This document shows, piece by piece, positions 1-63,620 of a stretch of 63,620 bases of DNA. The notes under the pieces were generated by a model. The model was not told the DNA's origin. It worked only from the letters and a program-made list of their open reading frames with translations, and did not search any database. The stretch is from Pelagibacterales bacterium SAG-MED30 (GTDB lineage: Bacteria; Pseudomonadota; Alphaproteobacteria; Pelagibacterales; Pelagibacteraceae). Made by a program: the position numbers and the translations under genes. Location of the stretch: contig JACWEA010000004.1 of NCBI GenBank assembly GCA_014653775.1, positions 1 through 63,620 on the forward strand, given 5' to 3'. Positions within the stretch are counted from its first letter, which is position 1. Every line of letters begins with the position of its first letter.

Positions 1-183
1 CTGTTGTATCCTGTAAAAACTTCATCTCCCCCATCTACCGAAAATAAAAAAATCGATTTTACTAATTTTTTGATGTGTTTAATAAAAATTAAAAAGAATA
101 TCTATGCGATAAAAGGAAAATTTAATTGGACTGAATTTGACACTCAAGATGACTTTAAATTATATGATAAAGAAACTAAGTAA
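1..183 (+). CDS. C-terminal end of a sugar-nucleotidyltransferase-like protein (partial)
   Basis: Frame 1 is open from the first base to a TAA at 181-183, giving 60 residues with no start inside the window. The tail carries FNWTEFDTQDD about 15 residues before the end. This resembles the W-x-E-I-D-T-x-E-D-L ending of small nucleotidyltransferases that activate sugars or phosphonates with CTP or UTP. It lies 5 bases before the next gene, in the same direction, at the edge of a glycan island, which fits sugar activation. The catalytic N-terminal part is outside the window, so the substrate cannot be read and the family call rests on the short tail only. Confidence 0.5.
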   Translation: MLYPVKTSSPPSTENKKIDFTNFLMCLIKIKKNIYAIKGKFNWTEFDTQDDFKLYDKETK

Positions 184-188
184 AAAAA

Positions 189-1091
189 ATGTTAGAATTT
201 TATAAAACGCCAAATTGTAAAATTTGTAAAAAAAAAGGAATTAGAATTTATCAAAAAAAGTATACAGATAATGATTTAATCACTTTCTTACAAACATATT
301 ATGGTAAAAAAAGATTTAGGTTTTTCAAAAAAAGATTAGAAAATGTAAATTATAATTTAAATAAATGTACTTACTGCAAATTTATCTGGCAGGAAAATTC
401 TCCTAAAGAAAAATTTAGTTTTGATCTATATGATAAAATAATTGATAAAAAAGAAAGCTTGATTAAAAGCAAAAAAAAATTTCAATTACGAAAGCATAAA
501 AATAACAGTGAGATTAATTTTATAATTAATCAATTTAATACTGATAAAGTAAATGTTTTAGATTTTGGTGCAGGATGGGGACATTGGTTATATTCAGGAG
601 ATAAATCAAAATTTAGTCCATATGCCTTAGAAATGTCCTTATATAGAAAAAAGTATATATCAAATTTAGGTATCAAAATTATAGATTATAATAATTTAAG
701 TAAGTATAAAAATTTCTTTCATTTTATTCGATTAGATCAAGTTGTAGAACATGTTGATAATTTTAAAATTATTTTTAAATTGTTAAAAAAATTAGCTATA
801 AAAGATTGTATTTTTTATCTCTCTGTACCTGATGGAGGAGATATTATCCAAAATAAATCTAAAATTAAACTGGAGAAAGGAGCTGTTCAACCTTTAGAAC
901 ATTTGAATTGTTTTTCGAGATATAGTTTGATTAAAGTGCTGACATTAGAAGGTTTTAAAAAAATTTCATTTTTTGAGATAATTAATATGCATCTAAAAAA
1001 TTTATTAAAAGGTGAAATTAATATCTCTCTATTAATGAGAGACATTAAGGATTGTTTTTTTTCAACTTCAATTAAATTTAAATTTAGATAG
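189..1091 (+). CDS. Class I SAM-dependent methyltransferase with N-terminal zinc-finger-like region
   Basis: The protein has 300 residues. Residues about 9-65 hold two cysteine pairs (CKIC and CTYC), a likely small zinc-binding head seen in many sugar and polyketide methyltransferases. The Rossmann core starts with VLDFGAGWGHWL near residue 120, a typical SAM-binding motif I, followed by an acidic HFIRLDQVVEHV stretch like the D-x-x-E-H signature of the Methyltransf_23 group. It follows the upstream gene by 5 bases and precedes the asparagine-synthetase-like gene, so it probably methylates a sugar or a lipid-linked glycan intermediate in the cytoplasm. The acceptor is unknown. Start is the ATG at 189. 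Confidence 0.75.
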   Translation: MLEFYKTPNCKICKKKGIRIYQKKYTDNDLITFLQTYYGKKRFRFFKKRLENVNYNLNKCTYCKFIWQENSPKEKFSFDLYDKIIDKKESLIKSKKKFQLRKHKNNSEINFIINQFNTDKVNVLDFGAGWGHWLYSGDKSKFSPYALEMSLYRKKYISNLGIKIIDYNNLSKYKNFFHFIRLDQVVEHVDNFKIIFKLLKKLAIKDCIFYLSVPDGGDIIQNKSKIKLEKGAVQPLEHLNCFSRYSLIKVLTLEGFKKISFFEIINMHLKNLLKGEINISLLMRDIKDCFFSTSIKFKFR

Positions 1092-1110
1092 TAGTTTATA
1101 GGAAATTTTT

Positions 1111-2895
1111 GTGTGTGGTATTAACGGTTTTAATTTTAAAGACTTAGGTCTTATTAAACAGATGATGTCTTTAACTTCTAGTAGAGGGCCAGATAATCAA
1201 GATTTTTTTGAGTCAGAAGATTTTACAGTTGGACATAATAGGCTTTCAATAATTGATCCTGAGAAAAGATCTAATCAGCCATATTATTTTAAAAACTTTG
1301 TTTTGTCCTTTAATGGTGAGATATATAATTATATTGAAATTAAAAATAGTTTAATTTCTAAAGGTTATTCGTTTGACACTTCATCTGATACCGAAGTGAT
1401 TATCAAATTATTTGATTTAAATGGTATAAATTCATTTAAAGAATTATCAGGTATATTTAGTATATCTATTTATGATTTAAAATTAAAAAAATTATATTTA
1501 GTTAGAGATATAGTAGGGGTAAAACCATTATATTATCATTTCGATTTTAAAACTAAAAAGTTTATTTTTTCATCATTAATTAATAGCATACTTATAAATT
1601 TAAAAAGCAAACAGTTAAATTATGATGCATTAAATTCATATTCTAATTTTAATAGAAATGACTATAGAGAGACTTTTTTTAAAAATATTTATAAAGTTTT
1701 ACCAGGTGAACTAATCGAAGTTTACGACAAAAATTATAAAAGAACAAAAATCTTAAATTTTAATTTTAATTTAGACAAGAATGAAATGGAATTAACTGAT
1801 GATATTAGTAAAAATTTTTCAAATCAGTTTTTATCAGATGTTCCTGTGGCCCTTTCTTTATCTGGAGGTTATGACTCTAATATAATTTTACAGGAATTAT
1901 TGAAAAATAAAGGTACAAATTTCACTAATTATTCAGTAACTTTTAAAAATTCTAATAAATTTAGTGAAGATCATGATGTAGCAAAAAAAATTTCAAATCA
2001 TTATGGGGTTAAATTTAATTCTATAGAAGTAAGTTCAAAAGATTTTAAAGATAATGCAGAAAAAATTGTTGATATAGTTGAGGAGCCGACTGGTAATCAA
2101 AACTCTATTTCAAACATTATTTTAAGTAACAATGTATCAGAAAAGGTTTTATTTTCGGGAGATGGGGGAGATGAAGTTTTTACAGGATACAACAGATATA
2201 GGTCAATTTACATTTTATCTTTATTTATTAAGTTTAATTTTTTTAAAGACAAAAATTTTAAGTTTAAAAATAAAAATATTAATAGGCTAAATATAAAAAA
2301 TTCTAGAGATCTATATTTATCTTTTAGTGAACAAAACATATTTAATAATGCAAAAAATGTTTATAAAAATTTCAAATTAATTATGGATAAAGATTTAGAT
2401 CAAATCTTTAACCACACATTAAATTTAGACAATTATCCTAATTTATCTAATGCTATGTTTCATGATTTAGATACTTGGGTACCTAACGATATATTAATTA
2501 GAAATGATAAAATATATGCAAATAAAGGAATTGAGGCAAGAGTCCCTTTTTTGGACAAAAATATTATCGAAGATTATCTAATGCTAAAAGATTTTAAAAA
2601 ATATGGCCTTTTTTTTAAAAGCAAAAATATATTAATTAAAAACTATCAAAATTTAAATAAACTTATATTAAAGAAAAAAATGGGCTTTAATTCTCCCTTT
2701 GCAGGTTGGCTGAGAGAAGAAATTTATGATTTTGGAAAAGAAATATTAAGCAAATATTATTACGATTCATCTGACATAATAAATTTTGGATTTTGTCAAA
2801 AATTGATAGAGAAACATAAAAAAGAGTATTGTGATCCTTATTTAATTTGGAATTTAATAAGTCTTCAAATATTTTTAAGGAAGCATAAATTTTAA
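1111..2895 (+). CDS. asnB: Asparagine synthase-like glutamine amidotransferase of the glycan island
   Basis: The 594-residue protein has the two domains of glutamine-hydrolysing asparagine synthetases. The start is GTG at 1111, preceded by AGGA about seven bases upstream. It places Cys2, the Ntn-type nucleophile exposed after Met removal, in MCGINGF. The synthetase half has the PP-loop SGGYDSN near residue 252 and SGDGGDEVFTGYNRY near residue 350, both needed for ATP and substrate binding. Such paralogues in O-antigen clusters amidate carboxyl groups of uronic acids or sugar-linked amino acids rather than making free asparagine. The surrounding glycan genes favour that role, but the acceptor cannot be read from sequence. 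Confidence 0.85.
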   Translation: MCGINGFNFKDLGLIKQMMSLTSSRGPDNQDFFESEDFTVGHNRLSIIDPEKRSNQPYYFKNFVLSFNGEIYNYIEIKNSLISKGYSFDTSSDTEVIIKLFDLNGINSFKELSGIFSISIYDLKLKKLYLVRDIVGVKPLYYHFDFKTKKFIFSSLINSILINLKSKQLNYDALNSYSNFNRNDYRETFFKNIYKVLPGELIEVYDKNYKRTKILNFNFNLDKNEMELTDDISKNFSNQFLSDVPVALSLSGGYDSNIILQELLKNKGTNFTNYSVTFKNSNKFSEDHDVAKKISNHYGVKFNSIEVSSKDFKDNAEKIVDIVEEPTGNQNSISNIILSNNVSEKVLFSGDGGDEVFTGYNRYRSIYILSLFIKFNFFKDKNFKFKNKNINRLNIKNSRDLYLSFSEQNIFNNAKNVYKNFKLIMDKDLDQIFNHTLNLDNYPNLSNAMFHDLDTWVPNDILIRNDKIYANKGIEARVPFLDKNIIEDYLMLKDFKKYGLFFKSKNILIKNYQNLNKLILKKKMGFNSPFAGWLREEIYDFGKEILSKYYYDSSDIINFGFCQKLIEKHKKEYCDPYLIWNLISLQIFLRKHKF

Positions 2896-2896
2896 T

Positions 2897-4012
2897 ATGA
2901 AAATATGCTATCTATCAAATGCAGCTGTTCCTTCTTCTGTAGCTAGCTCAATACAGATTGTAAAAATGTGTGAAGCATTTTCGAGTTTAAGTAATGAAGT
3001 TACATTAATTACTTTTAACAATGGTAACTCTAAAAGTAATTTTTTAAATTATTATAATGTAAAATTTAAATTTTTATTAAAAAGAATTAAAAAATTTAAA
3101 TCTTTTCCACTTGGTGTAAATTATTATCTCTTTTCTATATTTTCAATTTTAGAGAGCTTCAAATATAAACCTGAAATTTATATTACTAGAAATTTTTTTA
3201 CATGTTTTTTGTTGATGATTTTAAGAAAAAAAATAATAATGGAACTACATCATGACTTAAAAACCGAGTCACGAATAGTTGGATTTTTGGTAACTAAATT
3301 TAAGTTCCTTAATTCAGGTTATATCAAAAAAATTGTAGCTATAACACATGGTGTTAAAAATGAATATGTAAAAAAAAATCTTATAAAAGAAAATAAGATT
3401 ATTGTTCTTCCAAGTGGATCATCTATAAAAAAAAATTTTGAATTTTCAAATAATAAAAAATCTTTTAGAATTGGATATTTTGGATCATTATTTCACTCAA
3501 GGGGATTAAGTTTAATTAAAAATTTAGCAAAAATTGACAGAGGTAATGAATATTATTTATATGGAGATATTAATAAATTAAATAACTTTAAATATAAAAA
3601 TACTAATAAAAACTTACATATAAATAATTATATTCCTTATAAGGATATTCCAAATGAATTAAAAAAAATGGATATTTTGCTTATGCCTTATGTATCATCT
3701 ATTACTGTAGCTGGCAATGTAGGTGATATTACTGAATTTACATCTCCACTCAAACTTTTTGATTATTTAAGTGTTGGAAAAATTATCATGTGTTCAGATT
3801 TTAATGTATTGAGAGAAGCAATAGAAGAAAAAAAAAATGCTATTTTTATTAAAAACTATACCAATCCTTATTCATGGAAAAAAGAAATACAAAAATTAAA
3901 AAATCAGCCGAGTAAGCAATTTATAATTTCAAAGAATAATCACACATTGAGTAAAAAATATTCATTAATTTCAAGAGCCAATAGAATATTAGAGGACATT
4001 AAATTTAATTAA
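2897..4012 (+). CDS. Glycosyltransferase family 4 (GT-B fold)
   Basis: The 371-residue protein starts two bases after the amidotransferase gene and its stop shares a base with the next ATG, so it is part of one operon. The N-terminus MKICYLSNAAVPSS begins a first Rossmann domain with a serine-rich loop typical of GT4 retaining enzymes. The second domain begins near residue 190 with IGYFGSLFHSRG. The acidic donor-binding stretch lies in SPLKLFDYLSVGKIIM, the SxPxKxxEYxAxG pattern of GT4, here with D instead of E. It probably adds a sugar from a nucleotide donor to a lipid-linked surface glycan. Donor and linkage are unknown. Confidence 0.8.
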   Translation: MKICYLSNAAVPSSVASSIQIVKMCEAFSSLSNEVTLITFNNGNSKSNFLNYYNVKFKFLLKRIKKFKSFPLGVNYYLFSIFSILESFKYKPEIYITRNFFTCFLLMILRKKIIMELHHDLKTESRIVGFLVTKFKFLNSGYIKKIVAITHGVKNEYVKKNLIKENKIIVLPSGSSIKKNFEFSNNKKSFRIGYFGSLFHSRGLSLIKNLAKIDRGNEYYLYGDINKLNNFKYKNTNKNLHINNYIPYKDIPNELKKMDILLMPYVSSITVAGNVGDITEFTSPLKLFDYLSVGKIIMCSDFNVLREAIEEKKNAIFIKNYTNPYSWKKEIQKLKNQPSKQFIISKNNHTLSKKYSLISRANRILEDIKFN

Positions 4013-5089
4013 TGAAAAAAACTTTAAATGAATTGGGAGTAGTAGTTTTATTTTGGAATGATAGTGAAAAAACTATAAAATGTTTAAAATCTCTTTTAAA
4101 TCAACAAAAACAGAAATTTAATATCATTTTAGTTGATAATAATTCTGATCAAATATTCTCAAAAAAAGTTCTAGATTGGCTTAAAAAAAAAAAAATTAAC
4201 AGCATTAAAGTAAAAAAAAAATTTTATTATTAAAAATAACAATAATAATAAAATTTTTTATATTAAAAATAGAATTAATTATGGATGTGGGCTTGGTCAT
4301 AATCCTGGATATGAATTTTGTTTAAGGAATAATTTTGAATATATAGCACGTATAGATAATGACATGTTTGTTCCCAAGAACTTAATATTTCATTTAACAC
4401 AAAGACTAAAAAAAAATAAGTTAATAGCCGCTATAAGTCCCAAAGTAATGTTTGCAGATGATCCAAAAACCATATGGTTTGGGGGAACTAAAATTGGATA
4501 TAACTTAAAATTACAAAGAGAATGTTCAAATCATATATGCAAAAAAAAAGATTCTATTAAATTTAAAGGTTTAATCAAAACAGATGCTGTTGTTGGATGT
4601 GCATCTATGATGCGCTCTAAGTTTTTAAAAAAGACTGGACTTTCAGATCCTGATTTTTTTTATGGAGAAGAGGACATTGAATTATCTCATAGATTTAAAA
4701 AAACAGGCGGTAGATTGGTTGTAGATTTAAATCGAAAAATATATCATTCAGTGTCTTATACAGTAAATCATAATTGGGCCAAAACTATATATTATAATTA
4801 CAAATATAGACTGTTATTAATAAAAAAAATTGGCTCTGTTTCAGATAAATTTTTTGGTTATAGTATTTTCACTATCAAACTAATTTTGATGATTTTTCTT
4901 TCATTTAGAAAAAAATATTCTTCAAGAATAATTCAAATTTTTTATGCGGGATTGCATTTTGTTCAAAAAAAGTATGGTTCATTTGATAGAAAAAAATATG
5001 AGTTAGTGGATAACTTCTTCTCTAAAATTAATAAAAAATCATCAATTAAAGATATAATTAGCTTTTTAAATAATGAAAAAAAAATCTAG
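4012..5089 (+). CDS. Glycosyltransferase family 2, reading frame broken once
   Basis: Two open segments make one GT2 enzyme. Bases 4012-4233 encode the start (GVVVLFWNDSEKT, then ILVDNNSDQ). The remainder is in another frame, open from 4214 and including INYGCGLGHNPG and the IDNDMF metal-binding DxD, then VGCASMMRSKFLKKTG and GEEDIELSHR. Removing one A from the ten-A run at 4212-4221 joins them into about 358 residues, a normal length for this rhamnosyltransferase-like group. The start overlaps the upstream GT4 stop by one base. Donor and acceptor are unknown. The break is either a consensus error, a true frameshift or a slippage site; gene function depends on which. Confidence 0.75.
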
Positions 5090-5104
5090 TTTATTCAGAT
5101 TATT

Positions 5105-5842
5105 ATGTTGGGCAAATTAAAAAATTTTATAAAAAATCAATTTTCATATGATATATGGCATTTTTTTATTTCAAATTATCAATTATTTAAATTTTTAACT
5201 TTTAAAAAATATTCTGCTAGAGGAAATATAGATAAAAGTTTAATGAAAATTATAAATAAAAAAAAAGGTTTTTATTTAGAAATAGGTGCTTACAATGGAA
5301 TTTCTGAATCCATATCGCTACGATTTGAAAAAGACTTAAAATGGTCTGGGTTATTAATTGAACCAAATCCATTACATTTTAGATATCTTAAAAAAAATAG
5401 ATCAAAAAATATTTGCTTGAATCGAATTTGTTTAAGTAAAAAATATCTTAATAAAAAATTATTTATAAAAAATTTAAATTTAATGTCACATATTGTTGAT
5501 GATAAAAATAAACTTTATTTTAAAGATTATCCAATAAGTAGAATAAATAATATGGCAAAAGAAGCAAAATTAGGGAATTTTCAAAATTATAAGTGTAAAA
5601 TCGAGATTTTAGAAAATATTTTTAAAAGATTTAAAATTAAAGTTGTTGATCTAGCAATAATTGATGTTGAAGGTTCAGAAATGGAATTACTTAAAGGTAT
5701 TAATTTTAAAAAAATTAAAATAAATTATTTTTGTATTGAAAGTTATAATTTTAAAAAGTTAAAAGAATTCATGATTAAAAAAAAGTATAAATTTTTGACC
5801 AAACTTCATAAAGAGGATTATGTTTTTAAAAGAATTAGTTGA
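5105..5842 (+). CDS. FkbM-family SAM-dependent methyltransferase
   Basis: The 245-residue protein has the FkbM layout: GFYLEIGAYNGISES near residue 56 as the SAM-binding loop, LLIEPNP as the acidic strand-2 end that holds the ribose, and AIIDVEGSEMELLKGI near residue 190, the hallmark D-x-E-G-x-E segment. FkbM-type enzymes O-methylate sugars or other hydroxyls. The gene follows the GT2 by 15 bases, and its end overlaps the next gene by 23 bases, so the two are probably translationally coupled. Likely role is methyl capping of a surface sugar. A second, diverged FkbM protein is encoded at 13712-14428. Confidence 0.8.
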   Translation: MLGKLKNFIKNQFSYDIWHFFISNYQLFKFLTFKKYSARGNIDKSLMKIINKKKGFYLEIGAYNGISESISLRFEKDLKWSGLLIEPNPLHFRYLKKNRSKNICLNRICLSKKYLNKKLFIKNLNLMSHIVDDKNKLYFKDYPISRINNMAKEAKLGNFQNYKCKIEILENIFKRFKIKVVDLAIIDVEGSEMELLKGINFKKIKINYFCIESYNFKKLKEFMIKKKYKFLTKLHKEDYVFKRIS

Positions 5843-6602
5843 AAAAAATACTTTTGATAAAGACGGATATGTTTTGTTAGATACTAGCTTAACCAACGAC
5901 TTTGATTTTGATAATCTAATAAATGAAATTGAAGCTTGTGTTTTGGAAGAAGTAAAGGATCCAAGTATTAAAAAACTCGGAGGTTATATAATGGGAAATT
6001 TTGGTATAAATCAAGGACCTTTTGGATCCAAACTTTATTCTTTAGTTTTTCAAAATGAATTTATAAATTATTTTGAAAAACTAACTTCAAAAAAATTAGA
6101 TTTATTCGATATAAATTATGGTGGTAACTTAACATTACCAAAAAAAGGAATTCAACAATTTCATACAGATGGAACTCATTTACAAGAAATGTATTTAGTT
6201 TCAATTGCTACAGAAGACATAACCTCAGAGAATGGACCAACTGAAGTATGTGTTGGGTCTCATTTAAAGCCTATGACCTATGATGAATTTTTTTTTTCAA
6301 AAAAAAATAAAAAAAAATTGATGATGAAAAAGGGACAAATATTAATTAGAAAACATAGTTTATGGCACAGAGGAACAAAAAACTTTTCAAATAAACCAAG
6401 GTTATTATTATCATTTGTTATGATACCCAAAACAAGAAACGTTAAGTTGGAGCTAAAAAGTGATAAATTTAAAATTTTAGCAAATTTTTTTAGGAATGAT
6501 TTTACCGGTAGAATACATGAAACTATTTATGCAAAGTTTGGTTTTTTAATAATATTTTCTAAATTGTTTTTATCAATTTCTAAAAAAATTTTTAATAAAT
6601 AA
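5820..6602 (+). CDS. Phytanoyl-CoA dioxygenase (PhyH)-family Fe(II)/2-oxoglutarate oxygenase
   Basis: The 260-residue protein shows the metal facial triad of PhyH proteins: FHTDGTH near residue 117 supplies H-x-D, and KHSLWHRGTKN near residue 181 supplies the distal His. The Arg in NKPRLLLSF is placed to bind 2-oxoglutarate. Such enzymes hydroxylate, and some epimerise or halogenate, small molecules or sugars. The start overlaps the FkbM gene by 23 bases, giving a methyltransferase-oxygenase pair inside a glycan island, which suggests tailoring of a surface polymer. An ATG is used at 5820. The substrate is unknown. Confidence 0.75.
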   Translation: MFLKELVEKNTFDKDGYVLLDTSLTNDFDFDNLINEIEACVLEEVKDPSIKKLGGYIMGNFGINQGPFGSKLYSLVFQNEFINYFEKLTSKKLDLFDINYGGNLTLPKKGIQQFHTDGTHLQEMYLVSIATEDITSENGPTEVCVGSHLKPMTYDEFFFSKKNKKKLMMKKGQILIRKHSLWHRGTKNFSNKPRLLLSFVMIPKTRNVKLELKSDKFKILANFFRNDFTGRIHETIYAKFGFLIIFSKLFLSISKKIFNK

Positions 6603-6620
6603 AATATTTTAAGATAAAAA

Positions 6621-7761
6621 ATGATCAAAACTCTAATTTTTTGGTGTCCTTACATTGGCAATGTAGGAACAGCTAAAGCAGTTTTAGAGTCAGCAAAATC
6701 ATTATCTCAGTCAAAAAATTTTAAATGTAAAGTTATCAATTCATTTGGAGAATTTGATGAATATAAGTCTTTTTTGAAAAAGAATAAAATTGAAGAAATT
6801 AAATTAATAAATAATAAACTTATAAAAAAACTACCAACCGAAGGTTATTTTTGGAGTCGATTAAATTATATTTTGGTTTTTATATTTTCTTTTTTTCCAT
6901 TATTATTTTATTTAATTCGAAATAAGCGAGATTATTTATTTATTTATTTATTAACATCTTTACCTTTATTTATTGTTTCATTATTTAATTTGAAAAATAA
7001 AATCATATTAAGAGTCTCTGGAAAAATAAAATTTACAATATTTAGAAAATTAATTTTTTTTATATCTAAAAAAAAAATTAAAAGAGTTTTAATCCAAACA
7101 TTGGAGTCAAAAAAAAAAATTTTAAAGAAAAAAATATTTGATAGAAAAATTTTAAGTATAATTAGAGATCCTATTATAGATCATAAAAAAATTAATTTTT
7201 TAAAAAAGGAGAAAATTGAAAAAAAAATTCTCTCAAAAAAAATACTTTGTTTCTATCGGAAGGCTAACATATCAAAAAAATTTTTTATTTTTAATTCAAT
7301 GTTTAAGAAAAATCTTAAAAGAAGAAAAAAATTATATTTTCGTAATAATAGGTGAAGGTCAGGATAGAAAAAAAATTGAGGGATATATTAAGAGATTTAG
7401 ACTTTTTAATCGTATTATTCTTACTGGGTATAAAAAAAATATATTTAAGTATGTAGGTAATTCAGAAGGATTAATTTGCTCTTCATTATGGGAAGAACCT
7501 GGTTTTATTATACAAGAAGCAGCAGCTTGTAAAAAAATAATTTTAACCTCTGATTGTTATACAGGTCCTTCGGAGTTCCTTAATCATGGTAAAAATGGAT
7601 ATGTTTTTAAAAATAATAACCAAAAAAGTTTTATAAAAAACTTTAAAAAATTATTGAAAGAAAAAAAATATCATAAGAAAAAAATTTTTGAAAATTATAA
7701 AAAAACAAAATTATATACCTGCAATTATTTTTCGTCAGAGATAAAGAAAATTTTAAACTAA
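6621..7761 (+). CDS. Glycosyltransferase family 4, reading frame broken once
   Basis: The acceptor domain is in one frame from ATG 6621 (ILIFWCPYIGNVGTAK-like start) and the donor domain continues in a second frame to 7761 (FVSIGRLTYQKN, then EEPGFIIQEAAACKK). Deleting one A in the run at 7235-7242 (or 7219-7227) gives LSKKYFVSIGRL and a single protein of about 379 residues, normal for GT4. The donor half has the ES-x-G-x-x-x-x-E equivalent as EEPGFIIQE and the S-x-C-x-x-G-P-S-E segment shared with two other GT4s in this window. The stop overlaps the convergent GT4 gene by nine bases. Role: transfer of a sugar during surface glycan assembly; specificity unknown. Confidence 0.75.
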
Positions 7762-8844
7762 TTTTTTTATTTCATCTAAATATTTTTTAAGATTTTTTTT
7801 ATAATCAAAAACTTCTAAGTTTGTTAATTTGTTTTTATTAGATTTTAGTTTTTTTTTATTTAATTTTTTAAGTTTCGAACTTAAATCATCTATATTACCT
7901 AATTTATATAATTCACCGTATTTATAATTTTTTATAATTTCTTTTGGACCAGTTTTGCAATTTGATGATATAATATATTTCTTTAGATAAGCAGCCTCTA
8001 GTAATACATTTGGAAGACCTTCATATTTTGATGATAATATAAATACGTCAGACATATTTATATATTTATAGGGATTTTTTACAAAAATGATTTTAACAAA
8101 TTTTTTTAATTTATTTTTATTTATAAAATTCTTTAAAGATACTTTTTCAGGGCCATATCCAATAACTAATAATCTATAATTTTTTATTAAAGATTTTAAT
8201 TTTAATAAAGAGAGTAAAATTTCTATTTGATTTTTTTGATCTACTAATCTTCCTACATTAATAAGATTTATTGTTTTTTTTTCAAAAAATTCTATTTTTT
8301 TTTTATATACTGAAAATTTTTTAATTTCATTTTGGTTTATAGGATTATAAATAGTCATTGGATTAATACCAAAAACTTTTCTCATTTCTTTTTTAAAATC
8401 ATAACTATTAACTATTATTAAATCTGCTTTTGATAATAAAAATTTAAAAACTTTGATTTTAAAAGGTGAACTTGCCCATCCTTGTGGGCTTAGATTAGAT
8501 CTTATAATAATTTTTTTTCTAAGAAGAATAGATATGATAATTGCATAAAAATTTCCCTGAAATGAAAAAATAATTGCTTTATCTTTTTTTAAACAAACCA
8601 AAAAAAGCTTTATAGAGCAAACTATAAAAAGTAATCTTCTACTTATATAGGACCAAAATTTACTTATTTTTATTAATTTTATTTTTCTATCAATTTTACT
8701 ATCAATTTTATTACTAGTGATTAAAAAATTTTGATTAAAAAAAGTAGTTAGATATCTTGAGATTAAAAAAAAATTTTTTTGTACTCCTCCTATTTGAGGA
8801 TCAGGAAAGAAATAAATGATTTGATTTTGTTTATTTTGTCTCAT
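7753..8844 (-). CDS. Glycosyltransferase family 4
   Basis: The 363-residue protein begins with a short FFPDPQIGGVQKN segment, the G-G-V/A loop typical of GT4 acceptor domains. The donor domain starts near residue 190 with NLINVGRLVDQKN and includes SSKYEGLPNVLLEAA, the E-x-x-x-x-x-x-x-E motif that binds the nucleotide sugar, and SSNCKTGPKEII. The last segment groups it with WaaG/PglA-like enzymes adding hexose or HexNAc to a lipid-linked chain. It is convergent with the upstream GT4 (nine-base overlap) and divergent from the GT2 that starts 11 bases beyond its ATG. The frame is intact. Specificity unknown. Confidence 0.8.
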   Translation of the reverse strand: MRQNKQNQIIYFFPDPQIGGVQKNFFLISRYLTTFFNQNFLITSNKIDSKIDRKIKLIKISKFWSYISRRLLFIVCSIKLFLVCLKKDKAIIFSFQGNFYAIIISILLRKKIIIRSNLSPQGWASSPFKIKVFKFLLSKADLIIVNSYDFKKEMRKVFGINPMTIYNPINQNEIKKFSVYKKKIEFFEKKTINLINVGRLVDQKNQIEILLSLLKLKSLIKNYRLLVIGYGPEKVSLKNFINKNKLKKFVKIIFVKNPYKYINMSDVFILSSKYEGLPNVLLEAAYLKKYIISSNCKTGPKEIIKNYKYGELYKLGNIDDLSSKLKKLNKKKLKSNKNKLTNLEVFDYKKNLKKYLDEIKKLV

Positions 8845-8854
8845 ATAAATATAT

Positions 8855-9634
8855 GTGTCTTTGGTAACAATTATTATCCCATATAAAAATAATTTAAAAT
8901 ATTTATTTTTAGCATTAGAGTCTGTTTTTTTTCAAACTTATAAAAAATTTAAAATCATAATAATTTATGATGATGAAAATAAATCTGATTTATTACAAAT
9001 TAAAAAATTTGTGTTTAGAAATAAAAAAATAAGAAAATATTCAATAAAAATTTTAACAAATAAAAAAAATATAGGTGCTGGAGAGTCAAGAAATATAGGC
9101 ATTAAGTTAAGTAAAACTAAATATATTGCTTTTCTTGATAGTGATGATGTTTGGCATAAAGATAAATTGAAATTTCAAGTTAATTATATGATTAATGATA
9201 GAACATTAATTTCACATACTTCTTATAATATTATTGATGAATCAGGAAAAAAAATTTCTTTAAGAAAATCTAAAAACAAATTGTATTTCAAAGATATCTT
9301 AAACTCTTGTGATATTGGTTTATCTACAGTTATGATTGATTTAAAATTTTTAAAGAAAAATAATTTAAAATTTCCTAAGATAAAAACAAAAGAGGATTAT
9401 GTTTTATGGTTGAAAATTTTAAAAAAAATTCCATACATAAAAGGAATAAATAAAAATCTTACAGACTATAGAAAAAGAAAAGACTCTTTGTCATCAAATA
9501 TTTTTACAAAAATTATTAATGGATTTAAAGTTTATAAAAATTATATGAAAATGGGATATATTGAATCAATTTACAGATTGATTATACTATCAATTAATTT
9601 TCTTAAAAAAAAAATTATTTATGATATTTTCTAA
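8855..9634 (+). CDS. Glycosyltransferase family 2 (GT-A fold)
   Basis: The 259-residue protein has the canonical GT2 start (VTIIIPYKNN), the G-A-G-E-S-R-N-I-G ribose-binding region near residue 74 and the metal-binding FLDSDDVWHKDKL near residue 93. The length equals a single GT-A domain without membrane segments, so it probably acts at the inner face of the membrane. The start is GTG at 8855; the overlapping ATG at 8853 is in another frame. It overlaps the convergent ligase gene by four bases. Donor and acceptor are unknown. Confidence 0.8.
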   Translation: MSLVTIIIPYKNNLKYLFLALESVFFQTYKKFKIIIIYDDENKSDLLQIKKFVFRNKKIRKYSIKILTNKKNIGAGESRNIGIKLSKTKYIAFLDSDDVWHKDKLKFQVNYMINDRTLISHTSYNIIDESGKKISLRKSKNKLYFKDILNSCDIGLSTVMIDLKFLKKNNLKFPKIKTKEDYVLWLKILKKIPYIKGINKNLTDYRKRKDSLSSNIFTKIINGFKVYKNYMKMGYIESIYRLIILSINFLKKKIIYDIF

Positions 9635-10902
9635 TTAAACTTTAAATTTTTTCTTGATAGATAAAATAGTATTGCCAAGTTATACCAAAATGGAATTCCG
9701 TAATTAGTTCCAAAAAAACTGCCAGATGGCAAAATTGGAAATATAAAATAAAAATGTAAGAATAAATGTGATACTATTATAATTTCATTGCTTCTATTAA
9801 GCGATTTTATAGATAAGTAAATTGGATAAAAGAAAATAAGAATAAAATAAATTAATCCTATTAAACCAACCTCTGAAATAATTTCAAAATAAACCTGATG
9901 TGGATGAGAAGATGCTCTAACTTCTGTCATTTCTAAATCATGATCTTCATATTTTTTTTTCTTAGCTTCATTATGAAAATTATTTATTCCTACACCAAAT
10001 ATAGGGTGATTTAAAAAAACATTATACGCAGCTATGTAGTGAGCAGCATGGTTTGATTGTAAAAATCTTCCTTTAAAATTAAAAGAGATTTTATCATTTT
10101 TGGAAATAATTAAATCATCAATAAAAAACAACTTGTTTCCCTGTGGGGTATTTATAGTGAATTTGTATAAAGATATAAAAAAAATAATAATAATTGAAAA
10201 TAATATAATTAAATTTTTAATTTTGAACTTCTTAAAATAAAAAAAATGAGCAAATGAAAAAATTATTATTAATAAAGTTAATTTTATAAAGTTAGATCTT
10301 TCACCAATAGTAAAGCTAATAATTAAAAGGGCACATGCAATAATCCAAAAAAAATAATGATTAGTTTTTTTATAAATGAATACTAATGTAAAAAGTGTTA
10401 TAAAACAGTATATATAACCAATAATTAATTCATCATTAGTGAAACTTGCAATACGACCTTTATAAGGGGAGCTAAAACCAAGTAAATTAGACCCAAAATA
10501 ATACTCAATTAAAGTATCAATAATAATTATAGTTAAAATTACAATATAAGTTTTATAAATTTGAAATAAAAATAAATTATTTCTATTTTCTTTTTCAAAA
10601 AAAATAATTAATCCTATCATCATTAAGATAAATCTAAAAAAAGATAAATATTTTAAAAAAGAATTTTCAAAATTAATACTATCAAAAGGAAAAATAAAAA
10701 TTATAAAACTAAAAAAAATAATTAAAATTTTTTTATCGAAAATCTCAAATTTTTTTAACGTTTTAAAATTAAACAATGCATATAGAGAAAAAACAACTGA
10801 AAAAAAGTTTAGTGAAGGAGCACCCAAAATAATTAAAATTGGGAAAGATAATAATAATAATTTTAAAAATGTTTCAATTTTAATAGTAACTGAAGATATC
10901 AT
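9631..10902 (-). CDS. O-antigen ligase / Wzy-type polymerase
   Basis: The 423-residue protein consists of about ten to twelve hydrophobic segments. A large loop near residues 250-330 carries NHPIFGVGINNFHNEA and then SSHPHQVYFEIISEVG, the H-P-x-x-G-x-G and H-N/Q-x-x-L signatures of the Wzy_C (O-antigen ligase) family. These proteins act in the inner membrane, joining a lipid-carried glycan to lipid A core or polymerising repeat units. Ligase and polymerase cannot be told apart from sequence alone. The start overlaps the upstream lipid-carrier transferase stop by four bases, so both are likely co-transcribed. Confidence 0.8.
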   Translation of the reverse strand: MISSVTIKIETFLKLLLLSFPILIILGAPSLNFFSVVFSLYALFNFKTLKKFEIFDKKILIIFFSFIIFIFPFDSINFENSFLKYLSFFRFILMMIGLIIFFEKENRNNLFLFQIYKTYIVILTIIIIDTLIEYYFGSNLLGFSSPYKGRIASFTNDELIIGYIYCFITLFTLVFIYKKTNHYFFWIIACALLIISFTIGERSNFIKLTLLIIIFSFAHFFYFKKFKIKNLIILFSIIIIFFISLYKFTINTPQGNKLFFIDDLIISKNDKISFNFKGRFLQSNHAAHYIAAYNVFLNHPIFGVGINNFHNEAKKKKYEDHDLEMTEVRASSHPHQVYFEIISEVGLIGLIYFILIFFYPIYLSIKSLNRSNEIIIVSHLFLHFYFIFPILPSGSFFGTNYGIPFWYNLAILFYLSRKNLKFN

Positions 10903-11879
10903 TTAAACTTAAATCTCATAGTAAAATAAAAAATGAATCCAATTATAAAAAATATTAATGATAAAATTTTTGAAAAATTACTTACTAAAAATCCTAAATA
11001 AATAATTGAAACATTTGATATAAAAAATAACAATATTGTCTTTAAATGATTTTTTTTAAATTTGATTAAGATTTTATGATGAAGATGTGTGTTATCAGCA
11101 GAAAAAATTGATTTTTTAAGAATAGCTCTATTTGTGCTTACAAATAAAAAATCATATACTGGGTACCATAAAGGCCATATCAAATACACAGGGTGTATGC
11201 TAAAACTATTGTAAAGTTCTATAGTTAAAAAACTTATAAAAAAACCAATAAAAAGACTTCCAGTGTTACCACTAAAAATTTTAATTTTTGATTTATATGG
11301 TAATAAATTCATAATTAAATTTAAAACAACTGGTACGAGGAGAATTTTTAATAGATAGATTGTATTAGTTTCATCAATTAAAAAGATGTAATAACCTAAG
11401 CAACAAATAAAAAAGGTTAATAATAAACCATCAACACCATCAATATAATTTGTAGCATTTATCAACAATCCTGTAGATAGAATTAAAAAAGGTAATTGAA
11501 ATTTACCTAAACTTAAGATTCCAATATATTCATAATCTCCTAAATCATAAATACTTATGCCATTAAGAATTAAATATGCAGAAGGTATAATTATAAATAA
11601 GACCTTAACTGAAGGGTTGAGATTAATTCTATCATCAATAAAACCAATTATACAAATAAAAAAACTGATTGAAATAATTAATTCAATGTTATGATTAAAC
11701 TCAAAAAAATTAACTATTATTAAATAAAAGACATAAATGATTATTCCACCAGTATTAAACACTTTGGAATTATGAATTTTTCTAACATTTGGTTTATCAT
11801 AAAAATCTAATTTTTTTGAAATAAAGACAGTAAACAGAAGCAATATTAAATATAAAATTGTTAGATTTACAGGTAGCAT
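10899..11879 (-). CDS. WecA/MraY-family polyprenyl-phosphate sugar-1-phosphate transferase
   Basis: The 326-residue polytopic protein carries family signatures: KPNVRKIHNSK near residue 28 (the D-x-P-x-x-R-K-x-H loop), IIGFIDDRINLNP (the catalytic D-D pair), NYIDGVDGLL near residue 145, and THLHHKIL near residue 265 (the H-x-H loop of WecA-like enzymes). It would start glycan synthesis by moving a sugar phosphate from UDP-sugar to undecaprenyl phosphate at the inner membrane. In the usual GD-x-G-S block the sequence here is SGNTGSLF: Asn replaces the Asp normally conserved. It is the first gene of a two-gene unit with the ligase. Confidence 0.8.
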   Translation of the reverse strand: MLPVNLTILYLILLLFTVFISKKLDFYDKPNVRKIHNSKVFNTGGIIIYVFYLIIVNFFEFNHNIELIISISFFICIIGFIDDRINLNPSVKVLFIIIPSAYLILNGISIYDLGDYEYIGILSLGKFQLPFLILSTGLLINATNYIDGVDGLLLTFFICCLGYYIFLIDETNTIYLLKILLVPVVLNLIMNLLPYKSKIKIFSGNTGSLFIGFFISFLTIELYNSFSIHPVYLIWPLWYPVYDFLFVSTNRAILKKSIFSADNTHLHHKILIKFKKNHLKTILLFFISNVSIIYLGFLVSNFSKILSLIFFIIGFIFYFTMRFKFK

Positions 11880-12008
11880 AATTTTAATTAAAAGTTTTTA
11901 TAGCAATTATGTATAATATTAATTTAGTTTTAAATATATATATTTAAAAAAATAAAAATTTCAAATTTATTGAAAGAAAAAACCTAAAAAAAAATTAATT
12001 ATAAATTA

Positions 12009-13694
12009 ATGTCAAACATTATAATCTTTTTATTTACTTTCTATATCTTGTTAATATCAGTAATTGGATATGGAATTTTGTTCCAAAAGTTATGTTTTGG
12101 AACTTTTAAAGATTTAAAAGATCAAAAGGCAATTTATACAGGTTTTTACGGATTATTTTTATTAACTTTAATTTCTCTTATAACAAGTTTATTTTTAGCC
12201 CATAATTTTACACATAATATTTTATTACATTTAATTGGAGTTTTATCATTTATATTTTTAACCGTTAAAAATAAAAAAAATTATTTAAAGATTATATTTC
12301 TAATCTCACTTTTTACACTTTCAGCATTGTTAATATCAAAAACTCATGATGATTTTTCATATTATCATTTTACTTTTACAAAATATTTAACTGAGCAAAA
12401 AGTAATATTTGGTATGGGAATTATAGGTCATGGATATAAGTTACTATCTTCATTATTTTTTTTAAATTCAACATTTTATTTACCTCTCATTGAATATTTT
12501 TCTTTCCATTTTACTTTATTATATTTCTTAATTTTTTTTAATTTTTTTTTATTTAAAGAGATTTTTTCAAAAAATAATCATGAAGCTACAAAATTTTTAT
12601 ATATATTTGCCCTCGCGTTTTTTAATTTATCTTTTAACAGGTTAGCAGAATTTGGTACTGATAAAGCTGCCCAAATTTTAATAGTAATTATAATTATTAA
12701 AATGTTTCAATATACTTGTTTTGATAAAAATAAATCTAAAATTTATAATATTTTATTTTTAATACCTTTGTTAGGTTATTGTATAAGTTTAAAAACTTAT
12801 TTTTTACCTTACATGTTACTAGGATTAATAATATTTCTTTTAAATGAAAAATTTTTTAAAAGTCTAAAAATTATATTTTATTCAAAATCTTTTTTTATTT
12901 TATTTATATCTTTATCTATTTATTTTGTTCATCATTTTATTTCAACTGGTTGTGTAATTTCACCTTTAAGCATTACTTGTTTTGGTGAAAATTTATATTG
13001 GGCAGATGATAGCAAGACTTATGAAGATATCTCTCTTTGGTTAGAGCAATGGGCAAAAGCAGGTGCTGGACCAGATTTTAGAGTTGAAGATCCTTTACAA
13101 TATATTCAAAATTTTAACTGGGTATCACACTGGATAGAAAAATATTTTTTAGGGAAGTTTTTAGAACAATTAGAATTATTATTAGCGGTTTTTTTTATAA
13201 TCTTACTTTTTTTTAAAAATTTTAAATTTAAAAAAGAAGCTTTAATTTTAGACAAAAGAATTATTTTATTTTATTTGATAATTTTAGCAATTTTTTTTAT
13301 TTGGTTTACAAAAACTCCAACATTAAGATATGGAGGTTATTCTATAGTTTTCTTAACATTATCTATTCCAATAGCATTAATATATCAGAAATTAAAAAAT
13401 AAAGATTTTTTTGAAAAAAAGTTAAAATATTTGATTATATTGATAATAGTTCTTTTTAATTTAAAAAATATTAATAGAATTGATAAAGAGTTTAAGCGAA
13501 CAGATCTATACAAATTTGATAATTTTCCTTTCTTTGCGATTCCAGAAAAAAAATTTATTTCCGAGGCGTTTCCATCTGGATTAACAATTTATAGAACCAG
13601 TGGACATTGTTGGAATACACCAACTCCATGTATTGGCCACTCAGGTAAAATTAATGTAAATAAAAATAATGGATATTATTTTATTTATAGATAA
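12009..13694 (+). CDS. Large polytopic membrane protein, possible GT-C-type glycosyltransferase
   Basis: I cannot name this 561-residue protein securely. It has about eleven to thirteen hydrophobic segments and a first long loop with SKTHDDFSYYHF near residue 109. An acidic pair in the first loop is the usual catalytic feature of GT-C transferases. After the last helix, a soluble tail of about 60 residues ends with GHCWNTPTPCIGHSG, two cysteines likely to face the periplasm. It resembles in layout membrane proteins annotated as the LIC_10190 family, but I cannot confirm that here. Its place beside an O-antigen ligase and WecA-like gene fits a role in surface glycan assembly. Confidence 0.5.
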   Translation: MSNIIIFLFTFYILLISVIGYGILFQKLCFGTFKDLKDQKAIYTGFYGLFLLTLISLITSLFLAHNFTHNILLHLIGVLSFIFLTVKNKKNYLKIIFLISLFTLSALLISKTHDDFSYYHFTFTKYLTEQKVIFGMGIIGHGYKLLSSLFFLNSTFYLPLIEYFSFHFTLLYFLIFFNFFLFKEIFSKNNHEATKFLYIFALAFFNLSFNRLAEFGTDKAAQILIVIIIIKMFQYTCFDKNKSKIYNILFLIPLLGYCISLKTYFLPYMLLGLIIFLLNEKFFKSLKIIFYSKSFFILFISLSIYFVHHFISTGCVISPLSITCFGENLYWADDSKTYEDISLWLEQWAKAGAGPDFRVEDPLQYIQNFNWVSHWIEKYFLGKFLEQLELLLAVFFIILLFFKNFKFKKEALILDKRIILFYLIILAIFFIWFTKTPTLRYGGYSIVFLTLSIPIALIYQKLKNKDFFEKKLKYLIILIIVLFNLKNINRIDKEFKRTDLYKFDNFPFFAIPEKKFISEAFPSGLTIYRTSGHCWNTPTPCIGHSGKINVNKNNGYYFIYR

Positions 13695-13711
13695 CTATTA
13701 TTCTTTGATAA

Positions 13712-14428
13712 ATGCTTTATTCTAAAATAATTATAATTGCTTTAAACTTTCTAGACTATTTTCAGCAAAAAAAGATTATTAAATTAATTAATAAAAAATT
13801 TTTAAAGCCAATAGTTGTATTTGATGTAGGTGCACATTATGGAGAAACAATAAAGCTTTTTCACAAAAAATTAAAAATACAGAAAATTTATTCTTTTGAA
13901 GCTAGTTCAAAAAATTATCAAATACTTCAAAAAAATATTTCTAAATATCATTCAAAAAACATCGAAATCTATAACTATGGTATAGGTGAAAAATTATCTA
14001 AAAGTTATATTAATCAAACTTTAGAATCCTCTTCATCAACCATAAATGAGTTAAATGTAAGCTCAAAATACTTCAAAAAAAAATTAAAAATTTTAAATAT
14101 TAAAAATAAAAATTCTTTTCATTATAAAATTCCAATTAATATAATAACATTAGATTATTTTATTGAAAAAAAAAAAATTACAAATATTGATTTATTAAAA
14201 ATAGATACAGAGGGATATGAATTTAATGTTTTAAAAGGATTATCCAAACATAATCAAAAAATAAAGTTAGTATATTTTGAACATCATTATGATGACATGA
14301 TAGTTAAAGACTATACATTTAGAGACATTCATCAACTGCTAAAAAGTTTCGGATTTGTAATGATTAAAAAAACTAAGATGTTATTTAGAAAATCATTTGA
14401 GTACGTATATGAAAATCAAAAAGCTTAA
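13712..14428 (+). CDS. FkbM-family SAM-dependent methyltransferase
   Basis: The 238-residue protein has PIVVFDVGAHYGET near residue 34 (SAM loop), KIYSFEAS as the acidic strand end, ITLDYFIEKKKI and IDLLKIDTEGYEFNVLKGL near residue 160, the classic FkbM segment. The segment EHHYDDMI follows. It is closer to canonical FkbM than the paralogue at 5105-5842. It starts 17 bases after the polytopic protein gene, so the two are likely co-transcribed. It probably methylates a sugar hydroxyl of the surface glycan. Acceptor unknown. Confidence 0.8.
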   Translation: MLYSKIIIIALNFLDYFQQKKIIKLINKKFLKPIVVFDVGAHYGETIKLFHKKLKIQKIYSFEASSKNYQILQKNISKYHSKNIEIYNYGIGEKLSKSYINQTLESSSSTINELNVSSKYFKKKLKILNIKNKNSFHYKIPINIITLDYFIEKKKITNIDLLKIDTEGYEFNVLKGLSKHNQKIKLVYFEHHYDDMIVKDYTFRDIHQLLKSFGFVMIKKTKMLFRKSFEYVYENQKA

Positions 14429-14449
14429 TTTAATTTGAATTATTATTAA

Positions 14450-15874
14450 TTATTTTTTTAGTCTTAGTTTATAATATGATGATAGGACAATAAATAACAT
14501 TCTTAATGCATTAGATACTAGAGAAGTCATCTTAGTGCCTTCTTCTCTCCTTTCGTAATATGTGACAGGTACTTCTGTTATTTTTAAGTTATTTTTATAA
14601 GCACCAATTAAAAGGTCAAAATCTCCCCATAAATCTTTCATTCCCCATTTTGAAACATCTTTTTTAAGTTTAATCCAATCACTTTTATAAAATATTTTTG
14701 TGCCACATAAAGTATCTGTTATTTTTTTTCTAAATAATAAGCTAAATAACCCTGCAAAAAAACTATTTCCGATAAAATTTAACAATTTCATTGCACCTTC
14801 TTTTTGAGGGTAAATCATTCTTGTACAATTTATAAAATCTGCATTCGTATTTTTTAGTATATTTAATGAAAACTCAATATCTTTAAAACTTACTGTTAAA
14901 TCCGCATCATATATAACTATTATATCACCAGTAGAATGTTCTATACCTTTGTAAACATTTTCTGATTTACAAATACCAGGACCTTTGTATGTAATAATTT
15001 TATTATTAGGTAGTTTTTTTGATAATTTATCAATCTCTTCAAAAGTTTTATCTTTAGAATTATCGTCTCCAAATAAGTATTCATAAGATTGGTTATTTTC
15101 TGTAATTTCTTTCTCAAATAATCTAATATTATTTTGTTCATTTTTACATGGTATTATGAATGAAATTTTATTGTTTTCTCTACCATCAAAATTTTGATTT
15201 ATTTTTTTTAAAATTGTTACATTAGAAAGACAAAATATGTTTAATAATGGTAACCTAAAAATTCTATTAATAAAATTAGTTATAATTGGAATATAAATTG
15301 GTAAAGCTATAAGCTTTTCACTTCTTACTACTTCTAAATTACAACTTGAATATAAATTATTTAGATAAGATGAGGGTAAAAAGTTGTTTTTCAGAGGGGA
15401 AAAATTAAAAAAAATTTTTAATATTTTTATTAAACTCATCCAAATCAAATTTTTCGATAAAATAATTATTTTTGCATCATCTTTGATGATTTTTGATAAA
15501 TGTAATAAATTTGACGTAGGATTTGACTGATGTTCTATATCTGCAATCAGAACTGTGTCACATTCAGATATTGCTTTATTTTCATTCTCGTTAATGTAAT
15601 GAATATTTGAATTATATTTGATTTCATATTTTTGGTCTATTTCTTTAATAAATATCTTATCTGACTCGATATTTTTGCTGATTAAAGAATTACCAGAACA
15701 AAAAATAAAAATATTTTTTGAATTATCTATACAATTATTAATAAAATTTGAAATTTCATTAAATAAGAAATTTTTTTTTTGTAAAAAATTAAGTCTTTTT
15801 TCAAAATTTGATTTAAAAAAAGATACACTAGAATTTAAATAATAATCATTTTTTAAAAGTTTCCCAATGTTCAT
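14450..15874 (-). CDS. Two-domain protein: degenerate methyltransferase-like N-terminus plus GT2 (DPM1-like)
   Basis: The 474-residue protein looks like a fusion. Residues about 1-225 resemble a Rossmann methyltransferase (NIFIFCSGNSLISKNIE near 55, then ECDTVLIADIEHQ and DDAKIIILSKN), but the usual glycine-rich SAM loop is poor. Residues about 228-474 are a GT2 domain: ISFIIPCKNEQNN, YLFGDDNSKDKT, IVIYDADLTVS (DxD) and LCGTKIFYKSDW, then VPVTYYERREEGTKM, as in dolichyl- or polyprenyl-phosphate mannose/glucose synthases. It may charge a polyprenyl carrier with a hexose. The gene is convergent with the FkbM gene. The N-terminal half may be an inactive docking domain. Confidence 0.75.
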   Translation of the reverse strand: MNIGKLLKNDYYLNSSVSFFKSNFEKRLNFLQKKNFLFNEISNFINNCIDNSKNIFIFCSGNSLISKNIESDKIFIKEIDQKYEIKYNSNIHYINENENKAISECDTVLIADIEHQSNPTSNLLHLSKIIKDDAKIIILSKNLIWMSLIKILKIFFNFSPLKNNFLPSSYLNNLYSSCNLEVVRSEKLIALPIYIPIITNFINRIFRLPLLNIFCLSNVTILKKINQNFDGRENNKISFIIPCKNEQNNIRLFEKEITENNQSYEYLFGDDNSKDKTFEEIDKLSKKLPNNKIITYKGPGICKSENVYKGIEHSTGDIIVIYDADLTVSFKDIEFSLNILKNTNADFINCTRMIYPQKEGAMKLLNFIGNSFFAGLFSLLFRKKITDTLCGTKIFYKSDWIKLKKDVSKWGMKDLWGDFDLLIGAYKNNLKITEVPVTYYERREEGTKMTSLVSNALRMLFIVLSSYYKLRLKK

Positions 15875-15977
15875 AGTTTGTTACTATTTATATTTTTTAA
15901 ATTTTAAATATTTACTTTTTTGATTATCATATATATTTGATACAATTAATAATAGTATTATAAATTAATTCAAAAAA

Positions 15978-16853
15978 ATGAAAAAATATATAGTTGTAAC
16001 TGGAGGCGCTGGATTTATTGGATCTAATTTAATCAATAAATTGCTTCAATACACCAACTTTAAAATTCTAAGTATTGATAATTATTCAACAGGCAAAAAA
16101 AAAAATCATATTTTTAATAAACGAGTAAAATATATTAAATCAGATACAAAAAAAATTTCTAAAACTTTAAATAATTATAAAAAAAAAATTAAAGTAATTT
16201 TTCATTTTGGAGAATTTGCAAGAATATACCAAAGTTTTTTAAAAATGAACGAGTGTATTGAGTCTAATACTATAGGGACAAATGAGGTATTCAATTTCTG
16301 TTTAAAAAACAGGATTAAATTAATTTATTCAGCCACTTCAGCAAGTATTGGCAATAAGGGTAATGATAAAAATTTATCACCTTATGCTTTTACTAAAGCG
16401 AAAAACCTCGAAATGCTAGAAAATTTAAAAAAATGGTTTAATTTTAAATATGAGGTTATTTTTTTTTATAATGTGTATGGCCCTAATCAAATTAAATCTG
16501 GAAGCATGGCGACTGTCATAGGAATTTTTGAGGAACAATATAAAAAAAACAAACCTTTGACTGTCGTTAAACCAGGTACACAATCAAGAAGATTTACTCA
16601 TGTCTATGATACTATAGATGCATGCTTTTATGCATATAAAAAAAATAAATGTAGATTTTACAGCATTTCAAATAAAAAAAGTTATTCAATAGTTGAGGTT
16701 GCTAAGATGTTTAATTCTAGAATTAAATATCTAGCACCAAGACCAGGTGAAAGATATGCATCTGCTTTAACAAGTATGAATTTGTCAAATAAAGTCTATA
16801 AATTGTTTGGAAAAATCCAACTAAAAGATTATTTAAAAAAGATACTTAATTAG
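15978..16853 (+). CDS. NAD-dependent sugar epimerase/dehydratase (extended SDR)
   Basis: The 291-residue protein has the extended short-chain-dehydrogenase fold: VVTGGAGFIGSNL near residue 6 (NAD loop), IDNYSTGKK as the ribose-binding acidic residue, the catalytic YAFTK (Y-x-x-x-K) near residue 140 and YNVYGPNQ. The segment RRFTHVYDTIDACFYA near residue 205 is the R-D/H-F-x-x-V-x-D block of UDP-hexose epimerases. It is somewhat short for GalE-like enzymes (usually 310-340), mainly in the middle region. It would make the nucleotide sugar for the neighbouring transferases. It is the last island gene before 5S rRNA. Confidence 0.8.
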   Translation: MKKYIVVTGGAGFIGSNLINKLLQYTNFKILSIDNYSTGKKKNHIFNKRVKYIKSDTKKISKTLNNYKKKIKVIFHFGEFARIYQSFLKMNECIESNTIGTNEVFNFCLKNRIKLIYSATSASIGNKGNDKNLSPYAFTKAKNLEMLENLKKWFNFKYEVIFFYNVYGPNQIKSGSMATVIGIFEEQYKKNKPLTVVKPGTQSRRFTHVYDTIDACFYAYKKNKCRFYSISNKKSYSIVEVAKMFNSRIKYLAPRPGERYASALTSMNLSNKVYKLFGKIQLKDYLKKILN

Positions 16854-16875
16854 ATAAATCAATATTATTTCGTAG

Positions 16876-16903
16876 TTTACAATTTAAATTAAATGACTAT
16901 AAG
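16876..16903 (+). promoter_or_regulatory. Candidate promoter of the isolated 5S rRNA
   Basis: TTTACA at 16876-16881 and TATAAG at 16898-16903 are each one base from the sigma-70 consensus, with a 16-base spacer. The -10 box ends four bases before the first base of the 5S stem. The 5S gene is cut off from a 16S-23S operon by the island, so it should need its own start. The sequence is AT-rich, so chance matches are common; the position is the main support. Confidence 0.45.
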
Positions 16904-16907
16904 TCTT

Positions 16908-17025
16908 TTGCCGGTGATTATTGCGTTGGTGTTATACCCGATCCCATTCCGAACTCGGAAGTCAAGCCTAACTGCGCCGATGGTACTTTGTCTTAAGGCA
17001 TGGAAGAGTAGGTCGTCGCCGGCAA
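16908..17025 (+). rRNA. rrf: 5S ribosomal RNA
   Basis: About 118 bases. The 5' TTGCCGG pairs with the 3' CCGGCAA to form helix I. Inside are the conserved ACCCGATCCCATTCCGAACT and GAAGTCAAGC segments of bacterial 5S, then CGCCGATGGTACT and GGAAGAGTAGGTCG. No 16S or 23S lies in the window; instead an epimerase gene ends 54 bases upstream and rpmJ starts 10 bases downstream. Such an isolated 5S next to a variable glycan island matches the described HVR2 arrangement of SAR11 genomes. The exact mature ends are estimated from the terminal helix. Confidence 0.95.
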
Positions 17026-17035
17026 TAAAAATATT

Positions 17036-17161
17036 ATGAAAATTAAAAGTTCACTTAAATCTGTAAAAAAAAGAGATCTTAACTCAAAGTTAGTTAAAAG
17101 AAGAGGTAGAGTTTATATTATAAATAAAACTAACCCTAAATTTAAAGCAAGACAAAAATAA
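17036..17161 (+). CDS. rpmJ: Ribosomal protein bL36 (zinc-free form)
   Basis: The 41-residue protein begins [14 protein letters not shown] and ends [16 protein letters not shown], clearly the RpmJ pattern including R-R-G-R-V-Y. It binds 23S rRNA near the A-site finger of the large subunit. The CxxC...CxxxxH zinc ligands of the ancestral form are absent: the usual C-x-x-C part reads [10 protein letters not shown]. This is the C-minus form, common in alphaproteobacteria. The ATG at 17036 is only 10 bases after 5S, so the two may share a transcript. The gene is intact despite its small size. Confidence 0.93.
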
Positions 17162-17165
17162 TTTT

Positions 17166-17276
17166 ATGGATAATCAGAGCCATAAAAATTTTTGTATTTA
17201 TTTTTCAAAATTATATCTGTGGGAAACTGTCGCTGTAATATCAGTTTTAGTTTTAATGACATTATTCTTATTATAG
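17166..17276 (+). CDS. 36-residue single-helix peptide, possible aa3-type cytochrome oxidase subunit IV
   Basis: ATG 17166 to TAG 17274-17276 encodes 36 residues: a polar head (MDNQSHKNFCIYFSKLYLWE) and one C-terminal hydrophobic helix (about residues 21-36) with nothing after it. This layout matches the tiny bacterial aa3-type cytochrome c oxidase subunit IV (COX4_pro_2), which in many alphaproteobacteria lies directly upstream of pntA, as here (nine bases before pntAA). It lies four bases after rpmJ. Identity is inferred from shape and position; I see no diagnostic catalytic residue. It could be another small membrane peptide linked to transhydrogenase. Confidence 0.55.
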   Translation: MDNQSHKNFCIYFSKLYLWETVAVISVLVLMTLFLL

Positions 17277-17285
17277 AGTTTTTAT

Positions 17286-18374
17286 ATGAGAATTGTTTCT
17301 GTTTTAGAAAATCAAATAAACGAAAAAAGAATTTCCATTACACCAGAAATTGCAAAAAAATATTTATCTTTAGGTTTCGAAGTAGTGTTGCCTGAAAATT
17401 ATGCCAGTCATTTAGGCATTAAAGATACAGAATATTCTGAAAATGGGGTAAATATTTCTAAGAATGAAAAAGAAATTATAACTAGTGCAGATATTATTGT
17501 TCAATTGGGACTGCCATCAGACGATAAAAGTTCTTTAATAAAAGAAAATCAAACTTTAATTGGTATTTTAAATCCTTATAATAATGAAAACAAAATAAAC
17601 GACCTAGTAAAAAGAAAAGTTAATGTTCTTTCTTTAGAACTACTTCCAAGAATAACAAGAGCTCAGTCTATGGATGTGCTTTCTTCACAAGCCAATCTAG
17701 CAGGTTATAAAGCAGTTTTAGAGTCATTTGCTAACTTTGAAAAAGCAATTCCAATGATGATGACAGCTGCTGGAACAATTCCAGCGGCGAAGGTTTTAGT
17801 TGTTGGAGCTGGTGTTGCAGGACTACAAGCCATTGCAACTGCAAAAAGAATGGGAGCAATTGTTTTTGCTACCGATGTAAGAATGGCTTCAAAAGAACAA
17901 GTTGAGAGTTTAGGAGGCAAATTTTTAACAGTAGAAGGAGCTGAAAATCTTGAAACTAAAGGAGGATATGCAAAAGAAGCATCTGAAGATTTTAAAAAAA
18001 AACAAGAAGAACTATTAAATGAAACACTTAAAAAAATTGATATTGTAATTTGTACTGCTTTAATTCCTGGAAAAAAGGCTCCAGTAATAATTAAAAGTTC
18101 AATGATTAATAACATGCGGGCTGGATCTGTGATTTACGATTTAGCTGCTATACAGGGAGGAAATACTGCTTTTACTGAGGTAGATAAAGTTATAGATAAA
18201 AATGGAGTTAGAATTATGGGTGAAAGCAATATTCTTAATAAACTTCCTACTTCTGCTTCAAATTTATACGCAAAAAATGTATTTAATTTTGTTTCAAACC
18301 TTTACGATAAAGAGAATAAAAAAATAAATATTAATTTAGAAGATGAGATAATTAAAAAAACTTTAATAAAATAA
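17286..18374 (+). CDS. pntAA: NAD(P) transhydrogenase subunit alpha part 1 (NAD(H)-binding)
   Basis: The 362-residue soluble subunit has the alanine-dehydrogenase/PntA fold. Residues 1-15 (MRIVSVLENQINEKR) begin the N-terminal domain; KVLVVGAGVAGLQAIATAKRMGA near residue 168 is the NAD(H)-binding loop. The family segment ERTALIPG has the form ICTALIPGKKAP. It is the dI domain of the proton-pumping transhydrogenase, which makes NADPH from NADH using the proton gradient. As in many alphaproteobacteria, the alpha subunit is split: the membrane part is encoded next, four bases downstream. ATG 17286 was chosen because it gives the family N-terminus. Confidence 0.93.
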   Translation: MRIVSVLENQINEKRISITPEIAKKYLSLGFEVVLPENYASHLGIKDTEYSENGVNISKNEKEIITSADIIVQLGLPSDDKSSLIKENQTLIGILNPYNNENKINDLVKRKVNVLSLELLPRITRAQSMDVLSSQANLAGYKAVLESFANFEKAIPMMMTAAGTIPAAKVLVVGAGVAGLQAIATAKRMGAIVFATDVRMASKEQVESLGGKFLTVEGAENLETKGGYAKEASEDFKKKQEELLNETLKKIDIVICTALIPGKKAPVIIKSSMINNMRAGSVIYDLAAIQGGNTAFTEVDKVIDKNGVRIMGESNILNKLPTSASNLYAKNVFNFVSNLYDKENKKININLEDEIIKKTLIK

Positions 18375-18378
18375 ATTT

Positions 18379-18687
18379 ATGGAAATAGACCCTTTTATAT
18401 TTAGATTAAGTATATTTATCCTGTCAATATTCATTGGTTACTATGTTGTGTGGAGCGTAACACCCTCTCTACACACTCCTTTAATGTCTGTAACTAATGC
18501 TATTTCATCAGTAATTATTGTAGGAGCTATTATAGCTGGATTAGCTGGTAATTCAGACAGTGTTTTTAATTCATCGAGTATTTTTGGATATTTGGCCATA
18601 TCTTTAGCGGCTGTGAATATTTTTGGAGGTTTTTTGGTAACTCAAAGAATGCTTGCGATGTATAAAAAAAAGAAAAAGGATAAATAA
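18379..18687 (+). CDS. pntAB: NAD(P) transhydrogenase subunit alpha part 2 (membrane)
   Basis: The 102-residue protein has about three hydrophobic helices and the family segment WSVTPSLHTPLMSVTNAISS near residue 25, followed by VVGAIIAGLAGN-like sequence. It forms part of the membrane channel (dII) of the transhydrogenase with PntB. It is four bases after pntAA, and its stop overlaps the pntB ATG by one base, so translation is probably coupled and equal amounts are made. The basic C-terminal tail (KKKKKDK) should face the cytoplasm. Length is normal for split PntA systems. Confidence 0.93.
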   Translation: MEIDPFIFRLSIFILSIFIGYYVVWSVTPSLHTPLMSVTNAISSVIIVGAIIAGLAGNSDSVFNSSSIFGYLAISLAAVNIFGGFLVTQRMLAMYKKKKKDK

Positions 18688-20087
18688 TGATTTCTGCAAA
18701 TTTATCAGCAATTTTTTACTTAATTTCAGGTGTATTATTTATTTTAGCTTTAAGAGGATTGTCATCGCCTGAAACATCAAGACAAGGAAATTTTTTTGGA
18801 ATTATTGGTATGATAATTGCAATAACAGTTACGTTTTTATCTATAGGAAATTTTTCAAGCGGGTTTATATATGTGTTAATCTTTTTATTAGTTGGTGGTT
18901 TAATAGGTGCTTTCATAGCTTATAAAATACCAATGACTGCTATGCCTGAACTTGTAGCAGGTTTTCATAGTCTAGTAGGTCTTGCGGCAGTATTTGTTGC
19001 TATTTCTGCTTTCTTAAATCCCCAAGCTTTTAATCTTGGTTCACCAGGGAATATCAAACTTGGAAGTTTGATAGAAATGTCTATTGGTGCAGCAGTTGGA
19101 GCTATAACGTTTTCAGGTTCAGTTATAGCTTTTTTAAAACTTCAAGGAATAATGTCTGGTTCTCCAATTACATTTAAAGGACAACATCCTCTTAATGCAA
19201 TTATATTAATTTCAATTATTGTTTTAATCTATTTATTATGTTCAACTCAATCGTCTAATATATTTTGGATATTGTTGGTAATCTCATTTTTAATTGGCTT
19301 TCTTTTAATTATTCCAATTGGAGGAGCCGATATGCCAGTTGTGATTTCTATGCTTAATTCTTATTCAGGTTGGGCTGCGGCAGGCATAGGGTTTACTTTA
19401 GAAAATACAGCTTTAATTATCACAGGAGCTTTAGTTGGATCTTCAGGAGCTATTTTGTCATATATAATGTGTAAAGGAATGAACCGTTCTTTCTTTAATG
19501 TAATACTAGGGGGATTTGGTGCAACAGAACAATCAGCTAATTCATCAAATAAAGAACAAAGACCAGTTAAAAGTGGAAATGCGGATGATGCAGCTTTTTT
19601 AATGAAAAATGCTTCGTCAGTAATTATTGTTCCAGGATATGGAATGGCAGTTGCTCAAGCTCAACATGCGCTTAGAGAAATGGTAGATACTCTTAAAAAG
19701 AATGATATAAAAGTTTCTTATGCAATTCATCCTGTAGCAGGAAGAATGCCTGGTCACATGAATGTTTTATTAGCTGAAGCTAATGTGCCGTATGATGAAG
19801 TGTTTGAATTAGAAGAAATCAATAATGACTTTGCTAATGCTGATGTAGCTTTTGTTATAGGTGCTAATGATGTAACTAACCCAGTAGCAAAAACAGATCC
19901 TCAAAGTCCGATATATGGTATGCCTGTTTTAGATGTAGAAAAATGTAAATCAGTATTATTTGTAAAAAGAAGCCTTTCACCAGGATATGCAGGAATTGAT
20001 AATGATTTATTCTATAAAGAAAATACATTAATGTTATTTGCAGATGCAAAAAAAATGACTGAGGATATTACAAAAAATCTAGGTTAG
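18687..20087 (+). CDS. pntB: NAD(P) transhydrogenase subunit beta
   Basis: The 466-residue protein has an N-terminal membrane part of about nine helices (residues 1-265) and a C-terminal NADP(H)-binding dIII domain. In dIII, SVIIVPGYGMAVAQAQHAL near residue 311 is the pyrophosphate loop, HPVAGRMPGHMNVLLAEA follows, and VIGANDVTNPVA near residue 390 is characteristic. Membrane segments MPELVAGFHSLVGLAA and GADMPVVISMLNSYSGWA hold the conserved His and Ser/Asn lining the proton path. With PntAA and PntAB it forms the energy-linked NADPH source. It ends 15 bases before an unrelated GT4 gene. Confidence 0.95.
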   Translation: MISANLSAIFYLISGVLFILALRGLSSPETSRQGNFFGIIGMIIAITVTFLSIGNFSSGFIYVLIFLLVGGLIGAFIAYKIPMTAMPELVAGFHSLVGLAAVFVAISAFLNPQAFNLGSPGNIKLGSLIEMSIGAAVGAITFSGSVIAFLKLQGIMSGSPITFKGQHPLNAIILISIIVLIYLLCSTQSSNIFWILLVISFLIGFLLIIPIGGADMPVVISMLNSYSGWAAAGIGFTLENTALIITGALVGSSGAILSYIMCKGMNRSFFNVILGGFGATEQSANSSNKEQRPVKSGNADDAAFLMKNASSVIIVPGYGMAVAQAQHALREMVDTLKKNDIKVSYAIHPVAGRMPGHMNVLLAEANVPYDEVFELEEINNDFANADVAFVIGANDVTNPVAKTDPQSPIYGMPVLDVEKCKSVLFVKRSLSPGYAGIDNDLFYKENTLMLFADAKKMTEDITKNLG

Positions 20088-20102
20088 AATATTTTTTAAA
20101 AA

Positions 20103-21209
20103 TTGAAAAATCATAATTTAATATTATTTTATCCATCTTTTGAACGTGGAGGAGTCGAAAGAATTATTCAAAACCTAATTGAAAATAACAAAAAATTTAA
20201 GATACATCTTATAAGTTCAAAAAATGCTCTTAAGTTTATTGATAAAAAAAAATTTAAATTTAATTTTATTGAGGTAACTCAAAAAATTAAGATACCTTTT
20301 CTTCCAGAGAGATTTTCATCTGCAATAAATGGAATGATAATTCTTTTTAATTATCTAAATAATAATAAAGATAATTATTTAATACACTCTATGCAAAGTA
20401 ATGTTGCTGCGATAATTACTGGTATGCTTAAACAAAAAAAAATTATAATTAGAAACTCTGAAAATCCTATTTATTCAATCTTATATTCAGAAAATAAATT
20501 TTTTTCTATTATTTCAGCTATACTTAAATATATATTTTATAATTTTGCAGATGCTATTATAACAAATTCCTATGGATCTGGAAAAAGTTTAGAGTTTTTT
20601 GTGTTTAATAAAAAAAAAATTAAACCAATTTATAATCCTTATTTAAGAAAAATAAATAAAAGAACATTTAAAAAAAAAAATTATCTAATCACCATTGGAA
20701 GATTAAGAAAACAAAAAGATCAAAAGACATTAATTGAAGCATTCAAGATTTTTTTAGAAAAAAATCAAAGTTATAAATTAATAATTTTAGGTCATGGAAA
20801 TTTAGAAAAAAAACTTAAAGAACAGACAAAAAATTTAAATATCAGTAATAAAATTATCTTTAAGGGCTGGGTTAAAAATACTAATGCATATTTAAAACAT
20901 TCTAAAATTTTTGTTTTAAGTTCAGTTTACGAAGGATTAGGAAATGTATTAATTGATGCTGTAAATTATAATATTCCTTGTGTGTCTACAGATTGCCCTA
21001 GCGGGCCTAGAGAAATTCTATTGAATGGTAAAGGAGGATATCTTGTAAAACCAGGTTCACCTATTCAACTAGCTGAAAAAATTCAATATAGTATAGATAA
21101 TTATTCAAATTCAATTAAAAAAAATTTAATAGCAAAAAAAAAAATTGATCGTTTCTTAATTTCAAAACAAACAAAAAAATATTTTGATTATTTGAGTAAA
21201 TTTTATTAA
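20103..21209 (+). CDS. Glycosyltransferase family 4 outside the glycan island
   Basis: The 368-residue protein starts at TTG 20103, 15 bases after pntB. It has the GT4 acceptor start FYPSFERGGVERII, the donor-domain start LITIGRLRKQKDQ near residue 198, the E-x7-E region SSVYEGLGNVLIDA (with D in place of the second E) and STDCPSGPREILLNGKGG. This resembles PglA/PglH-type HexNAc transferases. It shares the S/T-x-C-x-x-G-P-x-E block with the GT4s at 7216-7761 and 7753-8844, on the other side of 5S. Specificity is unknown. Its position between transhydrogenase and a transaldolase gene suggests an inserted or displaced glycan gene. Confidence 0.8.
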   Translation: MKNHNLILFYPSFERGGVERIIQNLIENNKKFKIHLISSKNALKFIDKKKFKFNFIEVTQKIKIPFLPERFSSAINGMIILFNYLNNNKDNYLIHSMQSNVAAIITGMLKQKKIIIRNSENPIYSILYSENKFFSIISAILKYIFYNFADAIITNSYGSGKSLEFFVFNKKKIKPIYNPYLRKINKRTFKKKNYLITIGRLRKQKDQKTLIEAFKIFLEKNQSYKLIILGHGNLEKKLKEQTKNLNISNKIIFKGWVKNTNAYLKHSKIFVLSSVYEGLGNVLIDAVNYNIPCVSTDCPSGPREILLNGKGGYLVKPGSPIQLAEKIQYSIDNYSNSIKKNLIAKKKIDRFLISKQTKKYFDYLSKFY

Positions 21210-21239
21210 TGATTATATGGTTCATTTAAAAATAAAAAA

Positions 21240-21938
21240 ATGAGAACAAAAATTTTTTGTGATATTGCTGATTTAAATTTAATCAGAAAGTTTAATAAAA
21301 AAAAAATTGTGAGAGGTTTCACAACAAATCCATCATTAATGAGAAAGGCTGGAGCAAAAGATTATAAGGCATATTCTATAAAAATTCTTAAAATTTGTAA
21401 AAATAAACCAATTTCTTTTGAGGTATTTGCTGATGAACATATAGCGATGATTGCTCAAGGTTTAAAAATAAGTAATTGGGGTAAAAATGTATATGTTAAG
21501 GTACCAATAGTTAATTCAAAAAATAAATTTACCGGTAGAGTAATAAAAGAATTAAATAATAGGAATATTAAATTAAATGTTACAGCGGTATATACTGCCA
21601 AACAAACAAAAAAGATTTTGAAAGTTATCAATAAAAAAACTAAAGTTATCATCTCGATTTTTGCTGGTAGAGCTGCGGATACGGGTAAAAATCCTATTCC
21701 AGAGTTTGTAAAAAGTATTCAATTAGCAAAAAAATATAAAAATGTAGAAATTTTATGGGCAAGTGTGAGAGAGCCTTATAATTATTTGCAGGCAAAATTG
21801 TTAGGTTGTCAAATTATAACAGTCCCACCTTCAATAATAGAGAAAATTGAAAAATTTGGAAAATCGTATGAGAACCTTACAAAAGAGACTGTTAAAGCTT
21901 TTTTATCAGATAGTAAAAAATCTAAATTTAAAATCTAA
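21240..21938 (+). CDS. Transaldolase / fructose-6-phosphate aldolase family protein
   Basis: The 232-residue protein is a single TIM barrel. KIFCDIADLNLIRKF at the start and GFTTNPSLMRKAGAKDY near residue 26 are family hallmarks, and NVYVKVPIVN places the Schiff-base lysine at Lys87. SIFAGRAADTGKNP near residue 139 and ILWASVREPYN follow. The length matches the short FSA/TalC group rather than classical transaldolase (about 320). It could move three-carbon units in the non-oxidative pentose phosphate pathway together with transketolase (28243-30186), or act as an aldolase; sequence alone does not decide. It ends seven bases before the convergent tRNA. Confidence 0.8.
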   Translation: MRTKIFCDIADLNLIRKFNKKKIVRGFTTNPSLMRKAGAKDYKAYSIKILKICKNKPISFEVFADEHIAMIAQGLKISNWGKNVYVKVPIVNSKNKFTGRVIKELNNRNIKLNVTAVYTAKQTKKILKVINKKTKVIISIFAGRAADTGKNPIPEFVKSIQLAKKYKNVEILWASVREPYNYLQAKLLGCQIITVPPSIIEKIEKFGKSYENLTKETVKAFLSDSKKSKFKI

Positions 21939-21944
21939 TTTAAT

Positions 21945-22021
<77 letters not shown>

Positions 22022-22027
22022 GTATAT

Positions 22028-22222
22028 TTAAATTCTGTTTTTAATTTTATTTAATTTTTTTACTCTTTTAATATTTTCTTGAAGAATTCTTTTTTTTTTT
22101 TCTGAAGGTTTTTCATAAGTATTTTTTAATTTTATTATCTTAAAAAAACCATCTCTTTGAAGTTTCCTTTTCAAAACTCTTAGAGCTTGCTCTACATTAT
22201 TGTCTTTAACTTCTATTTTAAT
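22028..22222 (-). CDS. rpsU: Ribosomal protein bS21
   Basis: The protein matches bS21: KIEVKDNNVEQALRVLKRKL followed by QRDGFF and a lysine-rich tail. It is about 64 residues and binds near the 3' end of 16S rRNA, where it helps mRNA binding. The start is not obvious. The only conventional candidate is TTG at 22232-22234, but its G is the first base of a perfect GGAGG (22228-22232), and no ribosome-binding site precedes it. Five bases after GGAGG lies an in-frame ATT (22220-22222) that gives the usual family N-terminus (M)KIEVKDNN. I chose ATT; the TTG reading adds four residues. Confidence 0.9.
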   Translation of the reverse strand: MKIEVKDNNVEQALRVLKRKLQRDGFFKIIKLKNTYEKPSEKKKRILQENIKRVKKLNKIKNRI

Positions 22223-22226
22223 ATCT

Positions 22227-22232
22227 ACCTCC
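22227..22232 (-). promoter_or_regulatory. Strong Shine-Dalgarno of rpsU that decides an ATT start
   Basis: GGAGGT on the minus strand is fully complementary to the anti-SD CCUCC and lies five bases from the in-frame ATT at 22222-22220. Most genes in this window have weak or no recognisable site, so this match stands out. If the upstream TTG were used, the site would fall inside the coding region. Confidence 0.6.
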
Positions 22233-22285
22233 AAAAAAGAGTTTAAGTAGCACTTTTATTTTTTTATGTCTATTTATTTTATTCA

Positions 22286-22867
22286 TTAATTACTTACTTG
22301 TTGAGATAGTTTCTCTCTTTCTTTTTGTTTTTTCTCTCTTTTTATTCTTCTTTCAGCTTTTTCTATTGCTTCAATTAAATCTTTTTGAGTAAACAAGTTT
22401 AGAGCTACAGGGTCTTTAGGGCTTAAATTATTGTAATTCCAATAACTCTTATTTCTAATTGAAGTCACAGAATTTTTTGTAATACCTACTAATTTTGCAA
22501 TTTGGGAATCTTTAAGAATATTGTGTTGTTTTAATAGCCATAAAGCAGAGTCAGGTTTGTCTTGTCTTTTAGATAATGGAATATATTTTTTTATTTTTTT
22601 TTCAGTATTTGAAATTTCTATATCAGTACCTTTAATTTTTAATGGCCTAGTATTATCTTTAGATGATAATTCAATTTCCTCTCTTGTTAATTGTCCAGAT
22701 ATAATAGGGTTATAAGCTTTAATTCCTTTAGCAACCTCTCCATCAGCAATACCTTGAATTTCTAATTCGTGTAATTTACAAAAATCAGCAATTTGTTTAA
22801 AAGTAAGGGTAGTATTTTCTACAAGCCAAACGGCTGTTGCCATTGGCATTAAAGGGGCATCTGACAT
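22286..22867 (-). CDS. trcR: Cell cycle transcriptional regulator TrcR (DUF1013)
   Basis: The 193-residue protein is a strong match to the alphaproteobacterial DUF1013 family: PLMPMATAVWLVENTTLTF at the start, then IADFCKLHELEIQGIADGEV and GIKAYNPIISGQLTREEI. Residues 110-150 (LLKQHNILKDSQIAKLVGI then TKNSVTSIRNKSYWN) form a helix-turn-helix. The Caulobacter member binds RNA polymerase and DNA at cell-cycle promoters. The tail (residues 160-193) is a charged helix. It starts one base from the rpmE stop, inside the long carbon/translation unit, so it is probably expressed with growth genes. No binding site was recognised. Confidence 0.85.
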   Translation of the reverse strand: MSDAPLMPMATAVWLVENTTLTFKQIADFCKLHELEIQGIADGEVAKGIKAYNPIISGQLTREEIELSSKDNTRPLKIKGTDIEISNTEKKIKKYIPLSKRQDKPDSALWLLKQHNILKDSQIAKLVGITKNSVTSIRNKSYWNYNNLSPKDPVALNLFTQKDLIEAIEKAERRIKREKKQKEREKLSQQVSN

Positions 22868-23098
22868 TTAATTTTTTTTCTCTGATTTAAAATTTTGGAA
22901 TTTTTTGTTAAATTTACTTATTCTTCCTTTATCCATCAATTTTTGTTTTCCACCTGTCCAAGCAGAATGAGATTTTGGGTCAATTTCGAGTTTTAAAACT
23001 TCTCCTTCTTTTCCCCAAGTTGATTTAGTTTCAAATTGAGTACCATCTGTCATTTCAACTTTTATTGAGTGGTAATTTGGATGAATATTTTTTTTCAT
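22868..23098 (-). CDS. rpmE: Ribosomal protein bL31 (zinc-free form)
   Basis: The 76-residue protein begins [20 protein letters not shown] and contains [21 protein letters not shown], clear bL31 signatures. The protein bridges the two ribosomal subunits. It has no cysteine at all, so it lacks the C-x-x-C zinc site of the ancestral form; alphaproteobacterial bL31 is often of this type. It lies between suhB (36 bases upstream) and trcR, in the same direction. Together with the zinc-free bL36 at 17036-17161 it reduces the ribosome's zinc demand. Confidence 0.93.
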
Positions 23099-23133
23099 GA
23101 CACGTTTTATAACAAAAGAATTTTTTAAAACAA

Positions 23134-23874
23134 TTAAAAGTTACTTAATTTTTCAAGTAATTTCGAATTAATATCAGCACTTGAAGCAATAACTTTGATA
23201 TTTTTGTTAACTGAGAGATCAATTTCATTTAGTAATCCACCAGCCTCTTTAACTAACACAATACCCGCAGCTATATCCCAAAGATTTAAATTATTTTGAA
23301 AATATCCATCATATCTTCCAGCTGCAACATAAGCCATATCTAAAGCCGCACATCCTGATTTTCTAAATGGTAAATCAGGCTCGTTTTTATTTTTACCACC
23401 TGTAGCAAATAAACTATCATTTATTTGATTTTTTTTTGAAACTCTAATTCTCTGATTGTTAAAAAAGGCACCATTATTTTTTTCTGCAAAAAACATCTCA
23501 TTTTTGATTGGATCAAAAATTAATCCAGAAACTATCTCATTTTTTGTTTTTAAGGCTATTGAAATTGCAAAATGAGGAATTCCATGAAGAAAATTTATAG
23601 TTCCATCAATTGGATCAATTATCCAAGTATTATTTTTATCTTTATTTTTTTTAATTCCATTTTCTTCACTAATTATAGAATAGTTAGGCCTAGCTTTTAT
23701 TAATTCTTCTAAAATTATTTTTTCAGCTTTTAAATCCGAGTTTGTTACAAAATCAGATGGACCTTTTTTTGAAACTTGTAGATTTTCTATTTCACCAAAA
23801 TCTCTTATTAAGATTTTCGAGGCTTTTTCACTAGCCTTAATCATTATATTTAGATTTGCTGAAATAGATTTCAC
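23134..23874 (-). CDS. suhB: Inositol monophosphatase family protein (SuhB/HisN-like)
   Basis: The 246-residue protein has the Mg-dependent phosphatase motifs: SEENG near residue 66, [15 protein letters not shown] near residue 84 (metal ligands D-x-D-G) and [17 protein letters not shown] near residue 200. Family members hydrolyse inositol-1-phosphate, histidinol phosphate or 3'-phosphoadenosine phosphates, or act on rRNA transcription with Nus factors. The N-terminus ([18 protein letters not shown]) is SuhB-like. The start is GTG at 23872-23874, four bases after the efp stop. The genuine substrate cannot be fixed by sequence alone. Confidence 0.85.
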
Positions 23875-23878
23875 TAAT

Positions 23879-24439
23879 TTAAATTTTTTTAACGTATTCT
23901 AAATTTCTGGTATCAACTACTATTTCGTCATCTACCTCTATAAAAGGAGGTACTTGAATATTCAATCCATTATCTAATATTGCTGGCTTGTAGGATGATG
24001 AAACGGTTTGTCCTTTTAATGCGACATCAGTTGATTCTATTTTACAATGTACTTGATTAGGTAAATTCACCGAAATAGCGGAGTCATTATAAAAATTAAC
24101 TGATACCTCTAAATTTTCAGTTAGTAACTTCCCTTTTTCTCCTATGATATCTTTTTTAATTTCAATTTGTTCAAAAGATTTAGGGTTCATAAAAAAATAA
24201 TTGTTTTCATCCTTATATAAAAAATTAAAATTTGTTTCTTCTAATGAAGCCTTTTCAACGGTTTCACTCGATCTAAATCTTTCATTTAGTTTAGTATTTT
24301 TATTTACACTTTTCATTTCAACTTGAGCAAATGCACCACCTTTTCCAGGCTTTACATGCTGAGTTTTTAAAACTTGCCACAGGTCATCTTTATATTCTAA
24401 AAGCATACCAACTCTTATTTCACTTGCATTAATTCTCAT
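23879..24439 (-). CDS. efp: Translation elongation factor P
   Basis: The 186-residue protein shows the KOW, middle OB and C-terminal OB domains of EF-P. The tip loop reads TQHVKPGKGGAFAQ, with Lys33 where EF-P is modified by beta-lysine in enterobacteria; no EpmA candidate is in the window. The C-terminal signature near residue 155 is PAILDNGLNIQVPPFIEVDD, a slightly changed version of the usual ...A..ETGA.v.VP.Fi..G. EF-P rescues ribosomes stalled at polyproline. Its start overlaps thiE by four bases, so the two are coupled. Confidence 0.95.
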   Translation of the reverse strand: MRINASEIRVGMLLEYKDDLWQVLKTQHVKPGKGGAFAQVEMKSVNKNTKLNERFRSSETVEKASLEETNFNFLYKDENNYFFMNPKSFEQIEIKKDIIGEKGKLLTENLEVSVNFYNDSAISVNLPNQVHCKIESTDVALKGQTVSSSYKPAILDNGLNIQVPPFIEVDDEIVVDTRNLEYVKKI

Positions 24440-25056
24440 TTTAGTTTTTTTATTGCATCTATTGGTTTGAGTTTTTTATTATTCCAAATGTAGCCTGAGA
24501 TAGCTAAAAAATTTACTTTATTCAACAGAAGTTTATTATAATTTTTATCATTTATTCCTCCTATAGCTACAATAGGTATTTTTATAAGTTTTTTTGCCTT
24601 ATTTATTAACTTAATATTAGCTTTAAATTTCACTTTTTTAGTTTTAGATGAATTGAATGCCCCAAAAGCTATATAGTCGGCTTGATTTTTAATTGCGACT
24701 TTTGCAAGTTTGATAGAATTGTGACATGTAATTCCTATAATTTTTTTACCAATTATTTTTCTAGCCTTTAAGATATTCATATCTTTTTGACCCAAATGAC
24801 ATCCATCAGCATTAACTTTTTTTGCAACTATGGGATCATCATTTACTAAAAATTTTACTTTAAAAAATTTGCAAATTTTTTTTACTTTCTTTCCAATTAA
24901 TATTTTTTTTTTACTTGAGACATTTTTTAATCTTAGCTGAAAAAATTCAGTCTTATTCAAAGACAAAACCTCTCTAAGATCTTTATAAAAGTTAGATTTT
25001 ATATGAATAGGGGATATTAGATAAATAAATTTTTTTTTTGAATTAGTTATTTTCAA
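24436..25056 (-). CDS. thiE: Thiamine-phosphate synthase
   Basis: The 206-residue TIM barrel includes FFQLRLKNVSSKKK near residue 38 (usual Q-x-R-x-K), FLVNDDPIVAKKVNADGCHLGQKD near residue 69, IIGITCHNS near residue 101, YIAFGAFNSSKTK near residue 122, and IPIVAIGGIN near residue 155. These contact the pyrophosphate and thiazole. It joins HMP-pyrophosphate to thiazole phosphate. The start overlaps fba by 14 bases and the stop overlaps efp by four. With thiD (43866-44678) it forms the late part of thiamine synthesis; no thiC or thiG is seen here, which fits the published SAR11 dependence on external HMP. Confidence 0.88.
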   Translation of the reverse strand: MKITNSKKKFIYLISPIHIKSNFYKDLREVLSLNKTEFFQLRLKNVSSKKKILIGKKVKKICKFFKVKFLVNDDPIVAKKVNADGCHLGQKDMNILKARKIIGKKIIGITCHNSIKLAKVAIKNQADYIAFGAFNSSKTKKVKFKANIKLINKAKKLIKIPIVAIGGINDKNYNKLLLNKVNFLAISGYIWNNKKLKPIDAIKKLK

Positions 25057-26053
25057 GATTTATCGACCACTTTCCTTGAGCAGCTAAAGTACACATTTTT
25101 GCTCTATGATCAAAAATCATTTGAGTTCCTTTAATATCTTTTATATCTTTAGACCAATGTTTTAGTGCACTTTGTTGTAATGCTCTTCCATAGGAGTAGG
25201 ACATTATAAAATTTGTATCATTAAATTTATTTATTAGATTTAAGTTTTCAGTAGCTTGTACTTCAGATTGTCCCCCTGATAAAAAAGCAATGCCAGGTAC
25301 TTCATTTGGCACAGATTCTTTTAAGCATTTTATTGTAAGTTTAGCAGTTTCTTCGTTGGAAATTTGATTTTTAGATTCAGTACCTGCCAAAATCATATTT
25401 GGTTTTAAAATCACCCCTGTTAAATCTACTTTATGCAAAATTAGATCCTTAAAACATTTTTTAATTACCACAGAGGTTTTGTTAAAACATTCATCAGCAG
25501 AGTGATTTCCATCCATCAAAACTTCAGGTTCAACAATTGGGACCATATTGCATTCTTGAACTAACGCTGCGTATCTTGCTAAAGCGTGTGCATTAGAATC
25601 AATTGACAGTTTGCTCGGGCAATCTTTGGTTATGTTATAAACACCTCTCCACTTGGTAAATCTAGCCCCAATTTTATAATATTCTTTGAGCCTTTCCCTT
25701 AAACCATCAAGACCTTCTGTAATCTTTTCTTTAGGACTCCCAGCTAATTGTTTTGCTCCAGTATCAACTTTTATACCAGCTAAGGATCCCATTTTTGAAA
25801 GAAGTTCAGAAACTTTTTCTCCATCATTAGTTTTTTGATTTATAGTTTCATCAAAAAGTATTACACCACCTATACAATCCGTCATTCCTTTTGAAGAAAA
25901 TAATGTTTCTCTAAATAAAATTCTATTTTCAGGAGTAGATTCTACATTAACACTTTGAAGTCTTTTAGTCATTGTTCCAGTGCTTTCATCCGCAGCTAGA
26001 ATTCCTTTACCATTATCCAAAATTTTTGTAGCTATTTTGTTTAGTTCAGACAT
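25043..26053 (-). CDS. fba: Class I fructose-bisphosphate aldolase
   Basis: The 336-residue protein is the Schiff-base (class I) aldolase seen in eukaryotes and some proteobacteria. GKGILAADESTGTM near residue 15 is the family start signature, VPIVEPEVLMDGNH near residue 181 and DLTGVILKPNMILAG carry the active-site residues, with the Schiff-base lysine at Lys217. FLSGGQSEVQATENLN binds the phosphate. It interconverts fructose-1,6-bisphosphate and triose phosphates without a metal ion. It follows pgk directly (stop of pgk adjacent to its ATG) in the order tkt-gap-pgk-fba. The classical class II enzyme is not in this window. Confidence 0.95.
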   Translation of the reverse strand: MSELNKIATKILDNGKGILAADESTGTMTKRLQSVNVESTPENRILFRETLFSSKGMTDCIGGVILFDETINQKTNDGEKVSELLSKMGSLAGIKVDTGAKQLAGSPKEKITEGLDGLRERLKEYYKIGARFTKWRGVYNITKDCPSKLSIDSNAHALARYAALVQECNMVPIVEPEVLMDGNHSADECFNKTSVVIKKCFKDLILHKVDLTGVILKPNMILAGTESKNQISNEETAKLTIKCLKESVPNEVPGIAFLSGGQSEVQATENLNLINKFNDTNFIMSYSYGRALQQSALKHWSKDIKDIKGTQMIFDHRAKMCTLAAQGKWSINLENN

Positions 26054-27226
26054 CTAATTTAGCGCTCTTATACCAGGAATTTCTTTACCTTCAAGATACT
26101 CTAAAAACGCACCACCAGCAGTTGAAACAAAATTAAATTGTTTCAAAGTATTAGCTTTGTTTAAGACAGCAATCGTATCACCACCACCAACCACAGAATA
26201 GATTTTATTTTCTGTATTAACTATTGTTTGAGCTATTTGAATACTTCCTTTTGCAAAATTTGAGTTTTCGAAATATCCAGCTGGCCCATTCCATAGGATA
26301 GTTTTGCTTTTTTTAATTAAATGGACAATCGTTTTTATTGTTTCATCTCCAATATCTAAAATTAAATCATCATTTTCAATTTCAGATAAACTTTTTATTT
26401 GAGATTTATCATTTAAATTTTTTCCAACCGAAACATCAGTAGGGTAAAAAATATTGCAATTCTTAATTTTTGCTAGTGAGAAAATTTCTTCAATAGTTTT
26501 TTTACAGTTACTTTCTTTGATTGATTTTCCAATTTTATATCCTTTGTATTCTAAGATATTATTGGCCATACCACCTACAATTACTATATTTTCAAATTTG
26601 GGAATTAAATTTTTGATTAAATTAATTTTAGTTGAAATTTTAGAGCCACCAATAATACAAGTAATTGGTCTTTCAATTTCAGATGTAATTTTTTTAAGTG
26701 CTGTAATTTCTGCATTCATTTGTAGCCCACAATAAGAAGGTAAAAAGTTTGTTATTTTTGTTATTGAGGCATGATTTCTATGAGAACAAGAAAAAGCATC
26801 ATTTACAAATATATCTCCAAAATTAGATAAAATTTTTGCAAATTTTTCATCATTTTTTTCTTCTTCTTCATAAAATCTTATATTTTCTAGGATAGCTATT
26901 TTGGTTTCTCGATTTACGAAAATTGTCTTTGGATCAAAATCAAAAATATTTTCTTGAATTAATCTTATTTTTTTATCCAATTTTTTTGACAAATAATCAC
27001 AGACTGGCTTCATTGACAATTGCTTATCAACTTTTCCTTTTGGTCTTCCTATATGAGAAATTATTACTATATTACAATTTTTTTTTATTAAAAAATTTAG
27101 AGTAGGTAAAATTTTCTCAATTCTTGTAGCATCAGTTATTTGATTATTTTTTAATGGAACATTCAAATCTAGTCTGATCAAGATTTTCTTTTGTTCAAGA
27201 TTTTCTAAATCTTCAATTTTTTTCAT
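26054..27226 (-). CDS. pgk: Phosphoglycerate kinase
   Basis: The 390-residue monomer has the family pattern: ILIRLDLNVPLKNNQITDAT near residue 15, VIISHIGRP near residue 54, IAILENIRFYEEEEKND near residue 110, and the C-terminal VVGGGDTIAVL and STAGGAFLEYLEGKEIPGI that bind nucleotide and phosphate. It converts 1,3-bisphosphoglycerate and ADP to 3-phosphoglycerate and ATP, or the reverse in gluconeogenesis. It lies nine bases after gap and abuts fba, so the glycolytic genes form one transcription unit. Length is normal. Confidence 0.96.
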   Translation of the reverse strand: MKKIEDLENLEQKKILIRLDLNVPLKNNQITDATRIEKILPTLNFLIKKNCNIVIISHIGRPKGKVDKQLSMKPVCDYLSKKLDKKIRLIQENIFDFDPKTIFVNRETKIAILENIRFYEEEEKNDEKFAKILSNFGDIFVNDAFSCSHRNHASITKITNFLPSYCGLQMNAEITALKKITSEIERPITCIIGGSKISTKINLIKNLIPKFENIVIVGGMANNILEYKGYKIGKSIKESNCKKTIEEIFSLAKIKNCNIFYPTDVSVGKNLNDKSQIKSLSEIENDDLILDIGDETIKTIVHLIKKSKTILWNGPAGYFENSNFAKGSIQIAQTIVNTENKIYSVVGGGDTIAVLNKANTLKQFNFVSTAGGAFLEYLEGKEIPGIRALN

Positions 27227-27235
27227 TTAAAAGTT

Positions 27236-28246
27236 TTAACTAAATTTTTTATGCAAATAATTTGCAATATCACACATTCTATTTGAGAAACCCCATTCAT
27301 TATCATACCAGGCAGAAATTTTACCCATATTGTCTCCAACTACATTTGTTAAAGACCCATCGACAACTGAAGAGGCTTTATTATGATTAAAATCAATAGA
27401 AACCAGTTTTTCATTTGTAATCTCAATAATATCTTTCAGTTTATTTTCAGATGCACTTTTGAATGCGTTATTAATAGCTTTTATAGATAAATTTTTTTTG
27501 CTTAAGAAAACAAGCTCAATCAGTGAAACATTTGGAGTTGGTACTCTCATAGCAATACCTTCTAGTTTTCCTTTTAAAGAAGGAATGATTTCTGATAGTG
27601 CTTTTGACGCTCCAGTAGAGGTTGGTACAATAGATTGACTGGCTGATCTTGCTCTTCTTGGATCTTTATGAGAATTGTCCAAGACTCTTTGATCACTGGT
27701 AAAAGAATGGATTGTAGTCATGAAACCTTTTTCAATTTCAAAATTTTCATGTATTACATTTGCTACGGGAGCAAGGCAATTAGTAGTGCAAGAAGCTGCA
27801 GAAATTATTTGATCATTATCATTTAAGATATTTTGGTTTACACCATAAACAATAGACTTATCTGCATTTTTACATGGCGCTGAAACAATAACTTTTTTAG
27901 CTCCATTTTTTAAATGAGTCTGTAGTTTTTCTTTTGAGTTAAATTTACCAGTACATTCAAAAACATAATCCACATCTAATTTTCCCCATTGAATATCTTC
28001 TAAATTTGAATACCGACTATATGAAATTTTATTTTTATTTATAAATAAATGTTTTTCATCAAAACTCACATCTGCATTAAATTTTCCATGAACCGAGTCG
28101 TATTTAATTAAATTTGTAAAAATTTCTGAACTTGATTTGTTATTAATATGTTTAATTTCTATATTTTTTGAATTATTCTCAAATATTGATCTAAGAACCA
28201 TTCTTCCAATTCTCCCCATTCCATTAATACCAACTTTTATTTTCAT
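27236..28246 (-). CDS. gap: Glyceraldehyde-3-phosphate dehydrogenase, type I
   Basis: The 336-residue protein has [17 protein letters not shown] (dinucleotide fold), the active-site [13 protein letters not shown] with Cys153, [28 protein letters not shown] and [12 protein letters not shown]. It oxidises glyceraldehyde-3-phosphate to 1,3-bisphosphoglycerate. One oddity: after the second strand the usual V-A-I-N-D is HINNK, so the Asp that binds the NAD ribose hydroxyls is Asn36, which may loosen NAD specificity towards NADP. Its ATG overlaps the tkt TGA (ATGA), so the genes are translationally coupled. Confidence 0.95.
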
Positions 28247-30186
28247 ATTTTTTCTTTAATTTTTTTAATTATACTTTCTGTATTTAAATTAAAATGATTA
28301 TAAATTTCTTTATATGGTGCACTTTTTCCAAAATCATTAATTCCAAAGTTCAATCCATTGAGACCAGTATATTTTTTCCAGTATCCTGTTTCAGAAGCTT
28401 CTAAAGATATAATCAGGTCTGTTTCAGCTAAAATTTTATTTTTATAACTTTCACTTTGTTGGTCAAATAATTCCTGACAAGGCATAGATATTACTTTGGA
28501 GTAAATACTCTCTGTGGCTAATTTATGACTAATATCACAAGCCAAACTAGTCTCAGACCCTGAAGATAATATTGTTATTTTAATATCATCTCCAGTTCTC
28601 AAAATTTCATAAGCTCCTGTAGATGACTCATTTTTGGAAGAGTCTTTAGTTCTAACTGGACTGGTTCCTTGTCTTGTTAAAGCAATTACACTTGGGGAAC
28701 TTTTATTTTCTATTGCTAATTGCCAGCATTCAAAAGTTTCTATCAAATCAGCTGGTCTAAATACATTTAAATTTGGAACAGATCTTAAGCTAGTTAATTG
28801 TTCAATAGGTTGGTGTGTAGGGCCATCCTCTCCAAGACCAATTGAGTCATGAGTAAAGACATATATTACTCTTTGCTTCATCATAGCAGCTAGTCTGATT
28901 GACGGCTTACAATAATCGCTAAATATTAAAAAAGTACCTCCATAAGGAATTAAATTACTATGCAGTGCAATTCCGTTCATTACCCCACACATTGCATGTT
29001 CTCTTACTCCGTAATGGATATAATTTCCAGAAAAATTACCAGGCTTTAATATTTTGTGATCTTTGGTTTTTGTATTATTTGAACCAGCTAAGTCAGCTGA
29101 ACCCCCTATAAGATTTGGTAATTTAGACACTATATCTAAGAACATTTCAGAAGACTTTCTGGTAGCAAGGGGTTTTAAATTTTTTAAATAATTTTTTTTT
29201 GTTTTTTCTATTGAATCATTAAATGATTTTAGAAATTCATTATTAGAAAGGATTTTCTTATATTTTTTTTGGTGTTTTTTTGCTTTATTAGAAGCTTTTT
29301 TTCCAATCTCTTTCCATTCCTTTAATAAATTATTTGGAATTTTAAATGGTAAATATTTCCATTTTAATTTTTTTCTTACTAATTTTATTTCATCTTCTCC
29401 TAAAGGACTACCGTGAGATGATGCCTTACCACTTTTATTAGGAGAGCCATAGCCAATTGTAGTTTTACAAGAAATAGCTATAGGTTTTTTTGATTTTTGA
29501 GCTCGTTTAAGAGCTTTGAATATTTCTTTTTTATTATGACCATTAATTTTTAAATAATTCCAACCATAACTTTTAAATCTTTTTTCATGGTCATCTGAAA
29601 CTGCTAGATTAGTTGGGCCATCAATTGATATTGAATTATTATCAAATAGTAAAATAAGATTTTTTAATTTCAGATGTCCAGCTAGACTTAAAGCTTCGTG
29701 ACTTATTCCCTCCATCAAACAACCATCACCTGCTAGCACATACGTTTTATGATTAATTTTATTTTTTCCAAATTTTTTTTTCAAGATTTCTTCAGATATT
29801 GCAAAGCCTACTGCATTTGATATTCCTTGTCCTAAAGGACCTGTAGTAGTTTCTATTCCACTATTCGGATGATACTCCGGATGACCAGCACATATAGAAT
29901 TAAGTTGTCTGAAATTTTTTATATCATTTAATGAAACGCTTTTATAACCCGTTAAATATAGAAGAGAGTAAAGCAACATAGACCCATGACCTGCTGAAAG
30001 AACGAATCTATCTCTATTTATCCAACTTGGATTTTTTGGATCAAAATTTAAAAACTCTTTGTAAAGAACAGTAATAACATCAGCCATTCCCATAGGCATG
30101 CCAGGGTGTCCAGAATTTGCTTTTTGAACTGCATCGATTGATAAAAATCTTATACAATTAGCTAATTCATTGTGTAATTTGTTCAA
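28243..30186 (-). CDS. tkt: Transketolase
   Basis: The 647-residue thiamine-diphosphate enzyme begins [20 protein letters not shown] and has [21 protein letters not shown] near residue 115, the cofactor motif [19 protein letters not shown], and the C-terminal [20 protein letters not shown] near residue 446. It moves two-carbon units between sugar phosphates. The start is TTG at 30184-30186, with AGGAT five bases upstream; no ATG gives the family N-terminus. It is the first gene of the minus-strand unit and is divergent from the coiled-coil/zapA unit, so the 54 bases between hold both promoters. Confidence 0.95.
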
Positions 30187-30240
30187 AATTTATCCTGTGT
30201 AGACTAAGAAGATTCTATTTAATAATATAATTATATATAT
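30187..30240. promoter_or_regulatory. Divergent intergenic region between tkt and the zapA unit
   Basis: This 54-base AT-rich gap (with TATATATATA-like sequence at its right end) separates two divergent transcription units, so promoters for both should lie here or just inside the genes. TATAATTATA near 30227-30236 could supply a -10 box. I could not fix -35 and -10 pairs with confidence. Confidence 0.35.
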
Positions 30241-30564
30241 ATGAATTCTGTGAACGAAAAAGAAAAAAAATTAAAATTAGCTATTAACAAACTAAGTAAT
30301 TTCAATTTAAAAAATCCTGAATTACTAAATAATATTGAAAAGCTAAAAACAAAAAAAAATCAATTAGAAATTGAAAAACAAGAGTTAGAGGAAAAATATA
30401 ATTATTTAAAAGAGGACTATAACTATTTATCCAAAAAGTTAGAAGATTTTAAAAATAAAGAAAACTTGGATCAAAAAAAACATATTCAATTTTCAGAAAA
30501 AATTGATGAATTGAATCAAGAAACAAATACTTTGTTGGAGGAAATCGATAAATGGCAAACGTAA
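30241..30564 (+). CDS. Coiled-coil protein upstream of zapA (DUF4164-like)
   Basis: The 107-residue protein is almost entirely alpha-helical heptads: residues 35-75 alternate Leu/Ile with Glu/Lys (KKNQLEIEKQELEEKYNYLK), followed by a second coil to residue 105 ending in EEIDKWQT. No catalytic motif, signal peptide or membrane segment is seen. It overlaps zapA by 13 bases, so the two are coupled. Small coiled-coil proteins (DUF4164) sit upstream of zapA in other alphaproteobacteria and are thought to help division; that link here rests on position and shape only. Confidence 0.6.
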   Translation: MNSVNEKEKKLKLAINKLSNFNLKNPELLNNIEKLKTKKNQLEIEKQELEEKYNYLKEDYNYLSKKLEDFKNKENLDQKKHIQFSEKIDELNQETNTLLEEIDKWQT

Positions 30565-30995
30565 GTATTACATTTAATGGTAAAAAATTTTTATTATCCT
30601 GTGAAGATGGTCAGGAAGAACACTTAGAGGAATTACTTATTCAGATTAATCAGAAATTCAACGAATTAAAAAATGATCTAGGTTCTCTTGGAGAGAATAA
30701 ACTTTTATTAATAACTGCTGTCAAAGTAATGGATGAATATCATGAAACAAAAAAAAAAGTAGAGCAAAAACAAATTGAATTAAGAGATTTATCAAATAAG
30801 TTTAGAGAACTAAAAAATTTAGTTTATAATTATAAAGATAAAAAAGAAGAAGAAATAAAAGAATTAAATAATAAACATATAGATTTAAAAGCAGAAATTG
30901 AAAATAGTCAAAAAAATTATGAAAGAATAATTGATGAAGCGGCTGATGAAATTTCGAATTTTGTTGATAAAGCAAATATAGAAAATTTATCTTAA
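30552..30995 (+). CDS. zapA: Cell division protein ZapA
   Basis: The 147-residue protein starts with the ZapA globular domain: NVSITFNGKKFLLSCEDGQE, then EEHLEELLIQINQKFNELK and LLLITAVKVMDEYHE near residue 50, matching the family's short beta-beta-alpha head and long coil. The rest (residues 60-140) is a long coiled coil, longer than the typical 100-residue protein. ZapA tetramers bundle FtsZ filaments at midcell. It overlaps the upstream coiled-coil gene, and the folate gene starts six bases downstream; a 6S RNA often found next to this pair in other bacteria has no room here. Confidence 0.85.
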   Translation: MANVSITFNGKKFLLSCEDGQEEHLEELLIQINQKFNELKNDLGSLGENKLLLITAVKVMDEYHETKKKVEQKQIELRDLSNKFRELKNLVYNYKDKKEEEIKELNNKHIDLKAEIENSQKNYERIIDEAADEISNFVDKANIENLS

Positions 30996-31001
30996 AAATT
31001 T

Positions 31002-31547
31002 GTGAATAAATCTGAAATAAGAAAAAAAATCTTAAAAAAAAGAAAAGAAAATTATTTTAAAAATTTATCAATTAATAAAAATAAATTTTTAAAATTTTTC
31101 AAAAATATTAAACTTAATAATAAAATTATAGGTGGATATTATCCTTATAATTATGAAATAGATATTCTTGAAATATTAAAATTGCTGGAGAAAAAAAATT
31201 ATAAAATTTCATTACCCAAAATTAAAAAAAAAAATCAAATGAATTTTTTTGAGTGGTCGTTTGATGATCCTTTATCAATTAACAAATATGGGATACCCGA
31301 ACCAATATCAAAAAAAATAATTTATCCAGATGTTTTAATTATACCATTGGTCGCATTTGATAATGAATTAAATAGACTTGGTTATGGAGGTGGTTATTAT
31401 GATAGATACCTTGCAAAGTTTTTTAAAAAAAAAAGAATTATAAAAATAGGAATTGCATATTCTTTTCAAAAACTAAATAAAATTCCAATAAATAAATATG
31501 ATATAAGGCTCGATTATATAATTACTGAGGAAAAATTTTATAAATGA
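31002..31547 (+). CDS. ygfA: 5-formyltetrahydrofolate cyclo-ligase
   Basis: The 181-residue protein has the family ATP-binding and folate motifs: NKSEIRKKILKKRKEN start, IGGYYPYNYEIDIL near residue 43, ISLPKI near residue 75, and IPLVAFDNELNRLGYGGGYYDRYL near residue 115, the glycine-rich loop that binds ATP phosphate. It converts 5-formyl-THF to 5,10-methenyl-THF, feeding one-carbon metabolism. The start is GTG at 31002 and the stop overlaps the next ATG by four bases. The zapA-ygfA order is widely conserved in proteobacteria. Confidence 0.9.
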   Translation: MNKSEIRKKILKKRKENYFKNLSINKNKFLKFFKNIKLNNKIIGGYYPYNYEIDILEILKLLEKKNYKISLPKIKKKNQMNFFEWSFDDPLSINKYGIPEPISKKIIYPDVLIIPLVAFDNELNRLGYGGGYYDRYLAKFFKKKRIIKIGIAYSFQKLNKIPINKYDIRLDYIITEEKFYK

Positions 31548-32350
31548 AAATTTTGTTTTTAGGAGATGTAGTTGGGATATCAGGTTGTTCAAAAATAATG
31601 AATAATCTTAAATCAGAAATAGAAAAAAATGATATTGATTTTGTAATACTGAATGGAGAAAATTCTTCAAGACCAGGAGTAGGAATAAATATAAATACGT
31701 GTAAGGATTTTTTTAATTGTGGCGTAGATGTAATTACGACAGGAAATCATGTTTGGGATCAAAAAGAAATAATGAGCTATATTGAAAAAGAAAATAGACT
31801 TCTAAGACCCTTCAATCTTTATGAGCCATGTCCAGGAAAAGGATTTGAAATTTATGAGACTTCTCAAAATATTAAAGTAGGTGTTTTAAATTTAATGGGT
31901 AATGTCTTTATGAAAAAATGCGATGATGTCTTTATAATATCTAAAAAATTTATGGAAAATCACAAACTTAAAAAAGATTACGATTTATTGATAGTTGATT
32001 TTCATGGAGAAATTACAAGTGAAAAAAATGCTATGGGCCATTATTTTGATGGACATGCAACTCTGGTGGTAGGTACTCATACACACATACCTACTAATGA
32101 TGCAAGAATTTTAAATAATGGAACTGGTTATCAAACTGATGCTGGAATGTGTGGTGACTACGATTCAGTAATAGGTATGAACAAAGAAAATTCAATAAAT
32201 AGATTCTTAAAAGAGAAATCCACTAAACATTTTCCTGCTGTAGGAGAGGCTACTTTAAGTGGAGTTATCGTTGATTGTAATATAGAAACAGGTTTAGCTA
32301 AAAATGTAGAAAGTTATATTTTTGGAGGACAATTAAAAAATACACATTAA
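31544..32350 (+). CDS. YmdB-family metallophosphoesterase (TIGR00282)
   Basis: The 268-residue protein contains ILFLGDVVGISG near residue 3 (metal-ligand Asp), VILNGENSSRPGVGI near residue 34, VDVITTGNHVWDQKEI near residue 61 (G-N-H) and VVGTHTHIPTNDARIL near residue 182 with GTGYQTDAGMCGDYDSVIG. These are the metal ligands of the YmdB group, which hydrolyse cyclic nucleotides in vitro and regulate biofilm or motility genes in Bacillus. Its role in this lineage is unknown. Overlaps with the folate gene by four bases and lies two bases before yebC. Confidence 0.88.
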   Translation: MKILFLGDVVGISGCSKIMNNLKSEIEKNDIDFVILNGENSSRPGVGININTCKDFFNCGVDVITTGNHVWDQKEIMSYIEKENRLLRPFNLYEPCPGKGFEIYETSQNIKVGVLNLMGNVFMKKCDDVFIISKKFMENHKLKKDYDLLIVDFHGEITSEKNAMGHYFDGHATLVVGTHTHIPTNDARILNNGTGYQTDAGMCGDYDSVIGMNKENSINRFLKEKSTKHFPAVGEATLSGVIVDCNIETGLAKNVESYIFGGQLKNTH

Positions 32351-32352
32351 TT

Positions 32353-33079
32353 ATGGCAGGACATTCACATTGGGCTGGAATTAAACATAAAAAAGGTAAG
32401 GCAGATAAACAAAGATCAAAAATTTTCTCAAAATTATCTAAAGAAATAACTGTTGCTGCAAAACTTGGAGACAAAGATCCTTCAATAAATCCTAGATTGA
32501 GATCAGCAATTCAAGCTGCAAGATCAGCTAACATGCCAAAAGATAATATTGAAAGAGCAATTAGTAAATCTTCAATAAATACTGAGTCTAATTTTGAAAA
32601 TTTAAGATATGAGGGATTTGGTCCAGAAAAAGTTGCGGTTATAGTTGAAGCTTTGACCGATAATAAAAATAGAACAGCTTCAAATATTAGAACTATTTTT
32701 CAAAAAGCTGGTGGAAGTTTAGGAACACAAGGATCAGCATCTCATAACTTTAATAAATTGGGAATAATTAAAATAGATAAAAATGAAATTTCTTCGGAAG
32801 AAATTTATGAACTCGCAACAGACTCTGGAGCGGATGAATGTATATCTAAGGATAATTATCATGAAGTACAATGTTCTACTAATGAAATTTATAATGTAAA
32901 AAAAAATTTAGAAAAAAAAAATAAATAATTTCATATCGACAGAAATAGAGTGGATTCCTTTAAATAGCGTGCAAATATCAAAAGATCATCAAGCAAATTT
33001 AATAGAATTTTTTGAAACCTTAGAGAATGATGAGGATGTTCAAAATATTTTCTCAAATGCTCAATTAAATATAATCTGA
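32353..33079 (+). CDS. yebC: YebC/PmpR-family protein, reading frame broken near the C-terminus
   Basis: The N-terminal 191 residues (MAGHSHWAGIKHKKGKADKQ start, EALTDNKNRTASNIR, AGGSLGTQGS) are plainly YebC. The frame stops at 32928, about 50 residues short. Just after the ten-A run at 32912-32921, another frame encodes the missing end: STEIEWIPLNSVQI, then LIEFFETLENDEDVQNI, closing at TGA 33077-33079. Removing one A yields about 241 residues, the family length, and the TGATG overlap with ruvC. YebC proteins act as transcription regulators or as translation factors on proline-rich stretches. The same one-base pattern occurs elsewhere in the window. Confidence 0.88.
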
Positions 33080-33573
33080 TGTTAGTAATAGGTATAGATC
33101 CAGGAATATCAGGATCAATTTGTTTTTTTGAAGATGGAAAAATTTTAGATGTGGTTGAAATGCCGACAATGACAGAAGGAAAAAAAAATAAGAGACAAGT
33201 AAATGGTTCTCAAGTTTATAATGAAATCTCTCAAAGAATAAAAAAAATTGATAAAAAAGATATTAGAGTAATTATTGAACAAGTCTCTGCAATGCCAGGG
33301 CAAGGGGTAACTAGTATGTTTAATTTTGGCCAATCTTTTGGTATTTTGAAAGGAATTTGCTCAGCAATGCAGTTATCAATGTATTTTATAAGACCAGCTA
33401 AATGGAAAAAATATTTTAATTTAATCAACTCTGAAAAAGATGCTAGTAGAACTAAAGCAATTGAGATTTTCCCTTATTATTCTTCATATTTATCAAAAAA
33501 AAAGGATTCTAATAAAGCGGATGCAATATTGATTGCAAATTATTACTACGAAACCTTTAGATTAGAGGAATAA
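33079..33573 (+). CDS. ruvC: RuvC-type Holliday junction resolvase (phage-like branch)
   Basis: The 164-residue RNase H-fold nuclease has Asp7 in VIGIDPG, Glu67 in VIIEQVSAMPGQG and Asp148 in SNKADAILIA as candidate metal ligands. The segments VVEMPT, RPAKWKKYF and KDASRTKAIEIFP are typical of the shorter resolvases found in phages and some alphaproteobacteria, not of E. coli RuvC. It would cut four-way junctions in recombination. The start overlaps the frame-repaired yebC stop as TGATG, giving the usual yebC-ruvC order, yet ruvA and ruvB are absent and tolQ follows directly. Confidence 0.8.
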   Translation: MLVIGIDPGISGSICFFEDGKILDVVEMPTMTEGKKNKRQVNGSQVYNEISQRIKKIDKKDIRVIIEQVSAMPGQGVTSMFNFGQSFGILKGICSAMQLSMYFIRPAKWKKYFNLINSEKDASRTKAIEIFPYYSSYLSKKKDSNKADAILIANYYYETFRLEE

Positions 33574-33626
33574 GTTGTTTTAAAGAGTCAAATTAATGAC
33601 ACATTTGAGTGTGAAAAGAATCTAAT

Positions 33627-34301
33627 ATGGAAGCTGATATTTCGACACAAGCAGTTGGTCTAGCATCAAGTGCAGATTTTTCTTTAATGAATCTTTTTTT
33701 AAGAGCTGATATAATTGTAAAATCAGTAATAATAATACTTATAGCATGCTCAATATACTCTTGGGCAATCATATTTGATAAATTTAAATTATTTAAAAAG
33801 ATAAATACCTCATCAGAAGAATTTGAGGAAAAGTTTTGGAGATCTAAATCAGCTGAAACTTTTTATAACAGCTTACCCAATAAACTTGATGATCCAATGG
33901 CTTCATTGTTTAAAGAGTCAATGCAAAGTTTATTAAAGTCAAAATCTAAATCAAATTTAATGGAAAGAATGGGTGGTATGCTTGAAGTTGGAATAGAAAA
34001 ACAAATGTCAAAAATTGAGAAAGGCTTTACTTTTTTAGCAACAGTTGGATCAACAGCTCCATTCATAGGATTATTTGGAACGGTTTGGGGAATTATGAAT
34101 TCATTCCAGTCTATAGCAATTTCTAGAAACACGAGTTTGGCAATTGTTGCACCTGGAATTGCGGAGGCATTATTTGCTACTGCTCTAGGATTGTTGGCTG
34201 CTATTCCAGCAGTGATTGCTTATAATAGATTCAATAATGAGTCTAAAAAATATTCAGAAAAATTAGAGAGTTTTTCCAAAAGATTTATTTCAATCATTTA
34301 A
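33627..34301 (+). CDS. tolQ: Tol-Pal system proton channel subunit TolQ
   Basis: The 224-residue protein has three membrane helices: near residues 27-50 (VKSVIIILIACSIYSWAIIF), near 135-155 (TFLATVGSTAPFIGLFGTVW) and near 170-195 (IVAPGIAEALFATALGLLAA). The last two line the proton path in this ExbB/MotA-like family. With TolR it powers TolA in the outer-membrane constriction at division. The ATG at 33627 lies 53 bases after ruvC. The order tolQ-R-A-B-pal-cpoB is fully conserved here. Confidence 0.94.
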   Translation: MEADISTQAVGLASSADFSLMNLFLRADIIVKSVIIILIACSIYSWAIIFDKFKLFKKINTSSEEFEEKFWRSKSAETFYNSLPNKLDDPMASLFKESMQSLLKSKSKSNLMERMGGMLEVGIEKQMSKIEKGFTFLATVGSTAPFIGLFGTVWGIMNSFQSIAISRNTSLAIVAPGIAEALFATALGLLAAIPAVIAYNRFNNESKKYSEKLESFSKRFISII

Positions 34302-34307
34302 TTAATA

Positions 34308-34724
34308 ATGGCTTTTAAATTAAATCGTTCAGGAAAAGAACCAATGAGCGAAATTAACGTTACACCATTTGTTGATGTGATGTTAGTTTTATTAATTATA
34401 TTTATGGTAACTGCACCTCTCTTAACTGTTGGAGTACAAGTAGATTTACCAGAAAGTTCGGCAGATTCTTTACCTGAAGAACAAGAACCGTTAACTTTGT
34501 CAATTAATTCAAAAGGAGAAATTTTTATTCAGGAGTCAAAAGTTGAATATGACAAAATCATAGCTAAAGTTTTAGCTGTATCTAAAAATAGAACTGATAC
34601 TCGAATTTATGTTAGAGGAGATAAAACTATAAATTATGGTAGAGTACTCGAAATCATGGGGCTACTCTCCGGATCTGGTTTTACTAAAGTCGCATTAATT
34701 TCCGAGCCATATAAGGAAAGGTAA
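34308..34724 (+). CDS. tolR: Tol-Pal system protein TolR
   Basis: The 138-residue protein has a short cytoplasmic head, one membrane helix near residues 22-42 (FVDVMLVLLIIFMVTAPLL) carrying the essential Asp of VTPFVDVML, and a periplasmic ExbD/TolR domain (EPLTLSINSKGEIFIQ, then IYVRGDKTINYGRVLEIMG). The Asp is the proton-transfer residue shared with ExbD. It lies six bases after tolQ and ten before tolA. Length is normal. Confidence 0.94.
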   Translation: MAFKLNRSGKEPMSEINVTPFVDVMLVLLIIFMVTAPLLTVGVQVDLPESSADSLPEEQEPLTLSINSKGEIFIQESKVEYDKIIAKVLAVSKNRTDTRIYVRGDKTINYGRVLEIMGLLSGSGFTKVALISEPYKER

Positions 34725-34734
34725 TTTTTTTATT

Positions 34735-35544
34735 GTGAATAGAGGTTTAATAGCATCTTCTGTTTTACATATCTTAGTAATTTTTATAACAGCAATGAGC
34801 CTCCCTTTCTTGTCCAAAAAACCAATAGATTTACCACCAATAATATCAGTAGAATTGATTCAAATTACAGAAAAAACAAATATACCATTTGCTCCAAAGG
34901 CAAAAAAAATAATTGAAGAAGCAAAAGAGAAAGAGAAAAAAGTAGTTTCGGAGCAGGCTCCCCCTAAAAAAGTTAAAAAGAAAAAACCAGATGCTATTCC
35001 TATGCCAGAGGATAATGTAAAAAAAGTAGAGAAAAAGATAGATGATACTCAAAATCCTGAAAAGATAGATAATGAAGTAAAACAAGTATCTGAATTTGAA
35101 AAAGAAGAATTATTTGATCTAAATAATATTGCTGCATTAATTGATAAATCAAAAGAGGAAGTAGCTTCTACCAATAAAAAAACTAATAGCGTCACTCAAG
35201 ATACTGTTAAAAATTTAGAAAATACTGGTTTATCTTTAAGTGAAGAAGATGCTTTAAAAGCACAAATTTTTGGATGCTGGAGTATTCCACTTGGGCTACC
35301 TTATGATGAAAATTTATTAGTAAGAATTAAACTTGAATTAGAACCGGATGGTTCAGTTGTTAATTCAGAAATTTTAGATCATGCTAGGATGAATATGCCA
35401 GGTCAGGGATTTTATAAAGTTTTAGCTGAAAGTGCACTTAGAGCAGTTAAATTATGTCAACCCTTGAGAGTTCCTACCACGGGATATGAGAGATGGAAAG
35501 AGCTACAATTAAATTTTGATGCAAGTGAAATGCTAAAAGGCTAA
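34735..35544 (+). CDS. tolA: Tol-Pal system inner-membrane linker TolA
   Basis: The 269-residue protein has one N-terminal membrane helix (residues 4-24, LIASSVLHILVIFITAMSLP), a Lys/Glu/Pro-rich periplasmic stretch (about residues 50-120) likely extended or helical, and a C-terminal TonB_C-like domain from about 175 (AQIFGCWSIPLG, then VRIKLELEPDGSV, and YERWKELQLNFD at the end). This layout is TolA, which spans the periplasm to TolB and Pal. The start is GTG at 34735. The helical linker is shorter than in enterobacteria. Sequence is poorly conserved, so position in the tol operon adds much. Confidence 0.88.
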   Translation: MNRGLIASSVLHILVIFITAMSLPFLSKKPIDLPPIISVELIQITEKTNIPFAPKAKKIIEEAKEKEKKVVSEQAPPKKVKKKKPDAIPMPEDNVKKVEKKIDDTQNPEKIDNEVKQVSEFEKEELFDLNNIAALIDKSKEEVASTNKKTNSVTQDTVKNLENTGLSLSEEDALKAQIFGCWSIPLGLPYDENLLVRIKLELEPDGSVVNSEILDHARMNMPGQGFYKVLAESALRAVKLCQPLRVPTTGYERWKELQLNFDASEMLKG

Positions 35545-35547
35545 TCT

Positions 35548-36900
35548 ATGGAAAATATGAAAAAACTTTTAATTTTATCTTTTGTAATATTTTTAATACC
35601 TTTAAAATCATTTAGCTTAATCGAGGTAGATATCACCAGAGGTAATTTGAATCCTCTTCCTTTAGCAGTTTCGCCATTATCAATTGACAATAATTCAAGA
35701 AACAATTTTAAGAGGATATTAGATAAAGAAAACATCGGGGTAGAAATTTCTTTAATTGTTGAAAATAATTTAAAAACTACAGGTTTATTTAATCCCCTGA
35801 ATAAAGATGCTTTTTTACAAGCTCCTGATATTGCGAACTTAAAACCAAGATTTGAGGATTGGAATTTAATTAAAGCACAAGCTTTAATAACAGGTAAAGT
35901 AGATTATGTAGATGAAAAATTAAGAGTTGAATTTAGATTATGGGATGTGTTAGCTGCAAAAGAAATGATGGCTCTTGCTTTTACTACAGTTCCTAATAAT
36001 TGGAGAAGAGTCGGTCATATTATATCAGATAAAGTTTACGAAAGATTGACAGGTGAAAAAGGATATTTTGATACAAGAATAATTTATGTAGCTGAAGAAG
36101 GCCCCAAAACAAAAAGAATAAAAAAATTAGCAATTATGGATCAGGATGGTGCTAATAATAAATTTTTAACATTAGGTAATGAATTGGTGCTAACACCAAG
36201 ATTTAATCCTACAAGTCAGATGGTAACTTATTTGTCTTACTTCAGAAATCTTCCAAGAGTCTATTTATTAGATATTGAAACAGGTATGCAAGAGGTTGTA
36301 GGAGATTTTCCTGGTATGACCTTTGCGCCTAGATTTTCTCCAGATGGAAAAAAAATAATAATGAGTTTTGCTAAAGATGGAAATTCAGATATATATACAA
36401 TGGATTTAGAAAACAGAATTGTTGAAAAAATTACTAATCATCCTTCTATAGACACTTCACCTTCTTATTCACCTGATGGTAAGTTTATTTGTTTCAACTC
36501 AGACAGAAGCGGATATCAACAAATATACGTAATGAATAGTGATGGTACTAAAGTTAAAAGAATATCTTTTGGAAATGGAATTTATGGGACTCCAGTATGG
36601 TCACCAAGAGGAGATTTAATTGCTTTCACAAAATTACATAAAGGAAAATTTTATATAGGAGTAATGAGAACTGATGGAAGTGGTGAAAGATTGTTAACTG
36701 AAAATTTTTATCAGGAAGCACCTTCTTGGTCACCTAATGGTAGAGTTTTGATATTTTATAGAGAAACAAAGACAGATGCTGATGGCAAGGGATTTTCAGC
36801 TAAATTATGGTCAATTGACCTTACAGGTTATAATGAGAGAAAAATTAAGACGCCTACAGATGGATCAGACCCATCATGGTCATCATTATTAAGTAATTAA
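35548..36900 (+). CDS. tolB: Tol-Pal system beta-propeller protein TolB
   Basis: The 450-residue periplasmic protein has a signal peptide ([19 protein letters not shown]; second Met at 35557 is an alternative start), an N-terminal domain and a six-bladed beta-propeller. Blades are marked by repeated FSPDGKKI-, YSPDGKFI-, WSPRGDLI- and WSPNGRVL-type strands between residues about 265 and 420. TolB binds Pal and TolA and takes part in outer-membrane constriction. It lies three bases after tolA. Length is typical (about 430-450). Confidence 0.95.
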
Positions 36901-36973
36901 CCTCAAAGTTCTTGATTTTTGACCTTGAAACATCTAATTACTTGTGAAAAGATAAGTTATAGAAATATTGACT

Positions 36974-36979
36974 AAGGAG
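36974..36979 (+). promoter_or_regulatory. Consensus Shine-Dalgarno of pal
   Basis: AAGGAG at 36974-36979 is five bases before the pal ATG (36985). It is one of the few full matches to the anti-SD in this window, in line with Pal being an abundant lipoprotein. The 84-base gap after tolB may also hold a pal promoter (TTGACC near 36917 is a possible -35), but no clear -10 was found. Confidence 0.6.
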
Positions 36980-36984
36980 CATAA

Positions 36985-37467
36985 ATGAAATTAAACAAAA
37001 TTTTAAGAAATTCACTTTTAGTTGTTTTAGCGTGCTTAGCTTTGAGTGCTTGTGCAACAAAAAAAGTTTCACAAAAAGGTCAAATGCAAGGCGATGTATA
37101 TACAGGTACAGACACTGTAGAATATTTAGCTTCAGGTGTACCTGATAGAGTATTCTTTGCAACTAACGAGTCAGTTTTAACTACAGCTTCAAGAGAAACT
37201 TTAAGAAAACAAGCTGCCTGGCTAAGAAAAAATTCAGACATAACTGTAGTTTTAGAAGGTCATGCTGATGAAAGAGGTACTAGAGAGTACAACTTAGCTT
37301 TAGGTGAAAGAAGAGCTAATGCTGCAAAAGATTACTTAATGACTTATGGAATATCTTCAGACAGAATTTCAGTTTTAAGTTATGGTAAAGAAAGACCAGT
37401 TGATTCAGGATCAAATCCTTTAGCTTGGTCAAAGAATAGAAGATCAGTTACAGTTAAAGCAAACTAA
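36985..37467 (+). CDS. pal: Peptidoglycan-associated lipoprotein Pal
   Basis: The 160-residue protein has a lipoprotein signal peptide with lipobox LSAC (Cys23) after a hydrophobic core (SLLVVLACLA). The OmpA-like domain starts near residue 52 (RVFFATNESVLTTASRETL) and contains TVVLEGHADERGTREYNLALG, the peptidoglycan-binding core, and RISVLSYGKERPVD. It anchors the outer membrane to the cell wall and is pulled by TolA/TolB at division. It has its own strong ribosome-binding site, and a rho-independent terminator follows 18 bases after its stop. Confidence 0.96.
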   Translation: MKLNKILRNSLLVVLACLALSACATKKVSQKGQMQGDVYTGTDTVEYLASGVPDRVFFATNESVLTTASRETLRKQAAWLRKNSDITVVLEGHADERGTREYNLALGERRANAAKDYLMTYGISSDRISVLSYGKERPVDSGSNPLAWSKNRRSVTVKAN

Positions 37468-37484
37468 CTTATATTTCAGATTAT

Positions 37485-37523
37485 AAAGACCTCTTAAGCA
37501 TTCGTTTAAGAGGTCTTTTTTTT
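37485..37523 (+). terminator. Rho-independent terminator after pal
   Basis: AGACCTCTTAA (37487-37497) pairs perfectly with TTAAGAGGTCT (37506-37516) around a short loop, giving an 11-bp stem that two flanking A-T pairs extend, followed by a run of T to 37523. It would end the tolQRAB-pal transcript before cpoB. It is the clearest intrinsic terminator in the window. Confidence 0.9.
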
Positions 37524-37555
37524 GCCATTATTTTAGACATAAGTTAAATTATCCT

Positions 37556-38542
37556 ATGAAACAATTTAAAAATTTTTTTTTAATTAAGGTAATATTTTTT
37601 GTTAATTTTATTTTTTGCTCTATTTCATTAGCTGATAATCATAATATTTACGAAACACTTGAAATAATTCAAAAAGATATCAAAACATTAGAAAAAGCAA
37701 TCTATTCAGGGTCTATAGAACTTAATACTGAATCTTTAAATTCATCTAATTTAGATACAAATGCCGAAGATGTTTTAACCAGACATCTATTAAAATTATC
37801 TGAGATTGAAAATCAATTTCAACAACTTACAAATAGATTTGAAGAAATAAATTTTAAATTAGATAAATTATCAAATAGACTATCTAAAGTTCAAGCTGAT
37901 AATCAAATAAGGTTTCAAGATATTGAAAATACTCTGACAACTGGTGAAGGTTTACAAACTTTAACTAAAAATAATATTGATCAAAAAGATGAAGTTTTGC
38001 CAGGTTCATCAACTCCTCAAGATTTGGGTTCAATATCTTATAAAGATACTGCTACGAACGAAACCACGCAACAAATTCAGTCAGTTGAAACTACAGCTTC
38101 AATTGTTACTGAAACTTTTCAAGCAGAAGAAAAGATATTACCTGATGTTGATCCAAAGAAACAATATGAGTTTGCTACAAGTTTTTTAAAAGTTGGAGAC
38201 TATCCAACTGCTGAAAGAGCATTTAGAGAATTTGTTTTAGAAAATCCTAATCATGAATTAGCGGGTAACGCTCAATATTGGTATGCAGAAACTTTTAGGA
38301 TTAGGCAACTTTATACTGATGCGGCCTCAGCATATCTAGAAGGATATCAAAAATATCCAAAAGGAGAAAAAGCTCCAATTAATTTATTAAAACTAGGTGT
38401 ATCAATGGTGCAGATTGGGGAAAAAGATCAAGGATGTAAAATGATAAATGGAGTTGAGGATCAATATCCTAAAGCTAATCAATCTGTTATCCAAAAGGCT
38501 AAATATGAGTCTCAAAAATTTGAATGCAAACAAAATTCATAG
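37556..38542 (+). CDS. cpoB: Tol-Pal cell division coordinator CpoB (YbgF)
   Basis: The 328-residue periplasmic protein has a signal peptide (LIKVIFFVNFIFCSISLADN), an N-terminal coiled coil (residues about 70-135, LSEIENQFQQLTNRFEEINF) that makes CpoB trimers, a variable Thr/Gln-rich linker (about 150-195), and a C-terminal TPR domain (YEFATSFLKVGDYPTAERAF near 205, GNAQYWYAETFRI near 240). CpoB links outer-membrane constriction with peptidoglycan synthesis. It sits beyond the pal terminator, so it probably has its own promoter. Its end overlaps the tilS start. Confidence 0.9.
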   Translation: MKQFKNFFLIKVIFFVNFIFCSISLADNHNIYETLEIIQKDIKTLEKAIYSGSIELNTESLNSSNLDTNAEDVLTRHLLKLSEIENQFQQLTNRFEEINFKLDKLSNRLSKVQADNQIRFQDIENTLTTGEGLQTLTKNNIDQKDEVLPGSSTPQDLGSISYKDTATNETTQQIQSVETTASIVTETFQAEEKILPDVDPKKQYEFATSFLKVGDYPTAERAFREFVLENPNHELAGNAQYWYAETFRIRQLYTDAASAYLEGYQKYPKGEKAPINLLKLGVSMVQIGEKDQGCKMINGVEDQYPKANQSVIQKAKYESQKFECKQNS

Positions 38543-39530
38543 TGTCTTAAAAAAAAAGCTAATTAACAAAAAAATTAAATATCTATTTAATATATTCGAA
38601 AAAGAGTTAAGAATTAAGGAAAAATTTGCAGTAGCAGTGTCTGGGGGTCCTGATAGTTTAGCTCTAGCATTTCTATCTAAAATTTATTCGATTAAAAATA
38701 AACTAGCTGTCAAATTTTTTATTGTAGATCATAAACTAAGAAAAGAGTCCTCTCAAGAAGCAAAAAAAGTAAAAAATTTATTGAAAGCTTTAAATATTAA
38801 TTCTGAAATTTTAACTTGGAATGGAAAAAAACCAAAAAAAAATATTCAATCAATTGCTAGAAAAAAGAGGTATGAACTATTATTTTCAAAATGTAAAAAG
38901 TATAAAACTAACAATCTTTTACTTGGTCATCATCTAGATGATTTATATGAAAATTTTTTTATAAGAATAATTAGAGGAAGTGGCCTGAAAGGATTATCAT
39001 CATTAGAAAAAACAAATCAAATAAGTAACATTAACTTAATTAGACCTTTATTAGCATTTGATAAATCAGATCTAATTTTTATTTCAAAACATGTATTTAA
39101 TTTTTTTGTAGTAGATCCATCTAATAAAGATTTTAAATACACTAGAGTTAGAATTAGAAGTTTTATAGATGAATTTAAAAAAGAAGGATTTGATAAAAAT
39201 AAGTTATTCTTAACTATAAAAAATCTAAGAGGATCCAATCAAACATTGTTATTTTATGTGGAACAAAATAAAAGGCTTAACTCTTTCTTAAATCAAAAAA
39301 AAAATGAGTTAATTTTAAATGAACATTTTTTTAAAAATCCTCACGAGGTGATTTTTAGATCTTTGATAGACTCTATCAAAATTATTGGAGGTAAGTACAA
39401 TACAGTTAGAGGGAAAAAAATTGATAATATTCTTAATAAAATTCAAAATAATGTCTTAATTAAAGAAACATTAGGTGGATGTATTATCAAAAAACTAAAT
39501 CAAACGGTGATTATCTCAAAAGAAGACTAA
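38505..39530 (+). CDS. tilS: tRNA(Ile)-lysidine synthase
   Basis: The protein has the PP-loop [17 protein letters not shown] that binds ATP, then [19 protein letters not shown] and [29 protein letters not shown], all typical of TilS. It adds lysine to C34 of tRNA-Ile (CAU) so that AUA is read as Ile. I chose ATG 38505, which gives 341 residues; an upstream in-frame ATG at 38448 adds 19 residues lying inside cpoB. Both overlap the cpoB stop at 38542. The C-terminal domain is short compared with E. coli TilS (432). Confidence 0.9.
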
Positions 39531-39573
39531 TTTTCGCACTTGTTTAATTCTAAATAATTCTTATTTTATAACT

Positions 39574-41475
39574 ATGAATTTTAAAAATTTAGCTATGTGG
39601 GCCATCATAGTTTTTCTAACTATTGGTCTTTATAATATGTTTAAAAATCCACAGTCTAATATTAAAAGTGGAGATCAAATTATTTTTTCTGATTTTTTAA
39701 CTTCAGTTGATAATGGTGAGATATTAAATGTTGAAATTCAAGGAAACAATATTAAAGGCGTATATTCAAATGGAAATAGTTTTTCTACTTATGCTCCAAA
39801 CGATCCAAATCTAATTGAAAAACTTTCAGAAAAAGGAGTTAGTATTTCCGCAGCACCTATAGAAGAAAAAATGCCGTCACTGTTTGGTGTATTGCTCTCA
39901 TGGTTTCCAATGTTGTTATTAATTGCTGTATGGATTTTTTTTATGAGACAAATGCAAGGAGGCAAAGGTGGAGCAATGGGTTTTGGTAGATCAAAAGCTA
40001 AAATGATGAATGAGCTGAAAGGCAAAATAACTTTTAATGATGTGGCAGGCGTTGAGGAAGCAAAAGAAGAAGTAGAGGAAATAGTAGAATTTTTAAAAGA
40101 TCCAAAAAAGTTTAGTAGACTTGGAGGAAAAATACCTAGAGGCGCATTGTTAGTGGGTCCTCCAGGTACTGGTAAAACTTTGTTAGCTAGAGCAATAGCT
40201 GGAGAAGCTGGAGTTCCATTCTTTACAATATCAGGATCAGACTTCGTAGAAATGTTTGTTGGCGTAGGAGCATCTAGGGTAAGAGATATGTTTGAACAGG
40301 GAAAAAAAAATTCGCCATGTATAATTTTTATAGATGAGATAGACGCAGTAGGAAGAAGCAGGGGTGCTGGTTTAGGAGGTGGCAATGATGAAAGAGAACA
40401 AACATTAAACCAATTACTAGTTGAAATGGATGGCTTTGATACAAATGAAGGAGTAATAATTATTGCAGCAACTAATAGACCAGATGTTTTAGATCCTGCA
40501 CTATTAAGACCTGGTAGATTTGATAGACAAGTGGTGGTTTCAAATCCAGACATTATAGGTAGAGAAAAAATTTTAAAAGTTCATGTAAAAAAAATTAAAA
40601 TGGCTCCAGATGTGAATTTGAGAACTATTGCTAGAGGAACACCTGGATTTTCAGGAGCAGACTTAGCAAATATAGTTAATGAAGCCGCATTGTTAGCAGC
40701 AAGAAAAAATAAAAGAATTGTAACTTTAAATGAATTTGAGGAAGCCAAAGACAAAGTAATGATGGGAGCTGAAAGACGTTCTATGGTTATGACTGAAGAT
40801 GAGAAGAAATTAACTGCATACCATGAAGGTGGTCATGCTTTGGTATCTTTTAATATGCCTAGCTATGATCCTATACACAAGGCAACAATTATTCCAAGAG
40901 GTAGAGCTTTAGGTATGGTTATGAACTTACCAGAAAGAGATCAACACGGCCATTCAATTAAATATTTGAAAGCTAGATTAGCTGTATGTTTTGGTGGAAG
41001 AGTTGCAGAAGAGGTAATTTTTGGAAAAGATAATATATCTACAGGAGCTGGTGGAGGTACTGGATCAGATATTAATCAAGCTACTCAACTTGCTAGAGCT
41101 ATGGTGACAAAGTATGGAATGAGTGAGGAAATGGGCCCTGTTGAATATGGAGAAAATCAAGAAGAAGTATTTTTAGGAAGATCGGTAACACAAACTCAAT
41201 CAGTTTCAGAAGAGGTTGCTAAAAAAATTGACAAAGAAATCAGAAAGTTAGTTGACGAAGGTTATAACAAAGCTAAACAAATTTTAACGGACAAAATTGA
41301 TGATTTACATAAAATAGCCAAAGCTCTTATAACTTATGAAACTTTAACTGGTGAAGAAATTGAAAATATTATTAATAAAAATATATATCCTGAAGATAAA
41401 CAAGATTTAAAAGTTGATGATGACAAAAGTTCAGCTATGGGTGCATTGGGCCTAAAACCAAAAATTATCCACTAA
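39574..41475 (+). CDS. ftsH: ATP-dependent zinc metalloprotease FtsH
   Basis: The 633-residue membrane protease has two N-terminal helices (residues about 6-22 and 104-122) around a periplasmic loop, the AAA+ domain with Walker A GPPGTGKT (Gly195-Thr202), Walker [18 protein letters not shown] and [22 protein letters not shown], and the zinc site HEGGH (His417-His421). It degrades short-lived and misassembled proteins, including sigma-32 and LpxC in E. coli. The tilS-ftsH-folP-glmM order is common in proteobacteria. It follows tilS by 43 bases. Confidence 0.97.
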
Positions 41476-41480
41476 TTTAA

Positions 41481-42533
41481 ATGTCTAGATATTACACAAG
41501 AGTGTGTAATTTCTATTATGGTAGTCAATCTAAAAACTTAGTAAGTAAAAAAGAATCTATACCTATACATCAGATCAAAGAAATATCATTTGATCAAATA
41601 GAAATAATTACTAGAAAATCAAAAAAAAAAATTTCTATCAAAGAGATTAAATATTTATCAAAGTCTCTTAAAAAAAAAATAAATTTTGATTTAAAAAAAA
41701 TAAAATTAAAAAAAAAAAATTTTTCTAATTTAAACTTTAAAAAAATTCCAAATATATTAGGTGTTTTAAATTTAACACCTGATAGTTTTTCAGATGGAGG
41801 TAAATTTAATACAAAAAAAAAGGGTTTTAAACATGTAATGCATTTAATAAATTCTGGAGCTGACTTAATTGATATTGGTGGTGAGTCAACAAGACCAGGA
41901 TCGCAGACAATTAAAGAAAATTTAGAATGGAGTAGACTGAGTGAAATTTTAAAATTAGTAAGTAAAAGAAAATCAATATCTTTAGACACAAGAAAATCAA
42001 ATATTATGAAAAAAGGTATAGAGCTAGGTGTAAAGTTAATAAATGATGTTTCAGGATTAAGCTATGATAAAGAAACTATAAACGTTTTAAAAAAATATAA
42101 AACCCCATTTGTTATTCAACATTCACAAGGAGACCCAGAAAATATGCAAAATAAACCAAGTTATAAAAATGAATTGTTAGATATTTATGATTTTTTTGAG
42201 AAGAAGATAAAATTATTAAGATCAATGGGTATAAAACATAATAATATTATTATAGACCCAGGCATAGGTTTTGGAAAAAATTTGAAACATAATATGAGTC
42301 TAATACACAATATTTCCATTTTTCATTCTCTTGGTTTTCCTATACTTGTTGGTAATTCAAGAAAAAGTTTTATTAAAGAATTATCTGGAAAAAATGATAG
42401 CAAATTACGGATTGGTGGAACAATAGCCTCTTCAATTTATTTAATGATGCAAGGTGTTCAAATTTTAAGAATTCATGATGTAAATGAAATAATGCAAGCT
42501 ATAAAAGTTTTTAAAAAGATAATAAATAATTAA
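41481..42533 (+). CDS. folP: Dihydropteroate synthase with N-terminal extension
   Basis: The 350-residue protein has the DHPS barrel from about residue 90: IPNILGVLNLTPDSFSDGG, LIDIGGESTRPGS, IDPGIGFGKN and LVGNSRKSFI. It joins DHPP to p-aminobenzoate in folate synthesis. Residues 1-89 form a basic extension (YYTRVCNFYYGSQSK, ISFDQIEIITRK) like the extra N-terminal domain in other alphaproteobacterial FolP; its job is unclear. It starts five bases after ftsH, and its TAA overlaps the glmM ATG (TAATG), suggesting coupling. Confidence 0.92.
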   Translation: MSRYYTRVCNFYYGSQSKNLVSKKESIPIHQIKEISFDQIEIITRKSKKKISIKEIKYLSKSLKKKINFDLKKIKLKKKNFSNLNFKKIPNILGVLNLTPDSFSDGGKFNTKKKGFKHVMHLINSGADLIDIGGESTRPGSQTIKENLEWSRLSEILKLVSKRKSISLDTRKSNIMKKGIELGVKLINDVSGLSYDKETINVLKKYKTPFVIQHSQGDPENMQNKPSYKNELLDIYDFFEKKIKLLRSMGIKHNNIIIDPGIGFGKNLKHNMSLIHNISIFHSLGFPILVGNSRKSFIKELSGKNDSKLRIGGTIASSIYLMMQGVQILRIHDVNEIMQAIKVFKKIINN

Positions 42534-43864
42534 TGACAAAAAAATATTTTGGCACTGATGGTATAAGAGGAGCTATCAATAGTAAAAATATTAATGGAGA
42601 TATGTTTTTTAAATTTGGTTTGGCGAGTGGAACATATTTTAAATCTCAAAAAAAAAGAAAACAAACTGCAATAATTGCTAAAGATACAAGATTATCAGGT
42701 TATACTCTAGAACCTGCGCTAGTATCAGGATTAGCATCATCAGGCATGCATGTTTATACTTTAGGCCCCTTACCCACTAATGGTTTAGCGATGCTTACAA
42801 AGGTCATGAAAGCAAATATGGGAATTATGATTACTGCTTCTCACAATCCCCATCATGATAATGGTTTGAAACTATTTGGTCCAGATGGCATGAAATTGTC
42901 AGATAAAATTGAAAAGAAAATTGAGAGTCTTATAGATAAAAAAATTAAAAAAAACCTCTCTAAACCAGAAAAATTAGGAAGAGTAAAAAGATTAGAAACA
43001 GGAACTAAAGATTATATTAAAATTTTAAAAAAGAATTTTACTAAAGAATTTAATCTAAGTGGACTTAAAATTGTAATTGATTGTGCAAATGGAGCTGGTT
43101 ATAAAGCAGGACCTGAATTATTAAGATCTTTAGGAGCAAAAGTAATCGCAATAGGAATTAATCCTAATGGTTTGAATATTAATAAAAATTGCGGCTCAAC
43201 ATTTCCTGAAAAGATCAGGTCTATGGTTAAAAAATATAAAGCAGATATTGGTATTTCATTAGATGGTGATGCTGACAGAATTATTATGTGTGATGAAAAA
43301 AGCAATATTATAGATGGAGATCAAATTATTGCTGCTTTAGCTACGAGATGGAAAAATAAAAAGATGCTAAAAGGAGGAGTAGTTGGAACATTAATGTCAA
43401 ATTATGGCTTAGAAAATTTTTTTAAAAAAAATGGTATAAAATTTATAAGAGCTGATGTTGGTGACAGATACGTAAAAGAAAAAATGCAAAAGCATAAATT
43501 TAATTTAGGTGGTGAACAGTCAGGTCATATCATTTTAGGAAAATTTGCAACTACTGGAGATGGTTTGCTTGTTGCATTAGAGGTATTATTTGCTTTAAGA
43601 AAAGGAAAAAAAGCTAGTAAATTTTTTAAAAAATTTGAGAAAACACCTCAGCTATTAAAAAACATTGAGGTAAAAGATAAAAATATAATTAATAAACTTG
43701 AAATTAAAAATGCTATAAAATTAGCAGAGAAATTAATTAAAGGTAAAGGAAGAATTTTGGCGAGAAAGTCAGGAACAGAGTCAAAAATAAGAGTAATGGG
43801 AGAAAGTGAGAATAAAATTCTTCTTTCTAAATGTGTAAATATGATTGTAAGAAAAATTAAATAA
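42533..43864 (+). CDS. glmM: Phosphoglucosamine mutase
   Basis: The 443-residue enzyme begins KYFGTDGIRGAIN and has the active-site serine in TASHNP (Ser103), the metal loop DGDADR (Asp244-Arg249), the sugar-binding GGEQSGHII and the phosphate-binding RKSGTESKIRVMGE near the C-terminus. It isomerises glucosamine-6-phosphate to glucosamine-1-phosphate for UDP-GlcNAc, needed for peptidoglycan and lipid A, and possibly for the HexNAc used by the glycan island. Start overlaps the folP stop by one base. Confidence 0.95.
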   Translation: MTKKYFGTDGIRGAINSKNINGDMFFKFGLASGTYFKSQKKRKQTAIIAKDTRLSGYTLEPALVSGLASSGMHVYTLGPLPTNGLAMLTKVMKANMGIMITASHNPHHDNGLKLFGPDGMKLSDKIEKKIESLIDKKIKKNLSKPEKLGRVKRLETGTKDYIKILKKNFTKEFNLSGLKIVIDCANGAGYKAGPELLRSLGAKVIAIGINPNGLNINKNCGSTFPEKIRSMVKKYKADIGISLDGDADRIIMCDEKSNIIDGDQIIAALATRWKNKKMLKGGVVGTLMSNYGLENFFKKNGIKFIRADVGDRYVKEKMQKHKFNLGGEQSGHIILGKFATTGDGLLVALEVLFALRKGKKASKFFKKFEKTPQLLKNIEVKDKNIINKLEIKNAIKLAEKLIKGKGRILARKSGTESKIRVMGESENKILLSKCVNMIVRKIK

Positions 43865-43865
43865 T

Positions 43866-44678
43866 TTGAAACCAAGATCAAAAATTTTAATTATTGCAGG
43901 TTCTGACTCTTCTGGTGGCGCAGGAATTCAAGCAGATATAAAAACTGTTACAGCTTTAGGATCATATGCAATGACAGCCATAACTGCGGTAACAACGCAA
44001 AACACTACAGGGGTAAAGTCTGTTATTGAAATTAATTCTAAAGAAATTTTAAATCAAATTATTTTTTCTTCTAAAGATATAAGACCTGATGCTATCAAAA
44101 TTGGTATGTTAAATTCTTCAAGTGTAATTAAATCAGTTTTAAAAGGTCTAGATTTTATTAAGGTTCAACAAATAGTTTTGGACCCAGTTATGGTTGCAAA
44201 AGGTGGAGCGGAATTAATTGATAAAAAAGCAATCAGTTTACTGAAATCGAAAATGATCAAAAAAGCATTGATTATTACTCCTAATATTCCTGAAGCAGAA
44301 ATTTTAACTAAAACTAAAATAACTACTAATGGTGATATGGTTTATGCTGCTAGCAAGTTACTTGAATATGGTGCCAAAAATGTTCTAATAAAAGGTGGGC
44401 ATTTAAAAAATAAAATCGTTCAAGATATTTTAGTAAATAAAAAAGAAATCAAAATTTTTAACAGTAATAGATATAATACAATGAATACTCATGGAACTGG
44501 ATGTACATTATCTAGTGCCGTTACAACATTTTTGTCATGTGGAAAAACAATAAAGAAATCTTGTGAGCTTGGAATTAAGTATGTAAATTCTGCTATTAAG
44601 TCAAATCCTAATTATGGCAAAGGACATGGTCCAATCAATCATCTTAACTCAGTGAAAATAAATAGAAAATTTAAATAA
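43866..44678 (+). CDS. thiD: Hydroxymethylpyrimidine/phosphomethylpyrimidine kinase
   Basis: The 270-residue ribokinase-fold protein contains [48 protein letters not shown], and the anion-hole [19 protein letters not shown] near residue 210. It phosphorylates HMP twice to give the substrate of ThiE (24436-25056). Start is TTG at 43866, two bases after the glmM stop, because no in-frame ATG precedes the family start. Its stop overlaps the purA ATG by one base. Presence of thiD and thiE without thiC in view suits salvage of HMP. Confidence 0.93.
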
Positions 44679-45970
44679 TGAAAAATATAGTTGTTGTTGG
44701 ATCTCAGTGGGGTGACGAAGGAAAAGGAAAAATTGTCGATTGGTTATCTGAACAAGCTGATGTTGTAATCAGATTTCAAGGAGGACATAATGCTGGCCAT
44801 ACACTTGTTATAGATGGAATAACTTATAAACTGAGGTTACTTCCCTCAGGAATAGTAAGAAAAAATAAAATTTCAATAATTGGCAATGGAGTAGTAATTG
44901 ATCCTTGGGCATTATTAGAAGAAATTGAGGAAATAAAATCTAAAGGTGTAAATGTAAATGTAAATAATTTTATTATTTCTGAAGCTGCAAATTTAATTTT
45001 ACCTTTTCATAGAGAAATGGATGAAATAAGAGAAGATGCTGCTGGAAAAAAAAAAATTGGAACAACTAGAAGAGGAATTGGGCCAGCATATGAAGATAAA
45101 GTTGGAAGAAGATCTATCAGAGTAATGGACTTAAGGTCTGAAAAAAATTTAGATCAAAGACTTGAGTCAGTATTAATTCATCACAATGCAATTCGAAAAG
45201 GTTTAGGAAATAAAATTTTTGAGAAAGAACAGCTAAAATCAGATCTACTTAAGATTGCTCCTAAAATATTACAATTCTCACAACCCGTTTGGCTTAAAAT
45301 CGATCAATTTAAAAAACAAAATAAAAAAATTTTGTTTGAAGGTGCTCAGGGTATTTTACTTGATGTAGATCATGGAACTTATCCATATGTCACTTCATCT
45401 AACACAGTTGCTTCTAGTGCAGCAACAGGTTCTGGATGTGGACCGAATTCGATACATTACGTTCTTGGAATAACAAAAGCTTACACTACTAGAGTTGGAG
45501 AAGGTCCTTTTCCTACGGAATTAACAAATGATATAGGAGAATTATTAGGTACGCGAGGAAAAGAATTTGGAACAGTAACAAGCAGAAAAAGAAGATGTGG
45601 TTGGTTTGATGGTGTTCTTGTAAAACAAACGATTAAAATTTCAGGCATAGATGGTATTGCTCTTACTAAATTAGATGTGCTTGATGAATTAGATGAAATT
45701 AAAATGTGTGTTGAGTATGAACTTGATGGAGAAAAAATTAATTATTTACCAGCATCAGTAGAAGATCAATTGAAAATAAAACCTGTCTATAAAGTATTTC
45801 CAGGATGGAAAAGCTCTACAAAAGGAATAAAAAATATAAATAATTTACCTGAAAACGCAAAAAAATATATATTTGCAGTAGAAGATTTTATAGGAGCAAA
45901 AATTTCAAGTATATCTACAAGTCCTGAAAGAAATGATACAATTTTAGTTGAGAACCCTTTTGAAATTTAG
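44678..45970 (+). CDS. purA: Adenylosuccinate synthetase
   Basis: The 430-residue GTP enzyme has [20 protein letters not shown] with the catalytic Asp13, [24 protein letters not shown] near residue 128, [21 protein letters not shown] and [13 protein letters not shown]. It makes adenylosuccinate from IMP and aspartate on the path to AMP. It overlaps thiD by one base, and its stop overlaps the convergent rpoH stop by four bases. Length is normal. Confidence 0.97.
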
Positions 45971-46860
45971 TCAACTGGTAAAAGATTTCTAGATTTAGCA
46001 AGCAAAAGCATATGCTTTTGAAGTTTTTCGAATGCTTTATTTTCAATTTGTCTTACTCTTTCTCTGCTAATCTTATATTTTTTACTTAAATCTTCTAAAG
46101 TTGTAGGATTATCATTTAATCTTCTAGAATATAAAATTTCTTTTTCTCTGTCATTAAGAACTTTAACTGAGTTTTTTAATAAATCTTTTCTTTGTTCCAT
46201 TTCTTCTTGATGTGCAAATTTTAAATCATGATCAAGTTCTTTATCTACTAACCAGTCTTGCCATTCATCTCCGTCTTCACCAACTTGAGCATTCAAAGAG
46301 AATTCTTTACCAGACAATCTTCTATTCATTGAAACAACCTCATCTTTGCTAACATCTAGCTTATTAGCTATTTCATTAACATGCTCTTCTCTTAAATCTC
46401 CCTCTGTTCTAGGCGCAATTTGGTTTTTTAATTTTTTTAAATTAAAAAATAATTTTTTTTGTGCAGTCGTAGTCCCAATTTTTACTAGGCTCCAGGATCT
46501 TAATATATATTCTTGTATAGAGGCTTTAATCCACCACATAGCATAAGTAGCTAATCTAAATCCTTTTTCAGGTTCAAACTTTTTTACAGCTTGCATTAGC
46601 CCTACGTTTCCTTCAGAGATCATTTCATTTACAGGTAAACCATAACCTTTGTATCCCATAGCTATTTTAGCAACTAATCTTAAATGACTCGTAACTAATT
46701 TTTCTGCTGATTTTATATTTCCAGTTGTTCGCCAATTTTTAGCTAGCATATATTCTTCCTCTGCATCGAGCATAGGAAACTTTTTAATTTGATCTAGATA
46801 TCCTGAAAGCCCACCTTCATTACTAAGAGTTGGAAGATTATTATTAATAGACATGTTCAT
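45967..46860 (-). CDS. rpoH: Heat-shock sigma factor RpoH (sigma-32)
   Basis: The 297-residue sigma factor has region 1.2-2 sequences ([72 protein letters not shown]), the RpoH-type [20 protein letters not shown] segment, and region 4 [14 protein letters not shown] then [20 protein letters not shown]. It directs transcription of chaperone and protease genes. In E. coli it is degraded by FtsH, also encoded here (39574-41475). It is convergent with purA; a 40-base gap to rluD lies upstream, so a promoter of its own is likely there or inside rluD. Confidence 0.93.
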
Positions 46861-46900
46861 AACTAGGTTATCTAAATTAATATTTTAATTTTTCAATGAG

Positions 46901-47881
46901 TTATTTGTTAGTATTTCTTAACTTTTTTAAAATTATTTCAAGTTCTTGCGGCAAAATTGACGAAAAAATCATTTCTTTTTTTTTCCTAGGGTGAAAAAAA
47001 CCTAATGTATTAGCATGAAGAAATTGTCTATTTAAATTTACTAAAAGTTTCTCAAGATCTTTTTCGATATTCTTAATTTTCTTAAATTTTTTTTTGTATT
47101 TATCATCACCAACTATACTGCTACCCAAGTAGTTTATATGAACTCTTATTTGATGAGTTCTCCCTGTTTCTAGTTTACATTCTAATAAACTTAAAGTAGG
47201 TGTATTTTTATTTTCAAAAATTTCTACAGTTTCATAATTTGTAATTGCTTTTTTTCCTTTTTTAATACTAACCTCCATCATTTGTCTATTACTAGAACTT
47301 CTGGAAATTAATGTTTCAACCTTACCTTTTGTAGGTCTAACTTTTCCCCAAATTAATAATTGATAAACTCTCTTAATAGAATGCTTGCTAAACTGATTTG
47401 AAAGATTTTCATGAGTTTGATTATTTTTTGCGATTACAACTAAACCAGATGTATTTTTATCAATTCTATGAACTATTCCTGGCCTCAATTCATCACCAAT
47501 ATTTGATAGAGAGTTTTTATCATAATTAATCAAAGCATTAACAATTGTATTATCAAGATTTCCAGCTCCTGGATGCATTACAATTCCAGCGGGTTTGTTT
47601 AAAACAATCAAATCTTCATCTTCGTAAATAATATCTAATTTATATTTAAAAGGTTTAAGGGAAGCTTTTTTTGGTTGAGGTATTATTAATTCTAAAATAT
47701 CACCAGCAGATATTTTCTTAGAAGGATCAACTGTAACTTTATTATTTAACCTTAATCTTTGATCTAAAATTAGATTTTTAATTCTTGTTCTGCTAATATT
47801 TTTTTCTTTTTTATTGATAAAAACATCGACTCGGAGGTTTTTATCAATCTCTCTTACAATCAAATTTATTTTTTTTTCCAT
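46901..47881 (-). CDS. rluD: Ribosomal large subunit pseudouridine synthase D
   Basis: The 326-residue protein has an N-terminal S4 RNA-binding domain (residues about 12-75, LRVDVFINKKEKNISRTRIK) and the RluA-type catalytic domain: LIVLNKPAGIVMHPGAGN near residue 91, and HRIDKNTSGLVVIAKN with catalytic Asp141. It makes pseudouridines in helix 69 of 23S rRNA. C-terminal ETGRTHQIRVH and QFLHANTLGFFHPR are also typical. It is divergent from the tRNA-Arg gene, 23 bases away. RluC-like specificity cannot be fully excluded. Confidence 0.92.
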   Translation of the reverse strand: MEKKINLIVREIDKNLRVDVFINKKEKNISRTRIKNLILDQRLRLNNKVTVDPSKKISAGDILELIIPQPKKASLKPFKYKLDIIYEDEDLIVLNKPAGIVMHPGAGNLDNTIVNALINYDKNSLSNIGDELRPGIVHRIDKNTSGLVVIAKNNQTHENLSNQFSKHSIKRVYQLLIWGKVRPTKGKVETLISRSSSNRQMMEVSIKKGKKAITNYETVEIFENKNTPTLSLLECKLETGRTHQIRVHINYLGSSIVGDDKYKKKFKKIKNIEKDLEKLLVNLNRQFLHANTLGFFHPRKKKEMIFSSILPQELEIILKKLRNTNK

Positions 47882-47904
47882 AAAATGTTATATTAATATT
47901 ATAT

Positions 47905-47981
47905 GCGCTTGTAGCTCAACTGGATAGAGCGCCTGACTTCGGATCAGGAGGTTCTGGGTTCGACTCCTAGCAGGCGCACCA
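47905..47981 (+). tRNA. tRNA-Arg (anticodon UCG)
   Basis: The 77-base cloverleaf starts GCGCTTG, pairing with CAGGCGC, and has an encoded CCA at 47979-47981. The anticodon stem CCTGA/TCAGG frames the loop CTTCGGA, so the anticodon is TCG, which reads CGA and other CGN codons. The T arm has TTCGACT. It sits alone on the plus strand between rluD and the ABC permease gene, whose stop begins at 47982. Confidence 0.93.
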
Positions 47982-48773
47982 TTATTCACCCATATTTATT
48001 AAAGTTCCTTTAATACGCGCTTTCAAAAAAGAGAAATAAAATAAACCTATTCCACAAATTAAATAAATAAGATTTAATAAATAAGCTTGTTTTAAATTTT
48101 CATAGTTTATAAAACCATTCAATAAGATATTTCTTGTTTCATCAAAAATATAAACTAGTGGCAAACCTTTAGCTACTATCTGGAAAAAATTAGGAAGAAT
48201 TTCTATAGGATAATATATACAGCCCAAAGGAGCTAATAAAAATAGAGAAGACCATGCAATATTTTCAAAAGAAGGGCCAAATCTAATAAGGCCCGCAACA
48301 ACAAATAATCCTAAAGTTATTCCAAAAATGTATAAACTTAAAAATAATAAAAGTAATGGAAATCCTAATTTTAAAATTGAAACACCAAACAAAGGAGAAG
48401 TTAAAATAATTGCTGGTACTAATCCAATCAATGTACGTATTAAAGCAGTGAATATTAAGGCAATTATTATCTCCTTAATTTTAAGAGGAGCTATAAATAA
48501 ATTTGTGAAATTTCTACTCCAAATTTCCTCTAGAAAGAGCATATTGAAACTAATGCTTGATCTAAAAAGAATATCATAAAGTATTGCACAAGTAAGAATT
48601 ACTCCAAGAGTATTATTATAATAATCACTATAAATAGAAAAAAATTTTGAAATAAAACCCCAAAGAATAATTTGTATTGAAGGCCAGTATATAAGGTCCA
48701 AAATTCTGGGTAATGAACTTCTTATCAGGAAAAAATGTCTAAGAAATAGACCATACATTTTATTTAAATTCAT
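47982..48773 (-). CDS. ABC-2 type transporter permease
   Basis: The 263-residue protein has about six hydrophobic helices (residues 30-50, 55-80, 105-130, 140-165, 175-195, 230-255) and no periplasmic enzyme domain, as in ABC-2 exporters of the NodJ/YadH group. The amphipathic segment EEIWSRNFTNLFIAPLKIKE near residue 83 is the usual coupling loop. Its start overlaps the ATPase gene by four bases, so the two form one exporter. Substrates of the group include lipids, glycolipids and drugs; nothing here fixes it. Confidence 0.85.
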   Translation of the reverse strand: MNLNKMYGLFLRHFFLIRSSLPRILDLIYWPSIQIILWGFISKFFSIYSDYYNNTLGVILTCAILYDILFRSSISFNMLFLEEIWSRNFTNLFIAPLKIKEIIIALIFTALIRTLIGLVPAIILTSPLFGVSILKLGFPLLLLFLSLYIFGITLGLFVVAGLIRFGPSFENIAWSSLFLLAPLGCIYYPIEILPNFFQIVAKGLPLVYIFDETRNILLNGFINYENLKQAYLLNLIYLICGIGLFYFSFLKARIKGTLINMGE

Positions 48774-49498
48774 ATTGTTTTTCTCGCAAGTTTTAAAAAA
48801 ACTTCTTCCATATTTTTTCTTCCATGTCTTTCAATCAATTTTGAAGGACTTCCTTGATCAATAATAACTCCATTGTTCATCATAAGAACAGATGAACATA
48901 GTCTCTTTACTTCTGCCATGTTGTGAGAGGCAAGTAAGATAGAAGCACCTTTTTCTTTTTGATAATCCTCCAAAAAGCTTCTTACAAAATCTCCAGTCTC
49001 AGGATCAAGAGATGCTGTAGGTTCATCAAGAAGTAATACTTTTGGATCATTAATAATTGATTTAGCTAGACTTACTCTATTTTTTTGACCTGAAGATAGT
49101 TCACCAGTAATTTTATTGATAATCTCATCAAGTCTGAGCTTTTCTGAAATATCTTTTATCTTTAATTTTATATTTTTGATATCATAAAGTCTTCCATATA
49201 CTTCTAAATTTTGTTTAACTGTTAACTTTTTTGGCAGTTCAATATAAGGTGAAATAAAATTTATATTATCTAATAGTTCTACTCTTTTAAGTTCTACGTC
49301 ATTACCATTTATAAGCACTTTTCCAGATGAAGGTTTTAATAAACCTAAAATCATCCCAATAGTAGTAGTTTTGCCACAACCATTAGGACCAAGAATTCCA
49401 ATAATTTCACTTTTATTCACTTTAAAAGAAATATTTTTTACAGCTTCTTTGCCGTTATAATTTTTTGATAAATCAATTACTTCTAGTGGAGTTAACAT
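48770..49498 (-). CDS. ABC transporter ATP-binding protein
   Basis: The 242-residue ATPase has Walker A GILGPNGCGKTTTIGMILG near residue 34, a Q-loop region, the signature GELSSGQKNRVSLAKSI near residue 133, Walker B VLLLDEPTASLDPET and the switch His in LLASHNMAEVKRLC. It is the motor of the ABC-2 exporter with the next gene (four-base overlap). Its first base is shared with the stop of the Sua5 gene, so three genes probably share one transcript. Confidence 0.92.
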   Translation of the reverse strand: MLTPLEVIDLSKNYNGKEAVKNISFKVNKSEIIGILGPNGCGKTTTIGMILGLLKPSSGKVLINGNDVELKRVELLDNINFISPYIELPKKLTVKQNLEVYGRLYDIKNIKLKIKDISEKLRLDEIINKITGELSSGQKNRVSLAKSIINDPKVLLLDEPTASLDPETGDFVRSFLEDYQKEKGASILLASHNMAEVKRLCSSVLMMNNGVIIDQGSPSKLIERHGRKNMEEVFLKLARKTI

Positions 49499-50430
49499 TA
49501 GAATTTTGACGCTCTAATTAATCTATCATTAATAGTTTTACCCAATCCTTTATTTGGAATTTTACCGACAGCAATAGATTTATATTTATTTTTTTTAATT
49601 TTTCTCAAAGTACTATATAAATTTTTTGCTGCTTCTTTCAAATCACCTTTTTGGGATAAAAAATAATAATTTGATTTTTTCTCTTTTTTTTTCGAAAATA
49701 ATAAAAAAGCTTCATTATTTTTAATTCTTTCGACATTAAGTCTAATAGGAATTCCTGGTGAATAATGGATTTTGAGCTGACCTGGAGAGATAATTTTTTT
49801 AGGATTTGTGTTCATTAAGATTTTTTTTTTTAAAAATTTTTTAATAACTGAGGTTTCTAATCCACCCAACCTTAATATCTTTGGTCTATTTCTAATATCA
49901 ATTATTGTAGATTCAAGACCTATAGATGACTTTCCACCTTCAAGTACATATTTGATTTTTTTACCAAAATCTTCTTTAACATTTTCAGAACTTACTGCAC
50001 TAACTTTCGAAGATAAATTTGCACTTGGGGCGGCTAAGGGAAAATCCAATTTTTTTAACAAACTTCTTGCTACGGGGTGTTTTGGGAATCTGACAGCTAA
50101 AGCACCTTTTTTATTGGTTACAATTTTCGATATTTTTGAATTTTTTTTTAGATTTAAAATAAACGTAATCGGTCCAGGACAGAATCTTTTATACAATTTA
50201 TGAAAGTTATTATTAAAATTACAATCTTCCTTTAATTTTTGAACATTATAATAATGGACTATCAGGGGATTATTTTTGGGTCTTTTTTTAAGTTTAAATA
50301 TTTTTTTGCAAGCATTATCAGAGTAAGCATTTCCTGCTAAACCATAAACAGTTTCAGTAGGTATGGCCACACACTCGTTCATATTAAGGAGTTTTTGAGC
50401 TTTTTTAATATTTGCAAGATTTATTCTCAT
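49498..50430 (-). CDS. tsaC: L-threonylcarbamoyladenylate synthase (Sua5/TsaC)
   Basis: The 310-residue protein has the YrdC domain (ECVAIPTETVYGLAGNAYSD near residue 19, KKRPKNNPLIVHYYN, FCPGPITFILNLK near 88, LAVRFPKHPVARSLL, FPLAAPSANLSSKVSAV) and a C-terminal Sua5 domain of about 90 residues linked by SPGQLKIHYSPGIP, which is the Sua5 linker that closes the active site. So it is of the long Sua5 type. It makes the t6A precursor from threonine, bicarbonate and ATP for ANN-decoding tRNAs. Its stop overlaps the ABC ATPase start. It is divergent from xseB, 20 bases away. Confidence 0.92.
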   Translation of the reverse strand: MRINLANIKKAQKLLNMNECVAIPTETVYGLAGNAYSDNACKKIFKLKKRPKNNPLIVHYYNVQKLKEDCNFNNNFHKLYKRFCPGPITFILNLKKNSKISKIVTNKKGALAVRFPKHPVARSLLKKLDFPLAAPSANLSSKVSAVSSENVKEDFGKKIKYVLEGGKSSIGLESTIIDIRNRPKILRLGGLETSVIKKFLKKKILMNTNPKKIISPGQLKIHYSPGIPIRLNVERIKNNEAFLLFSKKKEKKSNYYFLSQKGDLKEAAKNLYSTLRKIKKNKYKSIAVGKIPNKGLGKTINDRLIRASKF

Positions 50431-50450
50431 GTATTATCTGAGAGTAATAT

Positions 50451-50694
50451 ATGAAAGATAAAAATTTACCAAATGATTATAACGCTCTATCCCTCGAGGA
50501 ATTAACCAATGAGGCTAATAAGATGATTGAGGATTTAGAAAATCAAAAAGATTTGGAAAGTTCTATGGAGAAATATCAAAATTTATTGAAACTTAATAAT
50601 ATCATTGAAAAGAAATTTCAAAAAGATGTTAAAGGTATTAATGAAAAAACAAAAGAAAATATACTTAAAATAACTTCAAAAAAAATGCAAATAG
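50451..50694 (+). CDS. xseB: Exodeoxyribonuclease VII small subunit; frame runs into ispA as given
   Basis: Residues 1-70 match XseB: YNALSLEELTNEANKMIEDL, then ENQKDLESSMEKYQNLLKL, a two-helix coiled coil that forms the stalk of exonuclease VII with XseA (not in the window). As given, the frame reads on through the eight-A run at 50678-50685 into IspA sequence and ends at 50834. Removing one A gives a TAG at 50692-50694 and an 80-residue XseB, the family length, with the ispA ATG (50685) overlapping. I therefore end the gene there, as an inference; taken literally, xseB is fused in frame to the first 48 residues of IspA. Confidence 0.75.
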
Positions 50695-51558
50695 AATTAA
50701 ATAAAATTGCAAAAGATACTAATTTATTTCTTAAAAAGTTCATTAGAAAACAAAAAAAATCAGAATTAATTATTCCTATGAAATATGGTTTGTTTTCAGG
50801 AGGTAAGAAAAATAAGATCAAAAATTTTAACTGATATAGGTTCATTGTTTAAAATAAAATATAAATCATTAATTATTATAGGATCAGCAGTTGAATGTAT
50901 ACATGCTTACTCTTTAATACATGATGATTTACCTTGTATGGATAATGACTCAATAAGAAGAGGCAAGCCTTCAACCCACATTAAATTTGGAGAGTCTACT
51001 GCTGTGTTAGCAGGTAACTCACTATTAACAATGGCCTTTGAAATTTTAAGTCACAAAGATTTAAATCTTTCTGAAAAAACTAAGAATAAGTTAATTAACA
51101 AAATTTCTGAAAGTTCGGGGCATCTTGGTATAGCTGGTGGTCAATTTTTAGATTTAAGTTATGAGCATAAAAAAGTTTCTAGTAAAAGAGTTGTAGAAAT
51201 GGAAATAAAAAAAACAGGAAAACTTTTTAGTTTTTGCTGTGTAGCACCTTTAATCGTTAAAAACAAAAGCAAAAAAGAAATTAAAAAATTTGAGAATATA
51301 GGTGCAGATATTGGATTACTATTTCAAGTTGCTGATGATTTAATTGATCACAAAGGAAGCTTATTGAGAGCAGGAAAAAAAACTGGAAAAGATAGAAAAA
51401 AGGGCAAAGCTACTTTAATTAGTTTACTAGGATATAAAAATACTATTAAATATGCTAATAAACTAATTTTTAAAATAAACACTAAACTTAAAAAATATGG
51501 TTCAAATTCAAGAAATTTATCTAAAACATTAGAATATATATTAAATAGAAATAAATGA
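50685..51558 (+). CDS. ispA: Farnesyl diphosphate synthase (polyprenyl synthase), reading frame broken once
   Basis: The first 45 residues (from ATG 50685, including [10 protein letters not shown]) are in the xseB frame; the rest is in another, from [10 protein letters not shown] at about 50815 to the stop at 51558. Removing one A from the five-A run at 50808-50812 gives SGGKKIRSKI, the usual S-G-G-K-R-x-R-P/S block, and about 290 residues. The first aspartate-rich motif is [10 protein letters not shown] and the second is [10 protein letters not shown], both intact. IspA makes C15 diphosphate for quinones and the undecaprenyl carrier. The stop overlaps the dxs ATG by four bases. Confidence 0.85.
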
Positions 51559-53468
51559 AAAAAGAATACGAATTTTTAGATCAAATAAATTTTCCATCAG
51601 ATTTAAAGAAAATACCAGAGTCAAAATTACAAAAAGTAGCTGATGAATTAAGAGAGGAAATGATTGATGCAGTATCTGTTACTGGAGGTCATTTAGGGGC
51701 AAGTCTAGGGGTTGTTGAATTAAGTGTTGCACTTCATTATATATTTAATACACCGAAAGATAAATTAATATGGGATGTAGGTCATCAATGCTATCCTCAT
51801 AAAATTTTAACAGGAAGAAAAGATAAAATTAGAACTCTAAGACAAGGAGGTGGTCTTTCTGGTTTTACAAAAAGATTAGAAAGTGAGTATGATACTTTTG
51901 GAGCAGCGCATAGCTCTACTTCTATATCTTCAGCTTTGGGTATAGCTGAAGCTAATAAACTATCTAATAAATTAGATAATGTTGTAGCAGTAATAGGAGA
52001 CGGAGCTATTAGTGCTGGAATGGCCTATGAAGCGATGAATAATGCAGGAGCTTCGAAAACTAAAATGATAGTAATATTAAATGATAATGACATGTCAATT
52101 GCTAGACCAGTTGGTGCAATGGGTACTTATTTGGCAAAAATTTTTTCTGGCAAGATCTATTTTAGTTTAAGAGAGACGATTAAACTTATTACATCTGCTT
52201 TTTCAAAAAGATTTAGTGCTAAAGCTGGTAAAGCTGAGGATTTACTTAGATCTGCGGTAACAGGTGGAACTTTATTTAGTTCCCTTGGATTTTATTACAT
52301 TGGCCCAATAGATGGGCATGATTTAAATTCTTTAATTCCAATTTTAAAGAATGCTAGAGACTCACAGCATTCAGGACCAATTTTAATTCATATAAAAACT
52401 AAAAAAGGTAAAGGATATTCATTTGCTGAAGAGGCAAAAGATAATTATCATGGAGTATCAAAATTTAATGTTAAGACTGGAGAACAGTTTAAAAGCGTAA
52501 ATAAATTGCCTTCATATACAAAAGTATTTGCAAATACTTTAGTACAACATGCTAAAAAAGATAGCAAAATAGTTGCTATAACTGCAGCAATGCCTGATGG
52601 AACAGGTTTAGATATTTTCCGTAAAGAATTTCCAGAGAGAACTTTTGATGTTGGAATTGCAGAGCAACATGCAGTTACATTTGCAGCTGGTCTGGCAACT
52701 GAAAATTATAAACCCTATGCAGCAATTTATTCCACATTTCTTCAGAGAGCATATGACCAAGTAGTTCATGATGTAGCAATTCAAAGTTTGCCCGTGAGAT
52801 TTGCGATAGATAGAGCAGGGTTAGTTGGAGCAGATGGACCTACACATGCAGGAAGTTTTGATATAACTTATTTATCAACATTACCTAATTTTGTCGTTAT
52901 GGCTGCTAGCGATGAATCTGAATTAGTAAGAATGATTAATACATCGACCAAAATAAATGATAGGCCTTGTGCTTTTAGATATCCAAGAGGCACTGGATTA
53001 GGAGCAGTTTTGCCATCAATTAATGAAAAGATAGAGATAGGAAAATCTAAAATTATCCAAGAAGGAAAAAAATTAGCTATCTTAAATTTTGGAGCAAGAT
53101 TAAATGAAACCTTAAAAGCATCTGAAAATTTAAAAAAAAAGGGAGTTAATATAACAATAGTGGACGCAAGGTTTGCAAAACCTTTAGATGAGAATCTTAT
53201 CTGGCAACTAGCCATTACACATGAAGCAATTATAACTATAGAGGAAGGGTCTATAGGAGGCTTTGGTTCACATGTAGTCGATTTTTTATCGAAAAAAGGT
53301 TTAATGGACACTAATTTAAAATTTAGATCTATGATACTTCCAGATATTTTTATAGATCAGGATACCCCAGACAATATGTATAAAGTTGCCAATCTAGATT
53401 CTATTTCAATTGAGGAAAAAGTTTTAGATGTGTTGAATTCAAATATTGTTTTGCAAAAACAAAAATAA
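51555..53468 (+). CDS. dxs: 1-deoxy-D-xylulose-5-phosphate synthase
   Basis: The 637-residue thiamine-diphosphate enzyme has [20 protein letters not shown] near residue 41, [32 protein letters not shown], the cofactor motif [18 protein letters not shown] near residue 148, and in the C-terminal half [18 protein letters not shown] and [17 protein letters not shown]. It makes DXP from pyruvate and glyceraldehyde-3-phosphate, feeding isoprenoids (with ispA and ispB here), thiamine and pyridoxal. It is convergent with aroC, one base apart, and overlaps ispA by four bases. Confidence 0.97.
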
Positions 53469-53469
53469 T

Positions 53470-54552
53470 TTAATTGCATTGTGCTTTATTCATTAGATAA
53501 TGATCTAATAAAACACATGAAAGCATAGCTTCACCAATTGGTACAGCTCTTATACCAACACAAGGATCATGTCTACCTCTTACAGATATACTGGTATTTT
53601 TCCCAAATTTATTAATTGTTTTTCTACTTTTTAAAATTGAAGATGTAGGTTTTACAGCAAATGATACAATTATTTCTTGTCCAGAGGAAATACCACCCAA
53701 AATTCCTCCCGCATTATTTGAATTAAACTTTAGTTTTTTTTTATTTAGAGAAATTTCATCTGAATTTTCTTCTCCAGACAATTGAGCAGAATTCATTCCA
53801 GAGCCAATATTTACACCTTTAACAGCATTAATACTCATCATAGCTGAGGCGATGTCAGCGTCTAATTTTGAATATATTGGTGCACCTAAACCTGTGGGAA
53901 TTCCTTTGGCTCTTACTTCAATTATAGCACCACATGAAGATCCTGCTTTTCTTATACTTAATAGATATTTTTCCCATGTCTTTAACATTGAATTATCTGG
54001 GCAAAAAAATGGATTTTTATAAATTATCTTATCATTCCATTTTGTTGTATCGCAGCCAAGAATACCAAGTTGTGTAACTGCAGCTGAAATTCTAAATTTT
54101 TTACCTAATTTTTTTTGTAAAACTTTTTTTGCAATAGCTCCTGCCGCAACTCTTGCAGCTGTTTCTCTTGCAGAAGATCTTCCTCCTCCTCTATAATCTC
54201 TTATTCCATATTTTTTAAAATAAGTAAAATCAGCATGACCAGGTCTAAATTTATCTTTTATATTTTTGTAATCTTTAGATCGCATATCTTCATTGTAAAT
54301 TATGAGAGATATAGGAGTTCCTGTTGTTTTACCTTCGAACACTCCTGAAAGAATTTGAACTTTATCACTCTCCTTCCTCTGAGTTGTAAATTTAGATTGA
54401 CCAGGTTTTCTCTTATCCAATTCTTTCTGAATATCTTGTTCTTTTACTTGAATTAATGGAGGACAACCATCAATTATACAACCAATAGCAGGACCGTGGG
54501 ATTCACCCCAGGTAGTAAAACGAAATAACTTTCCAAAAGTATTAAAAGACAT
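53470..54552 (-). CDS. aroC: Chorismate synthase
   Basis: The 360-residue protein has the three family signatures: [19 protein letters not shown] near residue 14, [18 protein letters not shown] near residue 124 and [19 protein letters not shown] near residue 325. DYRGGGRSS and VRGRHDPC bind FMN and EPSP. It makes chorismate, the branch point for aromatic amino acids, folate and ubiquinone. It is a single gene convergent with dxs, and divergent from pdxH by 33 bases. Confidence 0.97.
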
Positions 54553-54585
54553 TATTTATATTTTATAGATTATTTTGTTTAAATT

Positions 54586-55212
54586 ATGAATCAAAAAAAC
54601 TCATTAGGACTTAATAAATGCTTTTTAGATCTTGAAGATCCATTTGAATTATTTGAAAAATGGTTTGTTGAGGCAAAAAAGAAAGAAATAAATGATCCTA
54701 ACGCTTTAGCCTTAGGCACTGTTAGCAGAGATTGTATTCCATCGGTGAGAATGGTTCTTCTTAAAGGTTTTGATAAAAATGGATTCGTTTTTTATACAAA
54801 TTTAAATAGTCAAAAGGGAAAAGAGATAAAAGAAAATCCAAATGCCACAATGTGCTTCCATTGGAAAAGTTTATTAAGACAAATAAGAATAGTTGGAACT
54901 TTGAAACAAGTAGATGATAAAACAGCAAATGACTATTTTAATACTAGAGCCTATGAAAGCAGAATAGGGGCTTGGGCATCTAAACAAAGTAGTATTTTAA
55001 AAAATAGAGATGAACTTTTAAATACTTTAGAAAATTTTAAAAAAAAATATAATGATAAAGACAATGTACCAAGACCTTTACATTGGTCTGGTTGGAATTT
55101 AAAACCCACTAACATAGAATTTTGGCTAGATGGAGATAACAGAATACACGAAAGATTAAAATATACTTTAGATAAAAATGAAAATTGGGTTAAAACTCTT
55201 TTAAGTCCTTAA
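54586..55212 (+). CDS. pdxH: Pyridoxamine 5'-phosphate oxidase
   Basis: The 208-residue flavoprotein includes ALALGTVSRDCIPSVRMVLLKGF near residue 40, FYTNLNSQKGKEIKENPNA, ARIRIVG-like QIRIVGTLKQV, and the C-terminal PTNIEFWLDGDNRIHERLKY with Arg and His residues that bind pyridoxal phosphate. It oxidises PNP or PMP to PLP with oxygen. It is divergent from aroC and convergent with the polyprenyl synthase gene (four-base overlap). The C-terminal ending is slightly short (ends ENWVKTLLSP instead of W...RL.P). Confidence 0.93.
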   Translation: MNQKNSLGLNKCFLDLEDPFELFEKWFVEAKKKEINDPNALALGTVSRDCIPSVRMVLLKGFDKNGFVFYTNLNSQKGKEIKENPNATMCFHWKSLLRQIRIVGTLKQVDDKTANDYFNTRAYESRIGAWASKQSSILKNRDELLNTLENFKKKYNDKDNVPRPLHWSGWNLKPTNIEFWLDGDNRIHERLKYTLDKNENWVKTLLSP

Positions 55213-56222
55213 AAGTTTCTTTCCAAACTAAAAGAAGTTAAATTTTCAAGAATATTTTTTTCTTTGTTATCTTTAAAAATTGATAAAGAATTAGATGCTA
55301 AATTTATATAATGTTGAGCTTTTTGATAACATGATTTAATTATATTATATTTTTTTATTAAAGATAAAGAATAATTTAAATCATTCTCATTTTTTATATT
55401 TTTTGAAAATATATCTTTAAGTTTTTCTTTTTCTTGATCTTTTGCATTTTGAAATAATAAAATTATTGGTAGTGTTATTTTCCCTTCATAAAAATCCTGT
55501 CCGATTTTTTTTCCAAATAACTTCAATTCTGAGTTATAATCTAAAGTGTCATCAGCAATTTGAAATGTTAATCCAAGATTTCTTCCGTAAAATTCTAAAG
55601 CATCTTTTTCTTTTGTTTTCATATCAGATAATATTGCTCCTACTTTTGTTGCTGCCGCAAATAGTTCAGCAGTTTTAGCAGAAATTATTCTTAAATAAGT
55701 TTCTTCTAGCATATCAACTTCCCCTTTATGTTGAAGTTGTAAAATTTCACCTTGGGCAATTTTTGAAGATGTTGAAGATAATAATTTTAGAACTTCAATA
55801 TTCCCATCTTCTACCATCATTTCAAAACATCTACTAAGTAGATAATCGCCAACCAATACTGATGAATGATTACCCCACACTTTATTTAGTGTTTTTTTTC
55901 CTCTTCTAACTGAACCATTATCAATAACATCATCATGCATTAAAGTTGCTGCATGTATTAACTCGACGCAGGCAGCTAGATTAATATCTCTAGTTCCCCT
56001 TGAGTAACCACATAGCTTAGCTGATCCTAGTGTTAATAAAGCTCTTAATCTTTTACCACCAGTATTAAGATGGTATTCAGACATTTTTTTTACCAACTCA
56101 ACATCACTTAATAGCTTGGATTTTATTTTTTCTTCTACTAATATTAGTTTATCCTCAACAGAGTCTTTAAGTTGAAAATAAGAATTATTTATTTGATTTT
56201 TTAATTGAACAACTATTCCCAT
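55209..56222 (-). CDS. ispB: Long-chain polyprenyl diphosphate synthase (octaprenyl type)
   Basis: The 337-residue trans-prenyltransferase has GGKRLRALLTLGSAKLCGY near residue 55, the first Asp-rich motif LMHDDVIDNGSVRRGKKT near residue 93, KTAELFAAATKVGAIL near 182 and the second motif FQIADDTLDYNSE. The small residues before the first DDxxD suit a long-chain product, probably the ubiquinone side chain. Chain length cannot be read precisely. It differs from the short-chain IspA at 50685-51558. It is convergent with pdxH and divergent from the S49 gene. Confidence 0.92.
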   Translation of the reverse strand: MGIVVQLKNQINNSYFQLKDSVEDKLILVEEKIKSKLLSDVELVKKMSEYHLNTGGKRLRALLTLGSAKLCGYSRGTRDINLAACVELIHAATLMHDDVIDNGSVRRGKKTLNKVWGNHSSVLVGDYLLSRCFEMMVEDGNIEVLKLLSSTSSKIAQGEILQLQHKGEVDMLEETYLRIISAKTAELFAAATKVGAILSDMKTKEKDALEFYGRNLGLTFQIADDTLDYNSELKLFGKKIGQDFYEGKITLPIILLFQNAKDQEKEKLKDIFSKNIKNENDLNYSLSLIKKYNIIKSCYQKAQHYINLASNSLSIFKDNKEKNILENLTSFSLERNF

Positions 56223-56337
56223 TTAAGCGCTCAAAGTAGTATATTAAGTTTATTTTTATTACATATCAATTGACGCACCTGAATCTTCAATTATAAGGTG
56301 TCTTTATATTCATTCAAAAATTCTATAAGGATTAAAA
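56223..56337. promoter_or_regulatory. Divergent intergenic region between ispB and the S49 peptidase
   Basis: The 115-base gap must carry promoters for both directions. AAGGA at 56327-56331 is a good ribosome-binding site for the S49 gene (ATG 56338). An imperfect inverted repeat, GCACCT near 56275 and AGGTGT near 56297, is present, with about 16 bases between the arms; it might be an operator or a weak hairpin. I found no clear promoter pair. Confidence 0.35.
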
Positions 56338-57145
56338 ATGTTCTCATTTTTAAAAAAGAAAAAAATAGTTCCACATGTTAAATTGAACGGTATAATTGGA
56401 AATGTAGGAAAATTTAAGCAAGGAATAGATTTTTCTGGTCAAGAAGACATCATTTCAAAGGCTTTTTCTGTAAAAAAAGCATCATGTGTTGCAATTTCTA
56501 TAAATTCACCAGGTGGATCTCCAGTTCAGTCACATCTAATTTATAATTTTATAAGACAGCAGGCTAAGAAAAATAAAAAAAAAGTTATAGTTTTTGCTGA
56601 AGATGTAGCGGCCTCAGGTGGCTATTTAATTGCATGTGCAGGTGATGAGATATATTCAAACTCTAGTTCAATCATAGGTTCTATTGGAGTGATTTATTCT
56701 TCTTTTGGTTTTACAGAACTAATAAAAAAAGTTGGAGTTGAAAGAAGAGTTCATACCGCAGGAAAAAACAAAAGTACTTTAGATCCTTTTCTTGAAGAAA
56801 AAAAAGAGGATATAGAAAGGCTAAAAAATATTCAGCTAGACTTGCACAAAGATTTTATTGATGTTGTTGAAAAAAGCAGAGGTTCTAAACTTAAAAAAAC
56901 CGAAGTAGAACTGTTTTCAGGTGAATTTTGGTCTGGTAGTAAAGCTAAAGATCTCGGTTTAATAGATGAAATTGGCGATGCCGGCCAAGTATTAAGAGAA
57001 AAATTTGGAGATAATGTAGTAATTAAAAAATTTGAAAAAATCAAAAGGATGGTTAAGTAAAAAATTATCATCTTCAAATGAGCATATAGATCAGCTTGTA
57101 AATATATTAGATGAAAGATCTGTTTGGCAGAGATATGGTCTCTAA
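56338..57145 (+). CDS. S49-family serine peptidase (SppA/SohB-like), frame broken near the C-terminus
   Basis: The protein has [19 protein letters not shown] near residue 52, the nucleophile Ser93 in [11 protein letters not shown] and the general-base Lys in TAGKNKST (143 or 145). There is no signal peptide, as in the short alphaproteobacterial S49 group. As given the frame ends at 57060 (240 residues). Another frame, open from 57017 past that stop, encodes GWLSKKL, then [17 protein letters not shown] and TAA at 57145; the family usually ends this way. Removing one A at 57035-57040 or 57043-57046 joins them into about 268 residues. The repaired stop overlaps the glyQ ATG at 57135. Function: probably membrane-protein or signal-peptide turnover. 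Confidence 0.83.
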
Positions 57146-58025
57146 AAAATTAAAAAAAAAACAAAAAAAACAAAAGTTTCAAACTTTTCAGGATACAATT
57201 TTAAATTTACAAAAATTCTGGAGCAAAAATGGATGTATAATTTTACAACCTTATGATATTGAAGTTGGAGCAGGAACTTTTCATCCAGCAACAACTTTAA
57301 GATCTCTAGGAGCAAAACCTTGGAAAGCTGCTTATGTTCAGCCGTCTAGAAGACCGACAGATGGTAGATATGGAGACAATCCTAACAGACTTCAGCATTA
57401 TTATCAATTTCAAGTTATAATAAAACCTTCCCCATCAAATATTAAAAAACTTTATTTAAATAGTTTATCAGTGGTAGGTATTAATCCTAAAAATCATGAT
57501 ATCAGATTTGTTGAAGACGATTGGGAAAGTCCAACTTTAGGTGCAGCTGGACTTGGATGGGAAGTTTGGTGTGATGGTATGGAAATTACACAGTTTACGT
57601 ATTTTCAACAAATGGCTGGTTTCGAATGCAAACCTGTTTCGGTAGAAATAACTTATGGTTTAGAGAGAATTTGTATGTTTACCCAGGAGAAAAAAAATGT
57701 ATATGATTTAATTTGGAATAACGAAGGTATTGAATACAGAGAAGTTTTTCATCAAGCTGAAAAAGAATTCTCAGCATATAATTTTGAACATGCAGACACT
57801 AAAAATCTTTTTAAGATTTTTGATATGTTGGAAAATGAAGCAAAATCATTAGTTGAAAAAAAAATATCATTACCAGCATATGATCAATGTTTAAAAGCAA
57901 GCCATGTCTTTAATATATTAGATGCTCGTGGCTCAATTAGCGTTGCTCAGAGAGCTGAATATATTGGAAGAATAAGAGAAATAACGAAGTCAGTAGCTGC
58001 GATTTGGATTGATACTCAAATATAA
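57135..58025 (+). CDS. glyQ: Glycyl-tRNA synthetase alpha subunit
   Basis: The class II synthetase subunit includes [59 protein letters not shown] (motif 2 region) and [21 protein letters not shown], all diagnostic. I chose ATG 57135 (296 residues) because it gives a normal N-terminus and overlaps the repaired S49 stop; an in-frame ATG at 57111 would add eight residues with no family match. It pairs with GlyS to form the alpha2-beta2 enzyme, whose gene starts one base after the glyQ stop. Confidence 0.95.
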
Positions 58026-58026
58026 A

Positions 58027-60101
58027 ATGTCAGAATTTTTTTTAGAGTTATTTAGTGAAGAAATTCCTGCAGGTCTTCAAAAAAACTTGAGACAAAAACT
58101 TTTAGAGGATTTTCAAAATTTTTTTGAGAAAAAATTAATCAAATCAAAAAAAAGTTTTTCATTATCGAGCCCCAACAGGTTAGTTATAGTTTTTACAGAA
58201 ATAGACAAGCAAGTAAAAATTAAATCTGAAGAAATTAAAGGACCAAAAATTGATGCTCCAGATCAAGCATTGGAAGGTTTTATAAGATCTAACAAAATAG
58301 AAAAAAAAAGATTTATATAAAAATAAAACCGATAAAGGAGAATTTTATTTTTACAAAACAACACCCAGAATATTAAAAACACATGATTTATTAATTGAAT
58401 TTATTCCAAAAATTCTAGATGAATATCAATGGAAAAAGTCAATGAAATGGGGTGAATTTAATTTAAGCTGGGGAAGACCACTAAAGTCAATACTGTCAGT
58501 ATTTGATAAAAAGATAGTTAGTTTTAAGTTTCACCATCTCAATTCTTCAAATTTAACTTTTATTGATAAAGATCTCGAAGATAAGAAAAAAGTTTTTATA
58601 AATTTTAAAACATATCAAAAATTTTTTGAAAACCAGGGAATATTTATTGACCATAATAAAAGATTAAAAATAATAAATCGAGGATTTTCTAAAATACTTA
58701 ATAAAAAAAATTTGAATATTAATGACAATCCAAGACTAGTAGATGAAGTGGTAAATTTAGTAGATAGTCCAAATATTTTATTATGCAAATTTGATAAAAA
58801 ATTTTTGTCTATACCACAAGAAATTCTAACCTTGACAATGCAATCTCATCAAAAATATTTTCCAACTTTTGATAATAAAAATGAAATTACCAATGAATTC
58901 TTAATTGTTTCAAATAAAAAAGATCATAAAGGGCTTATTAAACTTGGAAATGAAAGAGTTATAGAAGCTAGATTAAGTGATGCTGAATTTTTTTGGAAAA
59001 AAGATAAAACAAAAAATTTAGTTAAAAAAGTATCAGAATTAAAATCTATTAATTTTTTTAAAGGATTAGGAACATATTTTGACAAAGTGCAAAGGATGAG
59101 AAAATTAGGTGGAATGATTTCAGATGAGCTTTTGATAAGTAAAGAAAAAATAGAGTTATCAGTATCGATTTGTAAAACAGACCTAACATCTGACTTAATA
59201 GGAGAATTTCCTGAGCTTCAAGGTATTATGGGAGGATATTTTTCAGCACACCAAGGATTTGATAAAGATATTTCGCTAGCAATAACTGAACAGTATTTAC
59301 CTATAGGACTTGATTCAAAAGTACCAAAAAAAACCTTTTAGTGTAGCATTATCTATTACTGATAAAATAGATACTATAGTTGGATTTTTTGGCATAAATG
59401 AAAAACCTACGAGCTCAAAAGATCCTTTAGCACTTAGAAGAACTGCACTTGGCATCATTAGAACTATAATAGAAAATAAAAAAGATTTAAGAATAAATGA
59501 TTTATTAAGTTATGCTTCAAGCTTGTATGATGATCAAGGACATAAAATTATTAACAAAGATTTACAAAAAGAATTACATAATTTTTTTAAAGATAGATTT
59601 AAATATTATTTAAAAGAAAAACAAATTCGATATGATATAATTGATGCTTCAATTTCATCATTTTCATTAAACAAGTTGTTTTCATCTTTTGAAAAAGCTA
59701 AATGCCTTAATAAATTTATAAATAGTCAAATAGGCATAAATATAACTTCAAGTTACAAAAGGGCATCAAACATATTAGAGAACGAAATAAAAAATAGTAA
59801 AATTGAAATAGATAATACGACTGACCCTGGAATTTTTAAAAATGACTTTGAAAAAAACTTATTTAAAAAAATTAACGAAATTAAGAAGTATTATTCTAGT
59901 ATCAATAATGATGAAAACTATGAAAAATCATTGTCAATTTTAGCAGAAGCTAGAAAAGAAGTTTTTGAGTTTTTTGATAATGTAAAAGTTAATGAAGAAA
60001 ATGAAACTTTAAGAAAAAACAGATTGGAACTTATTAATATGTTATGTAAAACGTTCCAAAATTTTATAAATTTTCAATTATTAAAAGCACACAATGAATA
60101 A
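58027..60101 (+). CDS. glyS: Glycyl-tRNA synthetase beta subunit, reading frame broken twice
   Basis: Three segments form one gene. From ATG 58027: MSEFFLELFSEEIPAGLQKN up to 58320. A second frame, open from 58301, has DLYKNKTDKGEFYF, SMKWGEFNLSWGRPLKS and QSHQKYFPTFD, ending at 59341. A third has KPFSVALSITDKIDTIVGFF, SSKDPLALRRTALGIIR and the C-terminal anticodon-binding region to 60101. Removing one A from each run at 58301-58309 and 59326-59333 gives about 690 residues, the family length. Since no single-chain glyRS is in the window and glyQ is intact, a working GlyS is expected. The breaks may be sequence errors or slippage sites. Confidence 0.9.
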
Positions 60102-62760
60102 ACTAATTTTAAATTTTAAGTCAAAAGATACAAAAAAAATAAAGAACTCAAAAAATTTTTTAGGTGGCAAAGGTGCTAATTTATCAGAAATGGGTAAAAT
60201 GGGTCTCCCAGTGCCTCCTGGTTTTACTATTTCTACAAAAGTTTGTGAAATATTTTATAGAAATAAAAAAAAATTAAATTTAAAATTAATCAATCAGATT
60301 AAAAAAGAACTCAAAGTTGTAGAAAAAGATGTTCATAAAAAATTTGGAAATTTAAAAAATCCTCTTCTTTTATCTGTTAGGTCTGGTGCAAGAGTTTCCA
60401 TGCCGGGTATGATGGATACAATTCTTAATCTTGGATTAAATGATAAAACGGTAATTGCTCTGGCAAAAAAAACATCTAATGGAAGATTTGCCAAAGATAG
60501 TTATAGAAGATTTATTCAAATGTATGGAAATGTAGTCATGGGAGTAGAAAGTTATCATTTTGAAGAATTAATAGAAAATTATAAATTAACCAAAGGAGTA
60601 TTGTTAGACACTGAATTAGATGAAGAAGATTGGAATGGTCTAATTAAAGATTTTAAAAATACTATTCAAGAGAAGACAGGTAAAATTTTTCCTCAAGATG
60701 TTTATCAACAATTGTTTGGAGCTATTAGTGCTGTATTCTTATCCTGGGAAAGTAATAGGGCAAAGGTTTATAGAAAGTTAAACCAAATTCCTTCAGAGTG
60801 GGGTACTGCTGTAAATGTCCAATCAATGGTTTTTGGCAATATGGGAAATCATTGTTCTACTGGTGTTGTTTTTACTAGAAATCCTTCTGATGGATCAAAG
60901 GATATTTATGGAGAGTATCTTATTAATGCTCAAGGCGAAGATGTTGTTGCTGGAACTAGAACTCCACAATACATAACTAAAAAAGCTAAAAAAGAAGCGA
61001 AAGTTAAAGAGGCATCAATGGAAGAGTCTATGCCTAAAATTTATTCTGAATTGAATAAAATTCTTAAGAAATTAGAAAAACATTATAAAGATATGCAAGA
61101 TGTAGAGTTTACTGTTGAAAATAACAAACTTTGGATTCTACAAACTCGTGCAGGTAAAAGAACATCAAAGTCTGCTGTAAAGATCGCAGTGGATATGGTT
61201 AAAGAAAAGTTAATTTCTAAAAACGAAGCTGTTTTAAGAATAGATCCTAATTTTTTAGATACATTATTACATCCGACTTTAGATGAAAAAAGTTCTATTA
61301 AAGTAATTGCAAATGGACTTCCAGCATCCCCTGGTGCCGCAAGTGGAAAAGTAGTTTTTACTTCAGAAGAGGCCGAAAGATTAAATGATATGATGCAAGA
61401 CACAATTTTAGTTAGATTAGAAACATCTCCAGAAGATATTCAAGGCATGCATGCAGCAAAAGGAATTTTAACAGCTAGAGGTGGAATGACTAGTCATGCA
61501 GCAGTTGTTGCTAGAGGAATGGGAAGACCCTGTGTTTCAGGCTCTAGTGAAATTGATATAAATTATGATAAAAAAATCTTTAAAACATCTTTAGTTGAAG
61601 TAAAAGAAGGAGATATTATTACTATTGATGGCTCTACAGGAAGAATAATTTTAGGAGAGGTACCAACAGTAAAACCAGAAATATCAGGAGATTTCTCTAG
61701 ATTAATGAGTTGGGCCGACAATATAAGAAAATTAAAAGTAAGAACAAATTCTGAAACACCTTTAGACACAAAAATAGCAAGAGATTTTGGAGCTGAAGGA
61801 ATAGGTCTTTGCAGAACAGAACATATGTTTTTTGACGAAGAAAGAATTTTATCAGTCCGAGAAATGATTTTATCAAAAACTCAAGAAGATAGGGCTAAAG
61901 CTCTTAAAAAACTTTTACCACATCAAAAAAAAGACTTTATGGAAATTTTTAAGATTATGCATGGTCTCCCTGTTACAGTAAGATTATTAGATCCACCTCT
62001 ACATGAGTTTTTACCTAAATCTGAAAAAGAAATTTCTGAAGTCGCAAATGTTGTTGGGGCAGATTTAAAAGAAGTTAAGACAAGAATTGATGAACTCTAC
62101 GAACAAAATCCAATGTTAGGACATAGGGGTTGTAGATTAGGTATTTCCTTTCCTGAGATTTATGAAATGCAATGTCGTGCAATATTTGAAGCTTTGTCTG
62201 AACTTAAAAAAAACAAGCAAAGATTCGCATTTCCAGAAATAATGATACCACTTGTTTCAACTGAAGCAGAGATAAAAATAATGAAAGATTTAGTAATTCG
62301 AATAGCAGGACAAGTAGAAAAAGAGAATAAAATTAAAGTTGATTATTTAGTTGGTACTATGATTGAATTACCAAGAGCAGCAGTTAAAGCCAAAGATATA
62401 GCGAAACATGCTGAATTTTTTAGTTTTGGAACAAATGATTTAACACAGACTACTTTTGGAATAAGTAGAGATGACAGTGGAAAGTTTTTAAATGATTATA
62501 TAAATAATAAAATATTTACTATAGATCCATTTATTTCAATAGATGAAGGAGTTGAAGAATTGATTGAGATAGCTGTTTCAAAAGGAAAAACACAGAATAA
62601 ACATATAAAATTAGGAATTTGTGGTGAGCACGGTGGAGATCCAAAGAGTATAGCTTTTTGCTCTGAGGTTGGATTAAACTATGTATCTTGTTCTCCTTAT
62701 AGGGTGCCAATTGCAAGATTGGCAGCAGCTCAAGCAGAATTAAATAAAAAAAAAATTTAA
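60094..62760 (+). CDS. ppdK: Pyruvate, phosphate dikinase
   Basis: The 888-residue enzyme has the ATP-grasp half (FLGGKGANLSEMGKMGLPVPPGFT, SVRSGARVSMPGMMDTILNLG), the phosphohistidine domain (LTARGGMTSHAAVVARGMG, with His468) and the PEP/pyruvate barrel (LCRTEHMFF, GHRGCRLGI, SFGTNDLTQTTFGISRDD, CGEHGGDPKS). It interconverts pyruvate, ATP and phosphate with PEP, AMP and pyrophosphate. In cells without usual pyruvate kinase this may run either way, and it links to the aldolase-GAPDH-PGK set here. Overlaps the glyS stop by eight bases. Confidence 0.97.
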   Translation: MNKLILNFKSKDTKKIKNSKNFLGGKGANLSEMGKMGLPVPPGFTISTKVCEIFYRNKKKLNLKLINQIKKELKVVEKDVHKKFGNLKNPLLLSVRSGARVSMPGMMDTILNLGLNDKTVIALAKKTSNGRFAKDSYRRFIQMYGNVVMGVESYHFEELIENYKLTKGVLLDTELDEEDWNGLIKDFKNTIQEKTGKIFPQDVYQQLFGAISAVFLSWESNRAKVYRKLNQIPSEWGTAVNVQSMVFGNMGNHCSTGVVFTRNPSDGSKDIYGEYLINAQGEDVVAGTRTPQYITKKAKKEAKVKEASMEESMPKIYSELNKILKKLEKHYKDMQDVEFTVENNKLWILQTRAGKRTSKSAVKIAVDMVKEKLISKNEAVLRIDPNFLDTLLHPTLDEKSSIKVIANGLPASPGAASGKVVFTSEEAERLNDMMQDTILVRLETSPEDIQGMHAAKGILTARGGMTSHAAVVARGMGRPCVSGSSEIDINYDKKIFKTSLVEVKEGDIITIDGSTGRIILGEVPTVKPEISGDFSRLMSWADNIRKLKVRTNSETPLDTKIARDFGAEGIGLCRTEHMFFDEERILSVREMILSKTQEDRAKALKKLLPHQKKDFMEIFKIMHGLPVTVRLLDPPLHEFLPKSEKEISEVANVVGADLKEVKTRIDELYEQNPMLGHRGCRLGISFPEIYEMQCRAIFEALSELKKNKQRFAFPEIMIPLVSTEAEIKIMKDLVIRIAGQVEKENKIKVDYLVGTMIELPRAAVKAKDIAKHAEFFSFGTNDLTQTTFGISRDDSGKFLNDYINNKIFTIDPFISIDEGVEELIEIAVSKGKTQNKHIKLGICGEHGGDPKSIAFCSEVGLNYVSCSPYRVPIARLAAAQAELNKKKI

Positions 62761-62771
62761 ACGTCTATTAA

Positions 62772-63620
62772 ATGAAACTCACTTATCGACCAGAAATAGA
62801 TGGTCTACGAGCAATTGCTGTTGGAGCTGTGGTTCTTTATCATTCTCAAATATCTATTTTTGGTGAAAAAGTATTTAAAGGAGGGTTTATAGGAGTTGAT
62901 ATTTTTTTTGTCATCTCTGGATATTTAATTACATCAATTATTTTAAAAGAATTAATCACAACAGGCTCTTTTTCTTTTAAATATTTTTATGAAAGAAGAA
63001 TAAGACGAATATTACCAGCTTTATTATTAGTGATGTTAGTATCACTTCCTTTTGCTTGGATGTATTTTATACCAAGTAGTTTTATCGATTTTTCTAAGTC
63101 TATTCTTTACTCACTTGGGTTTAGTTCAAATTTTTATTTTCATTATTCTGGTCAAGAATATGGTGCTATAGACGGATTATTAAAACCATTTCTTCATACT
63201 TGGTCATTATCGGTTGAAGAACAATTTTATATTTTATTCCCAATAATTTTATTGATTACATTTCTTCATTGCAGGAAATACTTAATTCATATCTTAATTA
63301 TTGGACTTATTATTAGTTTAGGACTAGCAGAATGGAGTAGTAGAAATTATTCCTCAGTTTCATTTTATTTTCTTCACACAAGAATGTGGGAGTTGTTAGC
63401 TGGTTCTATCTTAGCATATTTTGAAATTTCGTTAGGGCACAGAAGTAAACAAAAAACTTTAAATTTAATATTACCTGGTATTGGATTATTTTTAATTGGA
63501 CACTCAATTATTTATTTTGATGATAAAATGTTTCATCCTTCATTCTATACATTGTCACCAATTATTGGTGTTTCTTTAATTATTTGGTTTTCTAATCCAA
63601 GTGAAATGATTACAAAAATA
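62772..63620 (+). CDS. OafA/YrhL-type membrane acyltransferase (partial, runs off the window)
   Basis: ATG 62772 opens a frame to the last base (283 codons). RPEIDGLRAIAVGAVVLYH and GGFIGVDIFFVISGYLITS are the opening motifs of the Acyltransferase_3 family, with the conserved RRIRRILPAL and FLHTWSLSVEEQFYILFP near residues 75 and 130. Multiple hydrophobic segments follow. Such enzymes O-acetylate surface glycans, and the family often has a C-terminal SGNH esterase domain, which would lie beyond this window. The start is 11 bases after ppdK. Substrate unknown. Confidence 0.9.
   Translation, partial: MKLTYRPEIDGLRAIAVGAVVLYHSQISIFGEKVFKGGFIGVDIFFVISGYLITSIILKELITTGSFSFKYFYERRIRRILPALLLVMLVSLPFAWMYFIPSSFIDFSKSILYSLGFSSNFYFHYSGQEYGAIDGLLKPFLHTWSLSVEEQFYILFPIILLITFLHCRKYLIHILIIGLIISLGLAEWSSRNYSSVSFYFLHTRMWELLAGSILAYFEISLGHRSKQKTLNLILPGIGLFLIGHSIIYFDDKMFHPSFYTLSPIIGVSLIIWFSNPSEMITKI

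Follow-up and report, generated by a model that had tools for sequence, protein, structure and literature searches.

In Pelagibacterales bacterium SAG-MED30 (class Alphaproteobacteria), translation of rpsU, which encodes ribosomal protein bS21, almost certainly initiates at the near-cognate codon AUU, as judged from the conservation of the start region, and we estimate at about 70% the probability that this start serves as a throttle matching bS21 output to need. The likely effect is a brake on bS21 itself: from the arrangement of the locus, the cell seems to keep bS21 production low on purpose and to couple it to how the translation-start machinery stands. To our knowledge, very few near-cognate starts have been proven in bacteria. 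AUU starts are already known and extremely rare; their use, or that of AUA, at rpsU appears to be new within the open-access literature, where we found no report of either.

The window, i.e., the whole stretch of 63,620 nucleotides that was analysed (contig JACWEA010000004.1), carries rpsU on its minus strand (Table 1). The product read from the ATT matches PF01165 with 57 bits (cut-off 27) and the NCBIfam model TIGR00030 (S21p) with 53.5 bits (cut-off 28.95). Since its residue 2 falls on profile position 2, the ATT corresponds to the first residue of the bS21 family, in agreement with the initial annotation, which had placed GGAGG five bases from an ATT that gives the family N-terminus. Its further claim that a TTG overlapping the GGAGG is the only standard in-frame start also stood: between the upstream in-frame stop and the ATT, the window holds no other ATG, GTG or TTG. 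Upstream lie two promoter-like elements, T[AG]GACA and TGnTAnnn[AT], separated by exactly 17 nt. This pair is found in 44 of the 49 loci of the window's genus and is not fitted by the other five (L044, L124, L127, L129, L130); from it, leaders of 12 to 16 nt, mostly 15, are predicted within the genus. A structured rpsU leader was considered and rejected, as the predicted length of about 15 nt is too short to accommodate one, and an Rfam search of positions 21900-22400 gave nothing above threshold except the tRNA. Three of the genus loci (L044, L124, L127) read GGAGGATGTTATT, with an out-of-frame ATG directly after the Shine-Dalgarno (SD) sequence that would open a four-codon frame overlapping the AUU start.

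Table 1. Features of the rpsU locus in the window
Feature	Position	Strand	Remarks
-35-like element TAGACA	22267..22272	-	consensus T[AG]GACA, 44/49 loci of the genus
Extended -10-like element TGCTACTTA	22244..22252	-	predicted from consensus position; RNA start about 15 nt ahead of ATT
Shine-Dalgarno GGAGG	22228..22232	-	T-run upstream; followed by spacer TAGAT
Spacer TAGAT	22227-22223	-	five bases, SD to ATT
ATT start codon of rpsU	22220..22222	-	followed by AAA ATA GAA GTT
rpsU, ribosomal protein bS21, 64 aa	22028..22222	-	stop 22030-22028; PF01165 and TIGR00030
TTG, sole in-frame standard start, judged unused	22232..22234	-	overlaps SD
Initiator tRNA-fMet gene	21945..22021	-	6 nt past rpsU stop; ARAGORN tRNA-Met CAT, Rfam tRNA

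Within the window, the motif GGAGG-N4-9-ATT is not enriched (7 observed vs. 8.8 expected), so the case for an ATT start rests on conservation. The alignment of SAR11 start regions bore out the ATT behind GGAGG that had been proposed from the window. Among 92 rpsU loci of the window's family (Pelagibacteraceae), comprising 70 plus 20 more picked blind to the start and two (L242, L244) chosen for their ATG, codon 1 is ATT in 84, ATC in one, ATG in seven and ATA in none; without L242 and L244, the 90 remaining loci hold ATT 84, ATC 1 and ATG 5. In the same 92 loci, codon 3 serves as an ordinary codon for Ile and reads ATA in 81, ATC in six, ATT in four and GTA in one. An ordinary Ile codon at position 1 should resemble this profile and does not. 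In the other family of the order, hereafter the sister family, all 19 loci share the layout GGAGG-N8-ATA-GTN-GAA-GTA, with ATA (18) or ATC (1) as codon 1. The third base is all that distinguishes the SAR11 rpsU start codons AUU, AUC and AUA (collectively AUH) from AUG. On a wider scale, bS21 matches were obtained in 118 of 147 genomes of the window's family and in 180 of 197 of the order, and exact-pattern counts over 397 genomes of the family gave ATH-AAR-... in 319, for which the individual codon 1 is known only among the matches listed, and ATG-AAR-... in seven. Of the 149 order genomes with a completeness of 90% or more and contamination not above 5%, nine, G012 and G032 among them, had no bS21 match, through either gene loss or an assembly gap. 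Possible extra bS21 copies are a divergent second S21 gene in a partly contaminated genome (L071, G010:C47), which was excluded from the counts, and a complete genome's second match to the ATH pattern (G005:C1:547826).

Two other starts within the window can be weighed against these alignments. Translation from the TTG (22234-22232), which would add an N-terminal Met-Glu-Val-Asp extension, has in its favour that this is the only standard start in frame and that TTG occupies the same place in 41 of the 85 AUH loci of the family, the latter because the SD follows a T-run. We regard it as highly improbable, however, as the codon overlaps the SD, no standard start follows the upstream in-frame stop in 40 of the 85 AUH loci (and in 16 of the 19 loci of the sister family), in several genera of the window's family a stop codon (TAG or TAA) separates GGAGG from ATT, and ATG, where it occurs, replaces the ATT and not the TTG. 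Another near-cognate start such as the ATA at codon 3 (22216-22214), which is in frame and likewise of the AUH type, is scarcely credible: it lies 11 bases from the SD, it is GTA in one locus, ATG stands at codon 1 in seven genomes, and the family N-terminus fits codon 1. Initiation at the AUU of codon 1, in turn, gives rpsU the marks of a near-cognate-start gene of the infC/sigR kind: it has no usable standard start, and the near-cognate codon that falls on the first residue of the family is conserved.

GGAGG precedes 83 of the 85 AUH loci of the window's family, at a spacing of 4 to 9 that equals 5 in 60 of these 83, vs. none of the seven ATG loci, and it precedes all 19 loci of the sister family at a spacing of 8; rpsU thereby has the strong SD at proper spacing looked for in near-cognate-start genes. 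For the window's rpsU leader, the predicted pairing energy is -12.2 kcal/mol, which is surpassed by only one of the 62 other window ORFs of at least 100 aa, even when the best start within the first quarter of each is chosen, and GGAGG stands before candidate starts in only two of the 62. Judged within the window, the rpsU SD is outstanding where SDs are rare, as for autoregulated bS21 in Bacteroidota. Across the family, predicted pairing ranges from -14.6 to -7.3 kcal/mol for AUH loci and from -3.2 to 0.0 kcal/mol for ATG loci; the AUH mean is -11.5 kcal/mol, and the Bacteroidota criterion of below -13 comes from a different method. The 16S rRNA tail reads GGATTACCTCCTTTC in four complete genomes of the window's family whose match reached the 3' end and GGATCACCTCCTTTC in three sister-family genomes; both keep CCTCC, so the CCUCC anti-SD is intact. 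The two families differ within this tail, with GGATTACC in the window's family (L251-L254) vs. GGATCACC in the sister family (L248-L250), and leaders of rpsU that carry GGAGGTA would form a pair at the altered base.

The initial annotation had named a clear ATG elsewhere in homologues as evidence against the AUU start. ATG was indeed found, but in all seven ATG genes it stands at exactly the position of codon 1, behind an A/T-rich leader from which GGAGG has been lost, and such homologues support the AUU start rather than refute it. A tree of the upstream gene and rpsU took in 49 of 55 loci, the other six lacking the upstream gene. Two changes are required on it to explain the ATG state, but a single change suffices in 28% of the bootstrap trees, and the joint switch of start codon and SD may have been a single event. 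Either way, one or two lineages lost both the AUU and the SD, so the device is dispensable.

Weak rpsU starts, as far as they can be called from the genomes compared, recur across the Alphaproteobacteria. Sampling one genome per family of the class gave 109 rpsU loci outside the order, namely 104 of the 105 matching genomes (G302 was left out) plus five second copies. A mechanical rule, which looks for a standard codon at a distance of 4 to 8 ahead of the DNN motif, called GTG in 48, ATG in 24, TTG in 16 and no start in 21. Hand-checking of four rows with a chance standard codon (L284 stays GTG, L305 and L312 become ATG, L296 becomes ATC) changed this to GTG 46, ATG 26, TTG 15, AUH 18 and CTG 4, i.e., a non-AUG start in 83 of 109 loci. 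In the 21 loci that the mechanical rule left without a standard start, codon -7 is ATA (7), ATC (7), CTG (4), ATT (2) or ACG (1, in L265, which has ATT at -8). All but one of these 21 loci thus have AUH or CTG at codon -7 (21 of 22 after the hand check), vs. 0 to 4 of 21 at neighbouring codons, and in class loci with ATH-GTH the second codon remains a possible start. Compensation by SD energy was not seen across the class, where predicted pairing before the hand check was no stronger at near-cognate than at standard starts (p = 0.90); GGAGG or AGGAG was commoner at the near-cognate ones (15/21 vs. 33/88, p = 0.007, likewise before the hand check). As a control from the same sample, uS15 begins with ATG in all 28 parsed loci (best 30 of 108 matching genomes, two unparsed). 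Outside the class, the 24 best-scoring rpsU loci, read by eye, start with ATG (23) or TTG (1), one row listing a chance GTG first. The pattern ATH-GTN occurs in at least 116 stretches of named genomes, with 80 loci listed. Twenty-four of these have GTG as second codon (16 from Bartonella) and were taken as ordinary GTG starts and not counted; the other 56 listed loci divide equally into ATA (28) and ATC (28), with an SD-like motif in 41 and no standard start after the stop in 21.

Directly downstream of rpsU, on the same strand, lies a tRNA gene that we take to be of the initiator type, as it has C at position 1 against A at position 72 and is close to the textbook bacterial initiator. An initiator tRNA starts on the same strand within 150 nt downstream of rpsU in 69 of the 90 family loci having at least 120 nt of downstream sequence, at 230 to 243 nt in ten, and is absent within 400 nt in 11. 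In the window's genus the gap is 2 to 8 nt, with L051 as the one locus without the tRNA. With so few bases between the two genes a separate promoter is unlikely, so rpsU and tRNA-fMet would share a transcript. The initiator tRNA is single-copy in 11 complete genomes and adjoins rpsU in ten of them; G026 has a second, weak match (71%) that is probably another tRNA. No initiator tRNA adjoins rpsU in the 19 sister-family loci, nor was one found within 500 nt in 50 class loci, the sequences of the other 59 being too short. AUH also occurs where rpsU lacks the tRNA neighbour, namely in the sister family and in the genera g5 and g7. We therefore rejected the idea that AUU is in general a by-product of tRNA linkage, and the link does not in general explain the weak start. 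Conversely, the ATG lineages retain the neighbour, so AUU is not needed for the linkage. Three G-C pairs in the anticodon stem mark initiator tRNAs. In the window and its relatives the stem pair 29-41 (own numbering) is A-U and not G-C, and this weakened pair might matter for near-cognate starts.

In the mechanism that we propose, pairing of GGAGG with CCUCC would place the 30S subunit five bases upstream of the AUU on the very short predicted leader, and fMet-tRNA would read AUU with a third-position mismatch, so that bS21 should still begin with Met. Because IF3 discriminates against AUU, rpsU translation should be low, SD-dependent and IF3-sensitive, and it should also respond to the initiator tRNA and to the state of the 30S platform. 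If, as seems to be the case, a short transcript carries both rpsU and the cell's only initiator tRNA, its transcription is presumably high and rpsU translation would have to be held down. Dosage would be the most economical reason for this, as an abundant tRNA transcript must not flood the cell with bS21. Weak starts in relatives without the tRNA neighbour imply that a more general reason for low bS21 exists, perhaps, by analogy with Flavobacterium, feedback on the platform at which bS21 and the anti-SD come together. The ATG lineages may reach weakness in another way, through loss of the SD, which is more in keeping with a low output being conserved than with an IF3 loop being obligatory.

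A start of this kind has precedents in genes of other functions. As described in one source (PMC5472188), infC starts with AUU under autoregulation by IF3 in Escherichia coli and with ATC in Streptomyces, and for both infC and Streptomyces sigR it is established that fMet-tRNA reads near-cognate starts and that IF3 destabilises such complexes. Like infC, SAR11 rpsU is a translation gene with a near-cognate start that is expected to be IF3-sensitive; unlike infC, it encodes bS21 and not IF3. Experimental proof exists for sigR, whose GTC start is repressed by IF3 (PMC5472188). SigR resembles rpsU in its near-cognate start behind a strong conserved ribosome-binding site, which sets dosage against a co-transcribed partner, and in codon swaps within a class (GTC/GTT in sigR, AUU/AUC/AUA in SAR11 rpsU); it encodes a sigma factor with a proven start, whereas SAR11 rpsU encodes a ribosomal protein and is known from sequence.

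Feedback on rpsU that depends on IF3 or bS21 is plausible. True feedback, in which 30S subunits without bS21 (with the anti-SD exposed or differently placed) or without IF3 would prefer the AUU site of rpsU and bS21 or IF3 would control its own supply, on the model of Flavobacterium rpsU or E. coli infC, is speculative, and we entertain it only tentatively. Pointing towards it are the conserved near-cognate start, the weak rpsU starts throughout the class, and an outstanding SD in an SD-poor window, as in Bacteroidota. In Flavobacterium johnsoniae, according to PMC9976891, autoregulation of bS21 is proven and a strong rpsU SD is part of the mechanism. SAR11 rpsU shares with it an SD of exceptional strength against a background of few SDs. 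The F. johnsoniae system, however, depends on bS21, bS18 and bS6 occluding the anti-SD (PMC9976891), whereas our evidence for SAR11 is genomic; the near-cognate start is a SAR11 feature, and the accessible portion of the same source mentions none for F. johnsoniae. Against feedback also stand the lineages with ATG and no SD, and the start of infC. The latter is GTG, right after a stop, in four loci of the window's genus (L076, L080, L088, L101); these loci show no AUU-type infC, which an infC-type IF3 loop would involve. The classical loop is thus missing there, and IF3 is not AUU-controlled. No infC was found in the incomplete genome of the window. Within the family the infC start varies (GTG directly after the stop in g1, ATG in g7 and g9), and candidate ATT starts behind AGGAG or AGAGG-like sequence were noted in g12 (L085, L089, L093) and g5 (L078, L081, L086).

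At the other extreme, the AUU might be only a compensated or drifting start, its weakness offset by the SD, that plays no part in setting the bS21 level. A survey of start/SD compensation (PMC5622118) describes such compensation as general for GUG and UUG, and the pairing of a weak start with a strong SD and of AUG with a weak SD is also what SAR11 rpsU displays; that an ATG form without SD exists fits a passive start as well. We nevertheless consider this unlikely. Compensation elsewhere mainly concerns GUG and UUG, whereas the SAR11 AUU/AUA is held over an order (PMC5622118 for the former), and, in that survey over 36 genome groups, switches to AUU amount to one in 61,358 ancestral AUG starts and one in 5,080 GUG starts. 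Furthermore, AUH persists although ATG, one mutation away, is found in just seven of 397 genomes, and the same pattern occurs in other families of the class. A throttle on bS21 remains our preferred reading. A bolder extension of it, which we find rather doubtful, is that weak and near-cognate starts would let alphaproteobacterial bS21 synthesis report the stringency of 30S initiation, with IF3, the initiator tRNA and bS21 occupancy of the anti-SD platform as inputs, and that SAR11 would close the circuit by transcribing its sole initiator tRNA together with rpsU.

For SAR11, the finding means that a whole order of bacteria abundant in the ocean has kept a near-cognate start at a ribosomal-protein gene. 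AUU, AUC and AUA replace one another there, and AUG is confined to a few genomes. Gene finders that allow just ATG, GTG and TTG would misplace the start of SAR11 rpsU. The natural set of SD and start-codon swaps makes the control of bS21 dosage directly testable. Phage and viral bS21 genes (L192-L240) have a standard start available in all 41 of the 49 loci that were listed (37 ATG, 3 TTG, 1 GTG), and these phage copies would escape control through a near-cognate start.
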